From Methylobacterium sp. C25 (GTDB lineage Bacteria; Pseudomonadota; Alphaproteobacteria; Rhizobiales; Beijerinckiaceae), in contig NZ_JAAUVI010000004.1 in NCBI RefSeq assembly GCF_021352225.1, positions 248,001-312,000 on the forward strand: a stretch of DNA of 64,000 nucleotides. The letters are read 5' to 3'. Made by a program: the position numbers and the translations under genes. The notes beneath the pieces were generated by a model. That model saw only the letters and a program-made list of their open reading frames with translations, ran no database searches and had not been told where the DNA came from. This document shows positions 1-64,000 of this stretch, piece by piece (position 1 is the first letter of the stretch; the number at the start of each line of letters is the position of its first letter).

Positions 1-666
1 GCGCAAGTCGCGCGCCCTGGCCCGAGAGGCGCCGTCCTTGAACAGGGCCGAGATCAGCGCCACGCCGTCGGCGCCGGCCGCGATCACCTCGGCGACGTTG
101 CCCGCGTCGATCCCGGCGATGGCCCCGAGCGGCAGGCTCGGACCGCGGGCGAGTCGTCCGCGGACGACGAGGCGCTGCAGCCCGTCGAGGCCGACCGGTA
201 GATCGGGATTGTCCTTGCTCGTCGTGGCGAAGACGCCTCCGATGCAGGCATAGTCCACCGGCAGCCGGTACAGCTCGTCGGCCTGCGCCCCGGTCTTGAC
301 CGTGAGCCCGATGATGGCGGCGGGCCCGAGCAGGCGGCGGGCCTCCTCCGGGTGCAGGTCGCCCTGGCCGAGATGCACGCCCTCGGCACCCGCCGCGAGA
401 GCCAGGTCGACGCGGTCGTTGACCAGCAACGGCACATGGCCCTCCACCGCCGCCTGGACCGCGCGGATGCGGGCGAGCGCGGCGCGGGCGCTGTCCATGT
501 CCTTGTCCCGGTACTGCAGCAGCGTACAGCCGCCGGCGACGGCCTCCGATGCCAGCTCCGCGAGCCGGCTGGCATCGCCACCGAGCACACCCACGTCGAG
601 GAGCCCGTAAAGGCGCAGGTCGACCGCATTGAGCCGGCCCGTACCGCGCTCCGCCATGCCCGCCAT
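1..666 (-). CDS. thiE: Thiamine-phosphate synthase, 3' end outside the window
   Basis: ThiE joins the hydroxymethylpyrimidine diphosphate and thiazole phosphate halves to make thiamine monophosphate in the cytoplasm. The reverse strand reads as one open frame of 222 codons with no stop before base 1. It carries the family landmarks in order: RLYGLLDV near the N-terminus, LLQYRDKD, LLVNDRVDLAL, GVHLGQGDL and AIAGIDAGNV. The family is usually about 200 to 220 residues, so only a short C-terminal piece can be missing. I placed the start at the ATG at 666; a GTG at 678 and an ATG at 657 are in frame. It is divergent from the NAD regulator at 845. Confidence 0.88.
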   Translation of the reverse strand, partial: MAGMAERGTGRLNAVDLRLYGLLDVGVLGGDASRLAELASEAVAGGCTLLQYRDKDMDSARAALARIRAVQAAVEGHVPLLVNDRVDLALAAGAEGVHLGQGDLHPEEARRLLGPAAIIGLTVKTGAQADELYRLPVDYACIGGVFATTSKDNPDLPVGLDGLQRLVVRGRLARGPSLPLGAIAGIDAGNVAEVIAAGADGVALISALFKDGASRARARDLR

Positions 667-786
667 CGTGCCGCTCACCCGAACCTCCCCATCCCGACCT
701 CGACCCGCGCTGCTTGTCGCGCCGCCCGCCCCCGGGTGGCAAGCCTCGCATCCACGCGCAATCGGAAACCGGACGTTGACGAGGAA

Positions 787-800
787 GCGGACCCGTCCGC
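787..800. promoter_or_regulatory. Candidate operator upstream of the NAD regulator
   Basis: A short inverted repeat, GCGGAC-cc-GTCCGC, lies 44 bp before the start codon of the NAD-regulator gene, next to a TATAGC sequence that could serve as a -10 box. Its position would suit autoregulation. I cannot match it to a known NadQ motif, so this is inference from symmetry and position only. Confidence 0.25.
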
Positions 801-844
801 TATAGCGGTGGCGTTTAAAGAGATCCGCGGGAGAGACTGACGCG

Positions 845-1876
845 ATGACGACGGCGGAGACGATCCGGGCCGCCTCACAAGGCGCGGAGGTGCGCGCCGC
901 CGCGCCATCCTCGGCCGGTGCGTCCTCCGTCGGCCTCGTCGCGGTCATCCTCGCCGCCACCGACGGCGAGCCCCGCGCACTCACGGTGCCCGTCCCCGGC
1001 CAGGCCAAGGGCCGCGAGACCGGCCTGCCCTCCGGCCCCCTGGTCTCCGAGCACCCGACGCTGGAGCGCGGCCTGCGCGCCTGGGTCGAGCGTCAGACGC
1101 AAGCGCGGCTCGGCTATGTCGAGCAGCTCTACACCTTCGGCGACCGCGACCGGAAGGCAGCCGGGCCCGGATCCGACGCCGTCCACCTGCTCTCGGTCGC
1201 CTATCTCGCCCTGACCCGCGAGGCGCGGGCTACCGGCGAGACCGCCCCCGATCTCGAGCCGACCTGGCGCAACTGGTACCGCTTCCTGCCCTGGGAGGAT
1301 TTTCGCGAGGGCCGGCCGCCGGCTCTCTCCGAGATCGAGCCGCGGCTCGCCGCCTGGATCGCCCAGGGCTCGGACACCAAGCTGCGGCGCCAGCGCGAGG
1401 ACCGCGTCGGCCTCAATTTCGGGGGCACCTGGAACGAGGAGCGGGTGCTCGAGCGCTACGAATTGCTGTTTGAGGCCGGGCTGATCCCGGAGGCCAGGGG
1501 TCAGGGCGGCACCGCCGATCCTGCCGATCACGCCGTGACTGGCCAGCCGATGGCCCTCGACCACCGCCGCGTGCTCGCCACCGCGATCGGGCGCCTGCGC
1601 GGCAAGATCAAGTATCGTCCTGTCGTGTTCGAGCTGATGCCGCCTGCCTTCACGCTGCTGCAGCTCCAGCGCACGGTGGAGGCGCTCTCGGGCATCCGCC
1701 TGCACAAGCAGAACTTTCGTCGGCTCGTAGCTCAGCAGGGATTGGTGGAGGAGACCGACGGCATCACCAGCGGCGCCACCGGACGGCCGGCGAAGCTGGT
1801 GCGCTTCCGTCGGGAGGTACTGCTGGAGCGTCCGGCGCCGGGCGTCCGCCTGACGCGGTCGCGCCGGTCCGTCTGA
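845..1876 (+). CDS. nadQ: NAD-responsive transcriptional regulator, Nudix-like domain plus winged helix (NadQ/COG4111 type)
   Basis: The 343-residue protein resembles the alphaproteobacterial NAD regulators in which a Nudix-like ligand-binding domain is fused to a DNA-binding winged helix related to NrtR. An N-terminal Nudix-like part (roughly residues 30 to 200) contains EQLYTFGDRDR, typical of NrtR-type proteins. A C-terminal part (about 235 to 325) contains MPPAFTLLQLQRTVEAL and LHKQNFRRLV, the usual NrtR-type helix pattern. I see no intact Nudix catalytic box, which fits a sensor rather than an enzyme. A GGGAGAG stretch precedes the ATG. In related bacteria such regulators control NAD synthesis genes; no nad operon is visible here, although pncA lies at 31.3 kb. 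Confidence 0.75.
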   Translation: MTTAETIRAASQGAEVRAAAPSSAGASSVGLVAVILAATDGEPRALTVPVPGQAKGRETGLPSGPLVSEHPTLERGLRAWVERQTQARLGYVEQLYTFGDRDRKAAGPGSDAVHLLSVAYLALTREARATGETAPDLEPTWRNWYRFLPWEDFREGRPPALSEIEPRLAAWIAQGSDTKLRRQREDRVGLNFGGTWNEERVLERYELLFEAGLIPEARGQGGTADPADHAVTGQPMALDHRRVLATAIGRLRGKIKYRPVVFELMPPAFTLLQLQRTVEALSGIRLHKQNFRRLVAQQGLVEETDGITSGATGRPAKLVRFRREVLLERPAPGVRLTRSRRSV

Positions 1877-1883
1877 AGCCGGC

Positions 1884-2393
1884 TCAGCCGTCCTTTTTGC
1901 GCGAGGCACGGGCCTTCTTGGGGGGGCCCGCTTCGACGGGCACCGACTGCAGCACCGGATCGGATGCCACCACGGCGACGGTCTTGCGACGTTGCTGACC
2001 GAGCCCGAGAGCGCGGGCCAGTTCCGAGCGCTGCTCCGAGTAGCTCGCGGAGGTCATCGGATAATCGGGGCTGAGGCCCCATTTCGCGCGGTACTGCTCC
2101 GGCGACAGCCCCCGCAGCGTCAGGTGGCGCCGCAGGGTCTTGTAGGGCTTACCATCCTCGAAACTGATCAGGTGCTCATGCGAGATCGAGCGCCTGATCT
2201 CCTGGGCTGTCGCCCTGGCTGGTGCAGCCTCCGCCGCGGGGGCGAGCGCCGTCACGCCACAGATGGCCGTGTGCACGTCACTCAGCAATTTCGCGAGGTC
2301 GGCGCTCTGTACATGGTTGTTGCTGACATAGGCAGAGACGATATCTGCAGTAAGCGTGACACGTCGTGCCGTTTCGTCGCTGGATTCGCTCAT
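1884..2393 (-). CDS. mucR: MucR/Ros-family transcriptional regulator
   Basis: MucR proteins are zinc-finger-like regulators, broad repressors of surface polysaccharide, motility and cell-cycle genes in Rhizobiales. The 169-residue reading has the MucR core ISFEDGKPYKTLRRHLTLRG followed by LSPEQYRAKWGLSPDYPM, and a basic C-terminal tail (PPKKARASRKKDG). The N-terminal ITADIVSAYVSNN-like stretch (LTADIVSAYVSNNHVQ) is also characteristic. The start is the ATG at 2393 because GAGGGCAGG lies at the right distance upstream and the similarity begins there; the frame continues open further upstream to 2618. The canonical first zinc-finger Cys pair appears to be lacking in the part I can read, as in many MucR homologues. 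Confidence 0.85.
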   Translation of the reverse strand: MSESSDETARRVTLTADIVSAYVSNNHVQSADLAKLLSDVHTAICGVTALAPAAEAAPARATAQEIRRSISHEHLISFEDGKPYKTLRRHLTLRGLSPEQYRAKWGLSPDYPMTSASYSEQRSELARALGLGQQRRKTVAVVASDPVLQSVPVEAGPPKKARASRKKDG

Positions 2394-2826
2394 ATCTGAC
2401 CTGCCCTCACGTTGATAGGAAAGATCGAGCCGAGGATATGCCTGATAATGTCTGCGAGCAAGAACTCGAATCTGTATAATCGAGCGTTTTAATGGAAAAC
2501 GATGAGGGCTTCCGCAGGAGGCCAATTTCTGTTCGATTGTAGAACCAGCTCGTCTCTCAATCCAAGAGCGACCACTTGCCGATATGAATTCAATCTGTGC
2601 TGAACGAGTGATTGCCACGAAGCGTGGCTATTTCGCGGTTTGTCGAAGCACACTCGGTTCTACAGCCTTTGCGCGGGACAAAGGGGGGCGATCAAGATCG
2701 TTACACCCGTCGTTCGGCCAGCGTTTCGACACGGCGCAGGCCTCGAAAACCCTGCACGGGATCGCGTCAGCTGGGAGGCGCCGAGGGTTTCTGGGCCGTC
2801 TCGGCGCAGTCTTTTCGGATGCCTGC
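2394..2826. other. Intergenic region between mucR and argC
   Basis: No convincing gene. The part next to mucR (about 2420-2620) is much richer in A+T than its surroundings and contains an inverted repeat CTCGA-N10-TCGAG at 2465-2484, which could be part of the mucR promoter or an autoregulatory site. A small perfect hairpin, GCCACG-aag-CGTGGC, lies at 2614-2628. Neither assignment is tested. Confidence 0.4.
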
Positions 2827-3777
2827 TCAGTCGAGGCCGAGCATCAACCCGATATTCTGCACCGCCGCCCCCGAGGCACCCTTGCCGAGATTGTCGAGCC
2901 TCGCAACGAGCACGGCCTGACGATGCTCGTCCGAGCCGAATACCCGGAGCTCGAGCCGGTCGGTGTCGTTGAGTGCCTCGGCCTCGATGCGCTCGCGATG
3001 CGCGCCCTCGCCGGCACCGGTCACCACCTCGACGAGGCGTGCGCCCTCGTAATGCGCCACCAGCGCAGCTTCGAGATCGGTAGCCGCAGGTTTGCCGGGC
3101 AGCGTGTCGAGGTGGAGCGGGATGCTGACCAGCATGCCCTGCCGGAAGTTGCCGACGGAAGGCACGAAGATCGGCCGACGCGTCAGCCGCGAATAGGCCT
3201 GCGTCTCCGGCAGGTGCTTGTGACCGAAGCCGAGCCCGTAGAGCAGGAACGGTGCGCCCTCCCCGGACTCGTAGCTTTCGATCATCGTGCGCCCGCCGCC
3301 GCTATAGCCACTGACGGCGTTGATGCTGATCGGATGGTCGGCCGGGATCAGGCCCGCTTCGACGAGCGGCCGCAGCAGGCCGATGGCGCCGGTCGGATAA
3401 CAGCCGGGATTAGCGACGCGACGCGACGCGCGGACGGCGTCCGCCTGACCGCGGTCGAGCTCCGGGAAGCCGTAAGTCCAGCCCGGAGCGACGCGATGCG
3501 CGGTGCTGGCATCGAGAATGCGCGGGCCACCCTCGGGAAGGCCGTCGGCCAGCGCCACCGTCTCGCGGGCGGCGTCATCGGGCAGGCAGAGCACGACGAG
3601 ATCGACCTGGGCCAGCAGGTCGCGCTTGGCGCCCACATCCTTGCGGCTCTCGTGCGGGATGCTGACGAGCCGAACGCGACCCTCGCGTTCCAGACGCTCA
3701 CGGATGCCGAGCCCGGTGGTGCCGGCTTCGCCGTCGATGAAGACCTTCGGCATCTCGGAAGCATTCGTGGCGGACAT
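2827..3777 (-). CDS. argC: N-acetyl-gamma-glutamyl-phosphate reductase (type 2)
   Basis: ArgC performs the NADPH-dependent reduction of N-acetyl-glutamyl phosphate to the semialdehyde in arginine synthesis. The 316-residue protein starts with [19 protein letters not shown], the nucleotide-binding opening of the short (type 2) ArgC family. It has the active-site cysteine in [18 protein letters not shown] and the later [11 protein letters not shown] motif. The start at 3777 is preceded by GAGAGGAC. Length fits type 2 enzymes (about 310). It stands alone, with no other arg genes adjacent. Confidence 0.92.
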
Positions 3778-3971
3778 CGGGTCCTCTCGTTTCGCGGCGC
3801 GTAAACCTCGGGCGGAACTCGGCGAGCACGTGGAATTTCAGCCCAGCCGAGTCAATGGCGCGGGAGACATGACAGAGCCGTGACGTCCCGGTCCACAGCG
3901 CGGGCCGCGCGGCCTGGAACACCACCGGCGGCCTCCGGTTTGACCGGTCGACGATCCGCTCGGAGGCGCGC

Positions 3972-4481
3972 ATGGCAGGAACCGCGAAGAAGACCGACCC
4001 AAAACTCTGGGAACGGGTCAAAGACGAGGCCACGAAATCGAGCAAAGGCGGCAAGCCCGGCCAGTGGTCGGCACGCAAGGCCCAGATGGCCACCGCCGCG
4101 TATAAAAAACAGGGCGGCGGCTATGCCGGCGGCAAGTCCGAGGACAACCACCTCAAGCAGTGGACCGAGGAGGAGTGGGATACGAAATCGGGCCGCGAGA
4201 GCGGCAAGACCGGCGAGCGCTATCTGCCGAAGAAGGCCCGTGAGACGTTGTCCGGCGACGAGTACGCCCGCTCGACCGCCAAGAAGCGCGCAGACAGGGC
4301 CAAGGGCAAGCAGCACTCGCGCCAGCCGAAGGACGTTGCCCGCAAGGCGGCCGCCGCGAGACGCCGGGCGCATTCCGGCGGCCCGACCAAGGCCGATTTG
4401 CTGAAGAAGGCCAGAGCGAAGGGCATCAAGGGACGCTCGACCATGAGCAAGGGCGAGCTGGAACGGGCGCTCGGCGCCTGA
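3972..4481 (+). CDS. Small very basic protein, DUF5872-like with a C-terminal SAP/Rho-N-like segment
   Basis: A 169-residue lysine- and arginine-rich soluble protein. The N-terminal half (DPKLWERVKDEATKSSKGGK, WSARKAQMATAAYKKQGG, EEEWDTKSG) matches my recollection of the DUF5872 family. The last 40 residues (TKADLLKKARAKGIKG... SKGELERAL) look like a short helix-extended-helix nucleic-acid-binding unit of the SAP or Rho-N kind. A DNA-binding or stress role is plausible but inferred. The ATG is preceded by CGGAGGCGCGC. The gene sits alone between argC (opposite strand) and an SGNH hydrolase. Confidence 0.7.
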   Translation: MAGTAKKTDPKLWERVKDEATKSSKGGKPGQWSARKAQMATAAYKKQGGGYAGGKSEDNHLKQWTEEEWDTKSGRESGKTGERYLPKKARETLSGDEYARSTAKKRADRAKGKQHSRQPKDVARKAAAARRRAHSGGPTKADLLKKARAKGIKGRSTMSKGELERALGA

Positions 4482-4546
4482 TCCGGGTGTTCCGGTCAGG
4501 CGTCCGGCAGCGTAACAGGGCGTGCGACCACGAGCCGGAGAAACAC

Positions 4547-5110
4547 GTGAATCGACTCGGCACGATGCTGCGGGCCTGCCTGTCCGCGCTGGCGCTCACG
4601 GGCGCCACCGCCCCGGCAGCGCAGGCCGCGGCGCTGACGGTAGTCGCGGTCGGGGCGAGCAACACCTCGGGCTGGGGCGTCGGCGAGGCAGCAGCCTACC
4701 CGGCCCGGCTCGAAGCCCTACTCCGCGAGCGCGGGCTCGACCTGCGCGTGATCAATGCCGGCCGGGCGTTCGACACGACCTCGGGCATGCTCAATCGGCT
4801 CGACACCGTGGTGCCGGAAGGAACGCGGCTCGTGGTGCTCCAACCCGGTGCCAACGACCTCCGCTTCTTCGGGACGCGCGAGCGGCGTGCGGCCAACATC
4901 CAGGCCATGGTGGCGCGGCTCAACGAGCGGGGCATCGCGTCGATCGTCTACGACCCGGTCTTTCCTCGTGAGAGCTATCAGTGGGACGGGATCCACATCA
5001 CCCGCGAGGGCCATGCCCGGATCGCGGAGGATCTCGCTCCGCAGGTGATCGAGGCGCTTGCCCCTTCGGCAGAGGCTGGACCGAAGCGCGCAGGTTCGCG
5101 TCGCAAATGA
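4547..5110 (+). CDS. Exported SGNH/GDSL-type hydrolase (arylesterase-like)
   Basis: Members of this superfamily are periplasmic esterases or lysophospholipases. Reading from the GTG at 4547 gives 187 residues with a signal peptide (cleavage likely after TAPAAQA). Block I is VVAVGASNTSGWG (catalytic Ser about residue 38), block III is PGANDLRFF (Asn), and block V is DGIHITREGH (Asp and His). I chose the GTG because GGAG lies 6 to 7 bases before it and it places the signal peptide at the N-terminus; the frame is open to 4487. Substrate unknown. Shorter than TesA-type enzymes but all four blocks are present. Confidence 0.75.
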   Translation: MNRLGTMLRACLSALALTGATAPAAQAAALTVVAVGASNTSGWGVGEAAAYPARLEALLRERGLDLRVINAGRAFDTTSGMLNRLDTVVPEGTRLVVLQPGANDLRFFGTRERRAANIQAMVARLNERGIASIVYDPVFPRESYQWDGIHITREGHARIAEDLAPQVIEALAPSAEAGPKRAGSRRK

Positions 5111-5239
5111 TCGGTATCTGAAACGCAGCGCTTCGATCGGCGGTCGATGATAGGCCGTCTTGCCATCGAGCCGCCCGGCTCCGCGAGCGTGCGGCGCCTC
5201 TCGCCGATTGGTGCAGCAGAGTCTTTCGGCGAACGGCTT

Positions 5240-5491
5240 TTACGCGGCCTCGCGCGCATCCTCGTTGGCACAGGCATCGACGCGCACCGCACCGTCGGCA
5301 GTCAACGAGCAGATGAACTCGGTTCCGTCGTCCAGAGCGAAGGAATGGAAGAAGTGCTTTTCCAGCTCTTCCAGACCTTCACCGGGTAGATCGGCGATCT
5401 CGTCGCGCGTGCGCTCTTCGAGTGACGGAAGATCACCATGGTCGGCAGCGGCGCTCCGCGCCGAGTGGGTGAAAACGACATCGAACGACAT
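5240..5491 (-). CDS. Small acidic hypothetical protein
   Basis: An 83-residue acidic protein (MSFDVVFTHSARSAAADHG at the start, later EELEKHFFHSFALDDGTEFIC). No signal peptide or membrane segment. A good AGGAAG ribosome-binding site sits 6 bases before the ATG and codon use matches the GC-rich neighbours. I do not recognise a family. It is transcribed away from the small exported protein at 5645. Confidence 0.55.
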   Translation of the reverse strand: MSFDVVFTHSARSAAADHGDLPSLEERTRDEIADLPGEGLEELEKHFFHSFALDDGTEFICSLTADGAVRVDACANEDAREAA

Positions 5492-5644
5492 TGTTGCTTC
5501 CTTGCATCAACCAAGGCCTGAATGCGTGAAGACATCGCTGAGATGAGGCGATTTTGGGGCGGGCGTGTCGTGAAGGCCTCGGGAGCCTTTTGCTGCCGGC
5601 ATCGGTTCACTTGCCGCGCCCTCCCTTTTGCGGGACCCCACACC

Positions 5645-5854
5645 ATGATGAACACGATCCTCGTCGTCGCCCTCGTCTGCGCCAACTCGGTGGCGGCGCC
5701 GGACTGTACGCGCGATACGGCGCTGGACGTGGTCACCGGTCCGGCGCACTCTCTGCAGGAATGCCTGATCCAGGGGCCGACCATCGCGGCGGGCTCCGGA
5801 CGCGCCGCCGACAAGGACACCTACGTGAAGACCCGTTGCGAGCAGCGCCACTGA
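5645..5854 (+). CDS. Small exported protein with three or more cysteines
   Basis: A 69-residue protein with a short hydrophobic leader (MMNTILVVALVCANSVAA) followed by a mature part containing DCTRDTALDVV, LQECLIQGP and a terminal KTRCEQRH. The cysteine pattern suggests a disulfide-bonded periplasmic protein of a kind common and unnamed in Rhizobiales. The two adjacent ATGs at 5645 and 5648 are both possible starts; ribosome-binding sequence is weak (GGGACC). Its stop overlaps the next start by one base (TGATG), so translation is probably coupled. Confidence 0.55.
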   Translation: MMNTILVVALVCANSVAAPDCTRDTALDVVTGPAHSLQECLIQGPTIAAGSGRAADKDTYVKTRCEQRH

Positions 5855-6138
5855 TGAGCGACGAGGTCAGCCCTGATCGGGCAGTGATGATCAAACTGCG
5901 CGCCCGCCTCGCCGTGGTCGAGCGCGCGGCCTGGTTCGGGTTCCAGCACGCCATGCGCACGCAGCCGACTGAGACCGAGGCCTTCATCGCCTCCGAGCGG
6001 GCGCGCTGCGCGGAGGGATTTGCCGGCCCGAATTGGGCGAAGGATCTCACCGCCGCCGAGCGTGCCCTGCTCGGTGCGGAGGTCGATTCAGGCCTCGCCC
6101 AGTTGCTAGCGGACGCCAGGGAAGAGCCGGGCAGCTAG
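5854..6138 (+). CDS. Small hypothetical protein, translationally coupled to the upstream exported protein
   Basis: A 94-residue soluble protein beginning MSDEVSPDRAVMIKLRARLA, largely helical by composition, with no recognised domain. The start overlaps the stop of the preceding gene by one base, which is the main reason for choosing it and for treating the two as one operon. Function unknown. Confidence 0.5.
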   Translation: MSDEVSPDRAVMIKLRARLAVVERAAWFGFQHAMRTQPTETEAFIASERARCAEGFAGPNWAKDLTAAERALLGAEVDSGLAQLLADAREEPGS

Positions 6139-6151
6139 CCGCCTCGAGCCA

Positions 6152-7141
6152 TTACTGCCCGAACACTTCTCGCCAGGATGGCAGGTCGAGGCAGGGCAGG
6201 CGCCGCGCGCTGTACACGCCGATCGCCACGGCGCGCGCCAGGGTGTCCGCCGCCATCGCGCCGATCCGGGCGAGGTCGCCGACAGGATCGGCCAGCGGCA
6301 CGCGGCCGGTCGAGACCGCAAAGACCACGTCGCCGTCGAGCGGCGTGTGGATCGGATGGATGGCCCGCGCCAAGCCGTCCTGCGCCGTCACCGCGAGCCG
6401 CTTCGCCTGGGCCTTGGTCAGCGCCGCATCGGTGGCGATCACCGCGAGCGTCGTGTTGGTGCCGGGCAGCGCCTCGCGTGGCCATGTGAAGGCATCCGCC
6501 GGCATGGGCGAGGGAAAGCCCAGGTCGCCGAACTCCGCATCGCGCTCGAACGGCGCCGCCCAGAAATGCGGGCCCTGCCCCACCGTGACCCGGCCGAAGG
6601 CGTTGACCGCCGCGAGGGCTCCGACGCGGAACGGCCGGTCCGGCACCAGCGCGGAGGCCGTGCCGATGCCGCCCTTGAGGTTGGCCGTGCGCGCGCCGAG
6701 CCCGGCGCCGACCGTTCCGACCGCAACGTCCTGCGAGGCTGCGACGGCGGCCGCATAGCCGAGGTCGCGATAGGGCGGGAAGCGGCCCCAGCGCTTGTCG
6801 CCGCCATTGACGAGATCGAACAGGATCGCGCCGGGCACGATCGGCACGCGCACGTCGCCGATGGGAAAGCCCCTGCCCGTCTCGGCGAGGCGTGCGACGA
6901 TGCCCGCAGCCGTATCGAGCCCGAAGGTCGAGCCGCCCGACAGGCTCAGGCCGTCGATCGCGACGACGGTCGCGGCCGGGTCGAGCAGGTCCGTCTCGCG
7001 CGTGCCGGGACCGCCGCCGCGGACATCCACCGCCGCGACGGCGGGCTGATCGAAAAGAATCGCGGTGACGCCGCTGCCGAGCCGCTCGTCGCCGGCATGG
7101 CCGACCGTGATCCCGGCTATATCGGTGAGGCTGTTGCGCAT
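6152..7141 (-). CDS. P1-family (S58, DmpA-like) aminopeptidase
   Basis: S58 peptidases are self-processing N-terminal-nucleophile hydrolases that trim N-terminal residues or beta-peptides. The 329-residue protein opens with LTDIAGITVGHA, typical of the family, has DGLSLSGGSTFGLD in the substrate-binding half, and contains GTNTTLAVIATDA, the segment where the precursor is cleaved and where the new N-terminal Ser or Thr becomes the nucleophile (Thr here). The C-terminal DGDVVFAVSTG is also conserved. The rarD-like transporter gene ends 5 bp upstream of its start, so the two are probably co-transcribed. Confidence 0.85.
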   Translation of the reverse strand: MRNSLTDIAGITVGHAGDERLGSGVTAILFDQPAVAAVDVRGGGPGTRETDLLDPAATVVAIDGLSLSGGSTFGLDTAAGIVARLAETGRGFPIGDVRVPIVPGAILFDLVNGGDKRWGRFPPYRDLGYAAAVAASQDVAVGTVGAGLGARTANLKGGIGTASALVPDRPFRVGALAAVNAFGRVTVGQGPHFWAAPFERDAEFGDLGFPSPMPADAFTWPREALPGTNTTLAVIATDAALTKAQAKRLAVTAQDGLARAIHPIHTPLDGDVVFAVSTGRVPLADPVGDLARIGAMAADTLARAVAIGVYSARRLPCLDLPSWREVFGQ

Positions 7142-7146
7142 GGCGG

Positions 7147-8061
7147 CTAGGCTCGGCTCGTCTCCGGCAGCGACCCTCGCATGGCGGCGCGCGCCCGACG
7201 AGCCGCCAGCACGGAATCGCCGGCATAGAGCACCAGGGCGCCCCAGATCAGCGCGAACAGCACGATGCGGTCGGGCGTCGGGGTCTCGCCGTAGAGCAGG
7301 ATGCCGAGCAGCATGATGCAGGTCGGGGCGATGTATTGCATCAGCCCGAGGGTCGCGAGGCTGAGGCGTTGGGCGGCGGCCGCGAACCAGATCAGCGGCA
7401 AGGCCGTGGTCACGCCCGTGAGCAGCAACAGGCCGAATTGCCGCCCATCGGCAGGCACAGCGTCGGGAGCGAGCAGAGCGTAGGACAACGCAATCGGCAG
7501 CAGCAGCAGGGTCTCGGTGTAGAAGCCGATCATCGCGTCCACCGCAACGAGTTTGCGCAGGAGCCCGTAGAGCCCGAAGCTCAACGCGAGTCCGAGCGAG
7601 AGCAGCGGCAGCCGCCCGGCCATGGCGAGCGCAATGGCGACGCCGATCAGCGCGATCCCGACCGCCAGCATCTGCGCCGGCCGCAACCGCTCACCGAGCA
7701 CCAGCGCGCCGAGGGCGACGTTGACCAGCGGGTTGATGAAGTAGCCGAGACTCGCATCGAGCATGTGGCCGGAGCCGACGGCCGTGAGATAGAGTAGCCA
7801 GTTGACGGCGATGGCCATCGCCGAGCCGATCAGCAGCGCGTGTCGTGGGCGCAGCGGAAACGGATTCGCCAGCCGCTTACGCAGGATCACGAGCAGAACC
7901 GTAACGAAGACCGCCGACCAGACGATGCGGTGGGCCAGGATCGCCTGAGGCGACACGCCGTCGAGCAGCCGGAAATGCACCGGCACCACGAGACCCCAGC
8001 TCAGATAGGCCAACAGCGCGTAGATCAGGCCCACCGGGAATGCCTTTCGCGACGCATCCAC
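7147..8061 (-). CDS. rarD: RarD-type EamA/DMT transporter
   Basis: A 304-residue inner-membrane protein with about ten hydrophobic segments in the two-fold EamA arrangement. It contains the RarD signature LAYLSWGLVVPVHFRLLDGVSP near the N-terminus (quoted here only as its key parts YLSWG and VSPQAILAHRIVWS) and the later TGVTTALPLIWFAAAAQRL, LMQYIAPT and LLYGE motifs. RarD proteins are drug/metabolite exporters whose natural substrate is usually unknown. It precedes the S58 peptidase, and an export role for the peptidase's products is a possible but untested link. Confidence 0.85.
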   Translation of the reverse strand: MDASRKAFPVGLIYALLAYLSWGLVVPVHFRLLDGVSPQAILAHRIVWSAVFVTVLLVILRKRLANPFPLRPRHALLIGSAMAIAVNWLLYLTAVGSGHMLDASLGYFINPLVNVALGALVLGERLRPAQMLAVGIALIGVAIALAMAGRLPLLSLGLALSFGLYGLLRKLVAVDAMIGFYTETLLLLPIALSYALLAPDAVPADGRQFGLLLLTGVTTALPLIWFAAAAQRLSLATLGLMQYIAPTCIMLLGILLYGETPTPDRIVLFALIWGALVLYAGDSVLAARRARAAMRGSLPETSRA

Positions 8062-8148
8062 TTCGGATGGCTCGCGCGTCTTCTACCCGTTCGCGCACCC
8101 GGCGGCAGAGGCCCGGCGCAGGTCAGCCATCGCTTGGGGGAAGGGCCG

Positions 8149-8454
8149 TCAGCGTCGGCGGGACGATGCGGGAGCCGGCGCCGGAAGCACCTCGCCGCGC
8201 ATCAAGGCGTTCAGGCGCTCGGTGTCGAAGCCGCTCATGGCGCGCACGGGCTTCGTCTCCGGAGCCTCGGCGCTCTGGACGATCGTGCCGGTTGTGGCCG
8301 GCTCCGGAACCGGCGCCTGAGCGATCGTCAGCGCCGGCGGAGCCTGGAAGCGCGTATGCGACAGCCGGTCGGCTGCCACGAAGCCGATGACGAGGGTCGA
8401 GGCACCGGTGATGCCGGCGAGGACCAGAGGACGCAGGATACCCAACGCACACAC
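8149..8454 (-). CDS. Small membrane-anchored hypothetical protein
   Basis: From a GTG at 8454 the frame gives 101 residues with one N-terminal membrane segment (LVLAGITGASTLVIGF) and a proline-rich periplasmic tail. The frame is open to 8535, so the start is uncertain, and no strong ribosome-binding site is visible. No family recognised. It may be a single-pass accessory protein, or the frame may be a chance product of GC-rich DNA. Confidence 0.4.
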   Translation of the reverse strand: MCALGILRPLVLAGITGASTLVIGFVAADRLSHTRFQAPPALTIAQAPVPEPATTGTIVQSAEAPETKPVRAMSGFDTERLNALMRGEVLPAPAPASSRRR

Positions 8455-8642
8455 TCGACGATGGCCGGCCGGACAGGCCGCTGAACCGTGGTGGCAGGAT
8501 CGTCGGACGGCCTCGAGCCGCCCGTCGTCCTGCAACCGATGCCGAAGATAGGAGCACCCCGTTAACGAAACCGGCGATCGGCCGTCGAACCCGATGTCGG
8601 GTCCGGCGGCATGGTTAGCGCTTCGTCACCGGCCGCTCGGTC

Positions 8643-9632
8643 TCACTGAGAGCGGCGGCCGAACGAGACCGCATAGGCCTGGACGCGGGCATCGATCAGC
8701 GGATCGTCCGAGACCTCGACGCCGTCGACGAGGGCGCTCGGCATGAACAACAGTTGCTTCTCCGCCTCGGCGCTGTCGGCCACCGCCTTGGTGAGGGTCA
8801 GGGTGCCCATGGTCACGCTCTTGCGGTCCTCCGGCCAGGGCTTGGTGGCGTCATTGGTGGGATCGCCGGCTTCGGCGAGCTGTGCCTCGACGCGGTAGCT
8901 CACCGGCCCCTTGGCGAGGCGGGCGCGGATCTCGTCCATCAGGACGTTCGGGGCCTGCTTGGCCGCCTCGGCAGCCGGCATCAGTTCCTCGCCGTCGACC
9001 GGCACGATGCGCCAGCGGAAGGCCTGTTTCTTTCCGGAAGCGTCGACGAACACGAAAGCATTGACGCCGTTGTAGGTCTGGCGCGCGAGGCTCGTCGGGG
9101 TCTTGGCCGTCCCGCCGGCTTCGGCGGCGGCCGGATGGCTCGCGACGAAGGCCTCGAGCGGGGTGGGCTTCGGCGCGTCGGGACCGCTCTTCGAAGCGGC
9201 GATTAGCAGGTCGCGAAACTCCTCACCGGTGGCGACGGGGAAGAACTTCAACGCGTTCGTGACGACGTCCATGTCGCCGTCCGGAAGCTTGAATCGCATG
9301 GCGAGGCCGTGCGGGTTGCCATCGGACGAGGCGTCGGGAATCGTCGGCACGCCGGTGCCGTCCGAGAAGCGCGCGGTCACCGGCACCTCGGATCCCTTGA
9401 ACAGCGAGGCCTTGCTCAGCGAGGAGGCCTCCTTGCTCGGCGTGAAATGACCCTCGACGACAGCGCCCTTGGCATGGTTGGCGCGAAAGCCCGGATGGCT
9501 GCCCCAGAGCTTGTTCATCACGTCGATGGTCTGCTCGGCAGTCGAGGCTTCTTCAGCGCGTGCGGGCATCGCTGCCGCAGCGGTGAGGGCGATGACCAGC
9601 AGGGCCTTACGCGCGAGGAGGGTGTACTGCAC
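8643..9632 (-). CDS. Periplasmic catalase-family peroxidase (SrpA-like)
   Basis: Short heme peroxidases of the catalase superfamily, usually exported, that remove peroxides. The 329-residue protein has a signal peptide (ALTAAAAMPARA) and a shortened catalase core. Key stretches are HAKGAVVEGHF (distal His region), VTARFSDGTGVPTIPD, GNPHGLAMRF and later FRWRIVPVDGEE. At about 330 residues it is far shorter than true catalases, as is usual for the SrpA group. The start is a GTG with GGGAGA 7 bases upstream. An apparent ECF-sigma promoter lies about 45 bp before the start (separate entry), suggesting induction by periplasmic oxidative stress. Confidence 0.85.
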   Translation of the reverse strand: MQYTLLARKALLVIALTAAAAMPARAEEASTAEQTIDVMNKLWGSHPGFRANHAKGAVVEGHFTPSKEASSLSKASLFKGSEVPVTARFSDGTGVPTIPDASSDGNPHGLAMRFKLPDGDMDVVTNALKFFPVATGEEFRDLLIAASKSGPDAPKPTPLEAFVASHPAAAEAGGTAKTPTSLARQTYNGVNAFVFVDASGKKQAFRWRIVPVDGEELMPAAEAAKQAPNVLMDEIRARLAKGPVSYRVEAQLAEAGDPTNDATKPWPEDRKSVTMGTLTLTKAVADSAEAEKQLLFMPSALVDGVEVSDDPLIDARVQAYAVSFGRRSQ

Positions 9633-9677
9633 GAAATCGTCTCCCGGTATTGGCCGACGGACTCGGCCAAGCTCTAA

Positions 9678-9704
9678 TTCGTCGAGTTAAAGCACAAGGT
9701 TACA
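9678..9704 (-). promoter_or_regulatory. Candidate ECF-sigma (SigF/ECF16-like) promoter of the catalase-like gene
   Basis: On the reverse strand, GTAACC is followed after exactly 16 bases by CGAA. This equals the consensus I recall for Caulobacter SigF-type ECF promoters (GTAACC-N16-CGAA), which drive oxidative-damage genes. The expected transcription start would leave a leader of about 35 to 40 bases before the GTG. Match and spacing are directly visible; the sigma factor involved is inferred. Confidence 0.55.
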
Positions 9705-9804
9705 TCGGCTGTGAGACGCGGCATGCGTGTGGCCTGGGTTGACGCGGCCGCGGCCGGCGGGCTGAAAGGTCATTCCCCCCAAAAGCCCAGCTCCGCCAAG
9801 GCAG

Positions 9805-10992
9805 ATGTCGAAAACACCCCCGCGCGATCTCGGCCGCTTTCGGGCCGATACCCGTCTCGTCCATGCCGGCCGCGATCCGTCCGCGCAGCACGGATTCGTC
9901 AACACGCCGATCTATCGCGGCTCGACCGTGCTCTTCACGAGCTACGACGACATCAAGAACCGGCGCGGGCGCTACCAGTACGGCACATCGGGCACGCCGA
10001 CGATGGATGCGCTCTCGGACGCCTGGAGTGAGATCGCCGGGGCAGCGGGTACCGTCCTGACGCCCTCGGGTCTGTCCGCGCTCACCGTCGCCCTGATGGC
10101 GGTGGTGAGTGCCGGCGATCACCTGCTCGTCACCGATTCCGCCTATCGCCCGACCCGCATCTTTTGCGACGGCGTGCTCAAGCGTTACGGCGTCGAAGTC
10201 GAGTACTACGACCCGCTGGTCGGCGCCGGCATTGCCGCGCTCCTGCGCGACAATACAAAGGCAGTGCTCGTCGAGGCGCCGGGTTCGCAGACCTTCGAGA
10301 TGCAGGATGTGCCGGCCATTGCCGAGGCCGTCCATGCCCGCGGTGGCGCGGTGATCATGGACAATACCTGGGCGACCCCCCTGCTCTTCCCGCCGCACGA
10401 GCGCGGCGTCGACATCGCGGTGGAGGCCGGCACCAAATATCTCTCGGGGGGCTCGGACCTGCTGATCGGCCTCGTCTCGGCGACCGAGCGCTGGTACCCG
10501 GCGGTGAAGCGCACCTACGAGCATTTCGCGCCCTGCGCGGGTCCCGAGGACATTTTCCTGGGCCTCAGGGGCCTGCGGACCATGGGTCTGCGCCTGCGCG
10601 AGCACGGGGAGCGAGGCATCGCCATGGCGGAGTGGCTCCAAGGCCGCCCCGAGGTCGGGAAGGTGCTCCACCCTGCCCTGCCGAGCGATCCCGGCCACGC
10701 CATCTGGCGGCGTGACTTCAAGGGTGCCTCGGGCCTTTTCGGCGTCATTCTGAAATCGGTCTCGGACACGGCGCTCGGCGCCATGCTCGACGGGCTCGAG
10801 CTGTTCGGGATGGGCTTTTCCTGGGGCGGCTTCGAGAGCCTCGTCATCCCCTTCGATCCGACGGTCTACCGCACGGCCACCCGCTGGCAGGCGGAGGGAC
10901 CGGCGCTCCGCTTCCATATCGGCCTCGAGGATCTCGACGATCTCAAGGCGGATCTCGATGCCGGCTTCGCGCGAATGGCGCAGGCCGGCTGA
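9805..10992 (+). CDS. metC: Cystathionine beta-lyase (PLP-dependent)
   Basis: Cleaves cystathionine to homocysteine in methionine synthesis, using pyridoxal phosphate. The 395-residue protein shows the Cys/Met-metabolism fold: VNTPIYRGSTVLF near the start, YQYGTSGTPTMDAL, the cofactor segment VIMDNTWATPLLFPP, and the PLP-binding lysine in GTKYLSGGSDLLIG (about residue 211). The C-terminal GFSWGGFESLVIPF is typical of bacterial MetC. Length fits. It converges with the PNPOx-like gene, separated by three bases. Related gamma-lyases cannot be wholly excluded from sequence alone. Confidence 0.88.
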   Translation: MSKTPPRDLGRFRADTRLVHAGRDPSAQHGFVNTPIYRGSTVLFTSYDDIKNRRGRYQYGTSGTPTMDALSDAWSEIAGAAGTVLTPSGLSALTVALMAVVSAGDHLLVTDSAYRPTRIFCDGVLKRYGVEVEYYDPLVGAGIAALLRDNTKAVLVEAPGSQTFEMQDVPAIAEAVHARGGAVIMDNTWATPLLFPPHERGVDIAVEAGTKYLSGGSDLLIGLVSATERWYPAVKRTYEHFAPCAGPEDIFLGLRGLRTMGLRLREHGERGIAMAEWLQGRPEVGKVLHPALPSDPGHAIWRRDFKGASGLFGVILKSVSDTALGAMLDGLELFGMGFSWGGFESLVIPFDPTVYRTATRWQAEGPALRFHIGLEDLDDLKADLDAGFARMAQAG

Positions 10993-10995
10993 GCC

Positions 10996-11592
10996 TTACG
11001 GCGCTAGCCAGGTCTCGACCCAACCCGCATTGCTGCGCAGCCAGAGGGCGCGGCGATGGCCGCGCGTATCGAGATAGAGGAACTCGAGCCGCTCGGCCCG
11101 GATGACCACCGCGCAGAAATGCTCCCGGCCGGTGAGGATGGCGTCGTCCGCATCGGGCAGCGTGTAGTCGCCCCCATTCGCCAGGGCAGTGCCGGGACCC
11201 GGAGCGATGCCGTAACAGACGCGGCTCATCGGCTGGGATTGGGTCCAGACGGTCTCGGCGAACCAATCGTCAGTATGGAGCTTGGCGGTCCCGTCGACTC
11301 GGACCTGGATCCTGGCAGCCGAGTCGTAGACGTGGAGCGCGGCCGTTCCTGCAACCGCGATCTCCGAGGCTTTCTCGGAGCGCCGATCGCAATGGAAGCG
11401 CAGTGTACCGGCCCCGCGATCGGCCTCGCGCAGCACAACGGCGCGGACCTGGGGACGCCCGTGCGGGTCGACCGTCGCGAGCGCCGGGGTGTGAAACGCG
11501 CTATGCCGATCGGACACGCCTTCCTCCAGGAGCCGCCATAGCTCGGCATGGCACGCCGCGAGGTCGTCGTAGAAGGGGGGAAAGTCCGACAT
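10996..11592 (-). CDS. Pyridoxamine 5'-phosphate oxidase-like flavoprotein
   Basis: A 198-residue FMN-binding split-barrel protein. The central part (SAFHTPALATVDPHGRPQVR, VVLREADRG, LRFHCDRRSEKASEI) resembles PdxH-type proteins, and the tail has LEFLYLDTRGHRRALW. It is slightly shorter than true PdxH and lacks the classical RRPP-like ending, so it may be a relative rather than the vitamin B6 oxidase itself. It converges on the PLP enzyme MetC, a suggestive but not conclusive neighbour. Confidence 0.75.
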   Translation of the reverse strand: MSDFPPFYDDLAACHAELWRLLEEGVSDRHSAFHTPALATVDPHGRPQVRAVVLREADRGAGTLRFHCDRRSEKASEIAVAGTAALHVYDSAARIQVRVDGTAKLHTDDWFAETVWTQSQPMSRVCYGIAPGPGTALANGGDYTLPDADDAILTGREHFCAVVIRAERLEFLYLDTRGHRRALWLRSNAGWVETWLAP

Positions 11593-11758
11593 ATGGCCGC
11601 CTGATCGGGCCCTTGCTGTCCCATCATGAATTAACTCATGATGAATGCGGCAATTTGCGGACGGTATGTCTTGCCGATACCTTGGATTTTCGTCGTTCAG
11701 TCAGAAATGATTATGGGCATGACAAGCTAGCTTTACGCTAGACTTCGTGTCGAGATAC

Positions 11759-12118
11759 TCAGTGCGTCTCTGTCGCGGCCGGATCTGTCGCAGGCACCGC
11801 GGGTTTACGCCGCTCGCGGAAGATCATCGACAGGTTGCGCAGGTAGATGCCCGTCGAGAGCCCCTGTCCGATGATGATCACCGGCTCGCGGCGCACGAAG
11901 CCGTAGACCAGGGTCATCAGGCCGCCGATGATCGAGAGAAACCAGAACGACAGCGGCATCACGCTGCGTCCAGCACGTTCGCTGGCGATCCACTGCAAGA
12001 TGAAGCGCGAGCCGAAAACGAGCTGCGCGCCGATGCCGAAGACCAGCCAGAAGTCGAACCGCGTGACGAAGACATCGTAGAAATAGGCTGGCAGGTCGTG
12101 GGCGAGCTGGATCAGCAT
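11759..12118 (-). CDS. Lipid-A-disaccharide synthase N-terminal-domain (LAB_N) membrane protein
   Basis: A 119-residue protein with three membrane segments and the LAB_N pattern FDFWLVFGIGAQLVFGSRF, LQWIASERAGRSVMPLSFW and LVYGFVRREPVIIIGQ. These small proteins accompany glycosyltransferases that modify lipid A or other undecaprenyl-linked sugars. It is the last gene of a three-gene block: GT39, then GT2, then this, with four bases between it and the GT2 gene. Function is inferred from context. Confidence 0.85.
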   Translation of the reverse strand: MLIQLAHDLPAYFYDVFVTRFDFWLVFGIGAQLVFGSRFILQWIASERAGRSVMPLSFWFLSIIGGLMTLVYGFVRREPVIIIGQGLSTGIYLRNLSMIFRERRKPAVPATDPAATETH

Positions 12119-12122
12119 GGCG

Positions 12123-12896
12123 TCAGCGAACCTCGCTCGGGCTCCCGGCCGAAATCTCGCGCGATGCCGGGATCGTCTTGGCGCGGCGGATCAGCCACCA
12201 GACGCCGGCGAGATCCATCAGCCCGACCCAGAGGCGGTTGAACAGGCCGTATTTCGAGCTGCCGGCGAGACGCGGCCGGTCGATCACGTCGCGATGGGTC
12301 ACTCTGTAGCCCTCGCGCGCCACGAGGGCCGGCAGGAAGCGGTGCAGGCCATCGAAATGGGGCAGCACGAGATAGAGGTCGCGCCGAAACACCTTGAAGC
12401 CGCAGCCGGTGTCGCGCGTCGCATCCTTGAGGATGCGACCGCGCACGCCGTTGGCGATGCGTGACTGCCAGCTCTTGAAGCGACCATCCTTGCGCCCGAT
12501 GCGCTGGCCAGCGCAGAGGCCCGTCGTCTCGCCGCCGTCGGAAACGGCCGCGTACATCACGGGGATGAAGGCCGGATCGTTCTGGCAGTCGCCGTCGAGC
12601 ACCGCGATGATGGGCGCGCGGGCATAGCGCACTCCGGTCCGCATACCGGCTGCCTTGCCGGCGCAGCGGTCGTGCTGGATCACCCGGAGCCAGGGCCGGT
12701 GCGCCCGCGCGGCCTGCAACTCCGAGAAGGTGGCGTCGGTCGAGCCATCGTCGACATAGACCACCTCGAAGGGCACGAGATCCGCGCAGGCGGTCTCGAT
12801 CTCGGCGAGCAGCGGCGCGATGTTGCCGGCCTCGTCCTTCACCGGGATGACGACGCTGAGACGGGGCTCTGCGGAGGGCGACGTCGCGTCGGTCAC
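12123..12896 (-). CDS. Family 2 glycosyltransferase (DPM1/ArnC-like)
   Basis: Probably transfers a sugar from a nucleotide donor to polyprenyl phosphate on the cytoplasmic face. The 257-residue GT-A protein contains LSVVIPVKDEAGNIAPLL, VVYVDDGSTDAT and IAVLDGDCQNDPAF, the donor- and metal-binding motifs, plus TGCGFKVFRRDLY and LAGSSKYGLFNR, typical of dolichol-phosphate mannosyltransferase relatives. No C-terminal membrane hairpin of the ArnC type is obvious. Its start overlaps the stop of the GT39 gene by four bases. Confidence 0.88.
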   Translation of the reverse strand: MTDATSPSAEPRLSVVIPVKDEAGNIAPLLAEIETACADLVPFEVVYVDDGSTDATFSELQAARAHRPWLRVIQHDRCAGKAAGMRTGVRYARAPIIAVLDGDCQNDPAFIPVMYAAVSDGGETTGLCAGQRIGRKDGRFKSWQSRIANGVRGRILKDATRDTGCGFKVFRRDLYLVLPHFDGLHRFLPALVAREGYRVTHRDVIDRPRLAGSSKYGLFNRLWVGLMDLAGVWWLIRRAKTIPASREISAGSPSEVR

Positions 12897-14683
12897 GGCG
12901 CAGCGCTTTCCTTCGGCGTGACCGGATCGAGTCCGCTCGCATAGGCGGTGACTTCGGTACGTCGGCCCGTATTGATGTTGAAGCCCGACACCGTCGCGAC
13001 TTCGCTCGGATGCAGGTTTGCTGCAGCGATGGCTCCAGCGAACTCCTTCGCATAACGGCTCTCGACGAAGATCAGCCGGCAGCCGCCTTGGTTGAGGAAG
13101 GCGGTGACCGCCTCGCCGCTCTCGACCATCTCGAGATCGGTGCCGATGGTGAAGACGAAGCTCGGCTCACGATAGCCGAAGGTCGCCACCTGCGGCGCCT
13201 TGCAGGGCAACGCGTCGCGGATCGCCCCAAGGCGCGGTGAGACCTTCAGGCTCGCAAGTACCGGCTGCACCAGCCCGAATACGCTCGCGGACAGCACCAC
13301 GGAGGCTGCGATCCCAATCGCGAGCGCCGCCTCGATGGCCCTGCGCGAGAAGGCAGCCCAGGCGAGCCAGGCCAAAACGCAAGCGAGCAGCAGAAACGGA
13401 AGGGCAGTGAGCGGCAGCCTGTGATCGAAGGACCAGGCCACTGCAGAGAGGCCGACCGTCAGCCCGACCGGAATCAGCACCACGAGACCCGCGCTGGCCC
13501 GCGCGCCGCGCCTGTCTGGGTCGAACCCGCCGCGTACCAGGGCAAGAACAGTGAGGATGGCCACGGCCGGGTAGAGCGGCAGCACGTAATGCGGCAGCTT
13601 TGTCGCGACCGCCTCGAACACGATCCAAGACGGAACGATCCAGGCGAGCAGGAACACGATGTAATCGTCGCGGCGATTCACCCAGGCGAAGGGGATGGCC
13701 AGCGCCGAGAAAGCCGCCGCAGGCCAGAAGGTGGCGAAGAAGGCAATGGCGTAGAAGCCGGGCGGCCCCCAATGCCGTTCGGTGCCGGAGCCGACCTTCG
13801 CCAGCATGTCCTTGCCGACGGAGGCGGCAAAAAACTCGCCGCCGGTCTTCCAGGCGATGGCGATGAACCACGGCGCCACGATCACCAACACCAGCAGCAG
13901 GCCGGGTCCGAAGCGCAGCTCGGACAGCCAGCGGACCGAGCCCTCGCGGATGCAGAGCACGAGGATCGCGAGGCCCGCGAACATCGGCACCATCGGTCCC
14001 TTCACCAGGATGCCGAGCGCCAGTGCCAGCCAGAAGATCGATGTCGTGCCGAGGCCGGCGGGCGCGCGCTCGCGGGTCAACCGCACGCGCCCGAGCCAGA
14101 CCCGCGCCAACGCGCCCATCGCCGCGACGGCGCAGGCGGCGAGCAACGCGTCAGTCTTGGCAAGGCGAGCTTCTGCCGCGAGGTCAATGCAGGCCGTGAA
14201 CAGGCCTGCGGCGAGCAGCGCGCCCCTGCGTTCCAGGAAGGCGAGCGCGGCCCAATAGGCCAGCAGCCCGGCCGCGAGGGCACCAAGCAGCGAGGGGATC
14301 CGGTAGAAGACAATCCGGCTACGGGCTTCCGGCACCCCGAGCATCTCGGCCGCGCCGACGGCGGCCGCCTGTGCCCAGTAGATGCCGACCGGCTTCTTGT
14401 GACGCGCTTCCCCCTGGAAACGGATATCAACGAGATCGCCCGTTTCCAGCATCTGCTTGGAGGCCTGGGCGAAGCGCGGCTCGTCCCGGTCCATCGGCTG
14501 CAGCGAGGCGATGCCGGGCAGGAAACATGCAAGGCCCAGCACAACCAGCAGGATCGTGGCCCGCAGGTGGCTCGCCGCACCGAGATCCAGCACCCGTTCC
14601 GCGAGCCGGATGGTCTGTCCGACCAAGCCAGGGCGCGTCTCGCCAACCTGCGATGCCGCGGTAGCAGCGGGGAAGCTCGTCAT
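12893..14683 (-). CDS. Family 39 (ArnT/PMT-like) membrane glycosyltransferase
   Basis: A 596-residue integral membrane protein with about twelve hydrophobic segments. It has MDRDEPRFAQASKQMLETGD, with the acidic pair DE of the first periplasmic loop required in ArnT and protein mannosyltransferases, followed by RHKKPVGIYW, also conserved. ArnT-type enzymes move a sugar from undecaprenyl phosphate to lipid A or another acceptor. I start it at the ATG at 14683; the frame is open to 14758 and no good ribosome-binding site decides between them. With the GT2 and LAB_N genes it probably forms a pathway that makes and transfers a lipid-linked sugar. Confidence 0.85.
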   Translation of the reverse strand: MTSFPAATAASQVGETRPGLVGQTIRLAERVLDLGAASHLRATILLVVLGLACFLPGIASLQPMDRDEPRFAQASKQMLETGDLVDIRFQGEARHKKPVGIYWAQAAAVGAAEMLGVPEARSRIVFYRIPSLLGALAAGLLAYWAALAFLERRGALLAAGLFTACIDLAAEARLAKTDALLAACAVAAMGALARVWLGRVRLTRERAPAGLGTTSIFWLALALGILVKGPMVPMFAGLAILVLCIREGSVRWLSELRFGPGLLLVLVIVAPWFIAIAWKTGGEFFAASVGKDMLAKVGSGTERHWGPPGFYAIAFFATFWPAAAFSALAIPFAWVNRRDDYIVFLLAWIVPSWIVFEAVATKLPHYVLPLYPAVAILTVLALVRGGFDPDRRGARASAGLVVLIPVGLTVGLSAVAWSFDHRLPLTALPFLLLACVLAWLAWAAFSRRAIEAALAIGIAASVVLSASVFGLVQPVLASLKVSPRLGAIRDALPCKAPQVATFGYREPSFVFTIGTDLEMVESGEAVTAFLNQGGCRLIFVESRYAKEFAGAIAAANLHPSEVATVSGFNINTGRRTEVTAYASGLDPVTPKESAAP

Positions 14684-14978
14684 GCCGTCCGAACGGTCGA
14701 TGATGGGGAGTGGTGCAGGGTGCCGATCACGCAGGCATTCCGACCGGAGGGGCCTCAACAGCGGGTCCGCGCGCCGCCTTGCGGGGGCTCTTTATAGAGG
14801 CGACCCGTGTCGATGATCGGCCCTGCAATGTCAATTCCGGGAGGGCCGCCGCCCACCGCGCGGGGGATCGCACCCACCGCGCCGATGGACCTCCGAGGGA
14901 TGCGTTTTCGATCGTCCGCAACCGAGATATGCGGCGGTGCGGTAGCCGTGGCAGGGTGGGCGCCCTATATCCCTCGCC

Positions 14979-15173
14979 ATGAGCAGCAATTCAGCGAACC
15001 CCTACACCCTCGAAATCGCAGCTTGCGAGCGCCCGGCCGGACACTTCACCTGGGCGATTCGCCGACACGGCAAACTCTTCCAGCGGGCAGATCGCCTGCA
15101 GACCACGGAAGAGGCCGCGGAGCGGAGCGGCCTCGCCGCCATCGAGAAGCTCCTGAACGGACACGAGCGCTAA
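14979..15173 (+). CDS. Small hypothetical protein
   Basis: A 64-residue soluble protein (ANPYTLEIAACERPAGHFTWAIR around the start, in pieces; then RRHGKLFQRAD). It has the look of the short conserved proteins found repeatedly in Methylobacterium genomes. No domain recognised. It is followed about 85 bp later by an excellent intrinsic terminator, which supports its being a separate transcription unit. Confidence 0.55.
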   Translation: MSSNSANPYTLEIAACERPAGHFTWAIRRHGKLFQRADRLQTTEEAAERSGLAAIEKLLNGHER

Positions 15174-15257
15174 GGTCCTTCTCGGGTCTCACTGAGATCC
15201 GGATGACCAAGCAGCCGGCCTAGAGCCAGAACCTACCCGATCCGACGATCACGAAGA

Positions 15258-15289
15258 GCCTGCGGTGCGAAACGCGCCGCGGGCTTTTT
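15258..15289 (+). terminator. Intrinsic terminator after the small gene at 14979
   Basis: A 12-bp stem with three G-T pairs (arms 15258-15269 and 15273-15284), an AAA loop and then five T residues. Orientation is forward. It separates the small gene from the acyl-CoA synthetase, whose promoter must lie in the following 75 bases. Confidence 0.8.
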
Positions 15290-15363
15290 CGTGTTCGGCC
15301 GACCTCGTCATCCTGTTGATCGCCAAGGGCTTCCGGCTACTCTCCGATCAGGAGAAAACGCAC

Positions 15364-17019
15364 ATGTCCAAGAAGCCGAAAACGGCAAAACCCAAGAAGA
15401 CGATCTACGACCGGCATCTCGACCGGAACCCGGCCAACTACCAGCCTCTGACGCCGCTCGCCTATCTCGACCGCGCCGCCCGCACCTTTCCGGAGCAGAC
15501 GGCCGTGATCCATGGCGACCTGCGCCGATCCTACGCGGATCTCTACATGCGCGCCCGGCGCCTCGCCTCGGCCTTAGCGAGGCGTGGGATCAAGCGCGGC
15601 GAAACCGTGGCCGTGCTTCTCGCCAACACGCCCGAGATGATCGAGTGCCACTACGGCGTGCCGATGACCGGCGCCGTCCTGAACACGCTGAACACCCGCC
15701 TCGATGCAGCGGCCATCGGCTTCTGCCTCGATCACGGCGAGGCCCAGGTCCTGATCGTCGACCGCGAATTCTCGAAGACCGCTCGGGCCGCCCTGAAGAA
15801 GGCCAAGGCCGCACCTTTCGTGATCGACGTCGACGATCCGGTCTTCACCGGCGAGGGCGAGCGGCTGGGCGAGATCGACTATGAGGCCTTCCTCGCGGGC
15901 GGCGACCCGGATCACGATTGGGCGATGCCCGGCGACGAGTGGGACGCGATCTCGCTGAACTACACCTCGGGCACCACGGGCGACCCGAAGGGCGTGGTCT
16001 ATCACCACCGCGGCGCGGCGCTGCTGTCGCTCGGCAACGTCATCACCGCCGCCATCCCTCAGCACGCCGTCTATCTCTGGACGCTGCCGATGTTCCACTG
16101 CAATGGCTGGTGCTTCCCCTGGACGCTCTCGATCGTCGCCGGCACGCATGTCTGCCTGCGGCAGGTCCGCGCGCCGGCCATGTATACGGCCCTCGTCGAC
16201 CATGGGGTGACCCACCTGTCCGGTGCGCCGATCGTGATGTCGACGCTGCTCAACGCGCCGGACGATCAGAAGAAGCCCCTGCCCCACCGGGTCCATTTCC
16301 TCACCGCTGCTGCGCCGCCGCCCGAGGCCGTGCTCGCGGCGATGAGCGAGGCCGGGTTCGAGGTGACCCATCTCTACGGGCTGACCGAAACCTACGGTCC
16401 AGCCGTCGTCAACGCATGGCACGAGGACTGGAACGACCTGCCGTCCGAGGAACGCGCGAAGAAGAAAGCCCGCCAGGGCGTGCGCTATCCGGTGCTCGAG
16501 GCCTTCGACGTGCGCGATCCCGAAACCATGGCCTCGCTGCCGGCCGACGGTGAGACCATCGGAGAGGTGATGTTCCAGGGTAACGTCGTGATGCGCGGCT
16601 ACCTGAAGAATCCAAAATCCACCAAGGCGGCTTTCAAGGGCGGCTGGTTCCGCTCCGGCGATCTCGGGGTCAAACACCCCGACGGCTACGTGCAGCTCAA
16701 GGACCGCTCGAAGGACATCATCATTTCGGGAGGCGAGAACATCTCGTCGATCGAGGTCGAGGATGTCCTGTTCAAACACCCCGCCGTCTCGGCAGCCGCA
16801 GTGGTGGCCAAACCCGACGAGAAATGGGGCGAGACGCCGGTCGCCTTCGTCGAGCTCAAGGAAGGCGGAGAGGTCTCGGCCGACGAGCTGATCGCCTGGT
16901 GCCGCGAGCGGCTCGCCGCCTACAAGCTGCCGAAGCAGGTGATGTTTGGGGAGCTCCCGAAAACCTCGACCGGTAAGGTCCAAAAATTCGTGCTGCGGGA
17001 GCGAGCGAGAGAGCAATAG
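15364..17019 (+). CDS. Acyl-CoA synthetase (AMP-forming, medium/long-chain type)
   Basis: Activates a carboxylic acid to its CoA thioester through an acyl-adenylate. The 551-residue protein has all the class motifs: the P-loop LNYTSGTTGDPKGVVYHH, LYGLTETYGP, WFRSGDLGVKHPDGYVQLKDR and the C-terminal catalytic lysine in LPKTSTGKVQKFVLRERA. The N-terminal YQPLTPLAYLDRAARTFPEQ is typical of the AMP-binding group often annotated as fatty-acid or methylmercapto-propionate CoA ligases (DmdB-like). Substrate not decidable from sequence. AGGAG lies 9 bases before the ATG at 15364. Confidence 0.88.
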   Translation: MSKKPKTAKPKKTIYDRHLDRNPANYQPLTPLAYLDRAARTFPEQTAVIHGDLRRSYADLYMRARRLASALARRGIKRGETVAVLLANTPEMIECHYGVPMTGAVLNTLNTRLDAAAIGFCLDHGEAQVLIVDREFSKTARAALKKAKAAPFVIDVDDPVFTGEGERLGEIDYEAFLAGGDPDHDWAMPGDEWDAISLNYTSGTTGDPKGVVYHHRGAALLSLGNVITAAIPQHAVYLWTLPMFHCNGWCFPWTLSIVAGTHVCLRQVRAPAMYTALVDHGVTHLSGAPIVMSTLLNAPDDQKKPLPHRVHFLTAAAPPPEAVLAAMSEAGFEVTHLYGLTETYGPAVVNAWHEDWNDLPSEERAKKKARQGVRYPVLEAFDVRDPETMASLPADGETIGEVMFQGNVVMRGYLKNPKSTKAAFKGGWFRSGDLGVKHPDGYVQLKDRSKDIIISGGENISSIEVEDVLFKHPAVSAAAVVAKPDEKWGETPVAFVELKEGGEVSADELIAWCRERLAAYKLPKQVMFGELPKTSTGKVQKFVLRERAREQ

Positions 17020-17086
17020 CCCACGCCAAAAGAGAAGGCGGCGAGGCTCGCGCCCCGCCGCCGTTGCCGTAGCAAATCCCGATCGA

Positions 17087-17353
17087 TCAGTAGGCCGGGC
17101 CGCCGGATGTCGTGCCGTATTGCGGAACGGCACGTTCCGGCTGCGAGGCGTTGCCGCCCTTGGCGGAGGAATCGTAGCCGCGGTAGGAATCCGCGAACAC
17201 GCCGGAAGCGGCACGCGGCTGCCAGCCGGGGCCAGCTTCGACCGCCACGACCGGGACGCCGCCTGGAGTCACGTAACCCTGCGCGAAGGCTGAAGCGGGA
17301 GCTGCCAAGCCGAGAGCCAGGGCAGCAGCGACGGATGCGAGACGAGTGTTCAT
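17087..17353 (-). CDS. Small exported hypothetical protein
   Basis: An 88-residue protein with a clear signal peptide (LALGLAAPASAFA) and a glycine- and proline-rich mature part (GYVTPGGVPVVAVEAGPGW, later QPERAVPQYGTTSGGPAY). No domain recognised; probably periplasmic. The start has GGAAGAAG upstream. It is convergent with the acyl-CoA synthetase. Confidence 0.6.
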   Translation of the reverse strand: MNTRLASVAAALALGLAAPASAFAQGYVTPGGVPVVAVEAGPGWQPRAASGVFADSYRGYDSSAKGGNASQPERAVPQYGTTSGGPAY

Positions 17354-17599
17354 GGTCTTCTTCCTTTCGTCTGTGCGCGGTCTCCGTCAGATGTCGGGGG
17401 CCGTGTCTTCTTGGTGCCACCTCAAACTGGTTTGGCCTTTAGCGAAATGTCGTGCGCTTGCGCACATCAGGCCAAGAAAAACCGCAATCTGTTCTGTCGT
17501 GCGATTCCGCACATCCGATCTCGACTGAACGGATTAGGTCACGGCAAGAGGGGACGTGCCGCCTGCATTGTCGGAGCGGCCCGCATTGGGATTCCGGCG

Positions 17600-17875
17600 A
17601 TGCTCATTCGGTCCGTCACTTCAGTCGTTGCGCTCGGAATGCTCGGTGCCGCTTTCGCGGCCTCGCCCGTCCTCGCACAGAACGTCAATCCGGCTGCTGT
17701 CCTCGCGGCAAAGGGCTCGCCCAAAGCTGGCCAGGGCTTCACCGGTCGCACCGCGCGCATCACCTCGATCATGGGCGCGGACGTGAGCACGGGGGCGCCC
17801 CTCCACATACCGACGAAGCCGGTCTGGACCCGCCCGACCCGCCGCGAGGCTGATGCCTCGGCCGGCCTGCGGTAA
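17600..17875 (+). CDS. Small exported hypothetical protein
   Basis: From the ATG at 17600 the frame gives 91 residues with a signal peptide (VALGMLGAAFAASPVLA) and a short basic mature part ending in ADASAGLR. The frame is open to 17411 but the signal peptide fixes the start. No family recognised. It is divergent from the other small exported gene at 17353, with 246 bp between them. Confidence 0.5.
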   Translation: MLIRSVTSVVALGMLGAAFAASPVLAQNVNPAAVLAAKGSPKAGQGFTGRTARITSIMGADVSTGAPLHIPTKPVWTRPTRREADASAGLR

Positions 17876-17982
17876 AAAAGCCGCAAGCTACGGCTCTCGG
17901 CGCATGACGCGCCGGGTGTTCCTAGCGACTCTGCTGGCTTCCGCTTAAGCGTAGCCTCCGAGCTCTCAGCTTGGGGGACATC

Positions 17983-19434
17983 GTGCGACGCCTCCTATCC
18001 GGCGTGGTCCTGCTTGCCGCCCTTGCCTCGACGGCGCGGGGACAGGATCTCGCTCCCGTCATCGAAGGCGCCGGCGACGACCCGCGGGTCTCGGTCTCTC
18101 AGCCTGAAACAACCAGTCAGGCCTCGGGCGGCTATGTCCGCTCGATCCAGCCCTATCTCGGCCCCTTCGGCGATCCGCTCGGTATCCGTCCGGTGCTGAA
18201 GGAGAAGGGCATCGAGTACAGCCTGACCTACATCGCCGACGTGCTCGGAAACCCGGTCGGCGGCGTGCGTCAGGGAGCGATCGCCGAGGATCGCCTGAAT
18301 CTCCGGCTCAACCTCGACCTGCAGAAGATCGCCGGTTGGGACGGCGCCACCATTCACGCGAACGCCTATTTCATCCACGGCACCGGATTGTCGCGCTATT
18401 ACGTCGGCAACCTGATGACCACGAGCGTGATCGAGGCGCTGCCTTCGACCCGGCTCTACGTGCTCTGGTTCGACCAGAAGCTGATGGACGGCAAGCTCGG
18501 CCTGCGCATCGGCCAGCAGGCGGCCGATACCGAGTTCTTCGTCAGCCAGACGGCGACCCTCTTCGTGAACTCGACCTTCGGCTGGCCGGCGATTACCGGA
18601 CTCAATCTGCCAAGCGGCGGTCCGGCCTACCCACTATCGGCCCCGGCCGTGCGCGCCAAATACGTGCCCGGCAACGGTTTCTCGCTGCAGGTCGGCATCT
18701 ATGACGGCGATTCGGCCGGCGCCAATCGTCCCGGCGACGACCCCGAGGCGCAGCTTCTCGACCGCAACGGAACGAATTTCCGCATCCACGACCCGGCCCT
18801 GATCGTGGCCGAGGCGACCTATGCCTACAATACCGACAAGGACGCCAAGGGCTTGCCGGGCGACATCACGCTGGGCGGCTGGCAGCATTTCGGTCGGTTC
18901 GATTCCCTGCGCTTCGCCAGCAACGGCCTGCCCCTCGCCGATCCGAACGCGAGCGGAATCAACAAACAGCTCCGCGGCAATGCCGGCATCTACGCGATCT
19001 GGGACCAGACTCTCTATCGCGAAGCCGGCAAGGATGACGAGGGTCTCGGCTTCTTCGTTCGCGCGGCTTATTCGCCGACCCGCTCGAGCCTGATCGACGC
19101 CTATGTCGATACCGGTCTCGCCTACAAGGGCCTGATCGAAGGCCGCGACGACGACACGATCGGCGTCAGCCTGGCTCATGCCAGGATCAGCGACGATGCC
19201 CGCCGGGCCGATGCCGACATGATCGCCTATACCGGCATACCGATGCCGCGCCGGCGCGGAGAGACCGTGATCGAGGCGACCTACCAGGCCCTGGTGGTAC
19301 CGGGCTTCACGGTGCAGCCAGACGTGCAGTACGTCATGCATCCCGGCGGCGGGATCACGAACCCGCGCTATCCGGAACTGGGCCGCGTCAAGAACGCCGC
19401 GGTGCTCGGGATGCGAGCGACGATCCAGTACTGA
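17983..19434 (+). CDS. OprB-family carbohydrate-selective porin
   Basis: Outer-membrane beta-barrel porins that take up sugars. The 483-residue protein has a signal peptide (VLLAALASTARG) and the OprB pattern: IEYSLTYIADVLGNPVGG, NLRLNLDLQKIAGW, SRYYVGNLMTTSVIEA, LRIGQQAADTEFF, then a long barrel domain ending in the aromatic MRATIQY. The start could be TTG 17971; I prefer GTG 17983 because the GGGGGAC run then sits at ribosome-binding distance. Some family members in methylotrophs transport other small solutes. Confidence 0.88.
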   Translation: MRRLLSGVVLLAALASTARGQDLAPVIEGAGDDPRVSVSQPETTSQASGGYVRSIQPYLGPFGDPLGIRPVLKEKGIEYSLTYIADVLGNPVGGVRQGAIAEDRLNLRLNLDLQKIAGWDGATIHANAYFIHGTGLSRYYVGNLMTTSVIEALPSTRLYVLWFDQKLMDGKLGLRIGQQAADTEFFVSQTATLFVNSTFGWPAITGLNLPSGGPAYPLSAPAVRAKYVPGNGFSLQVGIYDGDSAGANRPGDDPEAQLLDRNGTNFRIHDPALIVAEATYAYNTDKDAKGLPGDITLGGWQHFGRFDSLRFASNGLPLADPNASGINKQLRGNAGIYAIWDQTLYREAGKDDEGLGFFVRAAYSPTRSSLIDAYVDTGLAYKGLIEGRDDDTIGVSLAHARISDDARRADADMIAYTGIPMPRRRGETVIEATYQALVVPGFTVQPDVQYVMHPGGGITNPRYPELGRVKNAAVLGMRATIQY

Positions 19435-19635
19435 CCAGGTCGCCATTGCTCGGCGGCCCCATCCAGGATCGCTCGTGCGTCGTCAGCGAGTTGGCTTGGA
19501 AGGCGTCGCTCCGCTCACGATGACGACGGGGCCACACCCTCCCCTCGAATCACGAGCGTACGAAACCCGGCCTTGCACCGCATCGCCGGCACGATCAGGA
19601 TTCCCATCCTGTCCCGCGTCGACGAGTGAGGTCCC

Positions 19636-20244
19636 GTGCCTTTCGGCGAATCGAGTCTGACGGCCTGGATCCTTCTCTGGGTGGCGGCGCTCTCCAGCCT
19701 TGCCACCTTCCTCCTGTCTCTCCGCCGCGATGCTCAGGCGCGGCGCAGGATGCTGGCCGAGGAGGAGCAGCTCTGGTCGCTGACCTGGGCCGACTACCTC
19801 GACGACGGCCCTTTCCGCTGTCTGCGCCTGCGTCTGCACGACATCGACAAGCACAAGTGCCGGTTGAAGACCGTCACGCTGAAGAAGCCGGGCGCAGGCC
19901 GTCTTGCGCCGCAGACCTGGATCGACAAAAGCACCTCCGAGCCCTGGCACAAGCGTGCTCAGGCCGACCGAAAGGCGCTCGGCCGCCGTGTCGTCGTCGC
20001 TCGCGACCTCGACGGCTCGAATGCGCGCTTTTCCGGTCAGCCATACGAGGACGTCTATCTCTATATCCTGATGCCCAAGCGCCCGGCCCTCAGCTTCGCC
20101 ACCCAGACCCCCGTGCGCGTGGTCTGCCGCATCTCGGAGATCAGCCGCCGCTCGCGCCGTCGAAAAATCACCGTGACCAGCCCACCCGCCGATTGGGCGC
20201 GTGCCGATGCGCCCAAGCCCGATGATGTGAAGCTGAAGGCATGA
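19636..20244 (+). CDS. Membrane-anchored hypothetical protein
   Basis: A 202-residue protein with one N-terminal membrane segment (LTAWILLWVAALSSLATFLL) and a basic cytoplasmic or periplasmic domain containing FRCLRLRLHDIDKHKCRLKT and EDVYLYILMPKRPA. The start is a GTG preceded by GAGG. No family recognised. It is convergent with the light-sensing operon. Confidence 0.5.
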   Translation: MPFGESSLTAWILLWVAALSSLATFLLSLRRDAQARRRMLAEEEQLWSLTWADYLDDGPFRCLRLRLHDIDKHKCRLKTVTLKKPGAGRLAPQTWIDKSTSEPWHKRAQADRKALGRRVVVARDLDGSNARFSGQPYEDVYLYILMPKRPALSFATQTPVRVVCRISEISRRSRRRKITVTSPPADWARADAPKPDDVKLKA

Positions 20245-20364
20245 ACCACTCGGTTGCAGCGCTCACCAGGGGCTGAGCAGGCGGTGGTTAAAGGCAACCC
20301 CGTCGGGCGCGCTGGCGAAGTCCACGAGCAAGACGGGCCAATGGCAACTGCGCCGGCCGATCCT

Positions 20365-20814
20365 CTACCCCTCGATCAGCGCCCAGTTCGCCCGAGCGAT
20401 GGGCGCAATGCGCATGCCGTGCGGCACCGCCATGTCCGGTGGGGGTCGGCGCAGGGCCTGTTCGAGAAAAGCCAGGGTATCTTCGAGCGCGCTGCCCGAG
20501 AAGGGTTTGGCGATCACCGCGGCTGCGCCTTCGAGATCACCGGTGAGCTGGCGCGAGTTGGCTGTGATGAACACGCAGGTAATTCCGCCGATGCCAAGCG
20601 CGGCTTGCGCTACTGCGACGCCGGAGGAACCGTCGGCTAGGCGCAGATCGACGAAGACGAGATCGGGCCGCGTTTCACGAAGAAGCGCAACGCCTTCTTC
20701 GGCACGCACTGCTGTCCCGACGATGAGGTGGCCGGCATCCTCCAGCAGCATTTCGAGCTGCATCAGGATGAGGGCCTCGTCCTCGACCAGCAGCACCCGC
20801 AATGGTTCGCTCAC
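20365..20814 (-). CDS. Single-domain response regulator paired with the LOV kinase (LovR-like)
   Basis: A 149-residue receiver-domain protein. It has the acidic pair and opening [19 protein letters not shown], the phosphoacceptor Asp in [14 protein letters not shown], the switch Thr in VFITANS and the lysine in VIAKPFSG; no output domain follows, only a short proline-rich tail. The GTG start at 20814 overlaps the kinase stop by four bases, so the two are co-translated. In Caulobacter the equivalent LovR drains phosphate and lowers the general stress response; the same role here is inference. Confidence 0.82.
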
Positions 20815-21938
20815 CGAGTCTCCGATCTGACTGCCGATTCGCGTGGCAGTCTGACGTGGACGGCCGTGCCGGGATCGGCCGCGCGCCATGTGATACTGGC
20901 GTTCAACTGGCGGGCAAGGGTTTCGATCAGACGCTTGCCGAAGGAGCGTTGCCCGGAGCGTTGGTCGAGGTCCGGCATTCCGACGCCGTCATCCTTGACC
21001 TCGATCACGATGGAGGTCTCGCCGGGAATCACGGCAATCGAGAGCCTTCCGGGCCGGCCATCCGGGAAAGCATGCCGGAGGACGTTGGTGACGATCTCGT
21101 TCAGGACGAGCGCGATCGGTGGCGCCTTGGCAACCGGCACCTCGACGGCCTCGACGTCGAAATGCAGACGGATGTCGTTGCGCCCGAGCCCGCGCACCAA
21201 ATCGCTCGTGAGGTCACGCACGAACTCCGTCACGTCGAAGCGCTCGACGTCGTTCGACTGGTAGAGCCGACGATGCACCGTGCCGAGTGCCTCGACGCGC
21301 TTGAGCATGTCTTCCATCGTGGCGCGCGCCGTCGGGTCGGTAATGGTGCGCGTCTGCAGCGCCAGCAGCGAGGCAACCATCTGGAGGTTGTTCTTGACCC
21401 GGTGGTCGACCTCATGGAGCAGCATGGTCTTGGCGGCGAGAGCCTCGCTCAGCTCGCGTGTGCGCTTGGCGACCTCGCGTTCGAAATGCTCCTTCTCGCT
21501 CCATGTTTTCAAATGCGCGTCGATACGATCGGTCACGTCGACCTGCGAGGCGAAGTAGTAGAGCACCTCGCCGGCTTCGTTCGAAACGGGGCTGATGTAG
21601 AGCGCGTTCCAGAACGGCGTCCCATCCTTGCGATAGTTCAGCACATCGATGGCAATGTCGCGTTTCGCCTCGGTAGCCTCGCGGATCTGGCGTACGGCGC
21701 CCTTGTCCGTCTCTGGCCCCTGCAGGAAGCGGCAGTTCTGTCCCATGATCTCGTCGCGGTCGTAACCGGTCAGCGAGAGGAAGGCGTCGTTGACGTAGAC
21801 GATCGGATTGTCGGCCTGGCGCGGGTCGGTGATGATCATCGGCATGCGGGTGCCGCGCACCGCAGCGGCGAATGGATCGCCCTTGCCGGTCTCGGCTTGC
21901 AATCGATCGGTCTGCCGCCAGGCGTCGTCGCGTTCCAT
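20811..21938 (-). CDS. LOV-domain blue-light sensor histidine kinase (HWE/HisKA_2 class)
   Basis: A soluble 375-residue kinase. The N-terminal PAS domain carries the flavin-adduct signature GQNCRFLQG (Cys about residue 69) together with [11 protein letters not shown] and the final Gln in FASQVDVT, all marks of a photoactive LOV domain. A coiled linker leads to [14 protein letters not shown] (phosphorylated His about 179) and an ATPase part with [13 protein letters not shown] and [10 protein letters not shown]. The layout equals Caulobacter LovK and Brucella LOV-HK. I chose the ATG at 21938, which has AGGACAGG upstream; the frame is open to 21971. The light response probably feeds the PhyR/EcfG stress pathway, by analogy. 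Confidence 0.88.
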
Positions 21939-22319
21939 CCCGTCCTGTCCTCTTCGGACCTGCCGCTGCAACTGCGGCCCACCGGTCCGGTGATCCGGCC
22001 TTCGCGACCCGTAGTCAATTCAAGCGTCGCGGCTCGCGAACCTTGCCCGGCTAAGGACCGCCGTAACGTTCAAGAGCCGGGTAGTGCCGAGAGGGCCACC
22101 GGACTTCGAGATGCCGTGCTGATCCCGGCGCGGCGATAAGATCGGATTACGGGAGCCGCTGCACTTTGAAATCCGATCGGCAAACGATGCCCTGCCTGCC
22201 GCACTTCGAACAGGCATGCATGTTTTGCTGGCAGAGCCAGCCGCTCTGGTAGGGGGCTGAACGGAACTGTTTCGTATCTGCTGCTAAGGTCAAACTGGGA
22301 CAGAAAGTTAGAGTCGTTG
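21939..22319. other. Intergenic region between the LOV kinase and the cysteine-rich protein
   Basis: I see no gene here. It should contain the divergent promoters of the LOV kinase and the small exported protein at 22320. No convincing GGAAC-N17-CGTT (EcfG) box was found; a lone GGAAC occurs near 22262 without a matching -10. Confidence 0.35.
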
Positions 22320-22583
22320 ATGGTGAAAATCGGAACTCGAATCGCTCTGGCAGCGACCCTGGCCGCCCTGCTCTATCCAGCCGCCATTCAGGCCGGCGAA
22401 GCGGAACAGGCCGAATACTGCCGCGATGACGTGATCCGCCTCTGCGCCAGCTCGATCCCGGATCGTGGGCGTATCATCCGCTGCATGAAGGCGCAGCGGG
22501 TCAGCCTCAGTGCCGGCTGCAGGGCGATTTTCGACGAGCAGATGAATGCACCGGATGGCAGCCGCCCATCGAGCGCTCACTGA
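22320..22583 (+). CDS. Small exported cysteine-rich-repeat protein
   Basis: An 87-residue protein with a signal peptide (LAATLAALLYPAAIQA) and one cysteine-rich unit: AEYCRDDVIRLCASSIPD, IIRCMKAQRVSLSAGC. The spacing resembles the cysteine-rich repeat family found in alphaproteobacterial periplasmic proteins. The starts TTG 22317, ATG 22320 and GTG 22323 are adjacent; the ATG is preferred. Function unknown. Confidence 0.6.
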   Translation: MVKIGTRIALAATLAALLYPAAIQAGEAEQAEYCRDDVIRLCASSIPDRGRIIRCMKAQRVSLSAGCRAIFDEQMNAPDGSRPSSAH

Positions 22584-22620
22584 ATGAGTGGAGAGGAGCG
22601 ACTGGATCGATCCAGTTGTC

Positions 22621-23304
22621 TCAGCCGCCTTCGGGCTCGACGAGAGCATAGACCGCCTCGCCCATTCGCTTGAGTGGTCCACCCGTTCCAGAGCGCTTCC
22701 AGAGCCGGGTATTCAGCGCAGCGACAGGATCGTGACCCGGCAGCGAAAACCCCTGGCCGGTCAGCACCGTCAGGATCTCGCTCGCATGAAGCGGTCGACC
22801 AGCGTCTTGAAGCACGCCCAGAGCCGCCTCGATCAAAGCGCGGCCATAGCGCCGAGCGAGGACGCCTTCGGACAGCCCTTCTTCGGCGGAATCGTGTGTT
22901 GGCTGGGGCGCCGATCGCACCGGCGCGCTCGGAGCCTTCGGCGAACCGCGTTCGAAGCTCGGCGGAACCGGAGAGGCAGAGCGCAGCGAGGGCTCGGCCG
23001 TTCGACCGGCGTCCGACGTCACGGAAGCTGGCGGAAAGGCGGTGCCTTCCGAAGAGGCGCGACCTGCTCCATGGCCGGCATTGTTGTCTGGCTCTCCCGC
23101 GACGAAGGCCGTTCCCCGACCTGGTGCAGACGCGGTGTCTGTATCGCCACGGGCGACGGTGGCCTCGGTCGTCAGCCGACGTCCGAGTTCGAGATAGAGC
23201 GTCAAATCGGCGATCGCACGATCGAGTGTCTCGCGCTGTCGGCGCAAAGATGCGAGCTGCGCTTCAGCTTCGTCTTCAGACAGCACCATCGTGACATGAA
23301 CCAT
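22621..23304 (-). CDS. Unrecognised protein with coiled-coil start and probable C-terminal winged helix
   Basis: A 227-residue protein in three parts. Residues 8 to 45 form a likely coiled coil (EDEAEAQLASLRRQRETLDR). About 50 to 140 is a low-complexity, disordered Ser/Pro/Ala-rich linker. Residues 150 to 225 (ALIEAALGVLQDAGRPLHAS, EILTVLTGQGF, ALNTRLWKRSG, GEAVYALVEPEG) read like a HARE-HTH/HB1-type winged helix, a fold associated with DNA-binding. Highly structured DNA lies just upstream (separate entries) and the repA gene follows 200 bp away on the same strand, so a role in the replicon or in local regulation is possible. No firm homologue recalled. Confidence 0.6.
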   Translation of the reverse strand: MVHVTMVLSEDEAEAQLASLRRQRETLDRAIADLTLYLELGRRLTTEATVARGDTDTASAPGRGTAFVAGEPDNNAGHGAGRASSEGTAFPPASVTSDAGRTAEPSLRSASPVPPSFERGSPKAPSAPVRSAPQPTHDSAEEGLSEGVLARRYGRALIEAALGVLQDAGRPLHASEILTVLTGQGFSLPGHDPVAALNTRLWKRSGTGGPLKRMGEAVYALVEPEGG

Positions 23305-23348
23305 AGGTTGTTCCGACCAGCCCGGACCGGTCGATTCCGGAACAACCT
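23305..23348 (-). promoter_or_regulatory. Long inverted repeat abutting the start codon of the winged-helix-like gene
   Basis: AGGTTGTTCC (23305-23314) and GGAACAACCT (23339-23348) are a perfect 10-bp inverted repeat separated by 24 bases. One arm touches the ATG of the gene at 23304. In the transcript this would form a hairpin covering the only candidate ribosome-binding sequence (GGAA), and as DNA it is a plausible operator. Which of the two applies is unknown. Confidence 0.5.
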
Positions 23349-23350
23349 AA

Positions 23351-23443
23351 TGGAATATTCCAAACATGTCTATCGACCCTTCTATTCCTACCTGTGGGGC
23401 AATTAGAATAAGCCCCAAGGACATGAGCCTGCATGGAATATTC
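23351..23443. repeat. Two copies of TGGAATATTC, one a full GGAATATTCC palindrome
   Basis: TGGAATATTC occurs at 23351-23360 (where it extends to the perfect palindrome GGAATATTCC) and again at 23434-23443, 83 bp apart. A related TGGAATATA lies at 25159-25167 near the iterons. Between the first two is a hairpin, GGGGC-N11-GCCCC (about 23396-23416). Possible binding sites for a regulator of the winged-helix-like or repA gene. Confidence 0.4.
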
Positions 23444-23507
23444 TGTAATGAAATTACTTTTAATTGCAATCGCTTAGATGGCAGACGCTCTTGGCATCCT
23501 GAGAATA

Positions 23508-24644
23508 TCAAGCAGCCTTCTGCTTCTTCCTGGATATTCCGATGACTTTCGGAGGAACAATCAGAACGTTGGGGTCAGCCGGATTGAGCTGCATTCCGCG
23601 TTCGTCGAGGCTGACCGGAAGGCGCGGAAATATCTCAAGCACGCCCGCGAGATCGGCTTTGAAGGCCTGCCGGAAGCTGCGCTGGCTCGCATTGTCCGCA
23701 CCGAACTGCCGGTGGAGATTATCCCAGGTAAGCCTCAGCGGCCGTTGTAGGGCGCGCAGTCGGTATCCGACCCAGAACAGCAGATCGAGTTTGCGCGCCG
23801 AGCCAGACAGTGCCCGTGCCGCACGAATATCAACCGGCAAGGCGTGCTTGATCAGGCTCTCGTAGAAATCCTGGTGGAATTGCACTTCGCGCTGCCAGAC
23901 GACCTCCCCCGCACCTTGAGGCCGCCACAGGTCGAGCTTTCGGAAAGGCGGAACGGTGAGCGTCGAGGCGGTCTCACGACCGTCCCACAGGCCAATCTGC
24001 ATCGAGCAGGCCGCGAGACGATTCAGCTGCTCCTTGAAAGCGCCGATGGTCCCACGTTCACCGCCCGTTACCGCAAAGCCCATTTCGCGCATGAAGCCGG
24101 AGAGACTGTCGGCCACAGCGATGACCGGGCTGCGCTGACGCACGGCTTCGGTGCAAAGATGCAGGAGCACCAGGCGCGCCTTGGGCCCGAAGGGCAGTCC
24201 TTGCGCCTCCATCTCTCCCGTCACCGGGTTTTTTAGACGGCCCGCGCTCAAGCTCAGGGAGTTGCGTCCATATTCGCGCACCACCTCTCGCACTGGACCC
24301 GGGTCCCGATAAGGAAGGCCGCAGAGTGCCAGTACCGAGTGGATGTGCTGCAGGTTTTCCGGCACCGCCGGCTCGTTCTCGATGACCTCACGAACGGCAT
24401 CGCGACGGCGTTGATCACGACCCATGACGTCGCGCCGGATTTTTTGTGTCGTCTCGAGCGCCGCTCTGTCGTCCCGCTCGCGTTGGCGGAACAGGATGTG
24501 CTCGACGATCTGAGCGAACAGAAATCCACCGCGTGCGGCTTCGAGCTCGGCACGCAGATCCGGGTCTCGAATCTGATCGATCTTCTGCTCGAGCCCCGAC
24601 ATTCCCGTTCCGCGATCTTGGTCCCGACCACCTGGCCCCATCAT
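23508..24644 (-). CDS. repA: Plasmid-type replication initiator RepA
   Basis: RepA proteins of this family (Pfam RPA, PF04796 type) bind iterons and open a theta origin. The 378-residue reading contains LKNPVTGEMEAQGLPFGPKARLVLLHLCTEAV (shown by its parts GLPFGPKARLVLLHL and CTEAVRQRSPVI), DSLSGFMREMGF, and GTIGAFKEQLNRLAACSMQI, the conserved RepA block; the C-terminal half (LDLLFWVGYRL, LTWDNLHRQFG, FRQAFKADL) is a winged-helix-like region. A basic patch, GISRKKQKAA, ends it. The start is uncertain: ATGs at 24644, 24641 and 24602 are in frame, and the frame is open to 24845 into the iterons. No parA or parB lies nearby. Confidence 0.82.
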   Translation of the reverse strand: MMGPGGRDQDRGTGMSGLEQKIDQIRDPDLRAELEAARGGFLFAQIVEHILFRQRERDDRAALETTQKIRRDVMGRDQRRRDAVREVIENEPAVPENLQHIHSVLALCGLPYRDPGPVREVVREYGRNSLSLSAGRLKNPVTGEMEAQGLPFGPKARLVLLHLCTEAVRQRSPVIAVADSLSGFMREMGFAVTGGERGTIGAFKEQLNRLAACSMQIGLWDGRETASTLTVPPFRKLDLWRPQGAGEVVWQREVQFHQDFYESLIKHALPVDIRAARALSGSARKLDLLFWVGYRLRALQRPLRLTWDNLHRQFGADNASQRSFRQAFKADLAGVLEIFPRLPVSLDERGMQLNPADPNVLIVPPKVIGISRKKQKAA

Positions 24645-24693
24645 CAGACGAAGGCCGGATCTGGATGGCATCGGATGTCGCACGATTCGTAAC

Positions 24694-25005
24694 CGCAGAG
24701 TCCCGTGTCGGATGCGCGTTATCCCGGCTTTCCCCGCTTCTCGATGCCGGCAATCCCCAGACCGTTGCATCGAGACATCGCTCGCAGAGTCCAATGCAGC
24801 AAACACCCGGCCATTGCGTCTACGCAGAGTTCGATACGGGGCCAATCGCGCAACTCATCCCCGGAATGCACAGGCAAAGCCGATTTTGCGCGCCGAATTC
24901 GATGCGGGATCACGCAGAGTTTTATGCAAGGACCGCTGAACGAAGCGCAGAATCCCATACGCCGGAACGCTGAATCCGATACGAAGTTACGCAGAACCCA
25001 ATACG
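24694..25005. repeat. Iteron array upstream of repA
   Basis: Eight related 16-bp repeats, consensus CGCAGARTYCVATACG, all in the same direction, start at 24694, 24783, 24823, 24891, 24913, 24946, 24968 and 24990. The last three are spaced exactly 22 bp apart, as is the pair 24891 and 24913, placing them on one face of the helix (two turns). Best-conserved copies are those at 24823, 24946, 24968 and 24990. The group lies directly before repA, the classical position for RepA iterons. Four copies (24694, 24783, 24946, 24968) contain a GANTC site. Confidence 0.75.
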
Positions 25006-25038
25006 AACATCCAGATTAAAGCTTTGAATTATATGAGG

Positions 25039-25203
25039 TTTCAGCGATCCCATATAACATGCTGAAATGACTCTCTTAAAGAGAGTGATCTGATATATTT
25101 CCTATGATGGGGAAGCACTGTCCGCCGCAGCGAACTGGCGTATTCCGTTTTGAATTTATGGAATATACGGAATTGTCCACAAACTGACGGGCAGTTATCC
25201 AAC
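25039..25203. other. AT-rich, palindrome-dense putative origin core
   Basis: Next to the iterons: an inverted repeat TTTCAGC/GCTGAAA (25039-25067), the 17-bp palindrome ACTCTCTT-A-AAGAGAGT (25070-25086), an AT-rich run, an inverted repeat ATTCCGT/ACGGAAT (25142-25173), the DnaA-box-like TTGTCCACA (25173-25181, one mismatch to TTATCCACA) and TTATCCAAC (25195-25203). This combination is what an iteron-type origin is expected to have. Experimental origin activity is not shown by sequence. Confidence 0.5.
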
Positions 25204-25244
25204 GGACGCAGCAAAAGCCGTTTGATGCGTTTCGAGCCGCTTGG

Positions 25245-26114
25245 ATGGACGTTTGGAACGAAACCGGTACGACGGTGCGCATGAAGAACCGTTCGATCGA
25301 TACCCTCCTTTGCCTCATGGCGACGCTGCGGGATCCGGTTCGGGGCTGTTCCTGGGATGTCATACAGACCCCGGCCAGCATCGTGCCCTTCACCATCGAG
25401 GAGGCATATGAAGTCGCGGATGCGATCGACCGGGGGGATCACGACGATCTGCGTGACGAACTCGGGGATCTTCTGCTGCAGGTGGTCTTCCAGTCCCGGA
25501 TGGCGGAGGAAGCCGGGACGTTCACGTTTGCGGATGTCGTCGAAAGCATCGTCGGCAAGCTCGTGCGCCGTCACCCTCACGTCTTCGACGTGAACGGGTC
25601 ACCTTTGCCGATGGATCAGCGTGTCGAAGACCCACGCGCGGTGGAAGCTGCCTGGCAGCGCATCAAGGCTCAGGAGCGAGCCGAAAAGGAGAGGCGGACA
25701 GGCGGGCGAAACCCCGCTGCCTCTCCGCTCGGCGACGTGCCGCTGGTCCTGCCGGCTCTCAAGCGTGCGGAGAAAATCTCACGCAAGGCTGCCGGTTACG
25801 GATTTGATTGGCCGAACACGCATGACGTGATCGCCAAGGTTCGCGAAGAGGCCGACGAGGTCGAAGACAGTTTGCGGCAGGGCGACTCGAAGGCAATTGC
25901 CGAAGAGATCGGAGACCTACTGTTCTCGGTGGCAAATCTCGCACGGCATGCTGGCGTGGATGCGGAGGAAGCGCTGAGACAGGGGACTCGGAAGTTCGAG
26001 CGCCGGTTCGCGGCGATGGCCCAGCGTCTCGCCGGGCAGGGCCATGCTCTGTCGTCGAGTGACCTACCCGCGATGGAAGCAGCTTGGCAGGCCGTCAAGC
26101 GGGACGAAGCCTGA
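25245..26114 (+). CDS. mazG: Nucleoside triphosphate pyrophosphohydrolase MazG
   Basis: Hydrolyses (d)NTPs to monophosphates and pyrophosphate, cleaning the nucleotide pool. The 289-residue protein has two MazG units: EEAYEVADAIDRGDHDDLRDELGDLL with the metal-binding EExxE/ExxD pattern in the first half, and EEADEVEDSL ... EEIGDLLFSVANLARH in the second; the linking RRHPHVFD is diagnostic. Starts at 25245 and 25281 are both possible. The first domain begins shortly after the second ATG. It is divergent from the repA/iteron block. Confidence 0.9.
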   Translation: MDVWNETGTTVRMKNRSIDTLLCLMATLRDPVRGCSWDVIQTPASIVPFTIEEAYEVADAIDRGDHDDLRDELGDLLLQVVFQSRMAEEAGTFTFADVVESIVGKLVRRHPHVFDVNGSPLPMDQRVEDPRAVEAAWQRIKAQERAEKERRTGGRNPAASPLGDVPLVLPALKRAEKISRKAAGYGFDWPNTHDVIAKVREEADEVEDSLRQGDSKAIAEEIGDLLFSVANLARHAGVDAEEALRQGTRKFERRFAAMAQRLAGQGHALSSSDLPAMEAAWQAVKRDEA

Positions 26115-26157
26115 CAGAAGCGCAGTTTCATTCGCCTCGGCATCTTTCCCGTTCGGG

Positions 26158-26202
26158 ATGACGTGGCGTGCGATGTGATCCTCTGATCCTTGCATCAGGG
26201 GA
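26158..26202. repeat. Short GATC-rich intergenic repeat (copy 1)
   Basis: Between the convergent mazG and DoxX genes lies GTGATCCTCTGATCCTTGCA followed by a mirror-like GGGGATCAGC. Similar strings of GGATCA/TGATCC units occur at 31.2, 31.9 and 48.05 kb, always at gene ends. It may be a dispersed palindromic repeat and could form a hairpin in mRNA. Confidence 0.4.
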
Positions 26203-26628
26203 TCAGCCGATCCCGGTCCGGCCTCGACCGAACGGCCAATCGATCGCATGGACGGCGTAGAGCGCCCACCAGACCATGACCGGCTGAAGCGCAAGACGCG
26301 GGGCATGGTACCACCAGCTGTCCGGGATCGGCGGAACCGAGATGTGATCGAAAGCGTGTTTCAGGTTCGCGGGAAACACGCAGACCGCGTAGAGGGCGAA
26401 GAGGAACCCGGCGAGCCGTCGCAGGCGGTTGGTCATCAGTGCGACGGCTCCCGCCAGCTCGCAGAGACCGGTCGCCACCACCACGAGACGAGGTTGCGGC
26501 ACCCAGTCCGGCATGATCGGCAGGAAGGCATCCGTCGACACGAGATGGACCAGGCCGATGGCACCGTAGACCACGATCATCGCCCAGCGCATCCAGCGGC
26601 GTGTCGTGGGCGCGCCCTCCTGGTTCAT
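26203..26628 (-). CDS. DoxX-family membrane protein
   Basis: A 141-residue protein with four membrane segments, typical DoxX layout: WAMIVVYGAIGLVHLV, LVVVATGLCELAGAVAL, LRRLAGFLFALYAVCVFPAN, then MVWWALYAVHA. DoxX-like proteins sit in the inner membrane and have been linked to thiol or quinone redox; the role here is unknown. It is about 20 bp downstream of the pabC stop region on the same strand as the folate operon. Confidence 0.7.
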   Translation of the reverse strand: MNQEGAPTTRRWMRWAMIVVYGAIGLVHLVSTDAFLPIMPDWVPQPRLVVVATGLCELAGAVALMTNRLRRLAGFLFALYAVCVFPANLKHAFDHISVPPIPDSWWYHAPRLALQPVMVWWALYAVHAIDWPFGRGRTGIG

Positions 26629-26650
26629 CCTGTCACCGTCTCTCGAAGCC

Positions 26651-27478
26651 TCAGGTTTTGGCGGAATCGATCACGCGCGCGATCAACTCCTGGCACCGAA
26701 CGATCGTTGGATCTTCCTTCTCGGGCCATGACCGCTCACCGATCGCCGTGATCGGGCTCAGCAGGCGCAGGGAGTTGGTCAGGAAGACGGCTTGGGCCTG
26801 CAAGAGCTCGTCGAGGCTCAGTGCCCTTTCCCGAACCGGCAGCCCGAGATTCGGAGCCTGCTCGAGCAGCAGAGCACGGGTGATGCCCGGCAGGAGGCCC
26901 TCCTCGACAGGCGGTGTAACGAGTTGCCGATCGATCACTGCGAACAGGTTTCCAGTTCCTGCGCAGGCCACTCGACCCTTCGTGTTGAGGAACAAGGCCT
27001 CGTCGAAGCCGGCCGCCTGAGCGCTGCCGGCGGCGAGGACCGCGTCGAGATAGCCGAGAGTCTTGGTGCGAGAGGTTGGCGACGTCTCGTTGCGGGCGAT
27101 CGCGGAGACCTGGAGGCGCAGGCTCGCATGGGCCAATCCTGGCTTTGCCGCGGCTGCGCTGGCGAAGATGAGAGGACGCGGCTCTTTAGGGGGCGCGACA
27201 CCACGCGGGCCTGCCCCTCGCGTCACGGTGGTGCGGACTGCCGCTCGTGGTGCCGTGCCGGCGACCGCTCGCATGGCCTTGAGGATGGCTCCTGCGTCGA
27301 TCGAGAAGCCGAGTGATTCAGCCGCCGCGACGAGGCGGGCGACATGAGCCGTCTCGAACACGACCCGCCCGTCGAGGGCCAGCGCGGTGTCGAACACGCC
27401 GTCCCCAAGGAGCAAACCGCGATCGGCGAGATCGAAGGGCACAGGGCCTTCGACGATGCGCCCGTCATACCAGAGCAT
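26651..27478 (-). CDS. pabC: Class IV aminotransferase, probable aminodeoxychorismate lyase
   Basis: PabC splits 4-amino-4-deoxychorismate to pyruvate and p-aminobenzoate for folate. The 275-residue PLP protein starts MLWYDGRIVEGPVPFDLADR, then GLLLGDGVFDT, has the PLP lysine in SPTSRTKTLGYLDAVLA and LNTKGRVACAGTGNLF. It is the third gene of pabB-pabA-pabC: its start overlaps the pabA end by 14 bp. A D-amino-acid or branched-chain aminotransferase role cannot be excluded by motif, but context favours PabC. Confidence 0.82.
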   Translation of the reverse strand: MLWYDGRIVEGPVPFDLADRGLLLGDGVFDTALALDGRVVFETAHVARLVAAAESLGFSIDAGAILKAMRAVAGTAPRAAVRTTVTRGAGPRGVAPPKEPRPLIFASAAAAKPGLAHASLRLQVSAIARNETSPTSRTKTLGYLDAVLAAGSAQAAGFDEALFLNTKGRVACAGTGNLFAVIDRQLVTPPVEEGLLPGITRALLLEQAPNLGLPVRERALSLDELLQAQAVFLTNSLRLLSPITAIGERSWPEKEDPTIVRCQELIARVIDSAKT

Positions 27479-28106
27479 GGGCGTCCAGGGGGTGCGACAG
27501 CCGTTCCGGCATCCGTCCCCTGCCCTCGCGCCAGGCCCGGGCCAACCGGAGGAAGTTGGCGAAGATCGCGTGGCCACCCTCGGTTAGCACCGATTCCGGA
27601 TGGAACTGGATGCCCCAGGTCGGATGCCGGCGATGCGAGAGCGCCATGATCTCACCCTCGTCCGAGACGGCATCGATTGCGAGATGGCGCTCCATGCCGG
27701 GTTCCGGCGCAACGATCAGCGAGTGGTATCGGGCCACCGTCATCGGGTCCGACAGGCCCGAGAAAAGCCCGGTGCCGCCGTGATGGATCGGGGTCGCGTG
27801 GCCATGGAGAGGACGGATTGCGCGCTCGACGCGTCCACCGAATGCCGCCCCGATCGCCTGATGCCCCAGGCATACGCCGAGGATCGGCACGGCACCCGAC
27901 AGCTCGCGGATCACCGGCAGACTGACTCCCGCCTCGGCAGGTGTGCAGGGCCCCGGCGAGATCACCACCGCATCGGGAACGGCGGCACGGATTTCGCCGA
28001 CCGAAAGGGCATCGTTACGCGCGACCTCGACCGTCTCGCCGAGCTCCTCGAAGTAGCGCACGACGTTGAAGACGAAGGAATCGTAGTTGTCGATGACGAG
28101 GATCAT
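27465..28106 (-). CDS. pabA: Aminodeoxychorismate synthase, glutamine amidotransferase subunit
   Basis: Supplies ammonia from glutamine to PabB for aminodeoxychorismate. The 213-residue protein has the class I amidotransferase triad: Cys in GVCLGHQAIG, and the later His and Glu in GIQFHPESVLTEGG; the opening is ILVIDNYDSFVFNVV and the oxyanion region ISPGPCTPAEAG. The start at 28106 overlaps the pabB stop by four bases. A TrpG role is possible for such proteins, but its partner here is pabB. Confidence 0.9.
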   Translation of the reverse strand: MILVIDNYDSFVFNVVRYFEELGETVEVARNDALSVGEIRAAVPDAVVISPGPCTPAEAGVSLPVIRELSGAVPILGVCLGHQAIGAAFGGRVERAIRPLHGHATPIHHGGTGLFSGLSDPMTVARYHSLIVAPEPGMERHLAIDAVSDEGEIMALSHRRHPTWGIQFHPESVLTEGGHAIFANFLRLARAWREGRGRMPERLSHPLDAHALV

Positions 28107-29503
28107 GGCCTTGCTGCCTCGTCCGGCTCGAACGCGGCGAAGACCCGGGCGGCCTTGGTGAGGGTCTCCTCGTATTCGGGGCCTGGCTCCGACAGCAGCG
28201 TGATGCCGCCGCCGGCCTGCAACACAGCCTGATGTCGGTCCATGAACACGGTGCGGATCGCGATGGACGTGTCCATCGAGCCATCGAAGCCAATCGCGCC
28301 GATGGCCCCGCAATACAGCTCGCGGGCATCTCCTTCGATCTCGGTGATGATATCCATGGCCCTGAGCTTCGGCGCGCCGGTGATCGAGCCGCCGGGGAAC
28401 GTGTTCGCGATGAGGTCGAAGGCGTCGGCGCCCTCGCGCAAAGTTCCGGTGACCACCGAAACGAGATGGTGGACCGAGGCGTAGGATTCCAGACCGCACA
28501 GAACCGGCACGCGCACGCTGCGCGGCTCGCAGACCCGCGAGAGATCGTTGCGCAGCAGGTCGACGATCATGATGTTTTCGGCCCGCTCCTTCGGGTTCTG
28601 CTGGAGAGCCTGAGCCAGGCGGGCATCTTCGTCGGGGTCGTCGACACGTCGAACCGTTCCCTTGATCGGGCGCGTCTCGACGTGCCGACCACGAAGCGTG
28701 ACGAAGCGCTCCGGTGAACTCGATGCGACGGTCAACTCATCGAACGCGAGATAGGCGCCGAACGTCGCCGGGTTGGTCGCACGGAGCCGCTGATACAGGG
28801 CAAATCCGTCAAATCCCGGCGGCAGCTCGGCGCTGAAACGTTGGGCGATATTGGCCTGGTAGATGTCGCCGGCCCGGATATAGTCGCGAACCTTTTCGAC
28901 AGATTCCTCATACGCCTGCCGGGTGAAGTTCGACTGCCATGTGAGCTTGGCGGGAACGGTCTCGGTGCAGGATTCGGGTTTCGTCTCACCGAGCAGGGCA
29001 GCGAAGGCGTCGATGCGGCCAAGGGCCCTTGCCTCGCGCGCAAGGCTTTCGGTTTCCGGGAAGCCGGTGGCGATCAGGAGGCAGCGATCGCGCTCGTGAT
29101 CGATGACGAGCAGGGTGTCGTAGAGATTGAACGCGATGTCGTCGGTGAGTCCGGCACGGCGCGGTGGCTTCGCGACACGTTCCAATTCCCGCCCGAGATC
29201 ATAGGCGAAATAGCCGATGGCTGCGCCCGGAAAAGCCGGGAGATCCGGCATGGCCGGCAGGCGGTAAGGGGCGAGACACTCTCTGAGTGCGTCCAGTGGC
29301 TTGCCGTCGAGCGGCCGGCCATCGAGAGTCGCCCGGCCCTCACGCAGGCGGAAACGACCGAACGGGTCGGCAGCCAGCACCGAGACGCGTCCGAGCGTAT
29401 GGTGGTGCATGGCACTGTCGAGAAAGACGAGACCGGGCAGACGCGACAGGCATGACGCCGCCGCGATTGGATCGATGGTTGGGATCTCCTGGGTCCAGAT
29501 CAT
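28103..29503 (-). CDS. pabB: Aminodeoxychorismate synthase component I
   Basis: Uses chorismate and ammonia to make 4-amino-4-deoxychorismate. The 466-residue protein contains the chorismate-binding signature: YIRAGDIYQANIAQRFSA, SPERFVTLRGRHVETRPIKG (parts), ENIMIVDLLRNDLSRV and GAPKLRAMDIITEIEG ending in GSITGAPK. The PIKG motif with its lysine (RPIKGTVRR) is the mark that separates PabB from TrpE, which has PIAG. Length is usual. First gene of the operon, reading into pabA and pabC. Confidence 0.92.
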   Translation of the reverse strand: MIWTQEIPTIDPIAAASCLSRLPGLVFLDSAMHHHTLGRVSVLAADPFGRFRLREGRATLDGRPLDGKPLDALRECLAPYRLPAMPDLPAFPGAAIGYFAYDLGRELERVAKPPRRAGLTDDIAFNLYDTLLVIDHERDRCLLIATGFPETESLAREARALGRIDAFAALLGETKPESCTETVPAKLTWQSNFTRQAYEESVEKVRDYIRAGDIYQANIAQRFSAELPPGFDGFALYQRLRATNPATFGAYLAFDELTVASSSPERFVTLRGRHVETRPIKGTVRRVDDPDEDARLAQALQQNPKERAENIMIVDLLRNDLSRVCEPRSVRVPVLCGLESYASVHHLVSVVTGTLREGADAFDLIANTFPGGSITGAPKLRAMDIITEIEGDARELYCGAIGAIGFDGSMDTSIAIRTVFMDRHQAVLQAGGGITLLSEPGPEYEETLTKAARVFAAFEPDEAARP

Positions 29504-29847
29504 GGATGCGGTGTTTCGGGTTTTGCGCTCGCTGTCCTCTCAAGCACCAACCGCGCCGGAGCGCCTTTCGTCAATTCCGGCACAGGCCGACTTGCCTGCA
29601 ACCACGGCATGAGCGCCCTGCCCTCCTGGGCCAGCCTGCTTGATATGCAAGGTAAAAAATTGATCGTAACCCCATCATCAATCGGCATTTTTTTATAGAG
29701 CTGCCTTGTGACATCGGTGTCGTACGGTGCCCTGGCCGCCTGAGGCTCGCAACGCAGGAGCGGTGCGCGTATACCATCCGCATCCTATCCCACCGAGAAC
29801 CACGCGGCCCGATGGCTGCTTCTCGTCACGTTGTCGTTCGAGACGTC
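29504..29847. other. Intergenic region between pabB and rimO
   Basis: No gene seen. Its middle (about 29640-29720) is AT-rich and should hold the divergent promoters of pabB and rimO. It has no convincing hairpin or operator. Confidence 0.3.
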
Positions 29848-31197
29848 ATGACCGCCACCGCCGAACCCCTGCAATCGGATACCGGGAAAGCCGCTCCGCG
29901 GATCTCGTTCGTGTCACTCGGCTGCCCGAAGGCCTTGGTCGATTCCGAGCGGATCCTCACGCATTTGCGGGCCGAGGGCTACGAGCTGGCCCGTCGCCAC
30001 GACGGGGCGGATGTGGTGATCGTCAACACCTGCGGCTTTCTCGACTCGGCCAAGGCGGAATCGCTGTCGGCGATCGGGGAGGCGATGGCCGAGAATGGAC
30101 GGGTCATCGTCACCGGCTGCATGGGTGCGCAGCCGGAAGAGATCCGCGAAAAATATCCGCAGCTTTTGGCGGTTACGGGTCCTCAGGCCTACGAATCCGT
30201 GGTCGCCGCGGTGCACGAGGCGGTGCCACCGGCCCATGACCCCTTCCTCGACCTGATCCCGCCGCAGGGCGTGAAGCTGACGCCGCGGCACTACGCCTAT
30301 CTGAAGATTTCCGAGGGCTGCAACAATCGTTGCACGTTCTGCATCATTCCCTCGTTGCGCGGCGATCTGGTCAGCCGCCCGGCAGCAGACGTGCTGCGCG
30401 AGGCCGAAAAGTTGGTGAAGGCCGGCGTCAAGGAGCTGCTGGTCGTCTCACAAGATACCAGCGCCTATGGCGTTGACACCCGCTATGCCGCGAGCCGCTG
30501 GCAGGACCGGGACGTGCGCGCCCGCTTCTACGATCTCAGCAAGGAGCTCGGCGAGCTCGGCGCCTGGGTCCGGCTCCACTACGTCTACCCCTACCCGCAT
30601 GTCGATGAGGTCATCCCGCTGATGGCGGAGGGCAAGATCCTGCCCTACCTCGACATGCCGCTCCAGCACGCGTCTCCCAGCGTTCTCAAGAGGATGCGCC
30701 GTCCCGGCAACCAGGAGAAGCAGCTCGATCGCATCCGCCGCTGGCGCGAGACCTGCCCGGATCTGGCGATCCGCTCGACCTTCATCATCGGCTTTCCCGG
30801 TGAGACCGATGCGGAGTTCGAGGAACTGGTCGACTGGATCAAGGAAGCCCGGCTTGAGCGCGTCGGTTGCTTCGAATACGAGCCGGTCCGTGGCGCCACC
30901 GCCAACGGCATCGGTGTGCAGGTGCCCCCCGAGGTGAAAGCCGAGCGCAAGCGGCGTTTCATGGAGGCGCAGAACGGCGTTTCGCTGAAGCTTCAACGGG
31001 CCAAGATCGGCAAGCGCCTGCAGGTGATCATCGACGAGGCTGGTCCGACGGTGGCCAAGGGCCGCTCTAAGGCGGATGCACCGGAAATCGATGGCACGGT
31101 CCATGTCGCCTCGCGACGCCCCCTACGGCCGGGCGATATCGTCACCGTGAAGATCGAGCGGGCGGAGGCCTATGACCTGCACGGGATCGCCGTCTAG
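29848..31197 (+). CDS. rimO: Ribosomal protein S12 methylthiotransferase RimO
   Basis: RimO adds a methylthio group to an aspartate of ribosomal protein S12 using radical SAM chemistry and a second iron-sulfur cluster. The 449-residue protein has the N-terminal cluster domain ([37 protein letters not shown]), the radical SAM motif [15 protein letters not shown] with its three cysteines, and a C-terminal TRAM domain. [10 protein letters not shown] is the RimO rather than MiaB signature. I start at ATG 29848 (GAGAC upstream); the frame is open to 29812. Confidence 0.93.
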
Positions 31198-31199
31198 CA

Positions 31200-31233
31200 C
31201 CTGGATCCCGTGATCCAGGGATGACGGGATCGC
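31200..31233. repeat. Short GATC-rich intergenic repeat (copy 2)
   Basis: Immediately after the rimO stop: GGATCCCGTGATCCAGGGAT followed by GACGGGATCG. It resembles the strings at 26.2, 31.9 and 48.05 kb. Palindromic in part (GGATCCCGTGATCC is near-symmetric), so it could act as a weak attenuator between the convergent rimO and pncA genes. Confidence 0.4.
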
Positions 31234-31276
31234 TGTAAACTTGGCGCCTGGCTGGTCCTGTGATGCCGTGATCCTG

Positions 31277-31906
31277 TCAGGCCTCGATGTCTTGGCTTTG
31301 GAGCCGCTGCACGCCAACCTTGGCCATGGTCTCCAGAGCGCGGCCCACCGATCCATCGACATCGATTCCGCGCACTGCATCCTCGACCAGAAGGACGGCG
31401 AAACCCTCGGCCCGTGCATCGAGAGCGGTCCAGAGGATGCAGAAATCCGTCGCGAGCCCTGTAAGGACGAGTCGGGTCACACCGCACTCACGCAGGTAGC
31501 CGGCGAGACCCGTACGTGTGGTCCGGTCTGCCTCCAGAAACGCCGAATAGCTGTCTACCTCGGGATGGGTGCCTTTGCGCAAGATCAACCCCGCCCTCGG
31601 CACTTCGAGACCGGGCGCCAGTTCGGCTCCGGACGAGCCCTGCACGCAATGGTCCGGCCAAAGCACTTGCTCGCCATAGGGCAGCGCGAGCGTCTCGAAC
31701 GGCATCCTGCCCGAGTGCCGAGACGCGAACGAGGCATGCGCGCTGGGATGCCAGTCCTGGGTAACCACGACGTTCGGGGCGTGGCTGGCCAGCCGGTTGA
31801 TCGGCGCGATCACCGCATCGCCGTCCGGCACGGCGAGCGCCCCACCGGGCAGGAAGTCGTTCTGGACATCAACCACGACGAGGGCGTCGGACTCCAGGAG
31901 CCTCAT
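31277..31906 (-). CDS. pncA: Nicotinamidase
   Basis: Converts nicotinamide to nicotinic acid in NAD salvage. The 209-residue protein has the catalytic Asp in ALVVVDVQNDFLPGGALAV, the metal-binding DWHP..H in VVTQDWHPSAHASF, the lysine region LRKGTHPEVDSYSAF and the nucleophilic cysteine in LTGLATDFCILWTALDA. All PncA residues are present and the length is standard. It converges with rimO and is followed by the qor-like gene on the same strand. Confidence 0.92.
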   Translation of the reverse strand: MRLLESDALVVVDVQNDFLPGGALAVPDGDAVIAPINRLASHAPNVVVTQDWHPSAHASFASRHSGRMPFETLALPYGEQVLWPDHCVQGSSGAELAPGLEVPRAGLILRKGTHPEVDSYSAFLEADRTTRTGLAGYLRECGVTRLVLTGLATDFCILWTALDARAEGFAVLLVEDAVRGIDVDGSVGRALETMAKVGVQRLQSQDIEA

Positions 31907-31929
31907 CGCGGGCGATGGGACCAGGACGC

Positions 31930-31972
31930 TGGGATCACGGGTTCCTGTGATCCGAGGATCACGGGATCATCA
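31930..31972. repeat. GATC-rich repeat overlapping the end of the quinone oxidoreductase gene (copy 3)
   Basis: TGGGATCACGGGTTCCTGTG then GATCCGAGGATCACGGGATC, built from repeated GGATCACGGG and TGATCC units. It continues into the stop region of the downstream gene, whose last residues (STVMIP) are encoded by it. This is the longest copy of the group in the window. Confidence 0.45.
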
Positions 31973-32933
31973 CCGTGGAGCCGGTCGTGTTCCTGCCTTC
32001 GAGATCACGATGCACCTGCGCGGCATCGGCGAGCCGGGCGCGTGAGTGGATCGGGATCTTCACCGCGCCGCTCTTCACGACGTCGAACAGCTCTGCGGCG
32101 TTGGCGTCGAGCAATTCGCGTGTGGCGATGTGGGTGAACAATGTCGGCCGGGTCGCGAAAAGCGAGCCCTTCTGGGCCAGGATCCCGATGTCGAACGCAT
32201 CGATCGGCCCAGAGGACGAGCCGAAGCTCGCGAAGACACCGAAGGGCCGCAGGCAGTCGAGGGAGGCCGGAAAGGTCGCTTTGCCGACGCCGTCATAGAC
32301 CACCGGCACGCCCTGCCCCTTCGTGATCTCCTTCACGCGGGCGGCGAAGTCCTCGTCGCGGTATAGGATCACATGATCACAGCCATGCGCCCGCGCGAGC
32401 TCGGCCTTCTCCTGCGAGCCGACCGTGCCAATGACGGTGGCACCAAGATGCTTCGCCCATTGTGTCGCGATCAGACCGACGCCACCGGCGGCGGCGTGGA
32501 ACAGGATCGTATCGCCCTTCTGGACGCGGTAGGTCCGGCGCAGCAGATATTGCGCAGTCAGGCCCTTCAGCATCATTGCCGCGGCCGTCTCGTCGCTCAC
32601 GCCGTCCGGCACATGGACGGTTCCGGACGCCTCGACGATCACCTCTTCGGCATAGGTGCCGACGGCTCCCGCATAGGCGACGCGCTCACCGACTTTGAAA
32701 CCGGTGACGCCCTCGCCGATCGCCGCAACCTCGCCAGCGCCCTCCTTGCCGAGTGTGAATGGCAGCGAGGCTGCCTTATAGGCGCCTTTGCGGAAGTAAA
32801 CGTCGATGAAGTTGACCCCGATCGCCGTCTGACGGACGCGGAGCTGGCCCGGACCGGGCTCCGCCGTAGGGACATCCTCGTAGGACATCGCCTCCGGCCC
32901 GCCATACTCGTGAACCCGGATCGCCTTGGGCAT
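31959..32933 (-). CDS. qor: NADPH:quinone oxidoreductase (zeta-crystallin type)
   Basis: A 324-residue zinc-independent medium-chain dehydrogenase that reduces quinones with NADPH. It has MPKAIRVHEYGGPEAMSYED at the N-terminus, GVNFIDVYFRKGAYKA, GKEGAGEV, MMLKGLTAQYLLR, and the Rossmann segment LFHAAAGGVGLIATQWAKHLGA with the AxxGxxG NADPH motif. The zinc ligands of alcohol dehydrogenases are absent, as expected. Natural substrate unknown. Confidence 0.88.
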   Translation of the reverse strand: MPKAIRVHEYGGPEAMSYEDVPTAEPGPGQLRVRQTAIGVNFIDVYFRKGAYKAASLPFTLGKEGAGEVAAIGEGVTGFKVGERVAYAGAVGTYAEEVIVEASGTVHVPDGVSDETAAAMMLKGLTAQYLLRRTYRVQKGDTILFHAAAGGVGLIATQWAKHLGATVIGTVGSQEKAELARAHGCDHVILYRDEDFAARVKEITKGQGVPVVYDGVGKATFPASLDCLRPFGVFASFGSSSGPIDAFDIGILAQKGSLFATRPTLFTHIATRELLDANAAELFDVVKSGAVKIPIHSRARLADAAQVHRDLEGRNTTGSTVMIP

Positions 32934-32998
32934 CTGAACTCTTCCTCAACGCTGAAGGTTGAAGCCGAGATAGGGCCAAAGCGGCCACGGCGACAGTG

Positions 32999-33223
32999 TC
33001 AGGCTTCGCGAACCGCGATTTGCATTCCGGTCCCGAGGAGGCAACGCCGAATGCGGTCCTCGATGTCGGGGGTCAGGTCACGTACGCTGACATGCATGGT
33101 GGCCGTGTCGGCCGGCCGGACGTCGAGTGAGTAGTCCAACCCCTCATCCTGCATCTGGCGCAGCAGGTTCGTGCTCGCGGCCGTCATCGCAACGATGTGC
33201 TGATCGATCAACTCGGGTTTCAT
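32999..33223 (-). CDS. Small hypothetical protein
   Basis: From the ATG at 33223, 74 residues (KPELIDQHIVAMTAASTNL at the start and LTPDIEDRIRRCLLGTG near the end), soluble. It lies 10 bases after the next small gene upstream (33234-33425) and is probably co-transcribed. No family recognised. Confidence 0.5.
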   Translation of the reverse strand: MKPELIDQHIVAMTAASTNLLRQMQDEGLDYSLDVRPADTATMHVSVRDLTPDIEDRIRRCLLGTGMQIAVREA

Positions 33224-33233
33224 GAGCGCCCCG

Positions 33234-33425
33234 TCATTCGTCCGTGAGTTCGTCGTCCGCCTCATGCAAGCGGAGGGCCTCTTCCTCGGATTGAGGGAGA
33301 CGGACGATCTCGATCGGTGGAAAGAGATTGGCGAGACCTTGGGCGACGCCGTGCAGTAACGGATCGAACGGCGAGCCGAAGCTGCGCTCGTCGAGCTCGG
33401 TCTTCGTCAATACAAAACGCTTCAA
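33234..33425 (-). CDS. Small hypothetical protein
   Basis: A 63-residue acidic protein (MKRFVLTKTELDERSFGS, then SEEEALRLHEADDELTDE). No domain or signal recognised. It is the first of a two-gene unit with 32999-33223. A Shine-Dalgarno-like AGAG lies just before the ATG. Confidence 0.45.
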   Translation of the reverse strand: MKRFVLTKTELDERSFGSPFDPLLHGVAQGLANLFPPIEIVRLPQSEEEALRLHEADDELTDE

Positions 33426-33587
33426 GAGACGCCCCCCGCGTCGCCGAAAACTTCAACGCAGCTGGGATAATGCGAATGGAAGGGTTTGGTTTCATACGCT
33501 CTTGACCCAGGCCGCGCGCCGCCTCTGTAAGCAGGATCGAGAAGGCGCACTGCTCACGGATGCGCCGCCGATCTCCTGGGGTCCAAG

Positions 33588-34793
33588 GTGTCGAGCGAGG
33601 CTGGTTTCGAAGTGGCGGTGGTGGGGGCGGGTGCAGCGGGATTGGCCGCTGCGCTCGCCCTGGCGCGCGAGGGCATTGCCACTGCCCTGGTCGGACGGCA
33701 CGCGCCCGTCGCCGATGGGCGGACCGTCGCGCTTCTCGACGGCTCGGTCCGGTTTCTCGATGCGCTCGGCGCCTGGGCCGCAATCGCGCCGCAGGCCGCA
33801 CCGCTCGTCGAACTGCATCTCGTCGACGATACCGGCAGCCTATTTCGACCACCCCCAGCTCGTTTCGTTGCCTCTGAGATCGGGCTCGATGCGTTCGGCT
33901 GGAACGTCGAGAGTGCGCGGCTGGTGGACAGTTTGCGGCTGCTGGCCCGCGCGACGCCGAATCTCACCGTGTTCGAAAGCGACGCGGCGGACAATCATCG
34001 CGATGGCAGTGGCGCGCGGCTGATGCTCGAGGACGGCCGCACGGTCGAGGCGCGCCTGATCATCGGTGCCGACGGAGGGCGCTCTCCACTCAGGGTGTCT
34101 TCGGGGATCGCGGTGCGGGACTGGTCCTATCCGCAGGCGGCCATCACCACGATCCTCGCTCATGATCGTCCGCATCGCGATGTTTCCACCGAGTTCCACA
34201 CGCGGTCGGGACCCTTCACACTGGTGCCGCTGCCCGGTGGGCATCGCTCGAGCCTCGTCTGGGTCATGGGAGAGGGGCCAGCGCGCCGCCTCTCTGGCCT
34301 CGACGATGCAGCGCTGGCTTCGTCCGTGGAGCATCAGGCTCAAGCGATGCTCGGTGCCATGCGCATCGACGGCCCGCGCGGACTCGTGCCGATGCGTGGC
34401 CTGTCGGTCGCGACGCCGGTGGCGGAGCGGCTCGCCCTGATCGGGGAAGCGGCTCACGTCTTCCCCCCGATCGGTGCGCAGGGATTGAACCTCGGACTAC
34501 GCGACGCCGCGAGCCTGCGGGACGTTCTGCTTTCGGCTCGGGGCGCCGGACGCGACCCGGGCAGCCGGGAGGCCTTATCGGGCTTCGCGCGTGGCCGTGC
34601 CGTCGACGCCCGCCTGCGAGGAACCGCAGTCGATTGGCTCAACCGCAGCCTGCTCGCCGATCTCGTGCCCGTCGATGCCCTGCGTGGGCTCGGCCTGATT
34701 GCTATGAGCACGATTGGACCGCTCAGGCGCGCGGTGATGCGCGAGGGCGTGCTGCCCCGGCTCGGAGCGCCAACGCTGATGCGGGGGCGCTGA
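33588..34793 (+). CDS. FAD-dependent ubiquinone-biosynthesis hydroxylase (UbiH/UbiF/COQ6 family)
   Basis: Flavin monooxygenase that hydroxylates the ubiquinone ring. The 401-residue protein has the FAD-binding opening VAVVGAGAAGLAAALALAREG, the second motif VEARLIIGADGGRSPLR with its DG, and the ribityl motif LALIGEAAHVFPPIGAQGLNLGLRDA (parts: GEAAHVFPPIGAQGLNLGL). Start GTG with GGGG upstream at about 7 bases. Which ring position it hydroxylates cannot be told from sequence. Confidence 0.88.
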   Translation: MSSEAGFEVAVVGAGAAGLAAALALAREGIATALVGRHAPVADGRTVALLDGSVRFLDALGAWAAIAPQAAPLVELHLVDDTGSLFRPPPARFVASEIGLDAFGWNVESARLVDSLRLLARATPNLTVFESDAADNHRDGSGARLMLEDGRTVEARLIIGADGGRSPLRVSSGIAVRDWSYPQAAITTILAHDRPHRDVSTEFHTRSGPFTLVPLPGGHRSSLVWVMGEGPARRLSGLDDAALASSVEHQAQAMLGAMRIDGPRGLVPMRGLSVATPVAERLALIGEAAHVFPPIGAQGLNLGLRDAASLRDVLLSARGAGRDPGSREALSGFARGRAVDARLRGTAVDWLNRSLLADLVPVDALRGLGLIAMSTIGPLRRAVMREGVLPRLGAPTLMRGR

Positions 34794-34805
34794 CCGGCCG
34801 GCTCA

Positions 34806-36149
34806 TCAGCGCTGTGCGAGGGTCCGATCGTCCAGCGGTACGGCCTCGGCGCCCCTGAGATTGTCCGAGCGCCCCTTCGGCGAAGCAATCTGGGCCTCCG
34901 GGAAGGCCTTTCCGCTCTTGGCCAGGGCTTCCCCGTGCTCGAACAGGGCCTTCATGTATTTCGGATCGAACGGGCCCGGCGAAACCTTGTCGAAGCGGCC
35001 GTCGATCTCGGCGACCCGCAGGTCGAGATGTGTCCGGGCGGCAAAGGCCCGGGTGATCGCCAGGGCGCCTTGCGTCTGCGCCTTGATTGCCGCCGACACG
35101 GTGCCGCTGAGGACGCCGAGCACCGTGCGCGGCACCAGACCGAATTCCGGCGTGAGCTTGTTGTTGATCACGAGATAGACGGTGCTCGCTGGGAGCTTCG
35201 GGCCGCCTTCCGGCGCACCGGCGAGCGTCGCAGCCGGTGCCAGATAATACGGTGCCATGGATCCGCCGTCGTCGTGCATCTCCTGGATGTGCTTGCCGCC
35301 CTCGGTGACTGCATTGATCATCACCGGTGGGAACACGCCGGGAACAGCGGTGGAGGCGAGCACGATCTCGCGAAACAGCTTCAACGGCCTGTCACCGTAT
35401 TTCCGGGCGTCCGGGCCGCTCGCGAGGCTTGCGATCGCGCCCATGTCCCAGACGACCGGGCGCTCGGTCTCGACCTGCGTCGTCGCGACGAGGAGGCGGC
35501 GGCCCTTGGCATGCTCGGCAGCGATCGCCTTCAGGAGATCGGGCGTGACTGACCTGTCGATCCGGTCCTTCAGCGGCCAGGTATCGGTCAGGGCCGCGTT
35601 GGTGCCGCCGAACTCGAACACGTCGGCGGCGGTGATTTCGGTGTAATTCTGCTTGAGCGACGCATCCGCGCCCGAGCCGACGAACGCGAACGGTGCGATC
35701 AACGCGCCGGTGCTCACCCCGGTGATCACGCCGAAGCTCGGACGGTTGCCGGCCTGCGACCAACCGCTCAGGATGCCGGCCGCGAAGGCGCCGTTCTCGC
35801 CACCCCCGGAAATGACGAGCCAGGGGTCACGTGCGGCAGCAGCCTCGCCGACTACCTTCTGGAAGGCTGCCGGATCGTCGCCGGCGAACCTCACGGAACC
35901 GGGCAGATCCTCGGGCTTGGCGCTGGCGGTCTCCTGGGCCGTGAACGGCGTGCGCTCCTGCCTGCCCTGCTGGAGCGGATCGGGCGCTTGCGGCTTCGGC
36001 GAGGCCCTCTCGCCCGCCTGCGGGCGCTGATGCTGCGCCGGAGAGCGCGCGAGCGCGCCGTCGTCGAAACCAAACCCGAGGGCGATCAGGATCGCCCCCG
36101 TCATCGCTCCGCGCCGGTTGGCGCTCATCGTCGTCGGTTCTGATGTCAT
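34806..36149 (-). CDS. Exported patatin-like phospholipase
   Basis: A 447-residue protein with an N-terminal hydrophobic leader (TGAILIALGFGFDDGALA) and a proline-rich linker, followed by a patatin domain. The oxyanion segment is VISGGGENGAFAAGI, the nucleophile is in GVITGVSTGALIAPF (GxSxG), and the catalytic Asp appears in MHDDGGSMAPYY. Patatins are serine lipases with a Ser-Asp dyad. Similar to the alphaproteobacterial patatin-like lipoproteins. The start at 36149 has GAGG just upstream. Confidence 0.83.
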   Translation of the reverse strand: MTSEPTTMSANRRGAMTGAILIALGFGFDDGALARSPAQHQRPQAGERASPKPQAPDPLQQGRQERTPFTAQETASAKPEDLPGSVRFAGDDPAAFQKVVGEAAAARDPWLVISGGGENGAFAAGILSGWSQAGNRPSFGVITGVSTGALIAPFAFVGSGADASLKQNYTEITAADVFEFGGTNAALTDTWPLKDRIDRSVTPDLLKAIAAEHAKGRRLLVATTQVETERPVVWDMGAIASLASGPDARKYGDRPLKLFREIVLASTAVPGVFPPVMINAVTEGGKHIQEMHDDGGSMAPYYLAPAATLAGAPEGGPKLPASTVYLVINNKLTPEFGLVPRTVLGVLSGTVSAAIKAQTQGALAITRAFAARTHLDLRVAEIDGRFDKVSPGPFDPKYMKALFEHGEALAKSGKAFPEAQIASPKGRSDNLRGAEAVPLDDRTLAQR

Positions 36150-36591
36150 GGCGATACCTCGAGGACGAGAGCAGTCTCACGACGACATGGTCACCATACG
36201 GTGCCCACGAAACCATGACTCATCAAGAGTTCCCAAACTCTTTCCTTGGAAAAGCTTCTGGGAAATCAATTGTGGGCCAGATCCGGCCCGACTGCCGTGT
36301 CCTGACTGCCTCATCTGCGTTCGCGCCGAAGCGCTCTCAGCCGCCTCGACGCAGAAACACCCAAGCCATCGGCCAGTTCCGATGATATTGCGCTGCAACG
36401 GCGCCCTTCGTCATCGCTGTGCGACTTCGCACCCGATTTCCGCCAAACCAATGGCTAAGCCTGACTTCGACGATTCGCAGATGAGGACCGAACCGGTCCC
36501 TTACGATGACGATCCGCCGCAACGGCCCCGACCGCGTGCTGTGTCGCTTCTCCTGAGAGACCGTCCGGCAAAGACCCTGGAGTATCCAGCG
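36150..36591. other. Intergenic region between the patatin gene and the exported protein at 36592
   Basis: About 440 bp with no convincing gene. Its first part near 36220-36270 is relatively AT-rich. The frame of the downstream gene is open here, but a signal peptide at 36592 marks the true start. A short in-frame ATG at 36450 is therefore less likely. Confidence 0.3.
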
Positions 36592-37794
36592 ATGATCCGA
36601 CTTGCGACGCAGACGCGCCATCCGCTCGCGATCCTCGGCTTGGCAGTCCTGACCGCGTTCGCTGCCCCGACAGGAGCGACGGCCCAGACTGCGCCCGTCA
36701 CCACGACGCCACCGGGAAAACCCGACGCCTGCGGGCTCGTGCAGAAATCCGATCTCGAAACGCTGTTTCCCGGACGCCCGGTCGAAAGCAAGGGCGCGAC
36801 GCTGAGCCTGGTCTTCAAGGGGCCCCAGTACAATCAGGGCTGCCAGTATCTCGTACGCCTGCCGAGCCCGACCTCGCGATCCGATCTGGCGAAGTTCGTG
36901 ACCGTGACGGTCGTGTTGTCCGGTGAGGGGACGAGCGGCCGAGGCGGCTCCATCGACGTCTTCAAGAACGTGCTCAGCACGCGCACCAAGATTGCCGAAT
37001 CCGATCCCCACAAGAAGCGCACGATCGAACCCGCGCGCGGCATCGGCGACGAGGCCTTCCAGGAGGTGTCCGAGTACACGACGGACGTGCGCGTCCGCAA
37101 AGGCGATCTCGTCTTCGTCATCTCCCTCGACAATTACTCGACGCAGACCTTGCCGAACGCCCTGGCGCTGGCTGAGCAGGCGGCGGGACGCTGGCAGGAG
37201 GGAACCGGCATGGTTGCGGGCACGGATACGGCCGTGAAGAGCCCCGTCACGCCGAAAGACGAGGTCATCATCCCGCCGGATACCCGCAAATCCGCTCAAG
37301 CCCCGGTCGATCGCTGGCCCGACGCCTGCGCTCTCCTGAAGGAAGACGACGTGCGCGCGGTGTTCGGCGACATGAAGCTCGATCCGGTCCGCAAGGTCAT
37401 GGGCACCCTGACCTCCGACGGGCGCGAGCAGAAGGTCGAGAAGCTGCCGAACCCGATCGCCTGTCACTATACGGCGAGCAAGGTGCTGACCGAAGGCGGT
37501 GCCCGGAAGATCATCACCAACACGATCTCGCTGAACGTCCAGGACGTTGCCGCGACGCCCGAACTCGCGCTCAAATATTATCAGATCTCGAAGAAGGTCG
37601 GCGATGCCAAGACCGACCTGCAGGGGATCGGTGACGAGGCCGCGCTTTCGCCGACCAACCAGATCGTCATCCGCAAGGGCGTGGTCAACATCGCGGTCCG
37701 CGTCGGCGGCGACATGCGTGACAAAGCGCTCTATGACGACGCGACCCAGCGCGTGAACACCATCGCCAAGCGCGTCGCGGCGCATATGCCCTAA
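36592..37794 (+). CDS. Exported hypothetical protein with two similar halves
   Basis: A 400-residue protein with a signal peptide (LAILGLAVLTAFAAPTGATA). Two related halves follow, each starting with a cysteine segment: KPDACGLVQKSDLETLFPG near residue 45 and WPDACALLKEDDVRAVFGD near residue 240. Each half also has an internal GIGDEAF or GIGDEAAL and a cysteine (QGCQYLV, IACHYTA). The duplication indicates a tandem domain, probably periplasmic and disulfide-bonded. GGAG lies 9 bases before the ATG. No family name recalled; it precedes the malyl-CoA lyase by 84 bp. Confidence 0.65.
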   Translation: MIRLATQTRHPLAILGLAVLTAFAAPTGATAQTAPVTTTPPGKPDACGLVQKSDLETLFPGRPVESKGATLSLVFKGPQYNQGCQYLVRLPSPTSRSDLAKFVTVTVVLSGEGTSGRGGSIDVFKNVLSTRTKIAESDPHKKRTIEPARGIGDEAFQEVSEYTTDVRVRKGDLVFVISLDNYSTQTLPNALALAEQAAGRWQEGTGMVAGTDTAVKSPVTPKDEVIIPPDTRKSAQAPVDRWPDACALLKEDDVRAVFGDMKLDPVRKVMGTLTSDGREQKVEKLPNPIACHYTASKVLTEGGARKIITNTISLNVQDVAATPELALKYYQISKKVGDAKTDLQGIGDEAALSPTNQIVIRKGVVNIAVRVGGDMRDKALYDDATQRVNTIAKRVAAHMP

Positions 37795-37878
37795 TGGTTG
37801 TACTCGGGTAGCCTTTACGCGGAGGCGGCGGGTGAACTACGGGAGGCGGAAACACGCGCCTTCCGGAGCCCGAACCAC

Positions 37879-38928
37879 ATGAAACTTCCGCGCCGCTTCT
37901 TCCAGCCGCTCGCCGCCGGGGCCCCCGAGCCGTTCCGCGAGCTTCCGGTGAAGCTGGAGCGGATGATCCACTTCGTGCCGCCGCACAACGAGAAGGTCCG
38001 CGCCAATGTCGGCGACCTCGCCGCGACGGTGGACGTGGTGCTCGGCAACCTCGAAGACGCCGTGCCGGCCGACCAGAAGGAGGCCGCGCGCAAGGGCTTC
38101 ATCGCCATGGGCAAGGAGGTCGATTTCGCCAAGACCGGCACCGGCCTCTGGACCCGCATCAACGCCCTGAACTCGCCCTGGATTCTCGACGACCTGTTCG
38201 AGGTCGTCGGCGAGATCGGCAACAAGCTCGACGTGATCATGGTGCCGAAGGTCGAGGGGCCTTGGGACATCCATTATATCGACCAGCTGCTCGCCCAGCT
38301 CGAGGCGCGTCACAAGGTCGAGAAGCCGATCCTGGTCCACGCCATCCTCGAGACGGCCGAGGGTGTCGCCAACGTCGATGCCATCGCCTCCGCCTCCCCG
38401 CGCATGCACGGCATGAGCCTTGGCCCGGCCGATCTCGCGGCCTCGCGCAGCATGAAGACCACCCGCGTCGGCGGCGGCCATCCCGAGTATCGCGTCATCG
38501 CCGATGCCAGGGGCGAAGAGGCTCGGGCGAGCGCTCAGCAGGACCTCTGGCACTACACGATCGCGAAGATGGTCGATGCCTGCGCCGCCAACGGCATCAA
38601 GGCCTTCTACGGCCCGTTCGGCGATTTCTCGGATGCCGCGGCCTGCGAGGTTCAGTTCCGCAACGCCTTCCTGATGGGCTGTGCCGGCGCCTGGACGCTT
38701 CATCCGAGCCAGGTCACCATCGCCAAGAAGGTTTTTGCGCCGGATCCGGACGAGGTGAACTTCGCCGCCCGCATCGTCGAGGCCATGCCCGACGGCACCG
38801 GTGCGGTGATGCTCGACGGCAAGATGCAGGACGATGCCACCTGGAAGCAGGCCAAGGTCATCGTCGACCTCGCCCGCCTCGTCGCCGACAAGGACCCGGA
38901 ACTGGCGAAAGTCTACAAGCTGCCTTGA
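37879..38928 (+). CDS. mcl: Malyl-CoA/beta-methylmalyl-CoA lyase (CitE family)
   Basis: Cleaves or forms malyl-CoA and beta-methylmalyl-CoA (acetyl- or propionyl-CoA plus glyoxylate). The 349-residue protein has the CitE-like barrel signatures [57 protein letters not shown] and [19 protein letters not shown]. The tail [18 protein letters not shown] is also family-typical. It looks closer to what I remember of the Chloroflexus-type enzyme than to the usual proteobacterial MclA. In methylotrophs it would act in the serine cycle or ethylmalonyl-CoA pathway; precise substrate unproven. The RBS is a distant GGAG. Confidence 0.85.
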
Positions 38929-38986
38929 TGGGGATGCAGACTTCGATCGGATGACAGGAGCGTCGAGCCGGCCTATTTTACCGCTT

Positions 38987-39340
38987 ATGGCCGAGACCGT
39001 GATGCACGAAGACCTGATCAAGACCGCCAAGTTCAACCTTGGAGCGGTGGTCCGTCACCGAATCTACCCGTTCCGCGGCGTCGTGTTCGACGTCGACCCG
39101 GAATTCGCCAACACCGAGGAATGGTGGGAGGCGATTCCGGAGGAGGTCCGGCCGCGCCGGGATCAGCCTTTCTACCACCTGCTCGCCGAGAACGCGGACA
39201 GCGAGTACATCGCCTACGTCTCCGAGCAGAATCTGGTGCCGGACATGTCGGGCGAGGCCCTGCGCCATGCCGGTATCCCGGAGGTGTTCGACCGGGCGCC
39301 TGACGGCGCCTACCGGGTGCGGGCCGGCCACGCGAACTGA
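38987..39340 (+). CDS. hspQ: Heat-shock protein HspQ
   Basis: HspQ binds hemimethylated DNA in E. coli and affects Lon specificity. The 117-residue protein matches the family: AKFNLGAVVRHRIYPFRGVVFDVDPEF, then YHLLAENADSEYIAYVSEQNL, quoted here by its cores KFNLGAVVRHRIYPFRGVV and YVSEQNLVPD. The start is at 38987 or 39002; neither has a strong ribosome-binding site. It is followed by a strong terminator. Confidence 0.87.
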   Translation: MAETVMHEDLIKTAKFNLGAVVRHRIYPFRGVVFDVDPEFANTEEWWEAIPEEVRPRRDQPFYHLLAENADSEYIAYVSEQNLVPDMSGEALRHAGIPEVFDRAPDGAYRVRAGHAN

Positions 39341-39363
39341 GCGGCTCCAGGGTTCAGAATACG

Positions 39364-39395
39364 AAAAGGCCGGGCAGCACTGCCCGGCCTTTTTT
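39364..39395. terminator. Strong bidirectional terminator between hspQ and the ialB-family gene
   Basis: Arms AAAAGGCCGGGCAG (39364-39377) and CTGCCCGGCCTTTT (39380-39393) form a 14-bp hairpin with a CA loop and T run. The A run on the left makes it work for the convergent gene too. Confidence 0.88.
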
Positions 39396-39457
39396 CGTGA
39401 TCGATGAGGCTGCGCGCCTCGGCCCGATGACTCGGGCCGAGGCCATGACCGGAAAAC

Positions 39458-40249
39458 TTATTTCGGCGCGGCGTTCGCGGCCGGTGCGGTGGCGCCGCCC
39501 TGGCTCTCGAGCTTCTTGCGCATGTCGTCGCTCTTCTTCTCGAGCTCAGCCTGCAGCTTCTTCTGCTGCTCCTCGAGCACCTTCGGGTCGACGGCCGGGC
39601 CGTCGAAGGCCGTGCCGAAGCCGGCGAGCGGCACCGCGAAGATGACTTCCTTCTGGGTCTGGTTCTGGACCGCGACGTTGAGGGTGGTGCCCTTCTTGAG
39701 CGCGTTCATGAACTCGGCCGAGACGCCGCCGGCTTCCGCGAAGCAGCCATTGGGGAAGCAGACCGCGAACTTGCCGGCGGTGAGCTCCTTGCCGTCGACG
39801 TTGAAGCGGATGCCCGGGGCGAGCATCAGGCCGAGCGGCAGAAGGAAGCGGACGACCTTGACCTCCTGCTTCTGGGCCGGGTTCTTCATGTCGTAGACCG
39901 CGGCGGCGAGAACCGGCTGGCCGTTATCCGAGACGAAGTCGCGGGTGGTGTAGCAGACGTCGGTGCCCGAGTTCTTGTCGTTGCCGCAAACCTTGGTCCA
40001 CTTGTCCTGGCTCGGCTCGGACTTCACGTTGATGATCTGCGGGCCGGCCTGCTGGGCGGCGCCCTGCGGGGGCTGACCACCCGGGGCGGCCGGTGCCGGG
40101 GCGGTGGGCGCAGGTGCCGCCGGGGCGGCCTTCTTGTTGCCTTGGGCGAAGGCCGGGCTGGCAAGGCCGGCGCCGAGGCCCGCCAGAGCGATCAGCGTGG
40201 CAGTGCGCAGCGGGCGCGCGGGACGGTTTGCAAGAAACATCGGCTTCAT
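39458..40249 (-). CDS. Invasion-associated locus B (IalB) family exported protein
   Basis: A 263-residue secreted protein. Signal peptide ending ASPAFA, an Ala/Pro-rich linker (about 35 to 75), and a conserved domain with DKWTKVCGNDKNSGTDVCYT, LPLGLMLAPGIRF and FAVCFPNGCFAEAGGV; the Cys pairs are as in IalB relatives. The C-terminus is a Glu/Lys-rich coiled tail. In Bartonella, IalB aids red-cell invasion; in this non-pathogen it is a general periplasmic or envelope protein, role unknown. Confidence 0.87.
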   Translation of the reverse strand: MKPMFLANRPARPLRTATLIALAGLGAGLASPAFAQGNKKAAPAAPAPTAPAPAAPGGQPPQGAAQQAGPQIINVKSEPSQDKWTKVCGNDKNSGTDVCYTTRDFVSDNGQPVLAAAVYDMKNPAQKQEVKVVRFLLPLGLMLAPGIRFNVDGKELTAGKFAVCFPNGCFAEAGGVSAEFMNALKKGTTLNVAVQNQTQKEVIFAVPLAGFGTAFDGPAVDPKVLEEQQKKLQAELEKKSDDMRKKLESQGGATAPAANAAPK

Positions 40250-40631
40250 GACCCCTTCAACGAATTCTAATCGCTTCTGGTGCGGCTCAACTGACGCACA
40301 TTGCTGTCTGAGGACCAGCGGATGGCTGCGATCCGGCGATCCGACGGCAGGTCGACCCCGTCGCGAAAAGCCGGACCTTCGCGGACGTCGGGGCGCCTGA
40401 TTCAGCTAACCCGCTGCCCTGTCGAATGATCGCGCGGCCTGCTTTCTCCCCGTAATGAGGCGAAGGCATGACGCCTGCGCCGTACACCCATGCGGGCTGA
40501 ATCGGAAGAGCAAGAGCGGTCGCGATGAACGAGACTCGGCCGGTTCGGGGACTTCGCCCGATCCAGGACATTTAACGTCGGGTTAACCATAAGCGCCCCA
40601 TCACCGAGCACAGGATCGGGGATGCGTCCGG
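40250..40631. other. Intergenic region before the AMP-binding-like gene
   Basis: No convincing gene. A short symmetric element TTAAC-N5-GTTAA lies at 40572-40586, about 45 bp before the GTG at 40632, a possible operator. The rest has no recognised features. Confidence 0.3.
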
Positions 40632-41972
40632 GTGTCTGCGCATTGGGCTGTCACAGGGGCTGAGACGCTGGATACGCCCGTCATGGCGCGGATCGGGCTC
40701 GGCGCGCTGCTGCGCATGACCGCCCGGCGCCATCCCGATCGCGTCGCCCTGATCGATCCGGCGGACAAGCCGCTCTGGAGCGGCCGGCCGGCCATCACCT
40801 GGACCTACGCTGCCGCCGCCGAGATCGTCGATCGCCTCGCCCGCGGATTGCGCGCCTGGCGGCTGCCGCCCGGGAGCCGCATCGGACTGTGCCTGCCCGG
40901 CAGTGCCGAGAGCGCGCTGGCCCTCCTTGCGGTCGAGGCGGCCGGCCACACACCCTGCCTCCTGCCGGTCTCCTGGGACGAGGACAGCCTCGTCGCTGCC
41001 GTCCAGGGTGTCGGGGTCTCGGCCATCCTCACCCAGGCCCGCCTCGGCACGGGGGAACTTGCCGAGCGGATCTGCGCGGTCGCCGTGCGCTATTTCGGAC
41101 TGCGCTACGTCGCTGCGTTTGGGCCGGACGTTCCGGACGGCGTGATCAATCTCGACGGCATGGTGCTGGACGAACGCGCCGCTGCCTCGGACGAGCCGGG
41201 CGCGCGACCGTCGCCGGCACCCGTCGGCACCGGTATCGTCACCTTCGCCGCAGGCGATCCCGGCCGAGCGGTCCATCGCAGCTTCGGTTCCCTCGTCGCG
41301 GCAGCGACGGCGCATCTCGTGTCGACCCGCGTCGGCCCCGACGAGCGCATCCTCAGCCTGATCGGGCCGCACGACCTGCGCGGGCTCGCGACCGGCCTCA
41401 CCGCGTCGCTCGTCTCGGGTGCGGCTCTAGAAACCCTGCCGCTCTTCGACGGCGCGGCCTTTGCCGCCTCCTTGGCGCGCGAAGTACCGACGCACCTCGT
41501 CGCCCCGGGCTTCCTCGAAGCCAACCTCGCCGGACGCGCCCTGCCCTCGAGCTTGCGCTCGGTTGCCCTCGCCCACCGGGCCCCCGTCCGCTTCCCCAAC
41601 CGCAGCCGCCGGCCCGATCAGGCCCTGCGCGTCGAGGCCGTGATCGACAGCCTCGCCTTCGACGAGACCGCGATTCTGTCCGGCCGCCGCGGCACGGCCC
41701 GCGACCTCGCCCTCGTTCTGGCCTCGCCCGAGCGCCTCGCCTTGCCCGAATCGCTGATCGCGATCACCCGGACACAGGAAGGCCGGCTCGCCTTCCGGGG
41801 ACAGGCCTGCGCCTGTGCGCCGCTGCATCGCGGAATACCGGCATCGGAACCGGCCGAAATCTGGCGACCGAGCCCCTATGAACCGGTGGTCACGGCTGGC
41901 CTCGCCACGGCGCTCGTCGCCGGGCCGACCCATACCCGCGACGCTGTCCCCAGTTCCTTCGCGCACGCTTGA
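40632..41972 (+). CDS. Degenerate AMP-binding (acyl-CoA synthetase-like) protein
   Basis: A 446-residue protein resembling the N-terminal domain of adenylate-forming enzymes: RMTARRHPDRVALIDPAD, WTYAAAAEIVDRLARGLRAW, and GSRIGLCLPGSAESALALLAVEAAG. The usual P-loop (TSGTTGxPK) is replaced by TFAAGDPGRAVHRSFGSL, the adenine motif is not recognisable, and no C-terminal lysine domain follows. It is therefore probably not an active ligase and may have another job or be decaying. Start GTG. Codon use and frame are intact throughout. Confidence 0.65.
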   Translation: MSAHWAVTGAETLDTPVMARIGLGALLRMTARRHPDRVALIDPADKPLWSGRPAITWTYAAAAEIVDRLARGLRAWRLPPGSRIGLCLPGSAESALALLAVEAAGHTPCLLPVSWDEDSLVAAVQGVGVSAILTQARLGTGELAERICAVAVRYFGLRYVAAFGPDVPDGVINLDGMVLDERAAASDEPGARPSPAPVGTGIVTFAAGDPGRAVHRSFGSLVAAATAHLVSTRVGPDERILSLIGPHDLRGLATGLTASLVSGAALETLPLFDGAAFAASLAREVPTHLVAPGFLEANLAGRALPSSLRSVALAHRAPVRFPNRSRRPDQALRVEAVIDSLAFDETAILSGRRGTARDLALVLASPERLALPESLIAITRTQEGRLAFRGQACACAPLHRGIPASEPAEIWRPSPYEPVVTAGLATALVAGPTHTRDAVPSSFAHA

Positions 41973-42245
41973 CGGTTCCGACGTCCGGCGCCCCCGTTGC
42001 CGATGAGGCTCTTCGGCGCCCGATCCGATCTCTAGAATTTCCTTAAGGCTGCCAGACGATTGCAGGGGTCGATTGATCCCGGCGGCTGTCGAATCGCCGA
42101 AAATCGGCCATTCAATTCATCTCGCGCTCACTTGGAGAGCGGCATCGTCACGGAGTCGACATGGCCGGCGAACCAATCGTAGCCATGTGAGTTATTGCAC
42201 TGCGGCCCTTTCCTGGGCCGGCTATCTGAGGTATCAGCAACGCTT

Positions 42246-42587
42246 ATGGGTGCGCTGCAGCAAGTGCTAGTCGTCGACGACGGCGTTCGCCTCGCCGATC
42301 ATTCCCTGGCCGCCGACCTCGCAGGGCTCGGTTATGCCAGCGTCACCGCTTCGATCGAAGCCTTCGACGATGTGCTCGCGGTGATTGCGCGCCCCGCCGC
42401 CGTCCTGCTCCAGAGTTCCAATCGTCGCGACGCCGTCTACGAGCGACTGGCCACCCGCCTGCGCGAGCAGATGAAGAGCGGCGGCATCCCGGTGATCGAA
42501 CTGGACGGCGCCCCGACCCGCGTCGGTGCCCCCGTCGATCTCAAGAGCCGAATCGGTCCCTACGTGCTCAACGAGCCAGAGCTTTAG
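42246..42587 (+). CDS. Small degenerate receiver-like protein
   Basis: A 113-residue protein with LQQVLVVDDGVRLADHSLAA, like the start of a CheY receiver (strand one and the acidic pair), and an alpha/beta pattern after it. Where the phosphoacceptor Asp should be the sequence has AAVLLQSSNRR, so it is probably not phosphorylated in the usual way. The ATG at 42246 is the best start. It converges with mfd. Confidence 0.5.
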   Translation: MGALQQVLVVDDGVRLADHSLAADLAGLGYASVTASIEAFDDVLAVIARPAAVLLQSSNRRDAVYERLATRLREQMKSGGIPVIELDGAPTRVGAPVDLKSRIGPYVLNEPEL

Positions 42588-42645
42588 ACGGGATCGGCAA
42601 CGGGACGATGACAGGGGCGGGCCGCGAGGCTCGCCTTTTTTCATT

Positions 42646-45600
42646 TCACGCGGCCTTCTTCCCCTGCCCTGCGATCTTGGCGAGGCTGCGCAGGATGCCG
42701 GTGGTCTCCTTGAGACGCGCCGGGATGCTGTTCAGCTCGCGGATGAAGACGATGCTCATGTCCGGCCGCACCTTGGCGAAGGAGGCCTGGCTCGTGACGT
42801 AGGCGATCAGCCCCGGCGGGTTCGCGAATTTCTTGTCGCGGAACTGGATCACAATGCCCTTCGGGCCGGCTTCGACCTTCTCGATGTTGGTCTCGTGGCA
42901 GAGCAGCTTAATGGTCACGATCTTGAGAAGCTGCTCGACCTCCGGTGGCAGCTTGCCGAATCGGTCGATCAGCTCGGCGCCGAAGCTCTCGAGCTCGGCG
43001 TCGCTCTCCAAGGTGGACAGGCGACGATACAGGCCGAGGCGGACCGTGAGGTCCTCGACATAGTCCTCGGGGATGGTGACCGGCGCGCCGAGGGCGATGG
43101 TCGGCGACCAGGCTTCTTCCTCAGGCTCCTCGATGCCGGCCTTGAGAGCGGTGACGGCGTCCTCCAGCATCTGCTGGTAGAGTTCGTAGCCGACCTCCTT
43201 GATGTGGCCGGACTGCTCGTCGCCCAGAAGATTACCGGCGCCGCGAATGTCGAGGTCGTGGCTCGCGAGCTGGAAGCCGGCGCCCAGCGTGTCGAGGGTC
43301 TGCAGCACCTTGAGGCGCTGCTCGGCCTGCGTCGTGAGCTGGCGGTTGGCCGGTGTGGTGAACAGCGCGTAGGCCCTCGCCTTCGAGCGGCCGACGCGCC
43401 CGCGCAGCTGGTAGAGCTGGGCGAGGCCGAACATGTCGGCCCGGTGCACGATCAGTGTGTTGGCGGTGGGGATGTCGAGGCCCGATTCGACGATCGTGGT
43501 CGAGAGCAGCACGTCGTACTTGCCCTCGTAGAAGGCCGTCATGACGTCCTCCAACTGCCCGGCCGCCATCTGGCCGTGAGCGACCGCCACTGTGGTCTCG
43601 GGCATCTCCTGGTCGAGGAATTTCTTGACCTCGGCGAGGTCCTCGATGCGGGGCACCACGTAGAAGGACTGCCCTCCCCGGTAGCGCTCGCGCAGCAGCG
43701 CCTCGCGGATCAGCAGCGGGTCGAACGGCGTCACGAAGGTGCGCACCGCGAGGCGGTCTACCGGCGGCGTCGCGATGATCGAGAGCTCGCGCACGCCGGT
43801 CATGGCGAGCTGGAGCGTGCGCGGGATCGGCGTCGCCGAAAGCGTCAGCACGTGGACGTCGGCCTGCAGCGTTTTCAGCCGCTCCTTGTGGGAGACGCCG
43901 AAGTGCTGCTCCTCATCGACGATGATCAGGCCGAGATTCTTGAACGCAATGTTCTTGGCCAGCAGCGCGTGCGTGCCGACGACGATGTCGACGGTGCCGT
44001 CCGCGAGCCCCGCCCTCACCTGCTTCATCTCGCCGGCCGAGACGAAGCGCGAGAGCTGAGCGACCTGGACGGGAAGTCCTTTAAAGCGCTCGGCGAAATT
44101 CCTGTAGTGCTGGCGCGCCAGCAGCGTCGTCGGCACGATCACCGCGACCTGCTTGCCCGAGATCGCGCCGGCGAAGGCGGCGCGGAGCGCCACCTCGGTC
44201 TTGCCGAAGCCGACATCGCCGCAGACGAGGCGGTCCATCGGACGGCCGGCATTGAGGTCGTCGAGCACCGCGTCGATGGCGTTCTGCTGGTCTTCCGTTT
44301 CCTCGAATTGGAAGCGGGAGGCGAACTCGCCGTAGAGGCCCTCCGGCGGATGCAGGCGCGGGGCCTGCTTCACGAAGCGCTGCGCGGCGACCTTGATGAG
44401 CGCGCCCGCCATTTCGAGGATGCGCTTCTTCATCCGGGCCTTGCGGGCCTGCCAGCCGCTGCCGCCGAGGCGGTCGAGGGCGACCTCCGAATCCTCGGAG
44501 CCGTAGCGGGTCAGCAGCTCGATGTTTTCGACCGGCAGCAGCAGCAGGCCGGTGGCGTACTGGATCTCCAGGCAGTCGTGCGGCGTGCCGGCGGCATGCA
44601 CGGTCTTGAGCGTCACGAAGCGGCCGATGCCGTGATCGGCATGGACGACGAGGTCGCCCGGCTGCAGCGCCTGCACCTCCAGGATGACGTCCTGCGGGCG
44701 CTTCGACTTGCGCTTCTGGCGCACCAGGCGGTCGCCGAGGATGTCGCCCTCTGAGACGACGGCGAGCCGGTCGATGATGAAGCCGGATTCGAGGCCCCAG
44801 ACCGCGACCGCCACGTCGGTGCCGCGCTTCAGCGCATTCACGGCGGTCAGCGTGTTGATGGAGATCGGCTTCTTGAGACCGTGATCGGCGAGCACGCCGC
44901 AGAGCCGGTCGCGCGAGCCGTCGGACCAGGATCCGAGGATCACGTGATGACCGGATCCCTGCAGGTCCTTGATGTGGGCGACGGCCGCATCGAAGACGCT
45001 GGCCGCCTCGTCGGCCCGCTCAGGGGCAAAACTCCGGCCGGCATGGGCGCCGCAGTCGATGACCGCGCGCTCGTCGGATTCCGGCTGTGCGAAGGGGGTG
45101 AGCCGGGCGACGGCGCCCGTGGCGATGCGCTCCTTCAGCTCGTTCGGCGTGAGGTAGAGGGCGCGCGGCGGCAGCGGCTTGTAGGGCGCGACGCCGGGTT
45201 GGGGCGTCTTCTGGGCCTCGTCGCGGGCCTGGAAATAGTCCTGGATCAGCGAGAGCCGCTCGGCGGCGGCGTCCTCGGCCTGCGCGTCGAAGATCAGCGG
45301 CACGCCGCCGACATAATCGAACAGCGTGTCGAGATGCTCGTAGAAGAGCGGCATCCAGTGCTCGAGGCCGGCATAGCGGCGGCCCTCGCTCACGGTCTCG
45401 TAGAGACGGTCGTCACGGTTCGCCGCTCCGAAGGAGGCGATGTAGCCCTGTCGAAAGCGCCGGATCGTATCCGTGACGAGCTGGACCTCGCTCATCGGCA
45501 CGAGATCGAGGGAGCGCAGGGCCCCGACGGTGCGCTGGGTCTCCGGGTCGAAGGCGCGGATGGTCTCCAGCGTGTCGCCGAAGAAATCGAGGCGGATCGG

Positions 45601-46233
45601 GTTCGGCAGGCCCGGCGGCGACAGGTCGAGGATGCCGCCGCGCACGGCATATTCACCGGTGTCACGCACGGTGCCAGTGCGGAGGAAGCCATTGGCCTCG
45701 ACCCATTCCTGGACCTTCGACATCGGCACGACGCTGCCGGCCGAGGCGGAGAAGGTCTCGACCGCGATGCGATTCTTCGGCGGCACGCGCTGCACCAGGG
45801 CGTTCACCGTGGTGCAGAGAATGCGCGGGTTCTCTTCCGAGGAGCGCGACCGGGTCAGGCGCGAGAGCGCGGTCATGCGCTGGGCGGCGATGCCGGCATT
45901 CGGAGAGACGCGGTCGTAGGGCTGGCAGTCCCAGCCCGGAAAATTCATGACCTCGATCTCGGGGGCGACGAATTTCAGCGCCGTCTGGAAGGCGTTGGAG
46001 CGGCTGGAATCGCGCGCCACGTGCACCAGCACCGCTGGCCCCTCGAAGCCTTGGGCCAGGGCGCGGGCGAGGTCGGCGACCACGATGGTGTCGAAGCCGT
46101 CGGGCACGTTGCCGAGTGTCGGGCTTTCGCCACGCTTCAGCGCCTCGATCGCCTTGGTGAGCGGAGCGGATTTGGGCAGCGCGAAGCGTGCGACCGGCTG
46201 TTTCGGAGCGGGTACGGGGGCAGTTTTGGCCAT
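42646..46233 (-). CDS. mfd: Transcription-repair coupling factor
   Basis: Mfd is an ATP-driven translocase that removes stalled RNA polymerase at lesions and recruits UvrA. The 1195-residue protein has the UvrB-like N-terminal part (NFPGWDCQPYDRVSP), the RNA-polymerase-interaction region near PGDLVVHADHGIGRFV, helicase motif I GDVGFGKTEVALRAAF, motif II VDEEQHFGV, motif III LSATPIPRTLQ and motif VI ending in LRGRVGRSKARAYAL; the TRCF domain follows. I chose ATG 46233 because homology begins there, though the frame is open to 46332. Length matches Mfd. Confidence 0.95.
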   Translation of the reverse strand: MAKTAPVPAPKQPVARFALPKSAPLTKAIEALKRGESPTLGNVPDGFDTIVVADLARALAQGFEGPAVLVHVARDSSRSNAFQTALKFVAPEIEVMNFPGWDCQPYDRVSPNAGIAAQRMTALSRLTRSRSSEENPRILCTTVNALVQRVPPKNRIAVETFSASAGSVVPMSKVQEWVEANGFLRTGTVRDTGEYAVRGGILDLSPPGLPNPIRLDFFGDTLETIRAFDPETQRTVGALRSLDLVPMSEVQLVTDTIRRFRQGYIASFGAANRDDRLYETVSEGRRYAGLEHWMPLFYEHLDTLFDYVGGVPLIFDAQAEDAAAERLSLIQDYFQARDEAQKTPQPGVAPYKPLPPRALYLTPNELKERIATGAVARLTPFAQPESDERAVIDCGAHAGRSFAPERADEAASVFDAAVAHIKDLQGSGHHVILGSWSDGSRDRLCGVLADHGLKKPISINTLTAVNALKRGTDVAVAVWGLESGFIIDRLAVVSEGDILGDRLVRQKRKSKRPQDVILEVQALQPGDLVVHADHGIGRFVTLKTVHAAGTPHDCLEIQYATGLLLLPVENIELLTRYGSEDSEVALDRLGGSGWQARKARMKKRILEMAGALIKVAAQRFVKQAPRLHPPEGLYGEFASRFQFEETEDQQNAIDAVLDDLNAGRPMDRLVCGDVGFGKTEVALRAAFAGAISGKQVAVIVPTTLLARQHYRNFAERFKGLPVQVAQLSRFVSAGEMKQVRAGLADGTVDIVVGTHALLAKNIAFKNLGLIIVDEEQHFGVSHKERLKTLQADVHVLTLSATPIPRTLQLAMTGVRELSIIATPPVDRLAVRTFVTPFDPLLIREALLRERYRGGQSFYVVPRIEDLAEVKKFLDQEMPETTVAVAHGQMAAGQLEDVMTAFYEGKYDVLLSTTIVESGLDIPTANTLIVHRADMFGLAQLYQLRGRVGRSKARAYALFTTPANRQLTTQAEQRLKVLQTLDTLGAGFQLASHDLDIRGAGNLLGDEQSGHIKEVGYELYQQMLEDAVTALKAGIEEPEEEAWSPTIALGAPVTIPEDYVEDLTVRLGLYRRLSTLESDAELESFGAELIDRFGKLPPEVEQLLKIVTIKLLCHETNIEKVEAGPKGIVIQFRDKKFANPPGLIAYVTSQASFAKVRPDMSIVFIRELNSIPARLKETTGILRSLAKIAGQGKKAA

Positions 46234-46380
46234 GTCGGGCGCGGTGTAGCTCGAAACGGTTGATTTGGTCAGGGGGCGATATGGGCTGGCAGGGTCGCTG
46301 CGTCGCATGCCTGCTGGCTGCGTCTCGGACAAGCTTGATCGGTTTCGCGCAGTTCCGGGTGCGGAGGAGTTGGGCCCCGT

Positions 46381-46566
46381 TTACCGCCGCCCGGCGACCA
46401 AGTGGCCCCTCTCGTGGACGACGAGCAGCGCGGCCAAGCTGATGGCAAAGCGCCAGTCCCAGACCGGGGCGTAGGCGGCGATGGGCAGGAGCATGGTCCC
46501 GCCTGTCGTCGCCGCCTTGCCGAGCCCGAGCGCCCCCAACGAGGAGCGGCTTCCGGGCGGGTCTTT
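46381..46566 (-). pseudogene. Remnant of a site-2 protease (M50) gene
   Basis: In the reverse frame, directly after the stop of the DUF2167 gene, the sequence reads LGALGLGKAATTGGTMLLP, then a hydrophobic stretch and LLVVHERGHLVAGRR before a stop at 46381-46383. This matches the N-terminal segment of a family of membrane metallopeptidases, whose zinc motif is HExGH, and then ends. The remaining ~150 residues are absent in all frames I checked nearby. It looks like a truncated gene, perhaps a deletion relic, with no own ribosome-binding site. Confidence 0.45.
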
Positions 46567-47559
46567 TTATGAGGCGTCGTGCGCCGAGGAGGTGGCCGCC
46601 TGGGGTGCGTCCTTCGGCTTGCGCTTGAATAGCTTGGAGATGCCGGCGCCGAGGCCGATCACCGCGAGGATGCCGATCTTGGCGAACTTCGCCAGGAAAG
46701 CCGCCACGATCGCGAACAGGCCGAGCTTCTTCACCGCGACGCCCCCGACCAGCGCCGCGAGCCCATAGGCGGCGATGCGGTCGGTGGAGGTGTTGAAGTC
46801 GGAGTAGCGCTTGCCATCGACGTAGGAGAGGTTCGAGAGCAGCGAGTGCGCCACGGGCTTCCGTGCTTCGACCTCACTTTGCGAAGTCAGCAGGTTGAGG
46901 CTGAAATAGCCGTCCCGACCAAGGGCATAGGTGTTGTAATTGACGCCGCCATCGGCGCTGTCCGGCTCGTTCTCCTGCTTCGAGGAGAGCGACCAGACCA
47001 GGCGATGCGTCTGTGCGTCGTAGCTCGGCTTCTCGATCCAGCCGACGATGCGGAGCTTCGGGAAGCCACGCGCGGCGCGGTCCTCGTTGGATTGGGCGGT
47101 GACCTCCTTGATGTTGGCGAGCAGGTCGTCGGCGTTCCAGTCCTTGGCGTCGTCGTCCTTGATGTAGCCTTCCTTGATGTAGCGGATGACGACCAACCAA
47201 TCGTCCTTGTCGGCGGTGCCCGTGACGAGGCCGACGACGTCTGGACCCGGCGTGTTGCCGTAGGCGCGCAGGATGCGCTTGGCCTGCATGGCCGGCACGA
47301 ACGCGGTGTTGTCGGGGAGCTTGAGGTCGGCCTGGTCGAGGAGCTTGGCGCTGTTCGGGCCGAGCGTGGCGACCTTCTGGGCGTCGGTCCAGGCGGACTT
47401 CACCTCCGCCGCCTTCTGCTCGGCGGTCATCGGGCCGGGCTGCGGCGCGGCCTGTGTCGTCGCCGCGGTTTGCGCCTGCGCGGATCCCGCGCCTCCGACG
47501 AGGATGAGCGCCAGACAAAGTGCAATGGGGCGGGCTCGCCCAATGAAGGTCACGGCCAT
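46567..47559 (-). CDS. DUF2167 membrane protein
   Basis: A 330-residue protein with a signal peptide (IALCLALILVGGAGSAQA), a long periplasmic domain, and a C-terminal membrane segment (IAAYGLAALVGGVAVKKLGLF then LAKFAKIGILAVIGLGAGI, given as two pieces) followed by a basic tail. The DUF2167 core is recognisable: VGLVTGTADKDDWLVVIRY, GYIKDDDAKDWNADDLL, KLRIVGWIEKPSYD and DRIAAYGLAALVGG. The ATG has AAGGAG 6 bases upstream, a strong site. Function unknown; family members sit in the envelope. Confidence 0.85.
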   Translation of the reverse strand: MAVTFIGRARPIALCLALILVGGAGSAQAQTAATTQAAPQPGPMTAEQKAAEVKSAWTDAQKVATLGPNSAKLLDQADLKLPDNTAFVPAMQAKRILRAYGNTPGPDVVGLVTGTADKDDWLVVIRYIKEGYIKDDDAKDWNADDLLANIKEVTAQSNEDRAARGFPKLRIVGWIEKPSYDAQTHRLVWSLSSKQENEPDSADGGVNYNTYALGRDGYFSLNLLTSQSEVEARKPVAHSLLSNLSYVDGKRYSDFNTSTDRIAAYGLAALVGGVAVKKLGLFAIVAAFLAKFAKIGILAVIGLGAGISKLFKRKPKDAPQAATSSAHDAS

Positions 47560-47681
47560 GTCCACTCCTTCGATCAGCAGATCGCGTCGCCCGCTGGTTG
47601 CGATGCGACGATTCGGCACAATCGAAGTCTGGGACTAGACGATTTGGTTGGGCGTGTCCGCCCGCACCGTACGGCCGAGCT

Positions 47682-47978
47682 TCAGGAATGGATCGGTGAA
47701 TCGTGTCGGTGGAACGCCTTGAGGCGGCGAAACACTGGCGTGTCGTAGTCCGAGGGGGTCGCGGCCTCTCCAGTGAGCCAGCCAAGCAGGTCACGGTCCG
47801 GCAGCTCGATCAGCGCCTCGAAGGCGGTGAGGTCGTCCTCGGACAGGTCCCCGATCTCGGCATCGGCGAAGCGACCCATCAGCAGGTCCATCTCGCGCAT
47901 GCCGCGATGCCAAGCCCGAAAAAGCGTGCGGCGGCGGCGGGGATCGAGATCGGCGCTGGTGCGGGTGGTGCCGGACAT
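47682..47978 (-). CDS. sdhE: Succinate dehydrogenase assembly factor SdhE
   Basis: SdhE helps attach FAD to the flavoprotein subunit of succinate dehydrogenase. The 98-residue protein matches the family (RRRTLFRAWHRGMREMDLLMG, FEALIELPDRDLLGWLTGE; the RGMREMD motif is diagnostic). In alphaproteobacteria the gene often lies near mfd and recG, as here; DUF2167 is in between. Confidence 0.9.
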   Translation of the reverse strand: MSGTTRTSADLDPRRRRTLFRAWHRGMREMDLLMGRFADAEIGDLSEDDLTAFEALIELPDRDLLGWLTGEAATPSDYDTPVFRRLKAFHRHDSPIHS

Positions 47979-48049
47979 GAAGGGCTCCGTGGCGGACGGG
48001 GCAGTCTAGCCGAGGCGACCCGGCGCGCGAAACCGAGCCGTCACCGGAT

Positions 48050-48095
48050 CGGCTGATCCTGGGATCAGGGTATCCGGGTATCAGAGGATCCAGGG
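48050..48095. repeat. GATC-rich repeat between sdhE and recG (copy 4)
   Basis: GGCTGATCCTGGGATCAGGG followed by TATCCGGGTATCAGAGGATC. Similar in composition to the copies at 26.2, 31.2 and 31.9 kb. It lies in the divergent promoter region, so it may influence transcription of sdhE or recG, or be a passive repeat. Confidence 0.35.
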
Positions 48096-48179
48096 CCGCT
48101 CTCCACGCCTCCTTGGTGGCGGGGGCGCGACGGCAGACGGATGACGCCATATCCTTGCGGCCCTACACAGCCTCGCTCC

Positions 48180-50309
48180 ATGACCGACGATACCCCCCGC
48201 CTGCGCCCGAGCCTCCTCGATGCCCTGTTCGCCCCGGCCCGCGGGCTGCCCGGCGTCGGGCCGAAGATGGCACCGCTCATCGAGCGGCTGCTCGGCACGG
48301 ACGAGCGGCCGGCGCGGATCGTCGACCTGCTGTTTCACCTGCCCCAGCGTGGCATCGCCCGTCCGCTCGTCGGTTCGATCGCGCAGGCCCCCATCGGCGA
48401 GCCCGTGACGCTCGGTGTCACGGTGGTCGATCACCGTGCCCCGGCAGCCGGCCGGCGCGCCTATCGCGTGCTGGTGGAGGACGGGACCGGCGACATCAGC
48501 CTCGTCTTCTTCGGCATGCCGCGGGCGCGGGTCGAAAAGATGCTGCCTCTCGGCAGCCATCGCTTCGTCTCGGGCCGGATCGAGCTCTGGGACGGCATGC
48601 GCCAGATGGTGCATCCCTCGCGGATCATCGACGAGGCCGGCCTCGCCGATCTCCCTGCGGTCGAGCCGGTCTATGGCGCCACCGAGGGGCTGACCTCGCG
48701 CACGATCAGCCGCCTCGCCCATAGCGCCCTCGATAAGCTGCCCGTGCTGCCGGAATGGCAGGACCCAGCGTGGCTGCGCGCGCAAGGCTTCGCGCCCTTC
48801 GCCGATGCGCTGAAGGCAGAACATCACCCGGACGAGGCGCCTCCCCCGGTTCCCGAAGGCGAGATCGCGCCGTCGACTGCCGCACGCCGGCGGCTGGCCT
48901 ATGACGAACTCTTGGCCTCGCAGCTGGCGCTGGCCCTGATGCGGGCCCGCGCCCGGCGCAAGCCGGGCCGCTCCAATGCCGGTGACGGCCATCTGAAGGA
49001 GCGGATCGAGGCCACCCTTCCTTTCGCGCTGACCGGCGCGCAGTCGCGGGCCGTCGCCGATATCCGTGCCGACATGGCCTCCGACAAGCGCATGCTGCGC
49101 CTGCTCCAGGGCGATGTGGGCTCGGGCAAGACGGCGGTGGCGCTCCTCGCCATGGTCTCGGCCGTCGAGGCCGGCCGGCAGGCCGCGCTGATGGCGCCGA
49201 CCGAGATTCTCGCCAGACAGCATTTCGAGCGGCTGTCGCCCCTGATCGGGGCGCTGCGCATCCGTCTCCTTACCGGCCGCGACCGGGTCGCCGAGCGCCG
49301 GGCCACGTTGTCCGATCTCGCCGAGGGGAAGATCGACATTCTGGTCGGCACCCATGCGCTCTTCCAGGAGAGCGTGGTGTTTTCCGATCTCGGCCTCGCC
49401 GTGGTCGACGAGCAGCATCGTTTCGGCGTGCACCAGCGTCTGGCGCTCGGCGACAAGGGCGAGGCGGTCGACATCCTGGTCATGACCGCGACGCCGATCC
49501 CGCGCACCCTGGCTCTGACGTTCTTCGGCGACATGGACGTCTCGGTGCTCGACGAGAAGCCGGCAGGGCGCCAGCCGATCAAGACCATCACCGTGCCGAT
49601 CGAGCGCATCGACGAGGTCGTTGCCGGGCTGCGTAGGGCGCTCGAAGCCGGGGACCGCGTCTACTGGATCTGCCCGCTGGTCGCGGAATCCGAGTTCATC
49701 GACCTCGCGGCCGCGGCCGAGCGGTTCGACGACCTGGCCAAGGAGTTCGGCGCCTCCGTCGGTCTGATCCACGGCAAGATGCCGGGGCCTGAGAAGGACG
49801 CGGCCATGGAGCGCTTTGCGTCCGGGGATACCAGGATCCTGGTCTCCACCACCGTGGTCGAGGTCGGTGTCGACGTACCGGAGGCCACCATTATGGTGAT
49901 CGAGCATGCCGAGCGCTTCGGCCTCGCCCAGCTCCATCAGCTGCGTGGCCGCGTCGGGCGCGGGAGCAAGCCCTCCTCCTGCCTGCTGCTCTATCGCGGC
50001 CCTCTCGGCCAAGTCGCCAAGGCCCGGCTTGAGATGATGCGCGAGACCGAGGATGGGTTTCGCATCGCCGAGGAGGATCTGCGCCTGCGCGGTGAGGGCG
50101 AGGTGCTCGGCACCCGCCAGTCGGGCCTCGCCGCCTTCCGCCTCGCACGGATCGAGAGCGACGGCAATCTGCTGGAGGCCGCTCGCGACGATGCCCGGCT
50201 GATCGTCGAGCGCGACCCGGCCCTGAAGAGCGAGCGCGGGCAGGCGCTGCGGGTGCTGCTCTACCTGTTCGAGCGCGACGCCGCGATCCGGCTGCTTGGG
50301 GCTGGGTGA
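48180..50309 (+). CDS. recG: ATP-dependent DNA helicase RecG
   Basis: RecG remodels replication forks and Holliday junctions. The 709-residue protein has a wedge domain in the N-terminal 250 residues and the helicase core: motif I QGDVGSGKTAVALLAM, motif II VVDEQHRFGVHQR, motif III MTATPIPRTLALT and motif VI QLRGRVGRGSKPSSC. The C-terminus has the RecG TRG region (DGFRIAEEDLRLRGEGEVLG and TRQSGLAAFRLA). Length is normal. Start ATG at 48180 overlaps no upstream gene. Confidence 0.95.
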   Translation: MTDDTPRLRPSLLDALFAPARGLPGVGPKMAPLIERLLGTDERPARIVDLLFHLPQRGIARPLVGSIAQAPIGEPVTLGVTVVDHRAPAAGRRAYRVLVEDGTGDISLVFFGMPRARVEKMLPLGSHRFVSGRIELWDGMRQMVHPSRIIDEAGLADLPAVEPVYGATEGLTSRTISRLAHSALDKLPVLPEWQDPAWLRAQGFAPFADALKAEHHPDEAPPPVPEGEIAPSTAARRRLAYDELLASQLALALMRARARRKPGRSNAGDGHLKERIEATLPFALTGAQSRAVADIRADMASDKRMLRLLQGDVGSGKTAVALLAMVSAVEAGRQAALMAPTEILARQHFERLSPLIGALRIRLLTGRDRVAERRATLSDLAEGKIDILVGTHALFQESVVFSDLGLAVVDEQHRFGVHQRLALGDKGEAVDILVMTATPIPRTLALTFFGDMDVSVLDEKPAGRQPIKTITVPIERIDEVVAGLRRALEAGDRVYWICPLVAESEFIDLAAAAERFDDLAKEFGASVGLIHGKMPGPEKDAAMERFASGDTRILVSTTVVEVGVDVPEATIMVIEHAERFGLAQLHQLRGRVGRGSKPSSCLLLYRGPLGQVAKARLEMMRETEDGFRIAEEDLRLRGEGEVLGTRQSGLAAFRLARIESDGNLLEAARDDARLIVERDPALKSERGQALRVLLYLFERDAAIRLLGAG

Positions 50310-50648
50310 GTTTCGGGGCGCAACGCTCGGCCCCCGTCCCTCGATCGTTCAGATTCGCGAGTGTTTCGCCCGTTCAGGAAAGCCGCTTCTGAACGGGCCT
50401 TCGACGCGGCAGACTGCGCGCCCACGCCGCATCAAGAAGGATTAGCTCGATTTGTGACAGTTTTATTTTTTATCTATTTCACAGATGCTTATGCGGATTT
50501 CTTGAGGTATTTTCTCAGCAAACTTGAGTGCAATAGAGCACCCAGTGTGGCCTTCATGAACTTGAAATGAACGTATTCCCCGATTAACTGGAGATGAACG
50601 AAAGGCCATTCAATCTGGCCTGCCACAGATGAAAACGGGAGATCGGAC
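50310..50648. other. Intergenic region after recG
   Basis: Contains a perfect 10-bp hairpin (entry below) and then an AT-rich block (about 50440-50560). This is probably the promoter region of the small membrane protein at 50649. I see no gene in it. Confidence 0.4.
50368..50398 (+). terminator. Hairpin after recG
   Basis: GCCCGTTCAG (50368-50377) and CTGAACGGGC (50389-50398) form a perfect 10-bp stem with an 11-base loop, 58 bp after the recG stop. No T run follows, so it is a stabiliser or Rho-assisted end rather than a classical intrinsic terminator. Confidence 0.5.
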
Positions 50649-50975
50649 ATGTCTGCAGGACTGTTCCAGAACCTGCCGGGCGCTCACGAGATGGGCTCCA
50701 CGAACTCTCTGGCGAGCGAGCCGTGGCTGTTGCCGATCTCGGACAAGATCGCGGCCTCGCCCTCTTCGGATGACCTGATGGACAGCGTGCGGCTCTCGGC
50801 CCGTCCGTTCCGGATCGCCGCCAATGCTCTCTGTGCGGTGCTCGCCCTGTTGCTGACGGCGCAACTGACGACGAACTGGGTCGGATCGAACACCCGACCG
50901 GCAACGAGCCAGGTTGCCGAGGCGACCCCGCCGACCATCGCCGCCGAGAAGGCCTCGCTCAGCATCCATCACTGA
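50649..50975 (+). CDS. Small single-pass membrane protein
   Basis: A 108-residue protein with an N-terminal hydrophilic part, one membrane segment (FRIAANALCAVLALLLTAQL) and a short outer tail. A good GGGAGATCGGAC lies before the ATG. No family recognised. It faces the convergent DUF502 gene. Confidence 0.55.
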   Translation: MSAGLFQNLPGAHEMGSTNSLASEPWLLPISDKIAASPSSDDLMDSVRLSARPFRIAANALCAVLALLLTAQLTTNWVGSNTRPATSQVAEATPPTIAAEKASLSIHH

Positions 50976-51003
50976 GCGGGCGGTTCTGGTCCCAGACCGA
51001 CGA

Positions 51004-51807
51004 CTACGCGTCCAGGCGCGCCGGATCCCGGCGCGCTTTTTCGTTGGCGGCCTCTTGTTCGACCTGAGCCGATCGTAGGCCCGCCGCCATGGCCTGGAGC
51101 CGGTTCTGATGGTCTTCCGGCTGGATCACGCCGGCCGACATCACCAGCTTGGCCGCGTCATCGACGCTGATCGGCAATTCGATGATCTCGGAGCGCGGCA
51201 GGTAATAGAAGAAGCCCGTGGTCGGGTTCGGCGCGCAGGGCAGGAAGACGCCGACGTAGTCGTGCCCCTCGCCTGCCGGCATGCCGTCGTGCTGCGCCAG
51301 CGCGTTCTGCACCTCGGTGCCGGCCGGCGCCGACAGGAACACCACCGACCAGGTGCCCTTCACCGGGAACTGCACGAGACCGACGGTGCGGAACGAGGTC
51401 CCGTTGGCCGAGAACAGCGTCTCGAAGATCTGCCGCAGCCCGCGATAGAGGCCGGAGATCACCGGCGTGCGGGCGAGCAGCACCTCTCCGAACTCCACCA
51501 CCGAGCGCCCAACGAGGTTCGCGGTGAGGAACCCGAGCAGCGTCACCGCGACGAAGGCGATGACGAGGCCGAGGCCGGGGATCGAGAAGGGCAGGTAGTG
51601 GTCCGGCAGGTAGCTCGCCGGCACCAGCGGCTTCACCCAGCCGTCGATCAGGGCGATGATCCACCAGGTGATGTAGATCGTGATTGCCAAAGGGCCGGCG
51701 ACGATGATGCCGGTGAGGAAATAGGTGCGCAGACGCCCCCGCGCGCTCACCCGCTTCTTCGAGGAGATCGGCTCTGGATCCGGGATCGGCGAGATGGTGG
51801 GCGCCAC
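51004..51807 (-). CDS. DUF502 family inner-membrane protein
   Basis: A 267-residue protein of the DUF502 family, with two membrane segments (TYFLTGIIVAGPLAITIYIT, LGLVIAFVAVTLLGFLTAN) and a conserved cytoplasmic part: VVEFGEVLLARTPVISGLY, FRTVGLVQFPVKGTWSVVFL, and VFLPCAPNPTTGFFYYLPR. DUF502 proteins are widespread and uncharacterised. Full length, start ATG at 51807. Confidence 0.88.
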   Translation of the reverse strand: MAPTISPIPDPEPISSKKRVSARGRLRTYFLTGIIVAGPLAITIYITWWIIALIDGWVKPLVPASYLPDHYLPFSIPGLGLVIAFVAVTLLGFLTANLVGRSVVEFGEVLLARTPVISGLYRGLRQIFETLFSANGTSFRTVGLVQFPVKGTWSVVFLSAPAGTEVQNALAQHDGMPAGEGHDYVGVFLPCAPNPTTGFFYYLPRSEIIELPISVDDAAKLVMSAGVIQPEDHQNRLQAMAAGLRSAQVEQEAANEKARRDPARLDA

Positions 51808-51992
51808 GGGAAAAAAACTCTGGACCGGAGGGCTGCCGGAAGCTCGGGCATTACGGACCCTGTGAAGAGGTAACCGCTCCCCTGCGCGGCCTCAAGAGCG
51901 CGGGCTCGGCGACAGGCCGAGCTTGGCCGTTTCCCAAGCCGCGCGGGCTCGGGCCTGCCGTGCCGCGCCCCCCGAAGGCCCTGCGCATCGTG

Positions 51993-52715
51993 TCAGGCGC
52001 AACAGGAGCCCTTCGCCTGGCCGCCCTCATACTGGTCGTGCAGCTTCACCCAGCTCATCGTACCCTGCTCGTTGCGCCCCTTCGGCGCGAGATCTAGCCA
52101 GTTGAAGGCGCCGACCAGGGTTTCGAGGCCACGCGCATAGGTCGAGTAGGTGTGGAAGATCTCGCCGGCCGCGTCGCGGATGAACAGGCTCGCGCCGGGG
52201 AGATCGGGTGCGGTCGACGGTTCGTCGCCGTAATTGTAGCTGATCACGCGCCCCGGCTCCTCCGACCCGAAGGACACGCCGAAGTCGTAGTTGAACGAGT
52301 TGCGGCCGGACGAGACCCAGCGGAATGTCCAGCCGAGGCGCCGTTTCACCTGCTCGATATGCCCCAGGGGTGCACGCGAGACCGCGCAGAAGGCGAGGTC
52401 GGCCTGCTCGAAATGCTGGCGGGCGGCGTCGACATGGTCGGCGACGAAGGAGCAGCCTGGGCAGATGTGGTCCGAGCCGGGCGTCAGCATGAAATGGTAG
52501 ATGGCGAGCTGGCTACGGCCCTCGAACAGGTCGCCGAGATGCTTCTCACCGTCCGGGGCCTCGAAGACATAGTCCTTCTCGACCTTGACCCAGGGCAGCT
52601 CTCGCCGCGCGGCACTGAGTGCGTCGCGCCGGTGGGTGAGGTCGCGTTCCTGCGCCAGCAGGGCCTTGCGGGCCTCGAGCCAGGCCTCGCGGGTGACGAT
52701 GGTGGGTTCGCTCAT
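51993..52715 (-). CDS. DUF899 family thioredoxin-like protein
   Basis: A 240-residue protein of the thioredoxin-like DUF899 family. ELPWVKVEKDYVFEAPDGEK at the start, LAIYHFMLTPGSDHICPGCS with a CPGC-like motif, SSGRNSFNYDFGVSFG, FIRDAAGEIFHTYSTYARG and a final CCA are characteristic. The family is proposed to be redox-active. ATG at 52715 with AGGAG 7 bases upstream. It may share function with the DoxX protein encoded just upstream (52798-53211). Confidence 0.88.
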   Translation of the reverse strand: MSEPTIVTREAWLEARKALLAQERDLTHRRDALSAARRELPWVKVEKDYVFEAPDGEKHLGDLFEGRSQLAIYHFMLTPGSDHICPGCSFVADHVDAARQHFEQADLAFCAVSRAPLGHIEQVKRRLGWTFRWVSSGRNSFNYDFGVSFGSEEPGRVISYNYGDEPSTAPDLPGASLFIRDAAGEIFHTYSTYARGLETLVGAFNWLDLAPKGRNEQGTMSWVKLHDQYEGGQAKGSCCA

Positions 52716-52797
52716 CGTTGTTCTCCTCGAGTGACGTGGGCGTCTTCCTGAAGAACGTGCGAGCTTTGGGAATCCCGACACTCGACATTTGGGAATC

Positions 52798-53211
52798 TCA
52801 GAGGCGAATCGGAATCAGCGTGCGCAGACGCGCGTCGCGCAGGTAGAGCCCGCCCCAGGCCAGAAGCCCGAGATAGAGCCCGAACAGCAGATGGCTGAAG
52901 ATGGGGCTGCCGACGCGCAGATGCGTCGCCATCGCCCCGCCGAGATAGCCCGTCAGCAGGATCGCTCCCAGCACGGAGGTCCGCGGCGTGGCGTAGAGCA
53001 AGGTGCAGATCAGCGTCACCACGCCGAGCCCGCGTGCCATCTCGACGCTCGCCGGCCAGCCGAGGGCCTGCATCGTTTCGGTGACGGGAGCGATCGGAAT
53101 CAGCTTGATGCCGCCGTCGAACACCAGGAACACGATGACGAGCCCACTCATGATGCGCCCGGCGAGCGTCATGGCGCGGGAGCTGGTCTCGTGTTGCGGC
53201 GTCGTCGGCAT
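52798..53211 (-). CDS. DoxX-like family membrane protein
   Basis: A 137-residue protein with four membrane segments (RIMSGLVIVFLVFDGGIKLI; LGVVTLICTLLYATP; SVLGAILLTGYLGGAMATH; LLFGLYLGLLAWGGLYL). The pattern and length fit the DoxX-like family. The gene ends 82 bp before the start of the DUF899 gene and reads into it, so the two may be co-transcribed. Ribosome-binding site AGGGGGGAC. Confidence 0.75.
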   Translation of the reverse strand: MPTTPQHETSSRAMTLAGRIMSGLVIVFLVFDGGIKLIPIAPVTETMQALGWPASVEMARGLGVVTLICTLLYATPRTSVLGAILLTGYLGGAMATHLRVGSPIFSHLLFGLYLGLLAWGGLYLRDARLRTLIPIRL

Positions 53212-53487
53212 GGTGGTCCCCCTAGGGTCTCGCGAACGGCACAGGCCGCGTCCGTCGATTGATATCCCGAGGACGGTCGAAGCGTCGCCGTTCCGACAGC
53301 GGCTGGCGAGAAATCAGCGGCCGAGATCGTGGCGGGGGGCATCCGCATCCGGCGCACTGCAGGGCTTGGACGAGCCTGCTTCCCGTCGAGCCGGAGGCCG
53401 GATTGCCTCGGAGCGAAACACTTCGCGCTCCCAGACGTTTAGTGCTACGATGAATTCTGCATTTGCTAAGCTCCCATAGGCGCAGTC

Positions 53488-55431
53488 ATGACAGCTCTGC
53501 TCGACGCCTATCCGGGGGATGTTCTTCGCCCGCCTTTCGGCGCGCCGGACAACGATCTCTCCGACATCGAGCTGCTCCACAGCATCAGCATCGAATTGAT
53601 CGGCGAACAGGATCGGGTCGCGCTCTACGGCAGGATCGTCGACGCGGCGGTGTCGATCACGGGGTCGCAATTCGGGACGATGCAGCTGCTGTGCCCTCGG
53701 GGGCACGCCTCGGGCCATGGCGGCGAGCTTCAGCTCCTCTGCTCGCGCGGGATCCCGTCGGACGCCATCGGATTCTGGCAATGGGTCAGCCCTGCGGCGC
53801 GCAGCAGTTGCACCTTGGCGCTGAAATCCGGCCGGCGGGCGATCATTTCCGATTTCGAGAAATGGGACGATATCGCCGGCACCGAAGACCTTCTCGCTTT
53901 CCGTCGCGCCGGCATCCGCTCCGCCCAGACCACACCGCTGCTCTCGCGCAGCGGAAGGCTGCTGGGGATGATTTCGACGCATTGGAGCACGCCGCACCAA
54001 CCCTCCGAGCGCGATCTGCGGCTGCTCGATATCGTGGCCCGGCAGGCGGCCGATCTCCTGGAGCGCACGATCGCGGAGGAGGCGCTGAGGGCGCGCGAAC
54101 AGGAACTCGCCCGAACCGTTGCCGCCCTGCGCGAAAGCGAGGAGCAGCAGCGTCAGGCCGAGGCCACGCTGCGCGTCCTCAACGAGACCCTCGAATCGCG
54201 CGTGCAGCAACGCACCAACGACCTCCTGGCGGCCGAGGGCCAGGTTCGCCAGATGCAGAAGCTGGAGGCGATCGGCCAGCTCACCGGGGGCGTGGCGCAC
54301 GATTTCAACAACCTGCTGACCGTCATCCGGTCGTCAGCCGAGCTGCTGCGTCGCCCGTCGCTGTCCGAAGAGCGGCGCACACGGTATCTCGACGCCATCT
54401 CGGACACGGCAGACCGCGCCGCCAAGCTCACCGCGCAACTCCTGGCCTTCGCTCGCCGTCAGGTGCTCAAGCCCGTAACCTTCGATGCGGGCAACCGGCT
54501 CGACGACGTCGCAGACATGCTGCGGACCGTGGTTGGTTCACGCATCCGACTGACCGTGGAGCCCTGTGCGTCGGCCTGCTTCGTGGAAGCGGATGCCAGC
54601 CAGTTCGAGACCGCCATCGTCAATCTCGCGGTCAATTCGCGCGATGCGATGAATGGTGAGGGCGACCTTGCCATCCGAGTGCGTGAAACGGCCTCGATTC
54701 CTGCGCTCAGAGGGCATGCCGCCATCGAGGGACGGTATGTCGCCGTCGCTGTGACGGATGCCGGCGTTGGCATCTCGGCCGAGATCCTCGACCAGATCTT
54801 CGAACCCTTCTTCACCACCAAGGGTGTCGGCAGGGGCACGGGCCTCGGTCTGTCGCAGGTCTTCGGCTTCGCGAAGCAATCGGGCGGCGACGTCGCCGTT
54901 GAGAGCCGGCTCGGCGAAGGCACGACCTTCACGCTCTACCTGCCGCGGGTCGAGGCGCCGGCGCGTACCGACGCCGAGGAGGCGGGCGAGCCGCTGATCG
55001 AGAGCCATGGCAGCGTCCTCATCGTGGAGGATAACGGCGATGTCGGCGAGTTCGCGCGCCAGCTTCTCGATGATCTCGGTTTCGAGACCTGCCTCGCCGC
55101 CAACGGCCAGAGCGCCATCGCCATTCTGGAAGAGCGGGCCCGGGATTTCGACTTCGTGCTGTCCGACGTGATCATGCCCGGCATCAGCGGGCTCGAACTC
55201 GGCCGCTACATCCGCACGCACTGGCCACATCTGCCGGTGGTGCTGACAAGCGGGTACAGCCAAGTGCTGGCCGACGACACGCATCATGGCTTCCCGGTGC
55301 TGCACAAGCCGTACTCGGTCGGAGAACTCGGGCGCATCCTGCGTGCGGCTCGCCTGCCAGCGGTGGCGGACCTGACGCTCTGCGAATCCGTCCCGGCGCC
55401 GGATCCCGAGGATTTCGCCCTGGCGCTCTAG
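53488..55431 (+). CDS. GAF-domain hybrid sensor histidine kinase with receiver
   Basis: A soluble 647-residue kinase in the order GAF, coiled coil, HisKA, HATPase, REC. The GAF domain spans about 25 to 195, then a coiled coil of about 50 residues. The phospho-His is in GGVAHDFNNLLTVI (about 271), ATPase motifs NLAVNSRDAMNGEGDL, VTDAGVGISAEILDQIFEPF and GTGLGLSQVFGF, and the receiver at the C-terminus with Asp about 560 in FVLSDVIMPGISG. No transmembrane segment. The signal is unknown; GAF domains bind small ligands or chromophores. Confidence 0.88.
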   Translation: MTALLDAYPGDVLRPPFGAPDNDLSDIELLHSISIELIGEQDRVALYGRIVDAAVSITGSQFGTMQLLCPRGHASGHGGELQLLCSRGIPSDAIGFWQWVSPAARSSCTLALKSGRRAIISDFEKWDDIAGTEDLLAFRRAGIRSAQTTPLLSRSGRLLGMISTHWSTPHQPSERDLRLLDIVARQAADLLERTIAEEALRAREQELARTVAALRESEEQQRQAEATLRVLNETLESRVQQRTNDLLAAEGQVRQMQKLEAIGQLTGGVAHDFNNLLTVIRSSAELLRRPSLSEERRTRYLDAISDTADRAAKLTAQLLAFARRQVLKPVTFDAGNRLDDVADMLRTVVGSRIRLTVEPCASACFVEADASQFETAIVNLAVNSRDAMNGEGDLAIRVRETASIPALRGHAAIEGRYVAVAVTDAGVGISAEILDQIFEPFFTTKGVGRGTGLGLSQVFGFAKQSGGDVAVESRLGEGTTFTLYLPRVEAPARTDAEEAGEPLIESHGSVLIVEDNGDVGEFARQLLDDLGFETCLAANGQSAIAILEERARDFDFVLSDVIMPGISGLELGRYIRTHWPHLPVVLTSGYSQVLADDTHHGFPVLHKPYSVGELGRILRAARLPAVADLTLCESVPAPDPEDFALAL

Positions 55432-55445
55432 CCGGCTGCGCCCCC

Positions 55446-56627
55446 TCAGCCCGTCGGCCTCAGCCGTTCCATCGGAAATGCGACGCGGTCCAGCTCCAGC
55501 CATAGCGCCATCGTGCCGAGCTCCGTCTCGAGAGCCTCGCGCGTATGGTCGGGCGCGCCGGGTTCGAGATGAACGGATTGCACCAGGAGCCGTGAGGCCT
55601 GCCGGTCGGCCTTGAGATCGACGCGCGCGACGAGGCGATCTCCGAGCAGGAAGGGCAGCACGTAGTAGCCGTGCACGCGCTTTTCGGCCGGGACGTAGAT
55701 CTCGATCCGATAGCGGAAGCCGAAAAGCCGTTCGGTCCTGTCGCGCTCCCAGATCAGTGGGTCGAAGGGCACCAGAAGCGCCTGGGCCTCGACCCGGCGG
55801 GGCTGGCGCGCCTCCCGGTGAAGCCAGGCATGCCGCCATCCCGGCACTGAGACCGGGATCAGCACCCCCTCCTCCGCGAGCGACAGGATCGCCGGCCGAG
55901 CCTCTCCAGGCGACAGGCGGAAATAGTCCCTGAGCTCGGCCTCGGTGGCGATGCCGTGCGCGGCGGCGGCACGCTCGATCAGGAATCGGTGCGCTTCCGC
56001 ATCCGATGGCGTGGGCAGCCCCAGCACCTCCGCGGGAATCACGCGTTCTGGCAGATCGTAGACCCGCTCGAACCCGCCGCGCCGCGTCGCCGTGGTGATG
56101 TGACCGGCCCAGAACAGCCATTCGAGCGCGCTCTTCACGTCGCTCCATTCCCACCAGCCGGACTGGCCAGCATGGGCCTCGAAATCCGACGCCGCCAGCG
56201 GGCCCTCGGCCCGGATGCGATCGAGAAGGGCCATGGCCTCGGGCCGCCGCTCCGTCGCGTAGGCCCGCATCCGGCTCCAGCCGGCTTCGCCGCGATCGGC
56301 CTTCGCCATCCGCCAGCGCAAATGGGGCTGGAAGTCGAAGGGCAGGAGCGAGGCCTCGTGCGCCCAGTACTCGAACAGTCTGCGCTGGCGCTTCGGCCCC
56401 CAGGCGAGGCGATCGAGTTCGGCCCGGTCGTAGCGGCCGAGCCGGGAGAAGGCGGGCAGGTAGTGGGCGCGCGACAGCACGTTGACGCTGTCGATCTGGT
56501 GGAGATGCAGACGCTCCAGGGTCCGGCGCAGATGCGCGATGCCCGGCAACTCCGGCCGCCGCATGCCGAAGCCCTGCGCGGCGAGGGCGATGCGTCGCGC
56601 CAGCGGCAGGCCGATGGTTTCCGTCAT
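55446..56627 (-). CDS. YcaQ-like winged-helix DNA-repair-type protein (HTH_42 family)
   Basis: A 393-residue protein matching the DUF1006/HTH_42 group, whose E. coli member YcaQ (AlkX) unhooks DNA interstrand crosslinks. LERLHLHQIDSVNVLSRAHY, FEYWAHEASLLPFDF, GWWEWSDVKSALEWLFWAG, LLVPFDPLIWERDRTERLFG and FRYRIEIYVPAEKRVHGYY are the usual motifs; the catalytic QIDS segment is present. ATG at 56627 is chosen from homology. It lies downstream of the ECF42 gene with 19 bp between. Confidence 0.83.
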   Translation of the reverse strand: MTETIGLPLARRIALAAQGFGMRRPELPGIAHLRRTLERLHLHQIDSVNVLSRAHYLPAFSRLGRYDRAELDRLAWGPKRQRRLFEYWAHEASLLPFDFQPHLRWRMAKADRGEAGWSRMRAYATERRPEAMALLDRIRAEGPLAASDFEAHAGQSGWWEWSDVKSALEWLFWAGHITTATRRGGFERVYDLPERVIPAEVLGLPTPSDAEAHRFLIERAAAAHGIATEAELRDYFRLSPGEARPAILSLAEEGVLIPVSVPGWRHAWLHREARQPRRVEAQALLVPFDPLIWERDRTERLFGFRYRIEIYVPAEKRVHGYYVLPFLLGDRLVARVDLKADRQASRLLVQSVHLEPGAPDHTREALETELGTMALWLELDRVAFPMERLRPTG

Positions 56628-56646
56628 GATGGTCTCGATTGGTCCG

Positions 56647-57906
56647 CTATCCAGCCGCCCGCACGCCACCTTCGCCCAATCCGTCGAGCTGCATCCGGAT
56701 ATAGGCCGCCTCCGCTGCCGTCCCGGCCAGCGCGATGGCCCGGTCGAAGCTGACGCGAGCCTCCTCCCGCCGGCCGAGCTCCTTCAGAAACGCTCCGCGG
56801 GCGCCGTGGAAGTAGAAATAGCCCGACAGATCCTTCTCCAGCGGTGCGATCAGCGCGAGCGCGTCTTCGGCCCCGCGCGCCTTGAACACGGCGACCGCGC
56901 GGTTGAGCGTCACCACGGGTGAGGGCTGCATCCGCTCCAGGCTCGCATAGAGGTGGTCGATCTGTGGCCAGTCGGTCTCGGCGGCCGTGGTGGCGCGGGC
57001 GTGGAGCGCGGCCACCGCCGCCTGGATCTGGTAGGGGCCGGGCCGGTTGTGGCGCATCGCCTTGTCGAGAAGCGCGAGCCCTTCACCGATCATCGGGCGA
57101 TCCCAGGCCGCGCGATCCTGATCCTCCAACAGCACGAGGGCACCCTCCTCGTCGAAGCGCGCGGCGGTGCGCGAATGCTGCAGGAGCATCAAGGCGAGCA
57201 GGCCCATGAGTTCGGGCTCGGCCGGAAAGATCTTGAGGAGTAGTCGCGTCAGGCGGATCGCCTCGTCGCAGAGCGGTGCGCGGGCCTCGGCCTGATCGTA
57301 ACCGGCGGAATAGCCCTCGTTGAAGACGAGGTAGAGCATCGCCGCCACTGCCGAGAGCCGCTCGGCGCGCTCGGCCGGCCCCGGCGCCTCGAAGGGCACC
57401 TCGGCCTTGGCCACCCTCCCCTTCGCGCGGGTGATGCGCTGCTCCATCGCGCTCTCGCCGACCAAGAAGGCGCGGGCGATGCGCGCCACGGACAGGCCGG
57501 AGACGATGCGCAACGCCAGTGCGATCTGCTGGGTGCGCGGCAGGTCCGGGTGGCAGCAGATGAAGAGCAGCCGCAGGATGTCGTCGCGGTAGTGCGAGCC
57601 GTCGAGACGTTCGGCCATCGCGCCCTCGGCATCGTCGAGGTCCGAGAGCTTGTCCTCGTCCGGCAGGGCCTCCAGCCGGCTGCGCTTGCGCGCGGCGTCG
57701 ACCCCGGCATTGCGCCCGACCATGATCAGCCAGGCGGCGGTGTCGCGCGGCGGCCCGTTCTTGGGCCAGCTCGACAGGGCCCGCAGGCAGGCCTCCTGGA
57801 AGGCCTCTTCCGCCGTATCGAGGTCGCGGAAGTAGCGCAGCAGGGCGGCGACTGCGACGGGGCGCGCCCCCGTCAGGGCCTGCTCGATCCAGTCGAGGTC
57901 GCTCAT
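56647..57906 (-). CDS. ECF42-type RNA polymerase sigma factor with C-terminal TPR-like extension
   Basis: A 419-residue sigma factor. Region 2 is in the N-terminal 100 residues (AALLRYFRDLDTAEEAFQEA, LIMVGRNAGVDAARKR), region 4 follows (LRIVSGLSVARIARAFLVGE, SAMEQRITRAKGR). The remaining 200 residues are the characteristic helical extension of the ECF42 group (SPVVTLNRAVAVFKARG, FYFHGARGAFLKELGR, EEARVSFDRAIALAG). No anti-sigma factor lies nearby; ECF42 members usually have a YCII protein instead. Its start overlaps the YCII stop by four bases. Confidence 0.9.
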   Translation of the reverse strand: MSDLDWIEQALTGARPVAVAALLRYFRDLDTAEEAFQEACLRALSSWPKNGPPRDTAAWLIMVGRNAGVDAARKRSRLEALPDEDKLSDLDDAEGAMAERLDGSHYRDDILRLLFICCHPDLPRTQQIALALRIVSGLSVARIARAFLVGESAMEQRITRAKGRVAKAEVPFEAPGPAERAERLSAVAAMLYLVFNEGYSAGYDQAEARAPLCDEAIRLTRLLLKIFPAEPELMGLLALMLLQHSRTAARFDEEGALVLLEDQDRAAWDRPMIGEGLALLDKAMRHNRPGPYQIQAAVAALHARATTAAETDWPQIDHLYASLERMQPSPVVTLNRAVAVFKARGAEDALALIAPLEKDLSGYFYFHGARGAFLKELGRREEARVSFDRAIALAGTAAEAAYIRMQLDGLGEGGVRAAG

Positions 57907-58286
57907 GACGTGATCGCCTTCCCAGGATCGCCCATGTGGGCGTAGCCCACCGGCCTGACTTCGTGGGCGCCACCGGGATTGGCATCGCCGAGTTCCTTCG
58001 CGATCGCCAGCGCCTCGTCCAGACCCGCCACCTCGACGAGATAGAAGCCGAGCAGCTGCTCCTTGGTCTCGGCGAAGGGACCGTCGATGACCAGCGGCGG
58101 CTCGCGGTCCTTGCGCAGCGTGGTGGCGGCGGTGGTCGGCATCAGCCGGGCCACGGGGCCCAGCTTGCCCTCCTGGGCGAGCCTCTGCTGGATGCCCATG
58201 AGCTTGCCCATCACCGCTTCATCTTGCTCCTTGCTCCAGGCGCAGACGGTGTTCTCGTCGTGATAGCAAAGGATGGCGTAGAGCAT
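57903..58286 (-). CDS. YCII-related (DGPF) protein, partner of the ECF42 sigma factor
   Basis: A 127-residue protein of the YCII/DGPF group: MLYAILCYHDENTVCAW, VIDGPFAETKEQLLGFYLVEV and the tail HEVRPVGYAHM. The DGPF motif is intact. Its stop overlaps the sigma-factor start by four bases. In actinobacterial and other ECF42 operons a YCII protein lies in the same place and is thought to influence or be regulated by the sigma factor. Confidence 0.88.
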   Translation of the reverse strand: MLYAILCYHDENTVCAWSKEQDEAVMGKLMGIQQRLAQEGKLGPVARLMPTTAATTLRKDREPPLVIDGPFAETKEQLLGFYLVEVAGLDEALAIAKELGDANPGGAHEVRPVGYAHMGDPGKAITS

Positions 58287-58395
58287 GGCGTTCGACCCGA
58301 TTCCCCCCTGAGGACGGGCGAACCTAGCCGCTGCCGACACGACCGCGCAAAAATGCCCGGACGCGGATTCGGCCCCCCTGGCTCGTGGCAGTACT

Positions 58396-59922
58396 CTACT
58401 CCGCCGCCATCCGCGGCTCGTCGGAGGGATCGTCCGGCGCATTGGGATCGCCCGGTGCCGTCTCCCAGCCGAGTGCGGGGATCGCCACCGTGCGCAGATT
58501 GCGGAAGCCCGAGCGCACCGCGATGTGGCCCTTGCGCTCCAGGAAGGAGATCATGCCGCGGGCGCGGCCCGCGGAGCGGGTGCCGCAGATCCGTGCCACG
58601 GTGGCGTCGGGCGGGCATTCGCTGCGGTTCATCGCGGCGCGGGCGAAGAGCAGAAAGAGCGTGCGGTCTTCAACCGGCACGTCGTCGGCCACAGTGAGCG
58701 CCTGCTGCCAGCGCTCGTCGGAGGCGTCGATCGTATCGCCACCCGCCTTGGCGAGGACCAGCAGGCGCCGGAACTCGTCGCGGTTGGCCGTGCCGGGCAG
58801 CCGCTTGAAGCGGTGTGCGTAGGAGAAGGCGTTGAACAGTGTCTGCTCGTCCGCGAAGGCGTTGTCGGGGTTGGCGGCAATCTCTCCCACGATGGCGCGC
58901 AGGGCCGCCTCGCGCTCCTCCGGCGGCATGCCCGGGATCGGCGCATGCTCTTCCTCGTCGGCTTCACGGCGCTCGGCGATCCGCGCCAGCATGTCGTTGA
59001 CCGAAGGCGGCGGCGGTGCCGCGGCCCGCCGCTCCGCCACCGGACGGGGCGCGGTCATCGGCACCGGCGCGAGCAGCGCCTCGCGCTCCTCGGCCGAGAC
59101 CTCGGCCGGCGGTGGAGTCAGCCGGGGCGCGGCGCCGAGCGCGCGAAGCGCGACCTCGCCGACATGGAGCTGGGTCGGGCGCCGGTAGAGCGCGGGGCCG
59201 AGCGCCACGAAATGACCGCGGCCGAGATCGCGGAACATGTCGGTGGAGCGCCGCTCCATGCCGAGCAAGTCCCCGGCCCGCGCCATGTCGATGTCGAGGA
59301 AGGTGCGGCCCATCAGGAAGTTGGAGGCTTCCGCCGCGACGTTCTTGGCGACTTTGGCGAGGCGTTGCGTCGCGATGATCCCGGCGAGCCCGCGCTTGCG
59401 GCCGCGGCACATCAGATTGGTCATCGCCCCGAGCGAGAGCCGGCGTGCATCCTCCGAGAACTCGCCCCGCTCGACGGGCGCGAAGAGCTGGGCCTCGTCG
59501 ACCACCACCAGCGCCGGATGCCAGTGCTCGCGCTCGGCCTCGAACAGGGCGTTGAGGAAGATGCCGGTCGCCCGCATCTGTCCCTCGACCTCGAGGTGCT
59601 GCAGGTCGAGCACCGCCGAGACGCGGGACTGGCGCACGCGCAGCGCGATGGTCTCGATCTCGGCGTCGCTCCGGCGCGCATCGATCACGACGTGGCCGTA
59701 GCGCTCACTAAGTGAGACGAAGTCTCCCTCGGGGTCGACGATGACCTGCTGCACCTTGCCGGCGCTCTGCTCGAGGATGCGCATCAGCAGGTGCGACTTG
59801 CCCGATCCGGAATTCCCCTGGACCAGCAGGCGGGTCGCCAGAAGCTCCTCGACGTCCATCAGAGCGGGCTCGGCACGAGCCCCTTTCACGACGACATCGC
59901 CGAGGGCGATTTCGATCTTCAT
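58396..59922 (-). CDS. HerA-like ATPase (DUF87/COG0433)
   Basis: A 508-residue ATPase with the P-loop LLVQGNSGSGKSHLLMRIL, a strand with the Walker B DE in PALVVVDEAQLFAPVE, and the sensor region GLAGIIATQRLAKVAKN. The C-terminal half has a proline-rich linker and a helical domain (VARICGTRSAGRARGMISFLERKG). HerA ATPases drive DNA end-processing in archaea with NurA and also occur with defence nucleases; no NurA or nuclease is adjacent here. Start ATG 59922 with GGAAGCGG upstream. Confidence 0.82.
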   Translation of the reverse strand: MKIEIALGDVVVKGARAEPALMDVEELLATRLLVQGNSGSGKSHLLMRILEQSAGKVQQVIVDPEGDFVSLSERYGHVVIDARRSDAEIETIALRVRQSRVSAVLDLQHLEVEGQMRATGIFLNALFEAEREHWHPALVVVDEAQLFAPVERGEFSEDARRLSLGAMTNLMCRGRKRGLAGIIATQRLAKVAKNVAAEASNFLMGRTFLDIDMARAGDLLGMERRSTDMFRDLGRGHFVALGPALYRRPTQLHVGEVALRALGAAPRLTPPPAEVSAEEREALLAPVPMTAPRPVAERRAAAPPPPSVNDMLARIAERREADEEEHAPIPGMPPEEREAALRAIVGEIAANPDNAFADEQTLFNAFSYAHRFKRLPGTANRDEFRRLLVLAKAGGDTIDASDERWQQALTVADDVPVEDRTLFLLFARAAMNRSECPPDATVARICGTRSAGRARGMISFLERKGHIAVRSGFRNLRTVAIPALGWETAPGDPNAPDDPSDEPRMAAE

Positions 59923-60054
59923 GCCGCTTCCGATTGGCGAAAGGGTGCCGGCCCGCGTCGCGTGACACCTCGTTTCGCGGATCAAAGCCCGGATTTTCAG
60001 GCGATGTCCACCGCATGCGAGACGGGTCCGGGCGGGTGTTGCCGGGCTGCCGGC

Positions 60055-60459
60055 TCAGTCCAGGCAGAGATCGAAATAGAGCTGCCGAATGTGCTCGCGC
60101 TCCGCGAAGCCCTCCGAGCGGGAGCTCAGCATCTCGGGTCCGTCGGGAATGCGCCCGAAGAACGCGTTGGAGAGGTCGACCACGAAACCCCGCTCGCCGG
60201 AATAGAGGCCATCCCGGTTCTTGACGTTCACCGAACCGCAGATCCAAGCGCTCTTGGATTTGCGCAGCACCGATACCTTCGGATCGAGGGTCTCGAAACG
60301 CTGTCTGATCAGATCGAGCACGATGCGGGTGGAATCGGGTCCGATGGAGGTGTCCGATCCATCCTCCACGGTCACGGACCAGGCGGAGACTGGCCTGGCG
60401 AGCGCCGTGGCCAGGGAGACGGCGATGATCGCTGCAATCCGAGCTGCCCGAATCCTCAT
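60055..60459 (-). CDS. Small exported hypothetical protein
   Basis: A 134-residue protein with a signal peptide (IIAVSLATALARPVSA) and a mature part with two cysteines (SAWICGSVNVKNRDG, YFDLCLD) and the unusual AFFGRIPDGPEML. No family recognised; probably periplasmic. It reads away from xoxF and from the hairpin at 60518. Confidence 0.6.
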   Translation of the reverse strand: MRIRAARIAAIIAVSLATALARPVSAWSVTVEDGSDTSIGPDSTRIVLDLIRQRFETLDPKVSVLRKSKSAWICGSVNVKNRDGLYSGERGFVVDLSNAFFGRIPDGPEMLSSRSEGFAEREHIRQLYFDLCLD

Positions 60460-60505
60460 CCCCGTTCCAGTCGTGCGCAGATCCGCAAATGCTCATGCGC
60501 GTACA

Positions 60506-60543
60506 GGCAAAGAAAAACGGCGAAGCCGGGAAAGACTTCGCCG
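60506..60543 (-). terminator. Reverse-direction intrinsic terminator with no annotated gene before it
   Basis: CGGCGAAG (60518-60525) and CTTCGCCG (60536-60543) form an 8-bp hairpin with a 10-base loop, and in the reverse direction the transcript continues TTTTTCTTT. It would end a transcript coming leftward out of the xoxF upstream region, where no minus-strand gene is evident. On the forward strand there is no T run. Confidence 0.55.
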
Positions 60544-60992
60544 CCGATTTAAAAGAACTCCCGAGAGCGGTTGGCCAGGGAGCCCGTTCCATCCAGTCGC
60601 AAACGAGTCCGAGGATAGATCGAGCGAAAACGCTGTCAACCAAGGACAGTGCCCTTGAGGAAAGAATAAGTATCCAAATTTATTTGGGATGATTGAGCAA
60701 AAATCTAATGGCAATTAAGAAAATCGGGAAAAATCTGATGTAAATGTTGAATATGCGAGATCGAATCTTGTTGGGCTTATGAGTTTATTATTGCCTTTTT
60801 TCCGGAACCGCGTAGGCAAAGGAAAGCGGATCTCGGCAAGCGACCATTTTACGTCAAAACGAGACGAGCTGACGGCGTACCACCGCATTGGCGGACGCCG
60901 TTTTCCGGCAACGACCGGCAATGACTTGCCAAGCAAGTACGGGCATTTGGCAGATGAGCTGCTTAAGCCCGGGAGCGATCGCGGAGGAATAC
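60544..60992 (+). promoter_or_regulatory. AT-rich xoxF upstream region
   Basis: About 450 bp upstream of xoxF without a credible gene. Its first half (60655-60790) is strongly AT-rich and carries the hairpin CCAAAT-tt-ATTTGG at 60674-60687. The last 120 bases are GC-rich and end with GGAGG and ATG. The promoter of xoxF should be here, possibly with a long 5' leader. I cannot place -35 and -10 boxes with confidence. Confidence 0.4.
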
Positions 60993-62798
60993 ATGAGAGC
61001 TGCACATTGTCTCGCCCTCGGTGCAGGGCTTGTTGCGGCAGCACCGGCCCTTGCCAATGAGAGTGTGCTGAAGGGGATCGCCAACCCCGCCGAGCAGGTC
61101 ATCCAGACTGTCGACTACGCCAACACCCGCTATTCCAAGCTCGACCAGATCAACGCCAAGAACGTGAAGGATCTCCAGGTTGCCTGGACCTTCTCGACCG
61201 GTGTGCTGCGCGGCCACGAGGGCTCGCCGCTGGTCATCGGCAACATGATGTACCTCCACACGCCGTTCCCGAACATCGTCTACGCGCTCGACCTCGCCAA
61301 CGAGAGCAAGATCGTCTGGAAGTACGAGCCCAAGCAGGACCCGGCCGTCATCCCGGTGATGTGCTGTGACACGGTCAACCGCGGCTTGGCCTATGCCGAC
61401 GGCGCCATCCTGCTGCATCAGGCCGACACCACTCTCGTCTCGCTCGATGCGAAGACCGGCAAGGTGAACTGGTCCGTGAAGAACGGCGACCCGGCCAAGG
61501 GCGAAACCAACACCGCCACCGTGCTCCCGGTGAAGGACAAGGTCATCGTCGGCGTGTCCGGCGGCGAGTTCGGCGTGCAGTGCCACGTCACCGCCTACGA
61601 CCTGAAGAGCGGCAAGAAGGTGTGGCGCGGTTACTCCGTCGGCACCGACGACCAGATCCTGGTCGACCCCGAGAAGACCACCTATCTCGGCAAGCCGGTC
61701 GGCAAGGATTCCTCGATCAAGACCTGGGAAGGCGAGCAGTGGAAGACCGGCGGCGGCTGCACCTGGGGCTGGTACTCCTACGATCCGAAGCTCGACCTGA
61801 TGTATTACGGCTCGGGCAACCCCTCGACCTGGAACGCCAAGCAGCGTCCGGGCGACAACAAGTGGTCGATGACCATCTGGGCGCGTAACCCGGATACCGG
61901 CATGGCCAAGTGGGTCTACCAGATGACCCCGCACGACGAATGGGACTTCGACGGCGTCAACGAGATGATCCTCACGGATCAGAAAGTCGACGGCAAGGAG
62001 ACCCCGCTCCTCACTCACTTCGACCGCAACGGTCTCGGCTACACGCTGAACCGCGCCACCGGCGAGCTCCTCGTCGCACAGAAGTACGATCCGGCGGTGA
62101 ACTGGACGTCCGGCGTCGACATGGACCCCAAGTCCAAGGAGTACGGTCGTCCCAAGGTCGTCGCCAAATACTCGACCGAGCAGAACGGCGAGGACGTGAA
62201 CTCGAAGGGCATCTGCCCGGCGGCTCTCGGTACCAAGGACCAGCAGCCGGCGGCCTACTCGCCGAAAACCAACCTGTTCTACGTCCCGACCAACCACGTC
62301 TGCATGGACTACGAGCCCTTCAAGGTCTCGTACACCCCGGGCCAACCGTATGTTGGCGCCACCCTGTCGATGTATCCCGCGCCGAACTCGCATGGCGGCA
62401 TGGGCAACTTCATCGCCTGGGACGGTGTGAAGGGTAAGATCATCTGGTCGAACCCCGAGCAGTTCTCGGCCTGGGGCGGCGCGCTTGCCACTGCCGGCGA
62501 CGTGGTCTTCTACGGCACGCTCGAGGGCTACCTGAAGGCTGTCGACGCCAAGACGGGCAAGGAACTCTACAAGTTCAAGACCCCGTCGGGCATCATCGGC
62601 AACGTGATGACCTACGAGTTCAAGGGCAAGCAGTATGTCGGCATCCTGTCCGGCGTCGGCGGCTGGGCCGGCATCGGCCTCGCGGCCGGCCTGACCGACC
62701 CGAATGCCGGTCTCGGTGCCGTCGGTGGCTACGCAGCCCTGTCGAGCTACACCAACCTCGGTGGTCAGCTCACGGTCTTCGGCCTGCCGAACCGCTGA
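60993..62798 (+). CDS. xoxF: Lanthanide-dependent methanol dehydrogenase XoxF
   Basis: XoxF is a periplasmic PQQ enzyme oxidising methanol (to formaldehyde or further) with a rare-earth metal. The 601-residue protein has a signal peptide ([15 protein letters not shown]), the eight beta-propeller W motifs, the vicinal cysteines [10 protein letters not shown] and the catalytic Asp in [12 protein letters not shown]. The extra Asp (residue 320), next to the catalytic Asp318, coordinates the lanthanide and separates XoxF from MxaF, which has Ala there. The ribosome-binding site GCGGAGGAATAC is excellent. No xoxG cytochrome or xoxJ follows; a strong terminator does. It therefore corresponds to a stand-alone copy. 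Confidence 0.95.
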
Positions 62799-62821
62799 GC
62801 CACATCAAAGCCCAATCATCG

Positions 62822-62853
62822 ATGCCGGCGCGGATCTCCGCGCCGGCATTTTT
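62822..62853 (+). terminator. Intrinsic terminator of xoxF
   Basis: ATGCCGGCGCGGA (62822-62834) and TCCGCGCCGGCAT (62837-62849) are a perfect 13-bp stem with a TC loop followed by T residues, 24 bp after the xoxF stop. It separates xoxF from the convergent glmS and probably serves both directions. Confidence 0.88.
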
Positions 62854-62866
62854 CGTTGTTAGGCGG

Positions 62867-64000
<1,134 letters not shown>

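Follow-up and report, generated by a model that had tools for sequence, protein, structure and literature searches.

The window analyzed here, a 64-kb stretch located on a 432-kb contig of a 5.19 Mb Methylobacterium genome, contains a small gene for a predicted winged-helix protein, preceded on the same strand by the replication initiator gene repA, an array of iterons and an A+T-rich block. Short GGAAY half-sites cluster between the two genes and, more sparsely, beyond the iterons. The 227-codon open reading frame (ORF) of the original prediction was confirmed in the ORF list of the window at 22621-23304 (-). In 39/40 congener orthologues the start codon aligned to residue 6 of this ORF (ATG 23289-23287), not to residue 1, and residues 1-5 were not common to the 34 orthologues whose leaders were inspected. 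Based on this start alignment and on the family alignment, the true start is probably at 23289, five codons later, so that the gene would span 22621-23289 (-) and encode 222 residues plus stop, with the five extra codons (23290-23304, -) probably untranslated. The gene was present in all 59 Methylobacterium genomes searched, counting one (G014) in which a contig end leaves just the N-terminal part. Downstream of it the window encodes a HWE/HisKA_2 histidine kinase with a PAS domain (20365-21971, -), which overlaps an ORF reading like a response regulator.

The architecture that had been proposed for the protein, a long helix followed by a disordered linker and a C-terminal winged helix, was recovered by AlphaFold (41 sequences; mean pLDDT 75.8, pTM 0.46). 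The predicted N-terminal helix, likely a coiled coil, covers residues 10-53 (23146-23277, -), with residues 11-50 forming a block of pLDDT 90-98. In the model of the C-terminal domain (residues 146-227; 22624-22869, -), three helices (146-168, 174-183 and 193-204) are followed by a two-stranded wing (211-215 and 218-221), as expected for a winged helix. The linker is variable in the family alignment, and the invariant residues group in the N-terminal helix and the C-terminal domain. VIA-align gave Z scores up to 9.8 against winged helices, which according to the tool's own note is little above unrelated models. Foldseek retrieved no match for the predicted model at E ≤ 0.001, the best matches being the Z-nucleic-acid-binding winged helices of ZBP1 (E = 0.022). 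By sequence, the Pfam family HARE-HTH (PF05066) matched 39/41 family members at E ≤ 0.1 (best 2.7e-9), with similarity across most of the domain in several of them, and 5 of the 10 members checked singly passed the gathering cut-off. The window protein itself matched weakly (residues 156-184) and scored 17.4 bits, below the cut-off of 25.9. The hallmark of HARE-HTH, as given in excerpts of PMC11037411, is an extra helix inserted in the helix-turn-helix; the single AlphaFold prediction differs in having a loop (residues 184-192, no helix of at least 4 residues) between helices 2 and 3. The models and these matches thus support a winged-helix-like fold for the C-terminal domain.

Sequence searches of plasmid, phage, viral-contig, NCBIfam, PHROGs and solved-structure sequences did not retrieve the layout of coiled coil, linker and winged helix in known proteins. 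No relative of the protein was found in plasmids, phages or viral contigs and no match in NCBIfam; PHROGs gave one insignificant match, and a sequence search of solved structures had no hit with E under 0.3. In draws of 297 genomes of the order, each holding 6 congeners that all matched, the only matches outside the genus were weak ones, in 4/297 genomes with a single sequence and 3/297 with a profile. A contig scan across genomes gave one locus with the winged-helix gene, in M. brachythecii.

The gene upstream, repA (23508-24602, -; likely start ATG 24602-24600), encodes a 364-residue protein of the RepA_C family (PF04796; E = 1.1e-18, 68.6 bits, above the curated cut-off of 26). Its position upstream of the winged-helix gene on the same strand, noted earlier, is seen in the window. 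The adjacency check covered 44 genomes, taking in the window's own and all but sixteen of the 59. In 42 of the 44, repA lies directly upstream of the winged-helix gene; in G039 the two are 1.7 kb apart, with repA again upstream, and in G057 a contig end cuts the locus off. The two genes are therefore found together, side by side or nearby, in 43/43 testable genomes. Within the order (297 genomes), repA was found in 6/6 congeners, in 0/6 other members of the family and in 10/285 other genomes. RepA is under strong purifying selection (dN/dS of 0.01-0.17 in 12 chosen pairs), and the constraint on the winged-helix protein is weaker (0.13-0.61, 12 chosen pairs).

Upstream of repA, and not noted in the original prediction, are seven iterons with 15-base cores, all in one orientation (24783-25004, -; at 24783, 24823, 24891, 24913, 24946, 24968 and 24990). 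Repeats resembling GYATCGRAYTCTGCG occur at this place in a single orientation across the genus, with 6 copies in 9 loci and 7 copies in 31 loci. In 38 kb of such DNA they gave 271 matches, compared to 4 on the opposite strand; 264 kb of other DNA gave 43, counting both strands. Spacings one to four read 22-22-33-22 in 40/40 loci, and the fifth and sixth vary over 66-79 and 31-62, respectively. Beyond the iterons lies an A+T-rich, partly conserved block (25035-25125), delineated by column conservation over the 40 loci and by comparison by eye with plasmid origins; it is likely to be an unwinding region or the repA promoter. It is followed in the window by three GGAAY half-sites (25142, 25160 and 25169) and one DnaA-box-like sequence, TTGTCCACA (25173-25181), together spanning 25142-25181. 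Half-sites beyond the iterons were seen in 40/40 loci (1-7 per locus), and a DnaA-like box in only 6/40, so that we rejected DnaA boxes as a conserved part of the locus. A divergent ORF, which we take to be mazG-like, flanks the origin (25245-26114, +), with relatives at the same place in 26/41 loci.

Many of the iterons contain GANTC, the site methylated by CcrM. The iteron stretch holds 180 such sites vs 26 expected, and repA holds 44 vs 121 expected. Overall 149/271 iterons carry the site, mostly the third, fourth and fifth (in 34, 39 and 29 of 40 loci, respectively), and in the window 3 of the 7 do. A CcrM-type RAMA domain was found once per genome in 13/13 genomes. We rejected GANTC iterons as a mark of domestication, since 3/10 plasmids carry the site in 6/6 iterons. 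In Vibrio, the initiator RctB is described in excerpts of PMC5603330 as binding ori2 only when it is methylated; the parallel with the GANTC iterons is suggestive only.

A total of 844 plasmid records had a match to RepA, all under 60% identical, and we compared ten of these loci, mostly the top-ranked ones. In all ten an iteron array lies downstream of repA, and plasmid and chromosomal arrays, read along the CGCAGA strand, show the same order, with repA alone turned round. The spacings are 65-67, 22, 32-33, 22-23 and 22-23 in the plasmids and 66-79, 22, 33, 22 and 22 in Methylobacterium. In the comparison by eye, the DNA after the plasmid arrays is rich in A+T and contains TATATA as well as recurring CAGAA motifs, and the chromosomal arrays are followed by a block containing TATATAA. 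The Methylobacterium locus thus shares its RepA family and iteron order with RepA_C iteron plasmids of Hyphomicrobiales (Xanthobacter, Bradyrhizobium, Mesorhizobium, Agrobacterium). It differs from them in being chromosomal and genus-wide, in having repA flipped relative to the array, in lacking the parA that lies beside repA in the plasmid relatives with upstream sequence, in carrying the GGAAY array and the winged-helix gene, and in a RepA at most ~50% identical to that of the plasmids. In complete congeners it lies on the main chromosome contig, not on a plasmid. The conserved iteron spacing, the likeness to plasmid origins and the purifying selection on RepA lead us to consider the locus almost certainly a domesticated plasmid replicon, consisting of an iteron origin and RepA, which became fixed in the Methylobacterium chromosome.

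The leader of the winged-helix gene had been singled out for a perfect 10-bp inverted repeat touching the start codon. The repeat is present and in fact extends over 12 bp (TAGGTTGTTCCG at 23304-23315 and CGGAACAACCTA at 23338-23349, with 22 nt between the arms), but it does not touch the probable start, which lies 15 nt from its end. In the 64-kb window, perfect 12-bp inverted repeats with gaps of up to 40 nt have 7 start positions, which fall in 4 separate places, as compared to 0-3 start positions in 20 dinucleotide shuffles; the occurrence of such a repeat by chance within the ~220-bp gap is therefore unlikely. Three other perfect inverted repeats of at least 12 bp (39364-39393, 39416-39443 and 62822-62849) are possibly terminators. 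The repeat is not conserved as a perfect unit, being absent at the corresponding place in the 34 orthologous leaders inspected, and so fails the refutation test that had been set for it; what stands there instead is an operator-like array of GGAAY half-sites, of which each arm of the repeat holds one.

In the window this array comprises seven GGAAY/RTTCC sites between the two genes (23290-23507; at 23310, 23334, 23339, 23352, 23357, 23384 and 23435). Half-sites of the form GGAAT or GGAAC, in both orientations, are common to the leaders. Across 40 loci the gap between repA and the winged-helix gene contains 346 of them, where shuffled DNA predicts 34, and every locus exceeds its expectation (a smaller count over 33 loci gave 314 vs 29). 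The corresponding numbers are 112 vs 53 in the mazG-side gap (26 loci), 201 vs 123 within repA, 64 vs 46 within the winged-helix gene and 70 vs 48 in the 500 bp downstream of it. As a control, 297 other gaps, taken from 800 kb of a congener and from the window (leaving out the window's own repA gap, which is covered by a called ORF), contained 346 half-sites vs 308 expected, and the repA gap of that congener ranked first among the gaps scored. Among 17,034 windows of 300 bp sampled from the 64-kb window and from the congener G018, the densest stretch in the former is the array, with 10 half-sites; in G018 the array reaches 6 per 300 bp and two other sampled stretches reach 7. A second GGAAY-rich gap lies in G018 about 3 kb beyond the winged-helix gene (C1:4293036-4293628; 7 half-sites vs 2.2 expected).

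Within 80 nt upstream of the gene, 29/40 loci contain an inverted pair RTTCC...GGAAY (0.3 expected), and beyond the iterons 20/40 contain a tandem RTTCC pair (0.1 expected). The order and spacing of the half-sites vary widely between loci, which is unusual for a classical operator. The sequence GGAATATTCC was rejected as a required unit, as it is present in only 20/41 loci; its only other occurrence in the source genome (contig C9:69690) has no long clear ORF in its surroundings. Since the array and the winged-helix protein are never separate within the genus, the link between them is one of co-occurrence only.

In 10 of 12 complete congener genomes repA lies 19.5-312 kb from the best dif-like site (at most 22 kb in four). 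In these 10 genomes repA is read in the direction of dif, the side on which the winged-helix gene lies; as the 12 genomes are related, this amounts to one inherited position more than to ten observations. The circular distance between parB and repA is 0.43-0.50 of the chromosome length in 9/12 genomes, the outliers being G036 (0.35), G024 (0.21) and G026 (0.11). G026 fits by its dif-like site (20 kb); G024 has two candidate dif-like sites about 1.9 and 2.4 Mb from repA, and G036 three weak candidates, the nearest at 0.57 Mb. No dif-like site was found within the 64-kb window.

We further examined replication polarity in G018 using GGGNAGGG, a motif known from E. coli. In 40 sampled 20-kb stretches it is mostly forward between ~2.16 and 4.5 Mb; outside this range the reverse orientation prevails, some stretches are mixed, and there is no flip at repA. 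In this genome parB lies at 1.93 Mb, the dif-like site at 4.59 Mb and repA at 4.29 Mb. Judging from polarity and parB, contig C1 has its main origin at ~1.9-2.1 Mb and its terminus at ~4.6 Mb, and we rejected the locus as the main chromosomal origin. Strand-balanced third-position GC skew in G018 scatters around zero and is too weak to indicate firing. The dnaA gene of G018, at 1 kb, is far from the main origin placed in this way. In the excerpts of papers on M. oryzae and M. extorquens, dnaA marks the origin (PMC4161386, PMC2680597), by convention in the case of M. extorquens AM1 and DM4, where no GC skew was seen (PMC2680597).

The winged-helix protein had been proposed to regulate the adjacent replicon. 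This remains plausible and is supported in part, given that repA and the gene are kept together and that both are genus-wide; the anatomy given for the repeat and the start was not borne out. For the stress role proposed as an option, the analysis turned up nothing in favor. An even chance seems right to us for the full explanation, in which the domesticated replicon carries the 222-residue protein as its resident DNA-binding regulator. The protein would dimerize through its N-terminal helix, and its winged helix, judging from position, fold and co-occurrence, would bind the GGAAY half-sites that cover the leader of its own gene and those, fewer in number, on the far side of the iterons. Binding to the array may repress the protein's own gene and, in a step further removed, the protein may act on RepA or on the origin as a copy-control brake, which would let a plasmid-type origin persist in a chromosome. 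Adenine methylation at GANTC in many of the iterons could tie the binding of RepA to the cell cycle.

Other readings of the leader were considered. That the inverted repeat forms an RNA hairpin hiding the ribosome-binding site, as originally suggested, is highly improbable: the window leader folds with a z value of -2.35 and near relatives show four stem-loops, but over 40 loci folding is only weakly better than in shuffles (mean z of -1.21, with 7 below -2), the repeat sequence is not conserved among the leaders inspected, and the corrected start lies 15 nt from it. On these z values the perfect repeat is also a weak candidate for a conserved hairpin. Alternatively, the array could be the binding site of RepA or of a host protein, with the winged-helix protein merely encoded downstream and having another job. 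The association of array and protein through co-occurrence leaves room for such a reading, and half-sites are also found around the origin and slightly above expectation in repA; we nevertheless hold it to be unlikely, since no dense array is seen in plasmids that share the type of RepA and the iterons and do not carry the gene (10/10 plasmid relatives, 0-4 half-sites per 500 bp).

The location near dif bears on two further alternatives. The protein could replace the plasmid's ParA-linked partition protein, with the array serving as a centromere and perhaps organizing the terminus. An irregular multi-site array in both orientations, the absence from the Methylobacterium locus of the parA found in plasmid relatives, and the proximity to dif in 10/12 complete genomes are in line with such a role; the predicted winged-helix fold of the protein, the lack of an evident ATPase partner among the ORFs of the immediate neighborhood, and the two genomes of 12 without a terminus position make it quite improbable. 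It is somewhat easier to imagine, though still doubtful, that the origin is dead and that RepA and the iterons survive as a transcription regulator and its operator set, with the winged-helix protein as co-regulator. The location near the terminus and the absence of a polarity flip at repA in G018 would fit a silent origin. Against this, the iterons agree in order and exact spacing with plasmid origins that look functional, and A+T-rich DNA is kept beside them; together this exceeds what simple repression requires.

Methylobacterium chromosomes may also possess a second working plasmid-type origin near the terminus, gated by CcrM methylation of the iterons and by a new family of winged-helix controllers bracketing it at GGAAY sites. 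We put this forward tentatively, as a possibility with more against it than for it. By the usual account a bacterial chromosome has a single origin; a second one near the terminus would blur leading-strand bias. Exact iteron spacing kept genus-wide, usually near the terminus, points either to such a lasting second origin or to a new use of an initiator and its iterons, and the winged-helix family offers a handle on how a plasmid-type chromosomal origin would be restrained. It is the replicon, rather than the inverted repeat, that appears to be the part worth following.

The exceptions to the one-origin rule that we found in print are, in the excerpts available, individual fused strains (PMC6284228, PMC12153318). 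In Vibrio cholerae NSCV1 and NSCV2 a single chromosome carries oriC and a plasmid-type ori2 (excerpts of PMC6284228 and PMC5603330), resembling our case in having a plasmid-type iteron origin inside a chromosome with a main origin; as described there, these are rare, recent fusions of whole chromosomes, whereas the Methylobacterium locus is a compact, genus-wide putative origin. Fused Agrobacterium chromosomes, in the same order of bacteria, have two active origins (excerpts of PMC12153318); those are large replicon fusions of individual strains with demonstrated activity, while the second origin of Methylobacterium is putative. In a full-text literature search, judged by titles and the beginnings of abstracts, no paper dealt with an iteron-type repA in the Methylobacterium chromosome. 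The absence of GC skew noted for M. extorquens (excerpts of PMC2680597) could owe something to a second origin, as it could to other causes. The chromosome contig of G024 has a further RepA_C gene next to one of the ParB family (C1:688777-690751), perhaps as part of a recently integrated plasmid.
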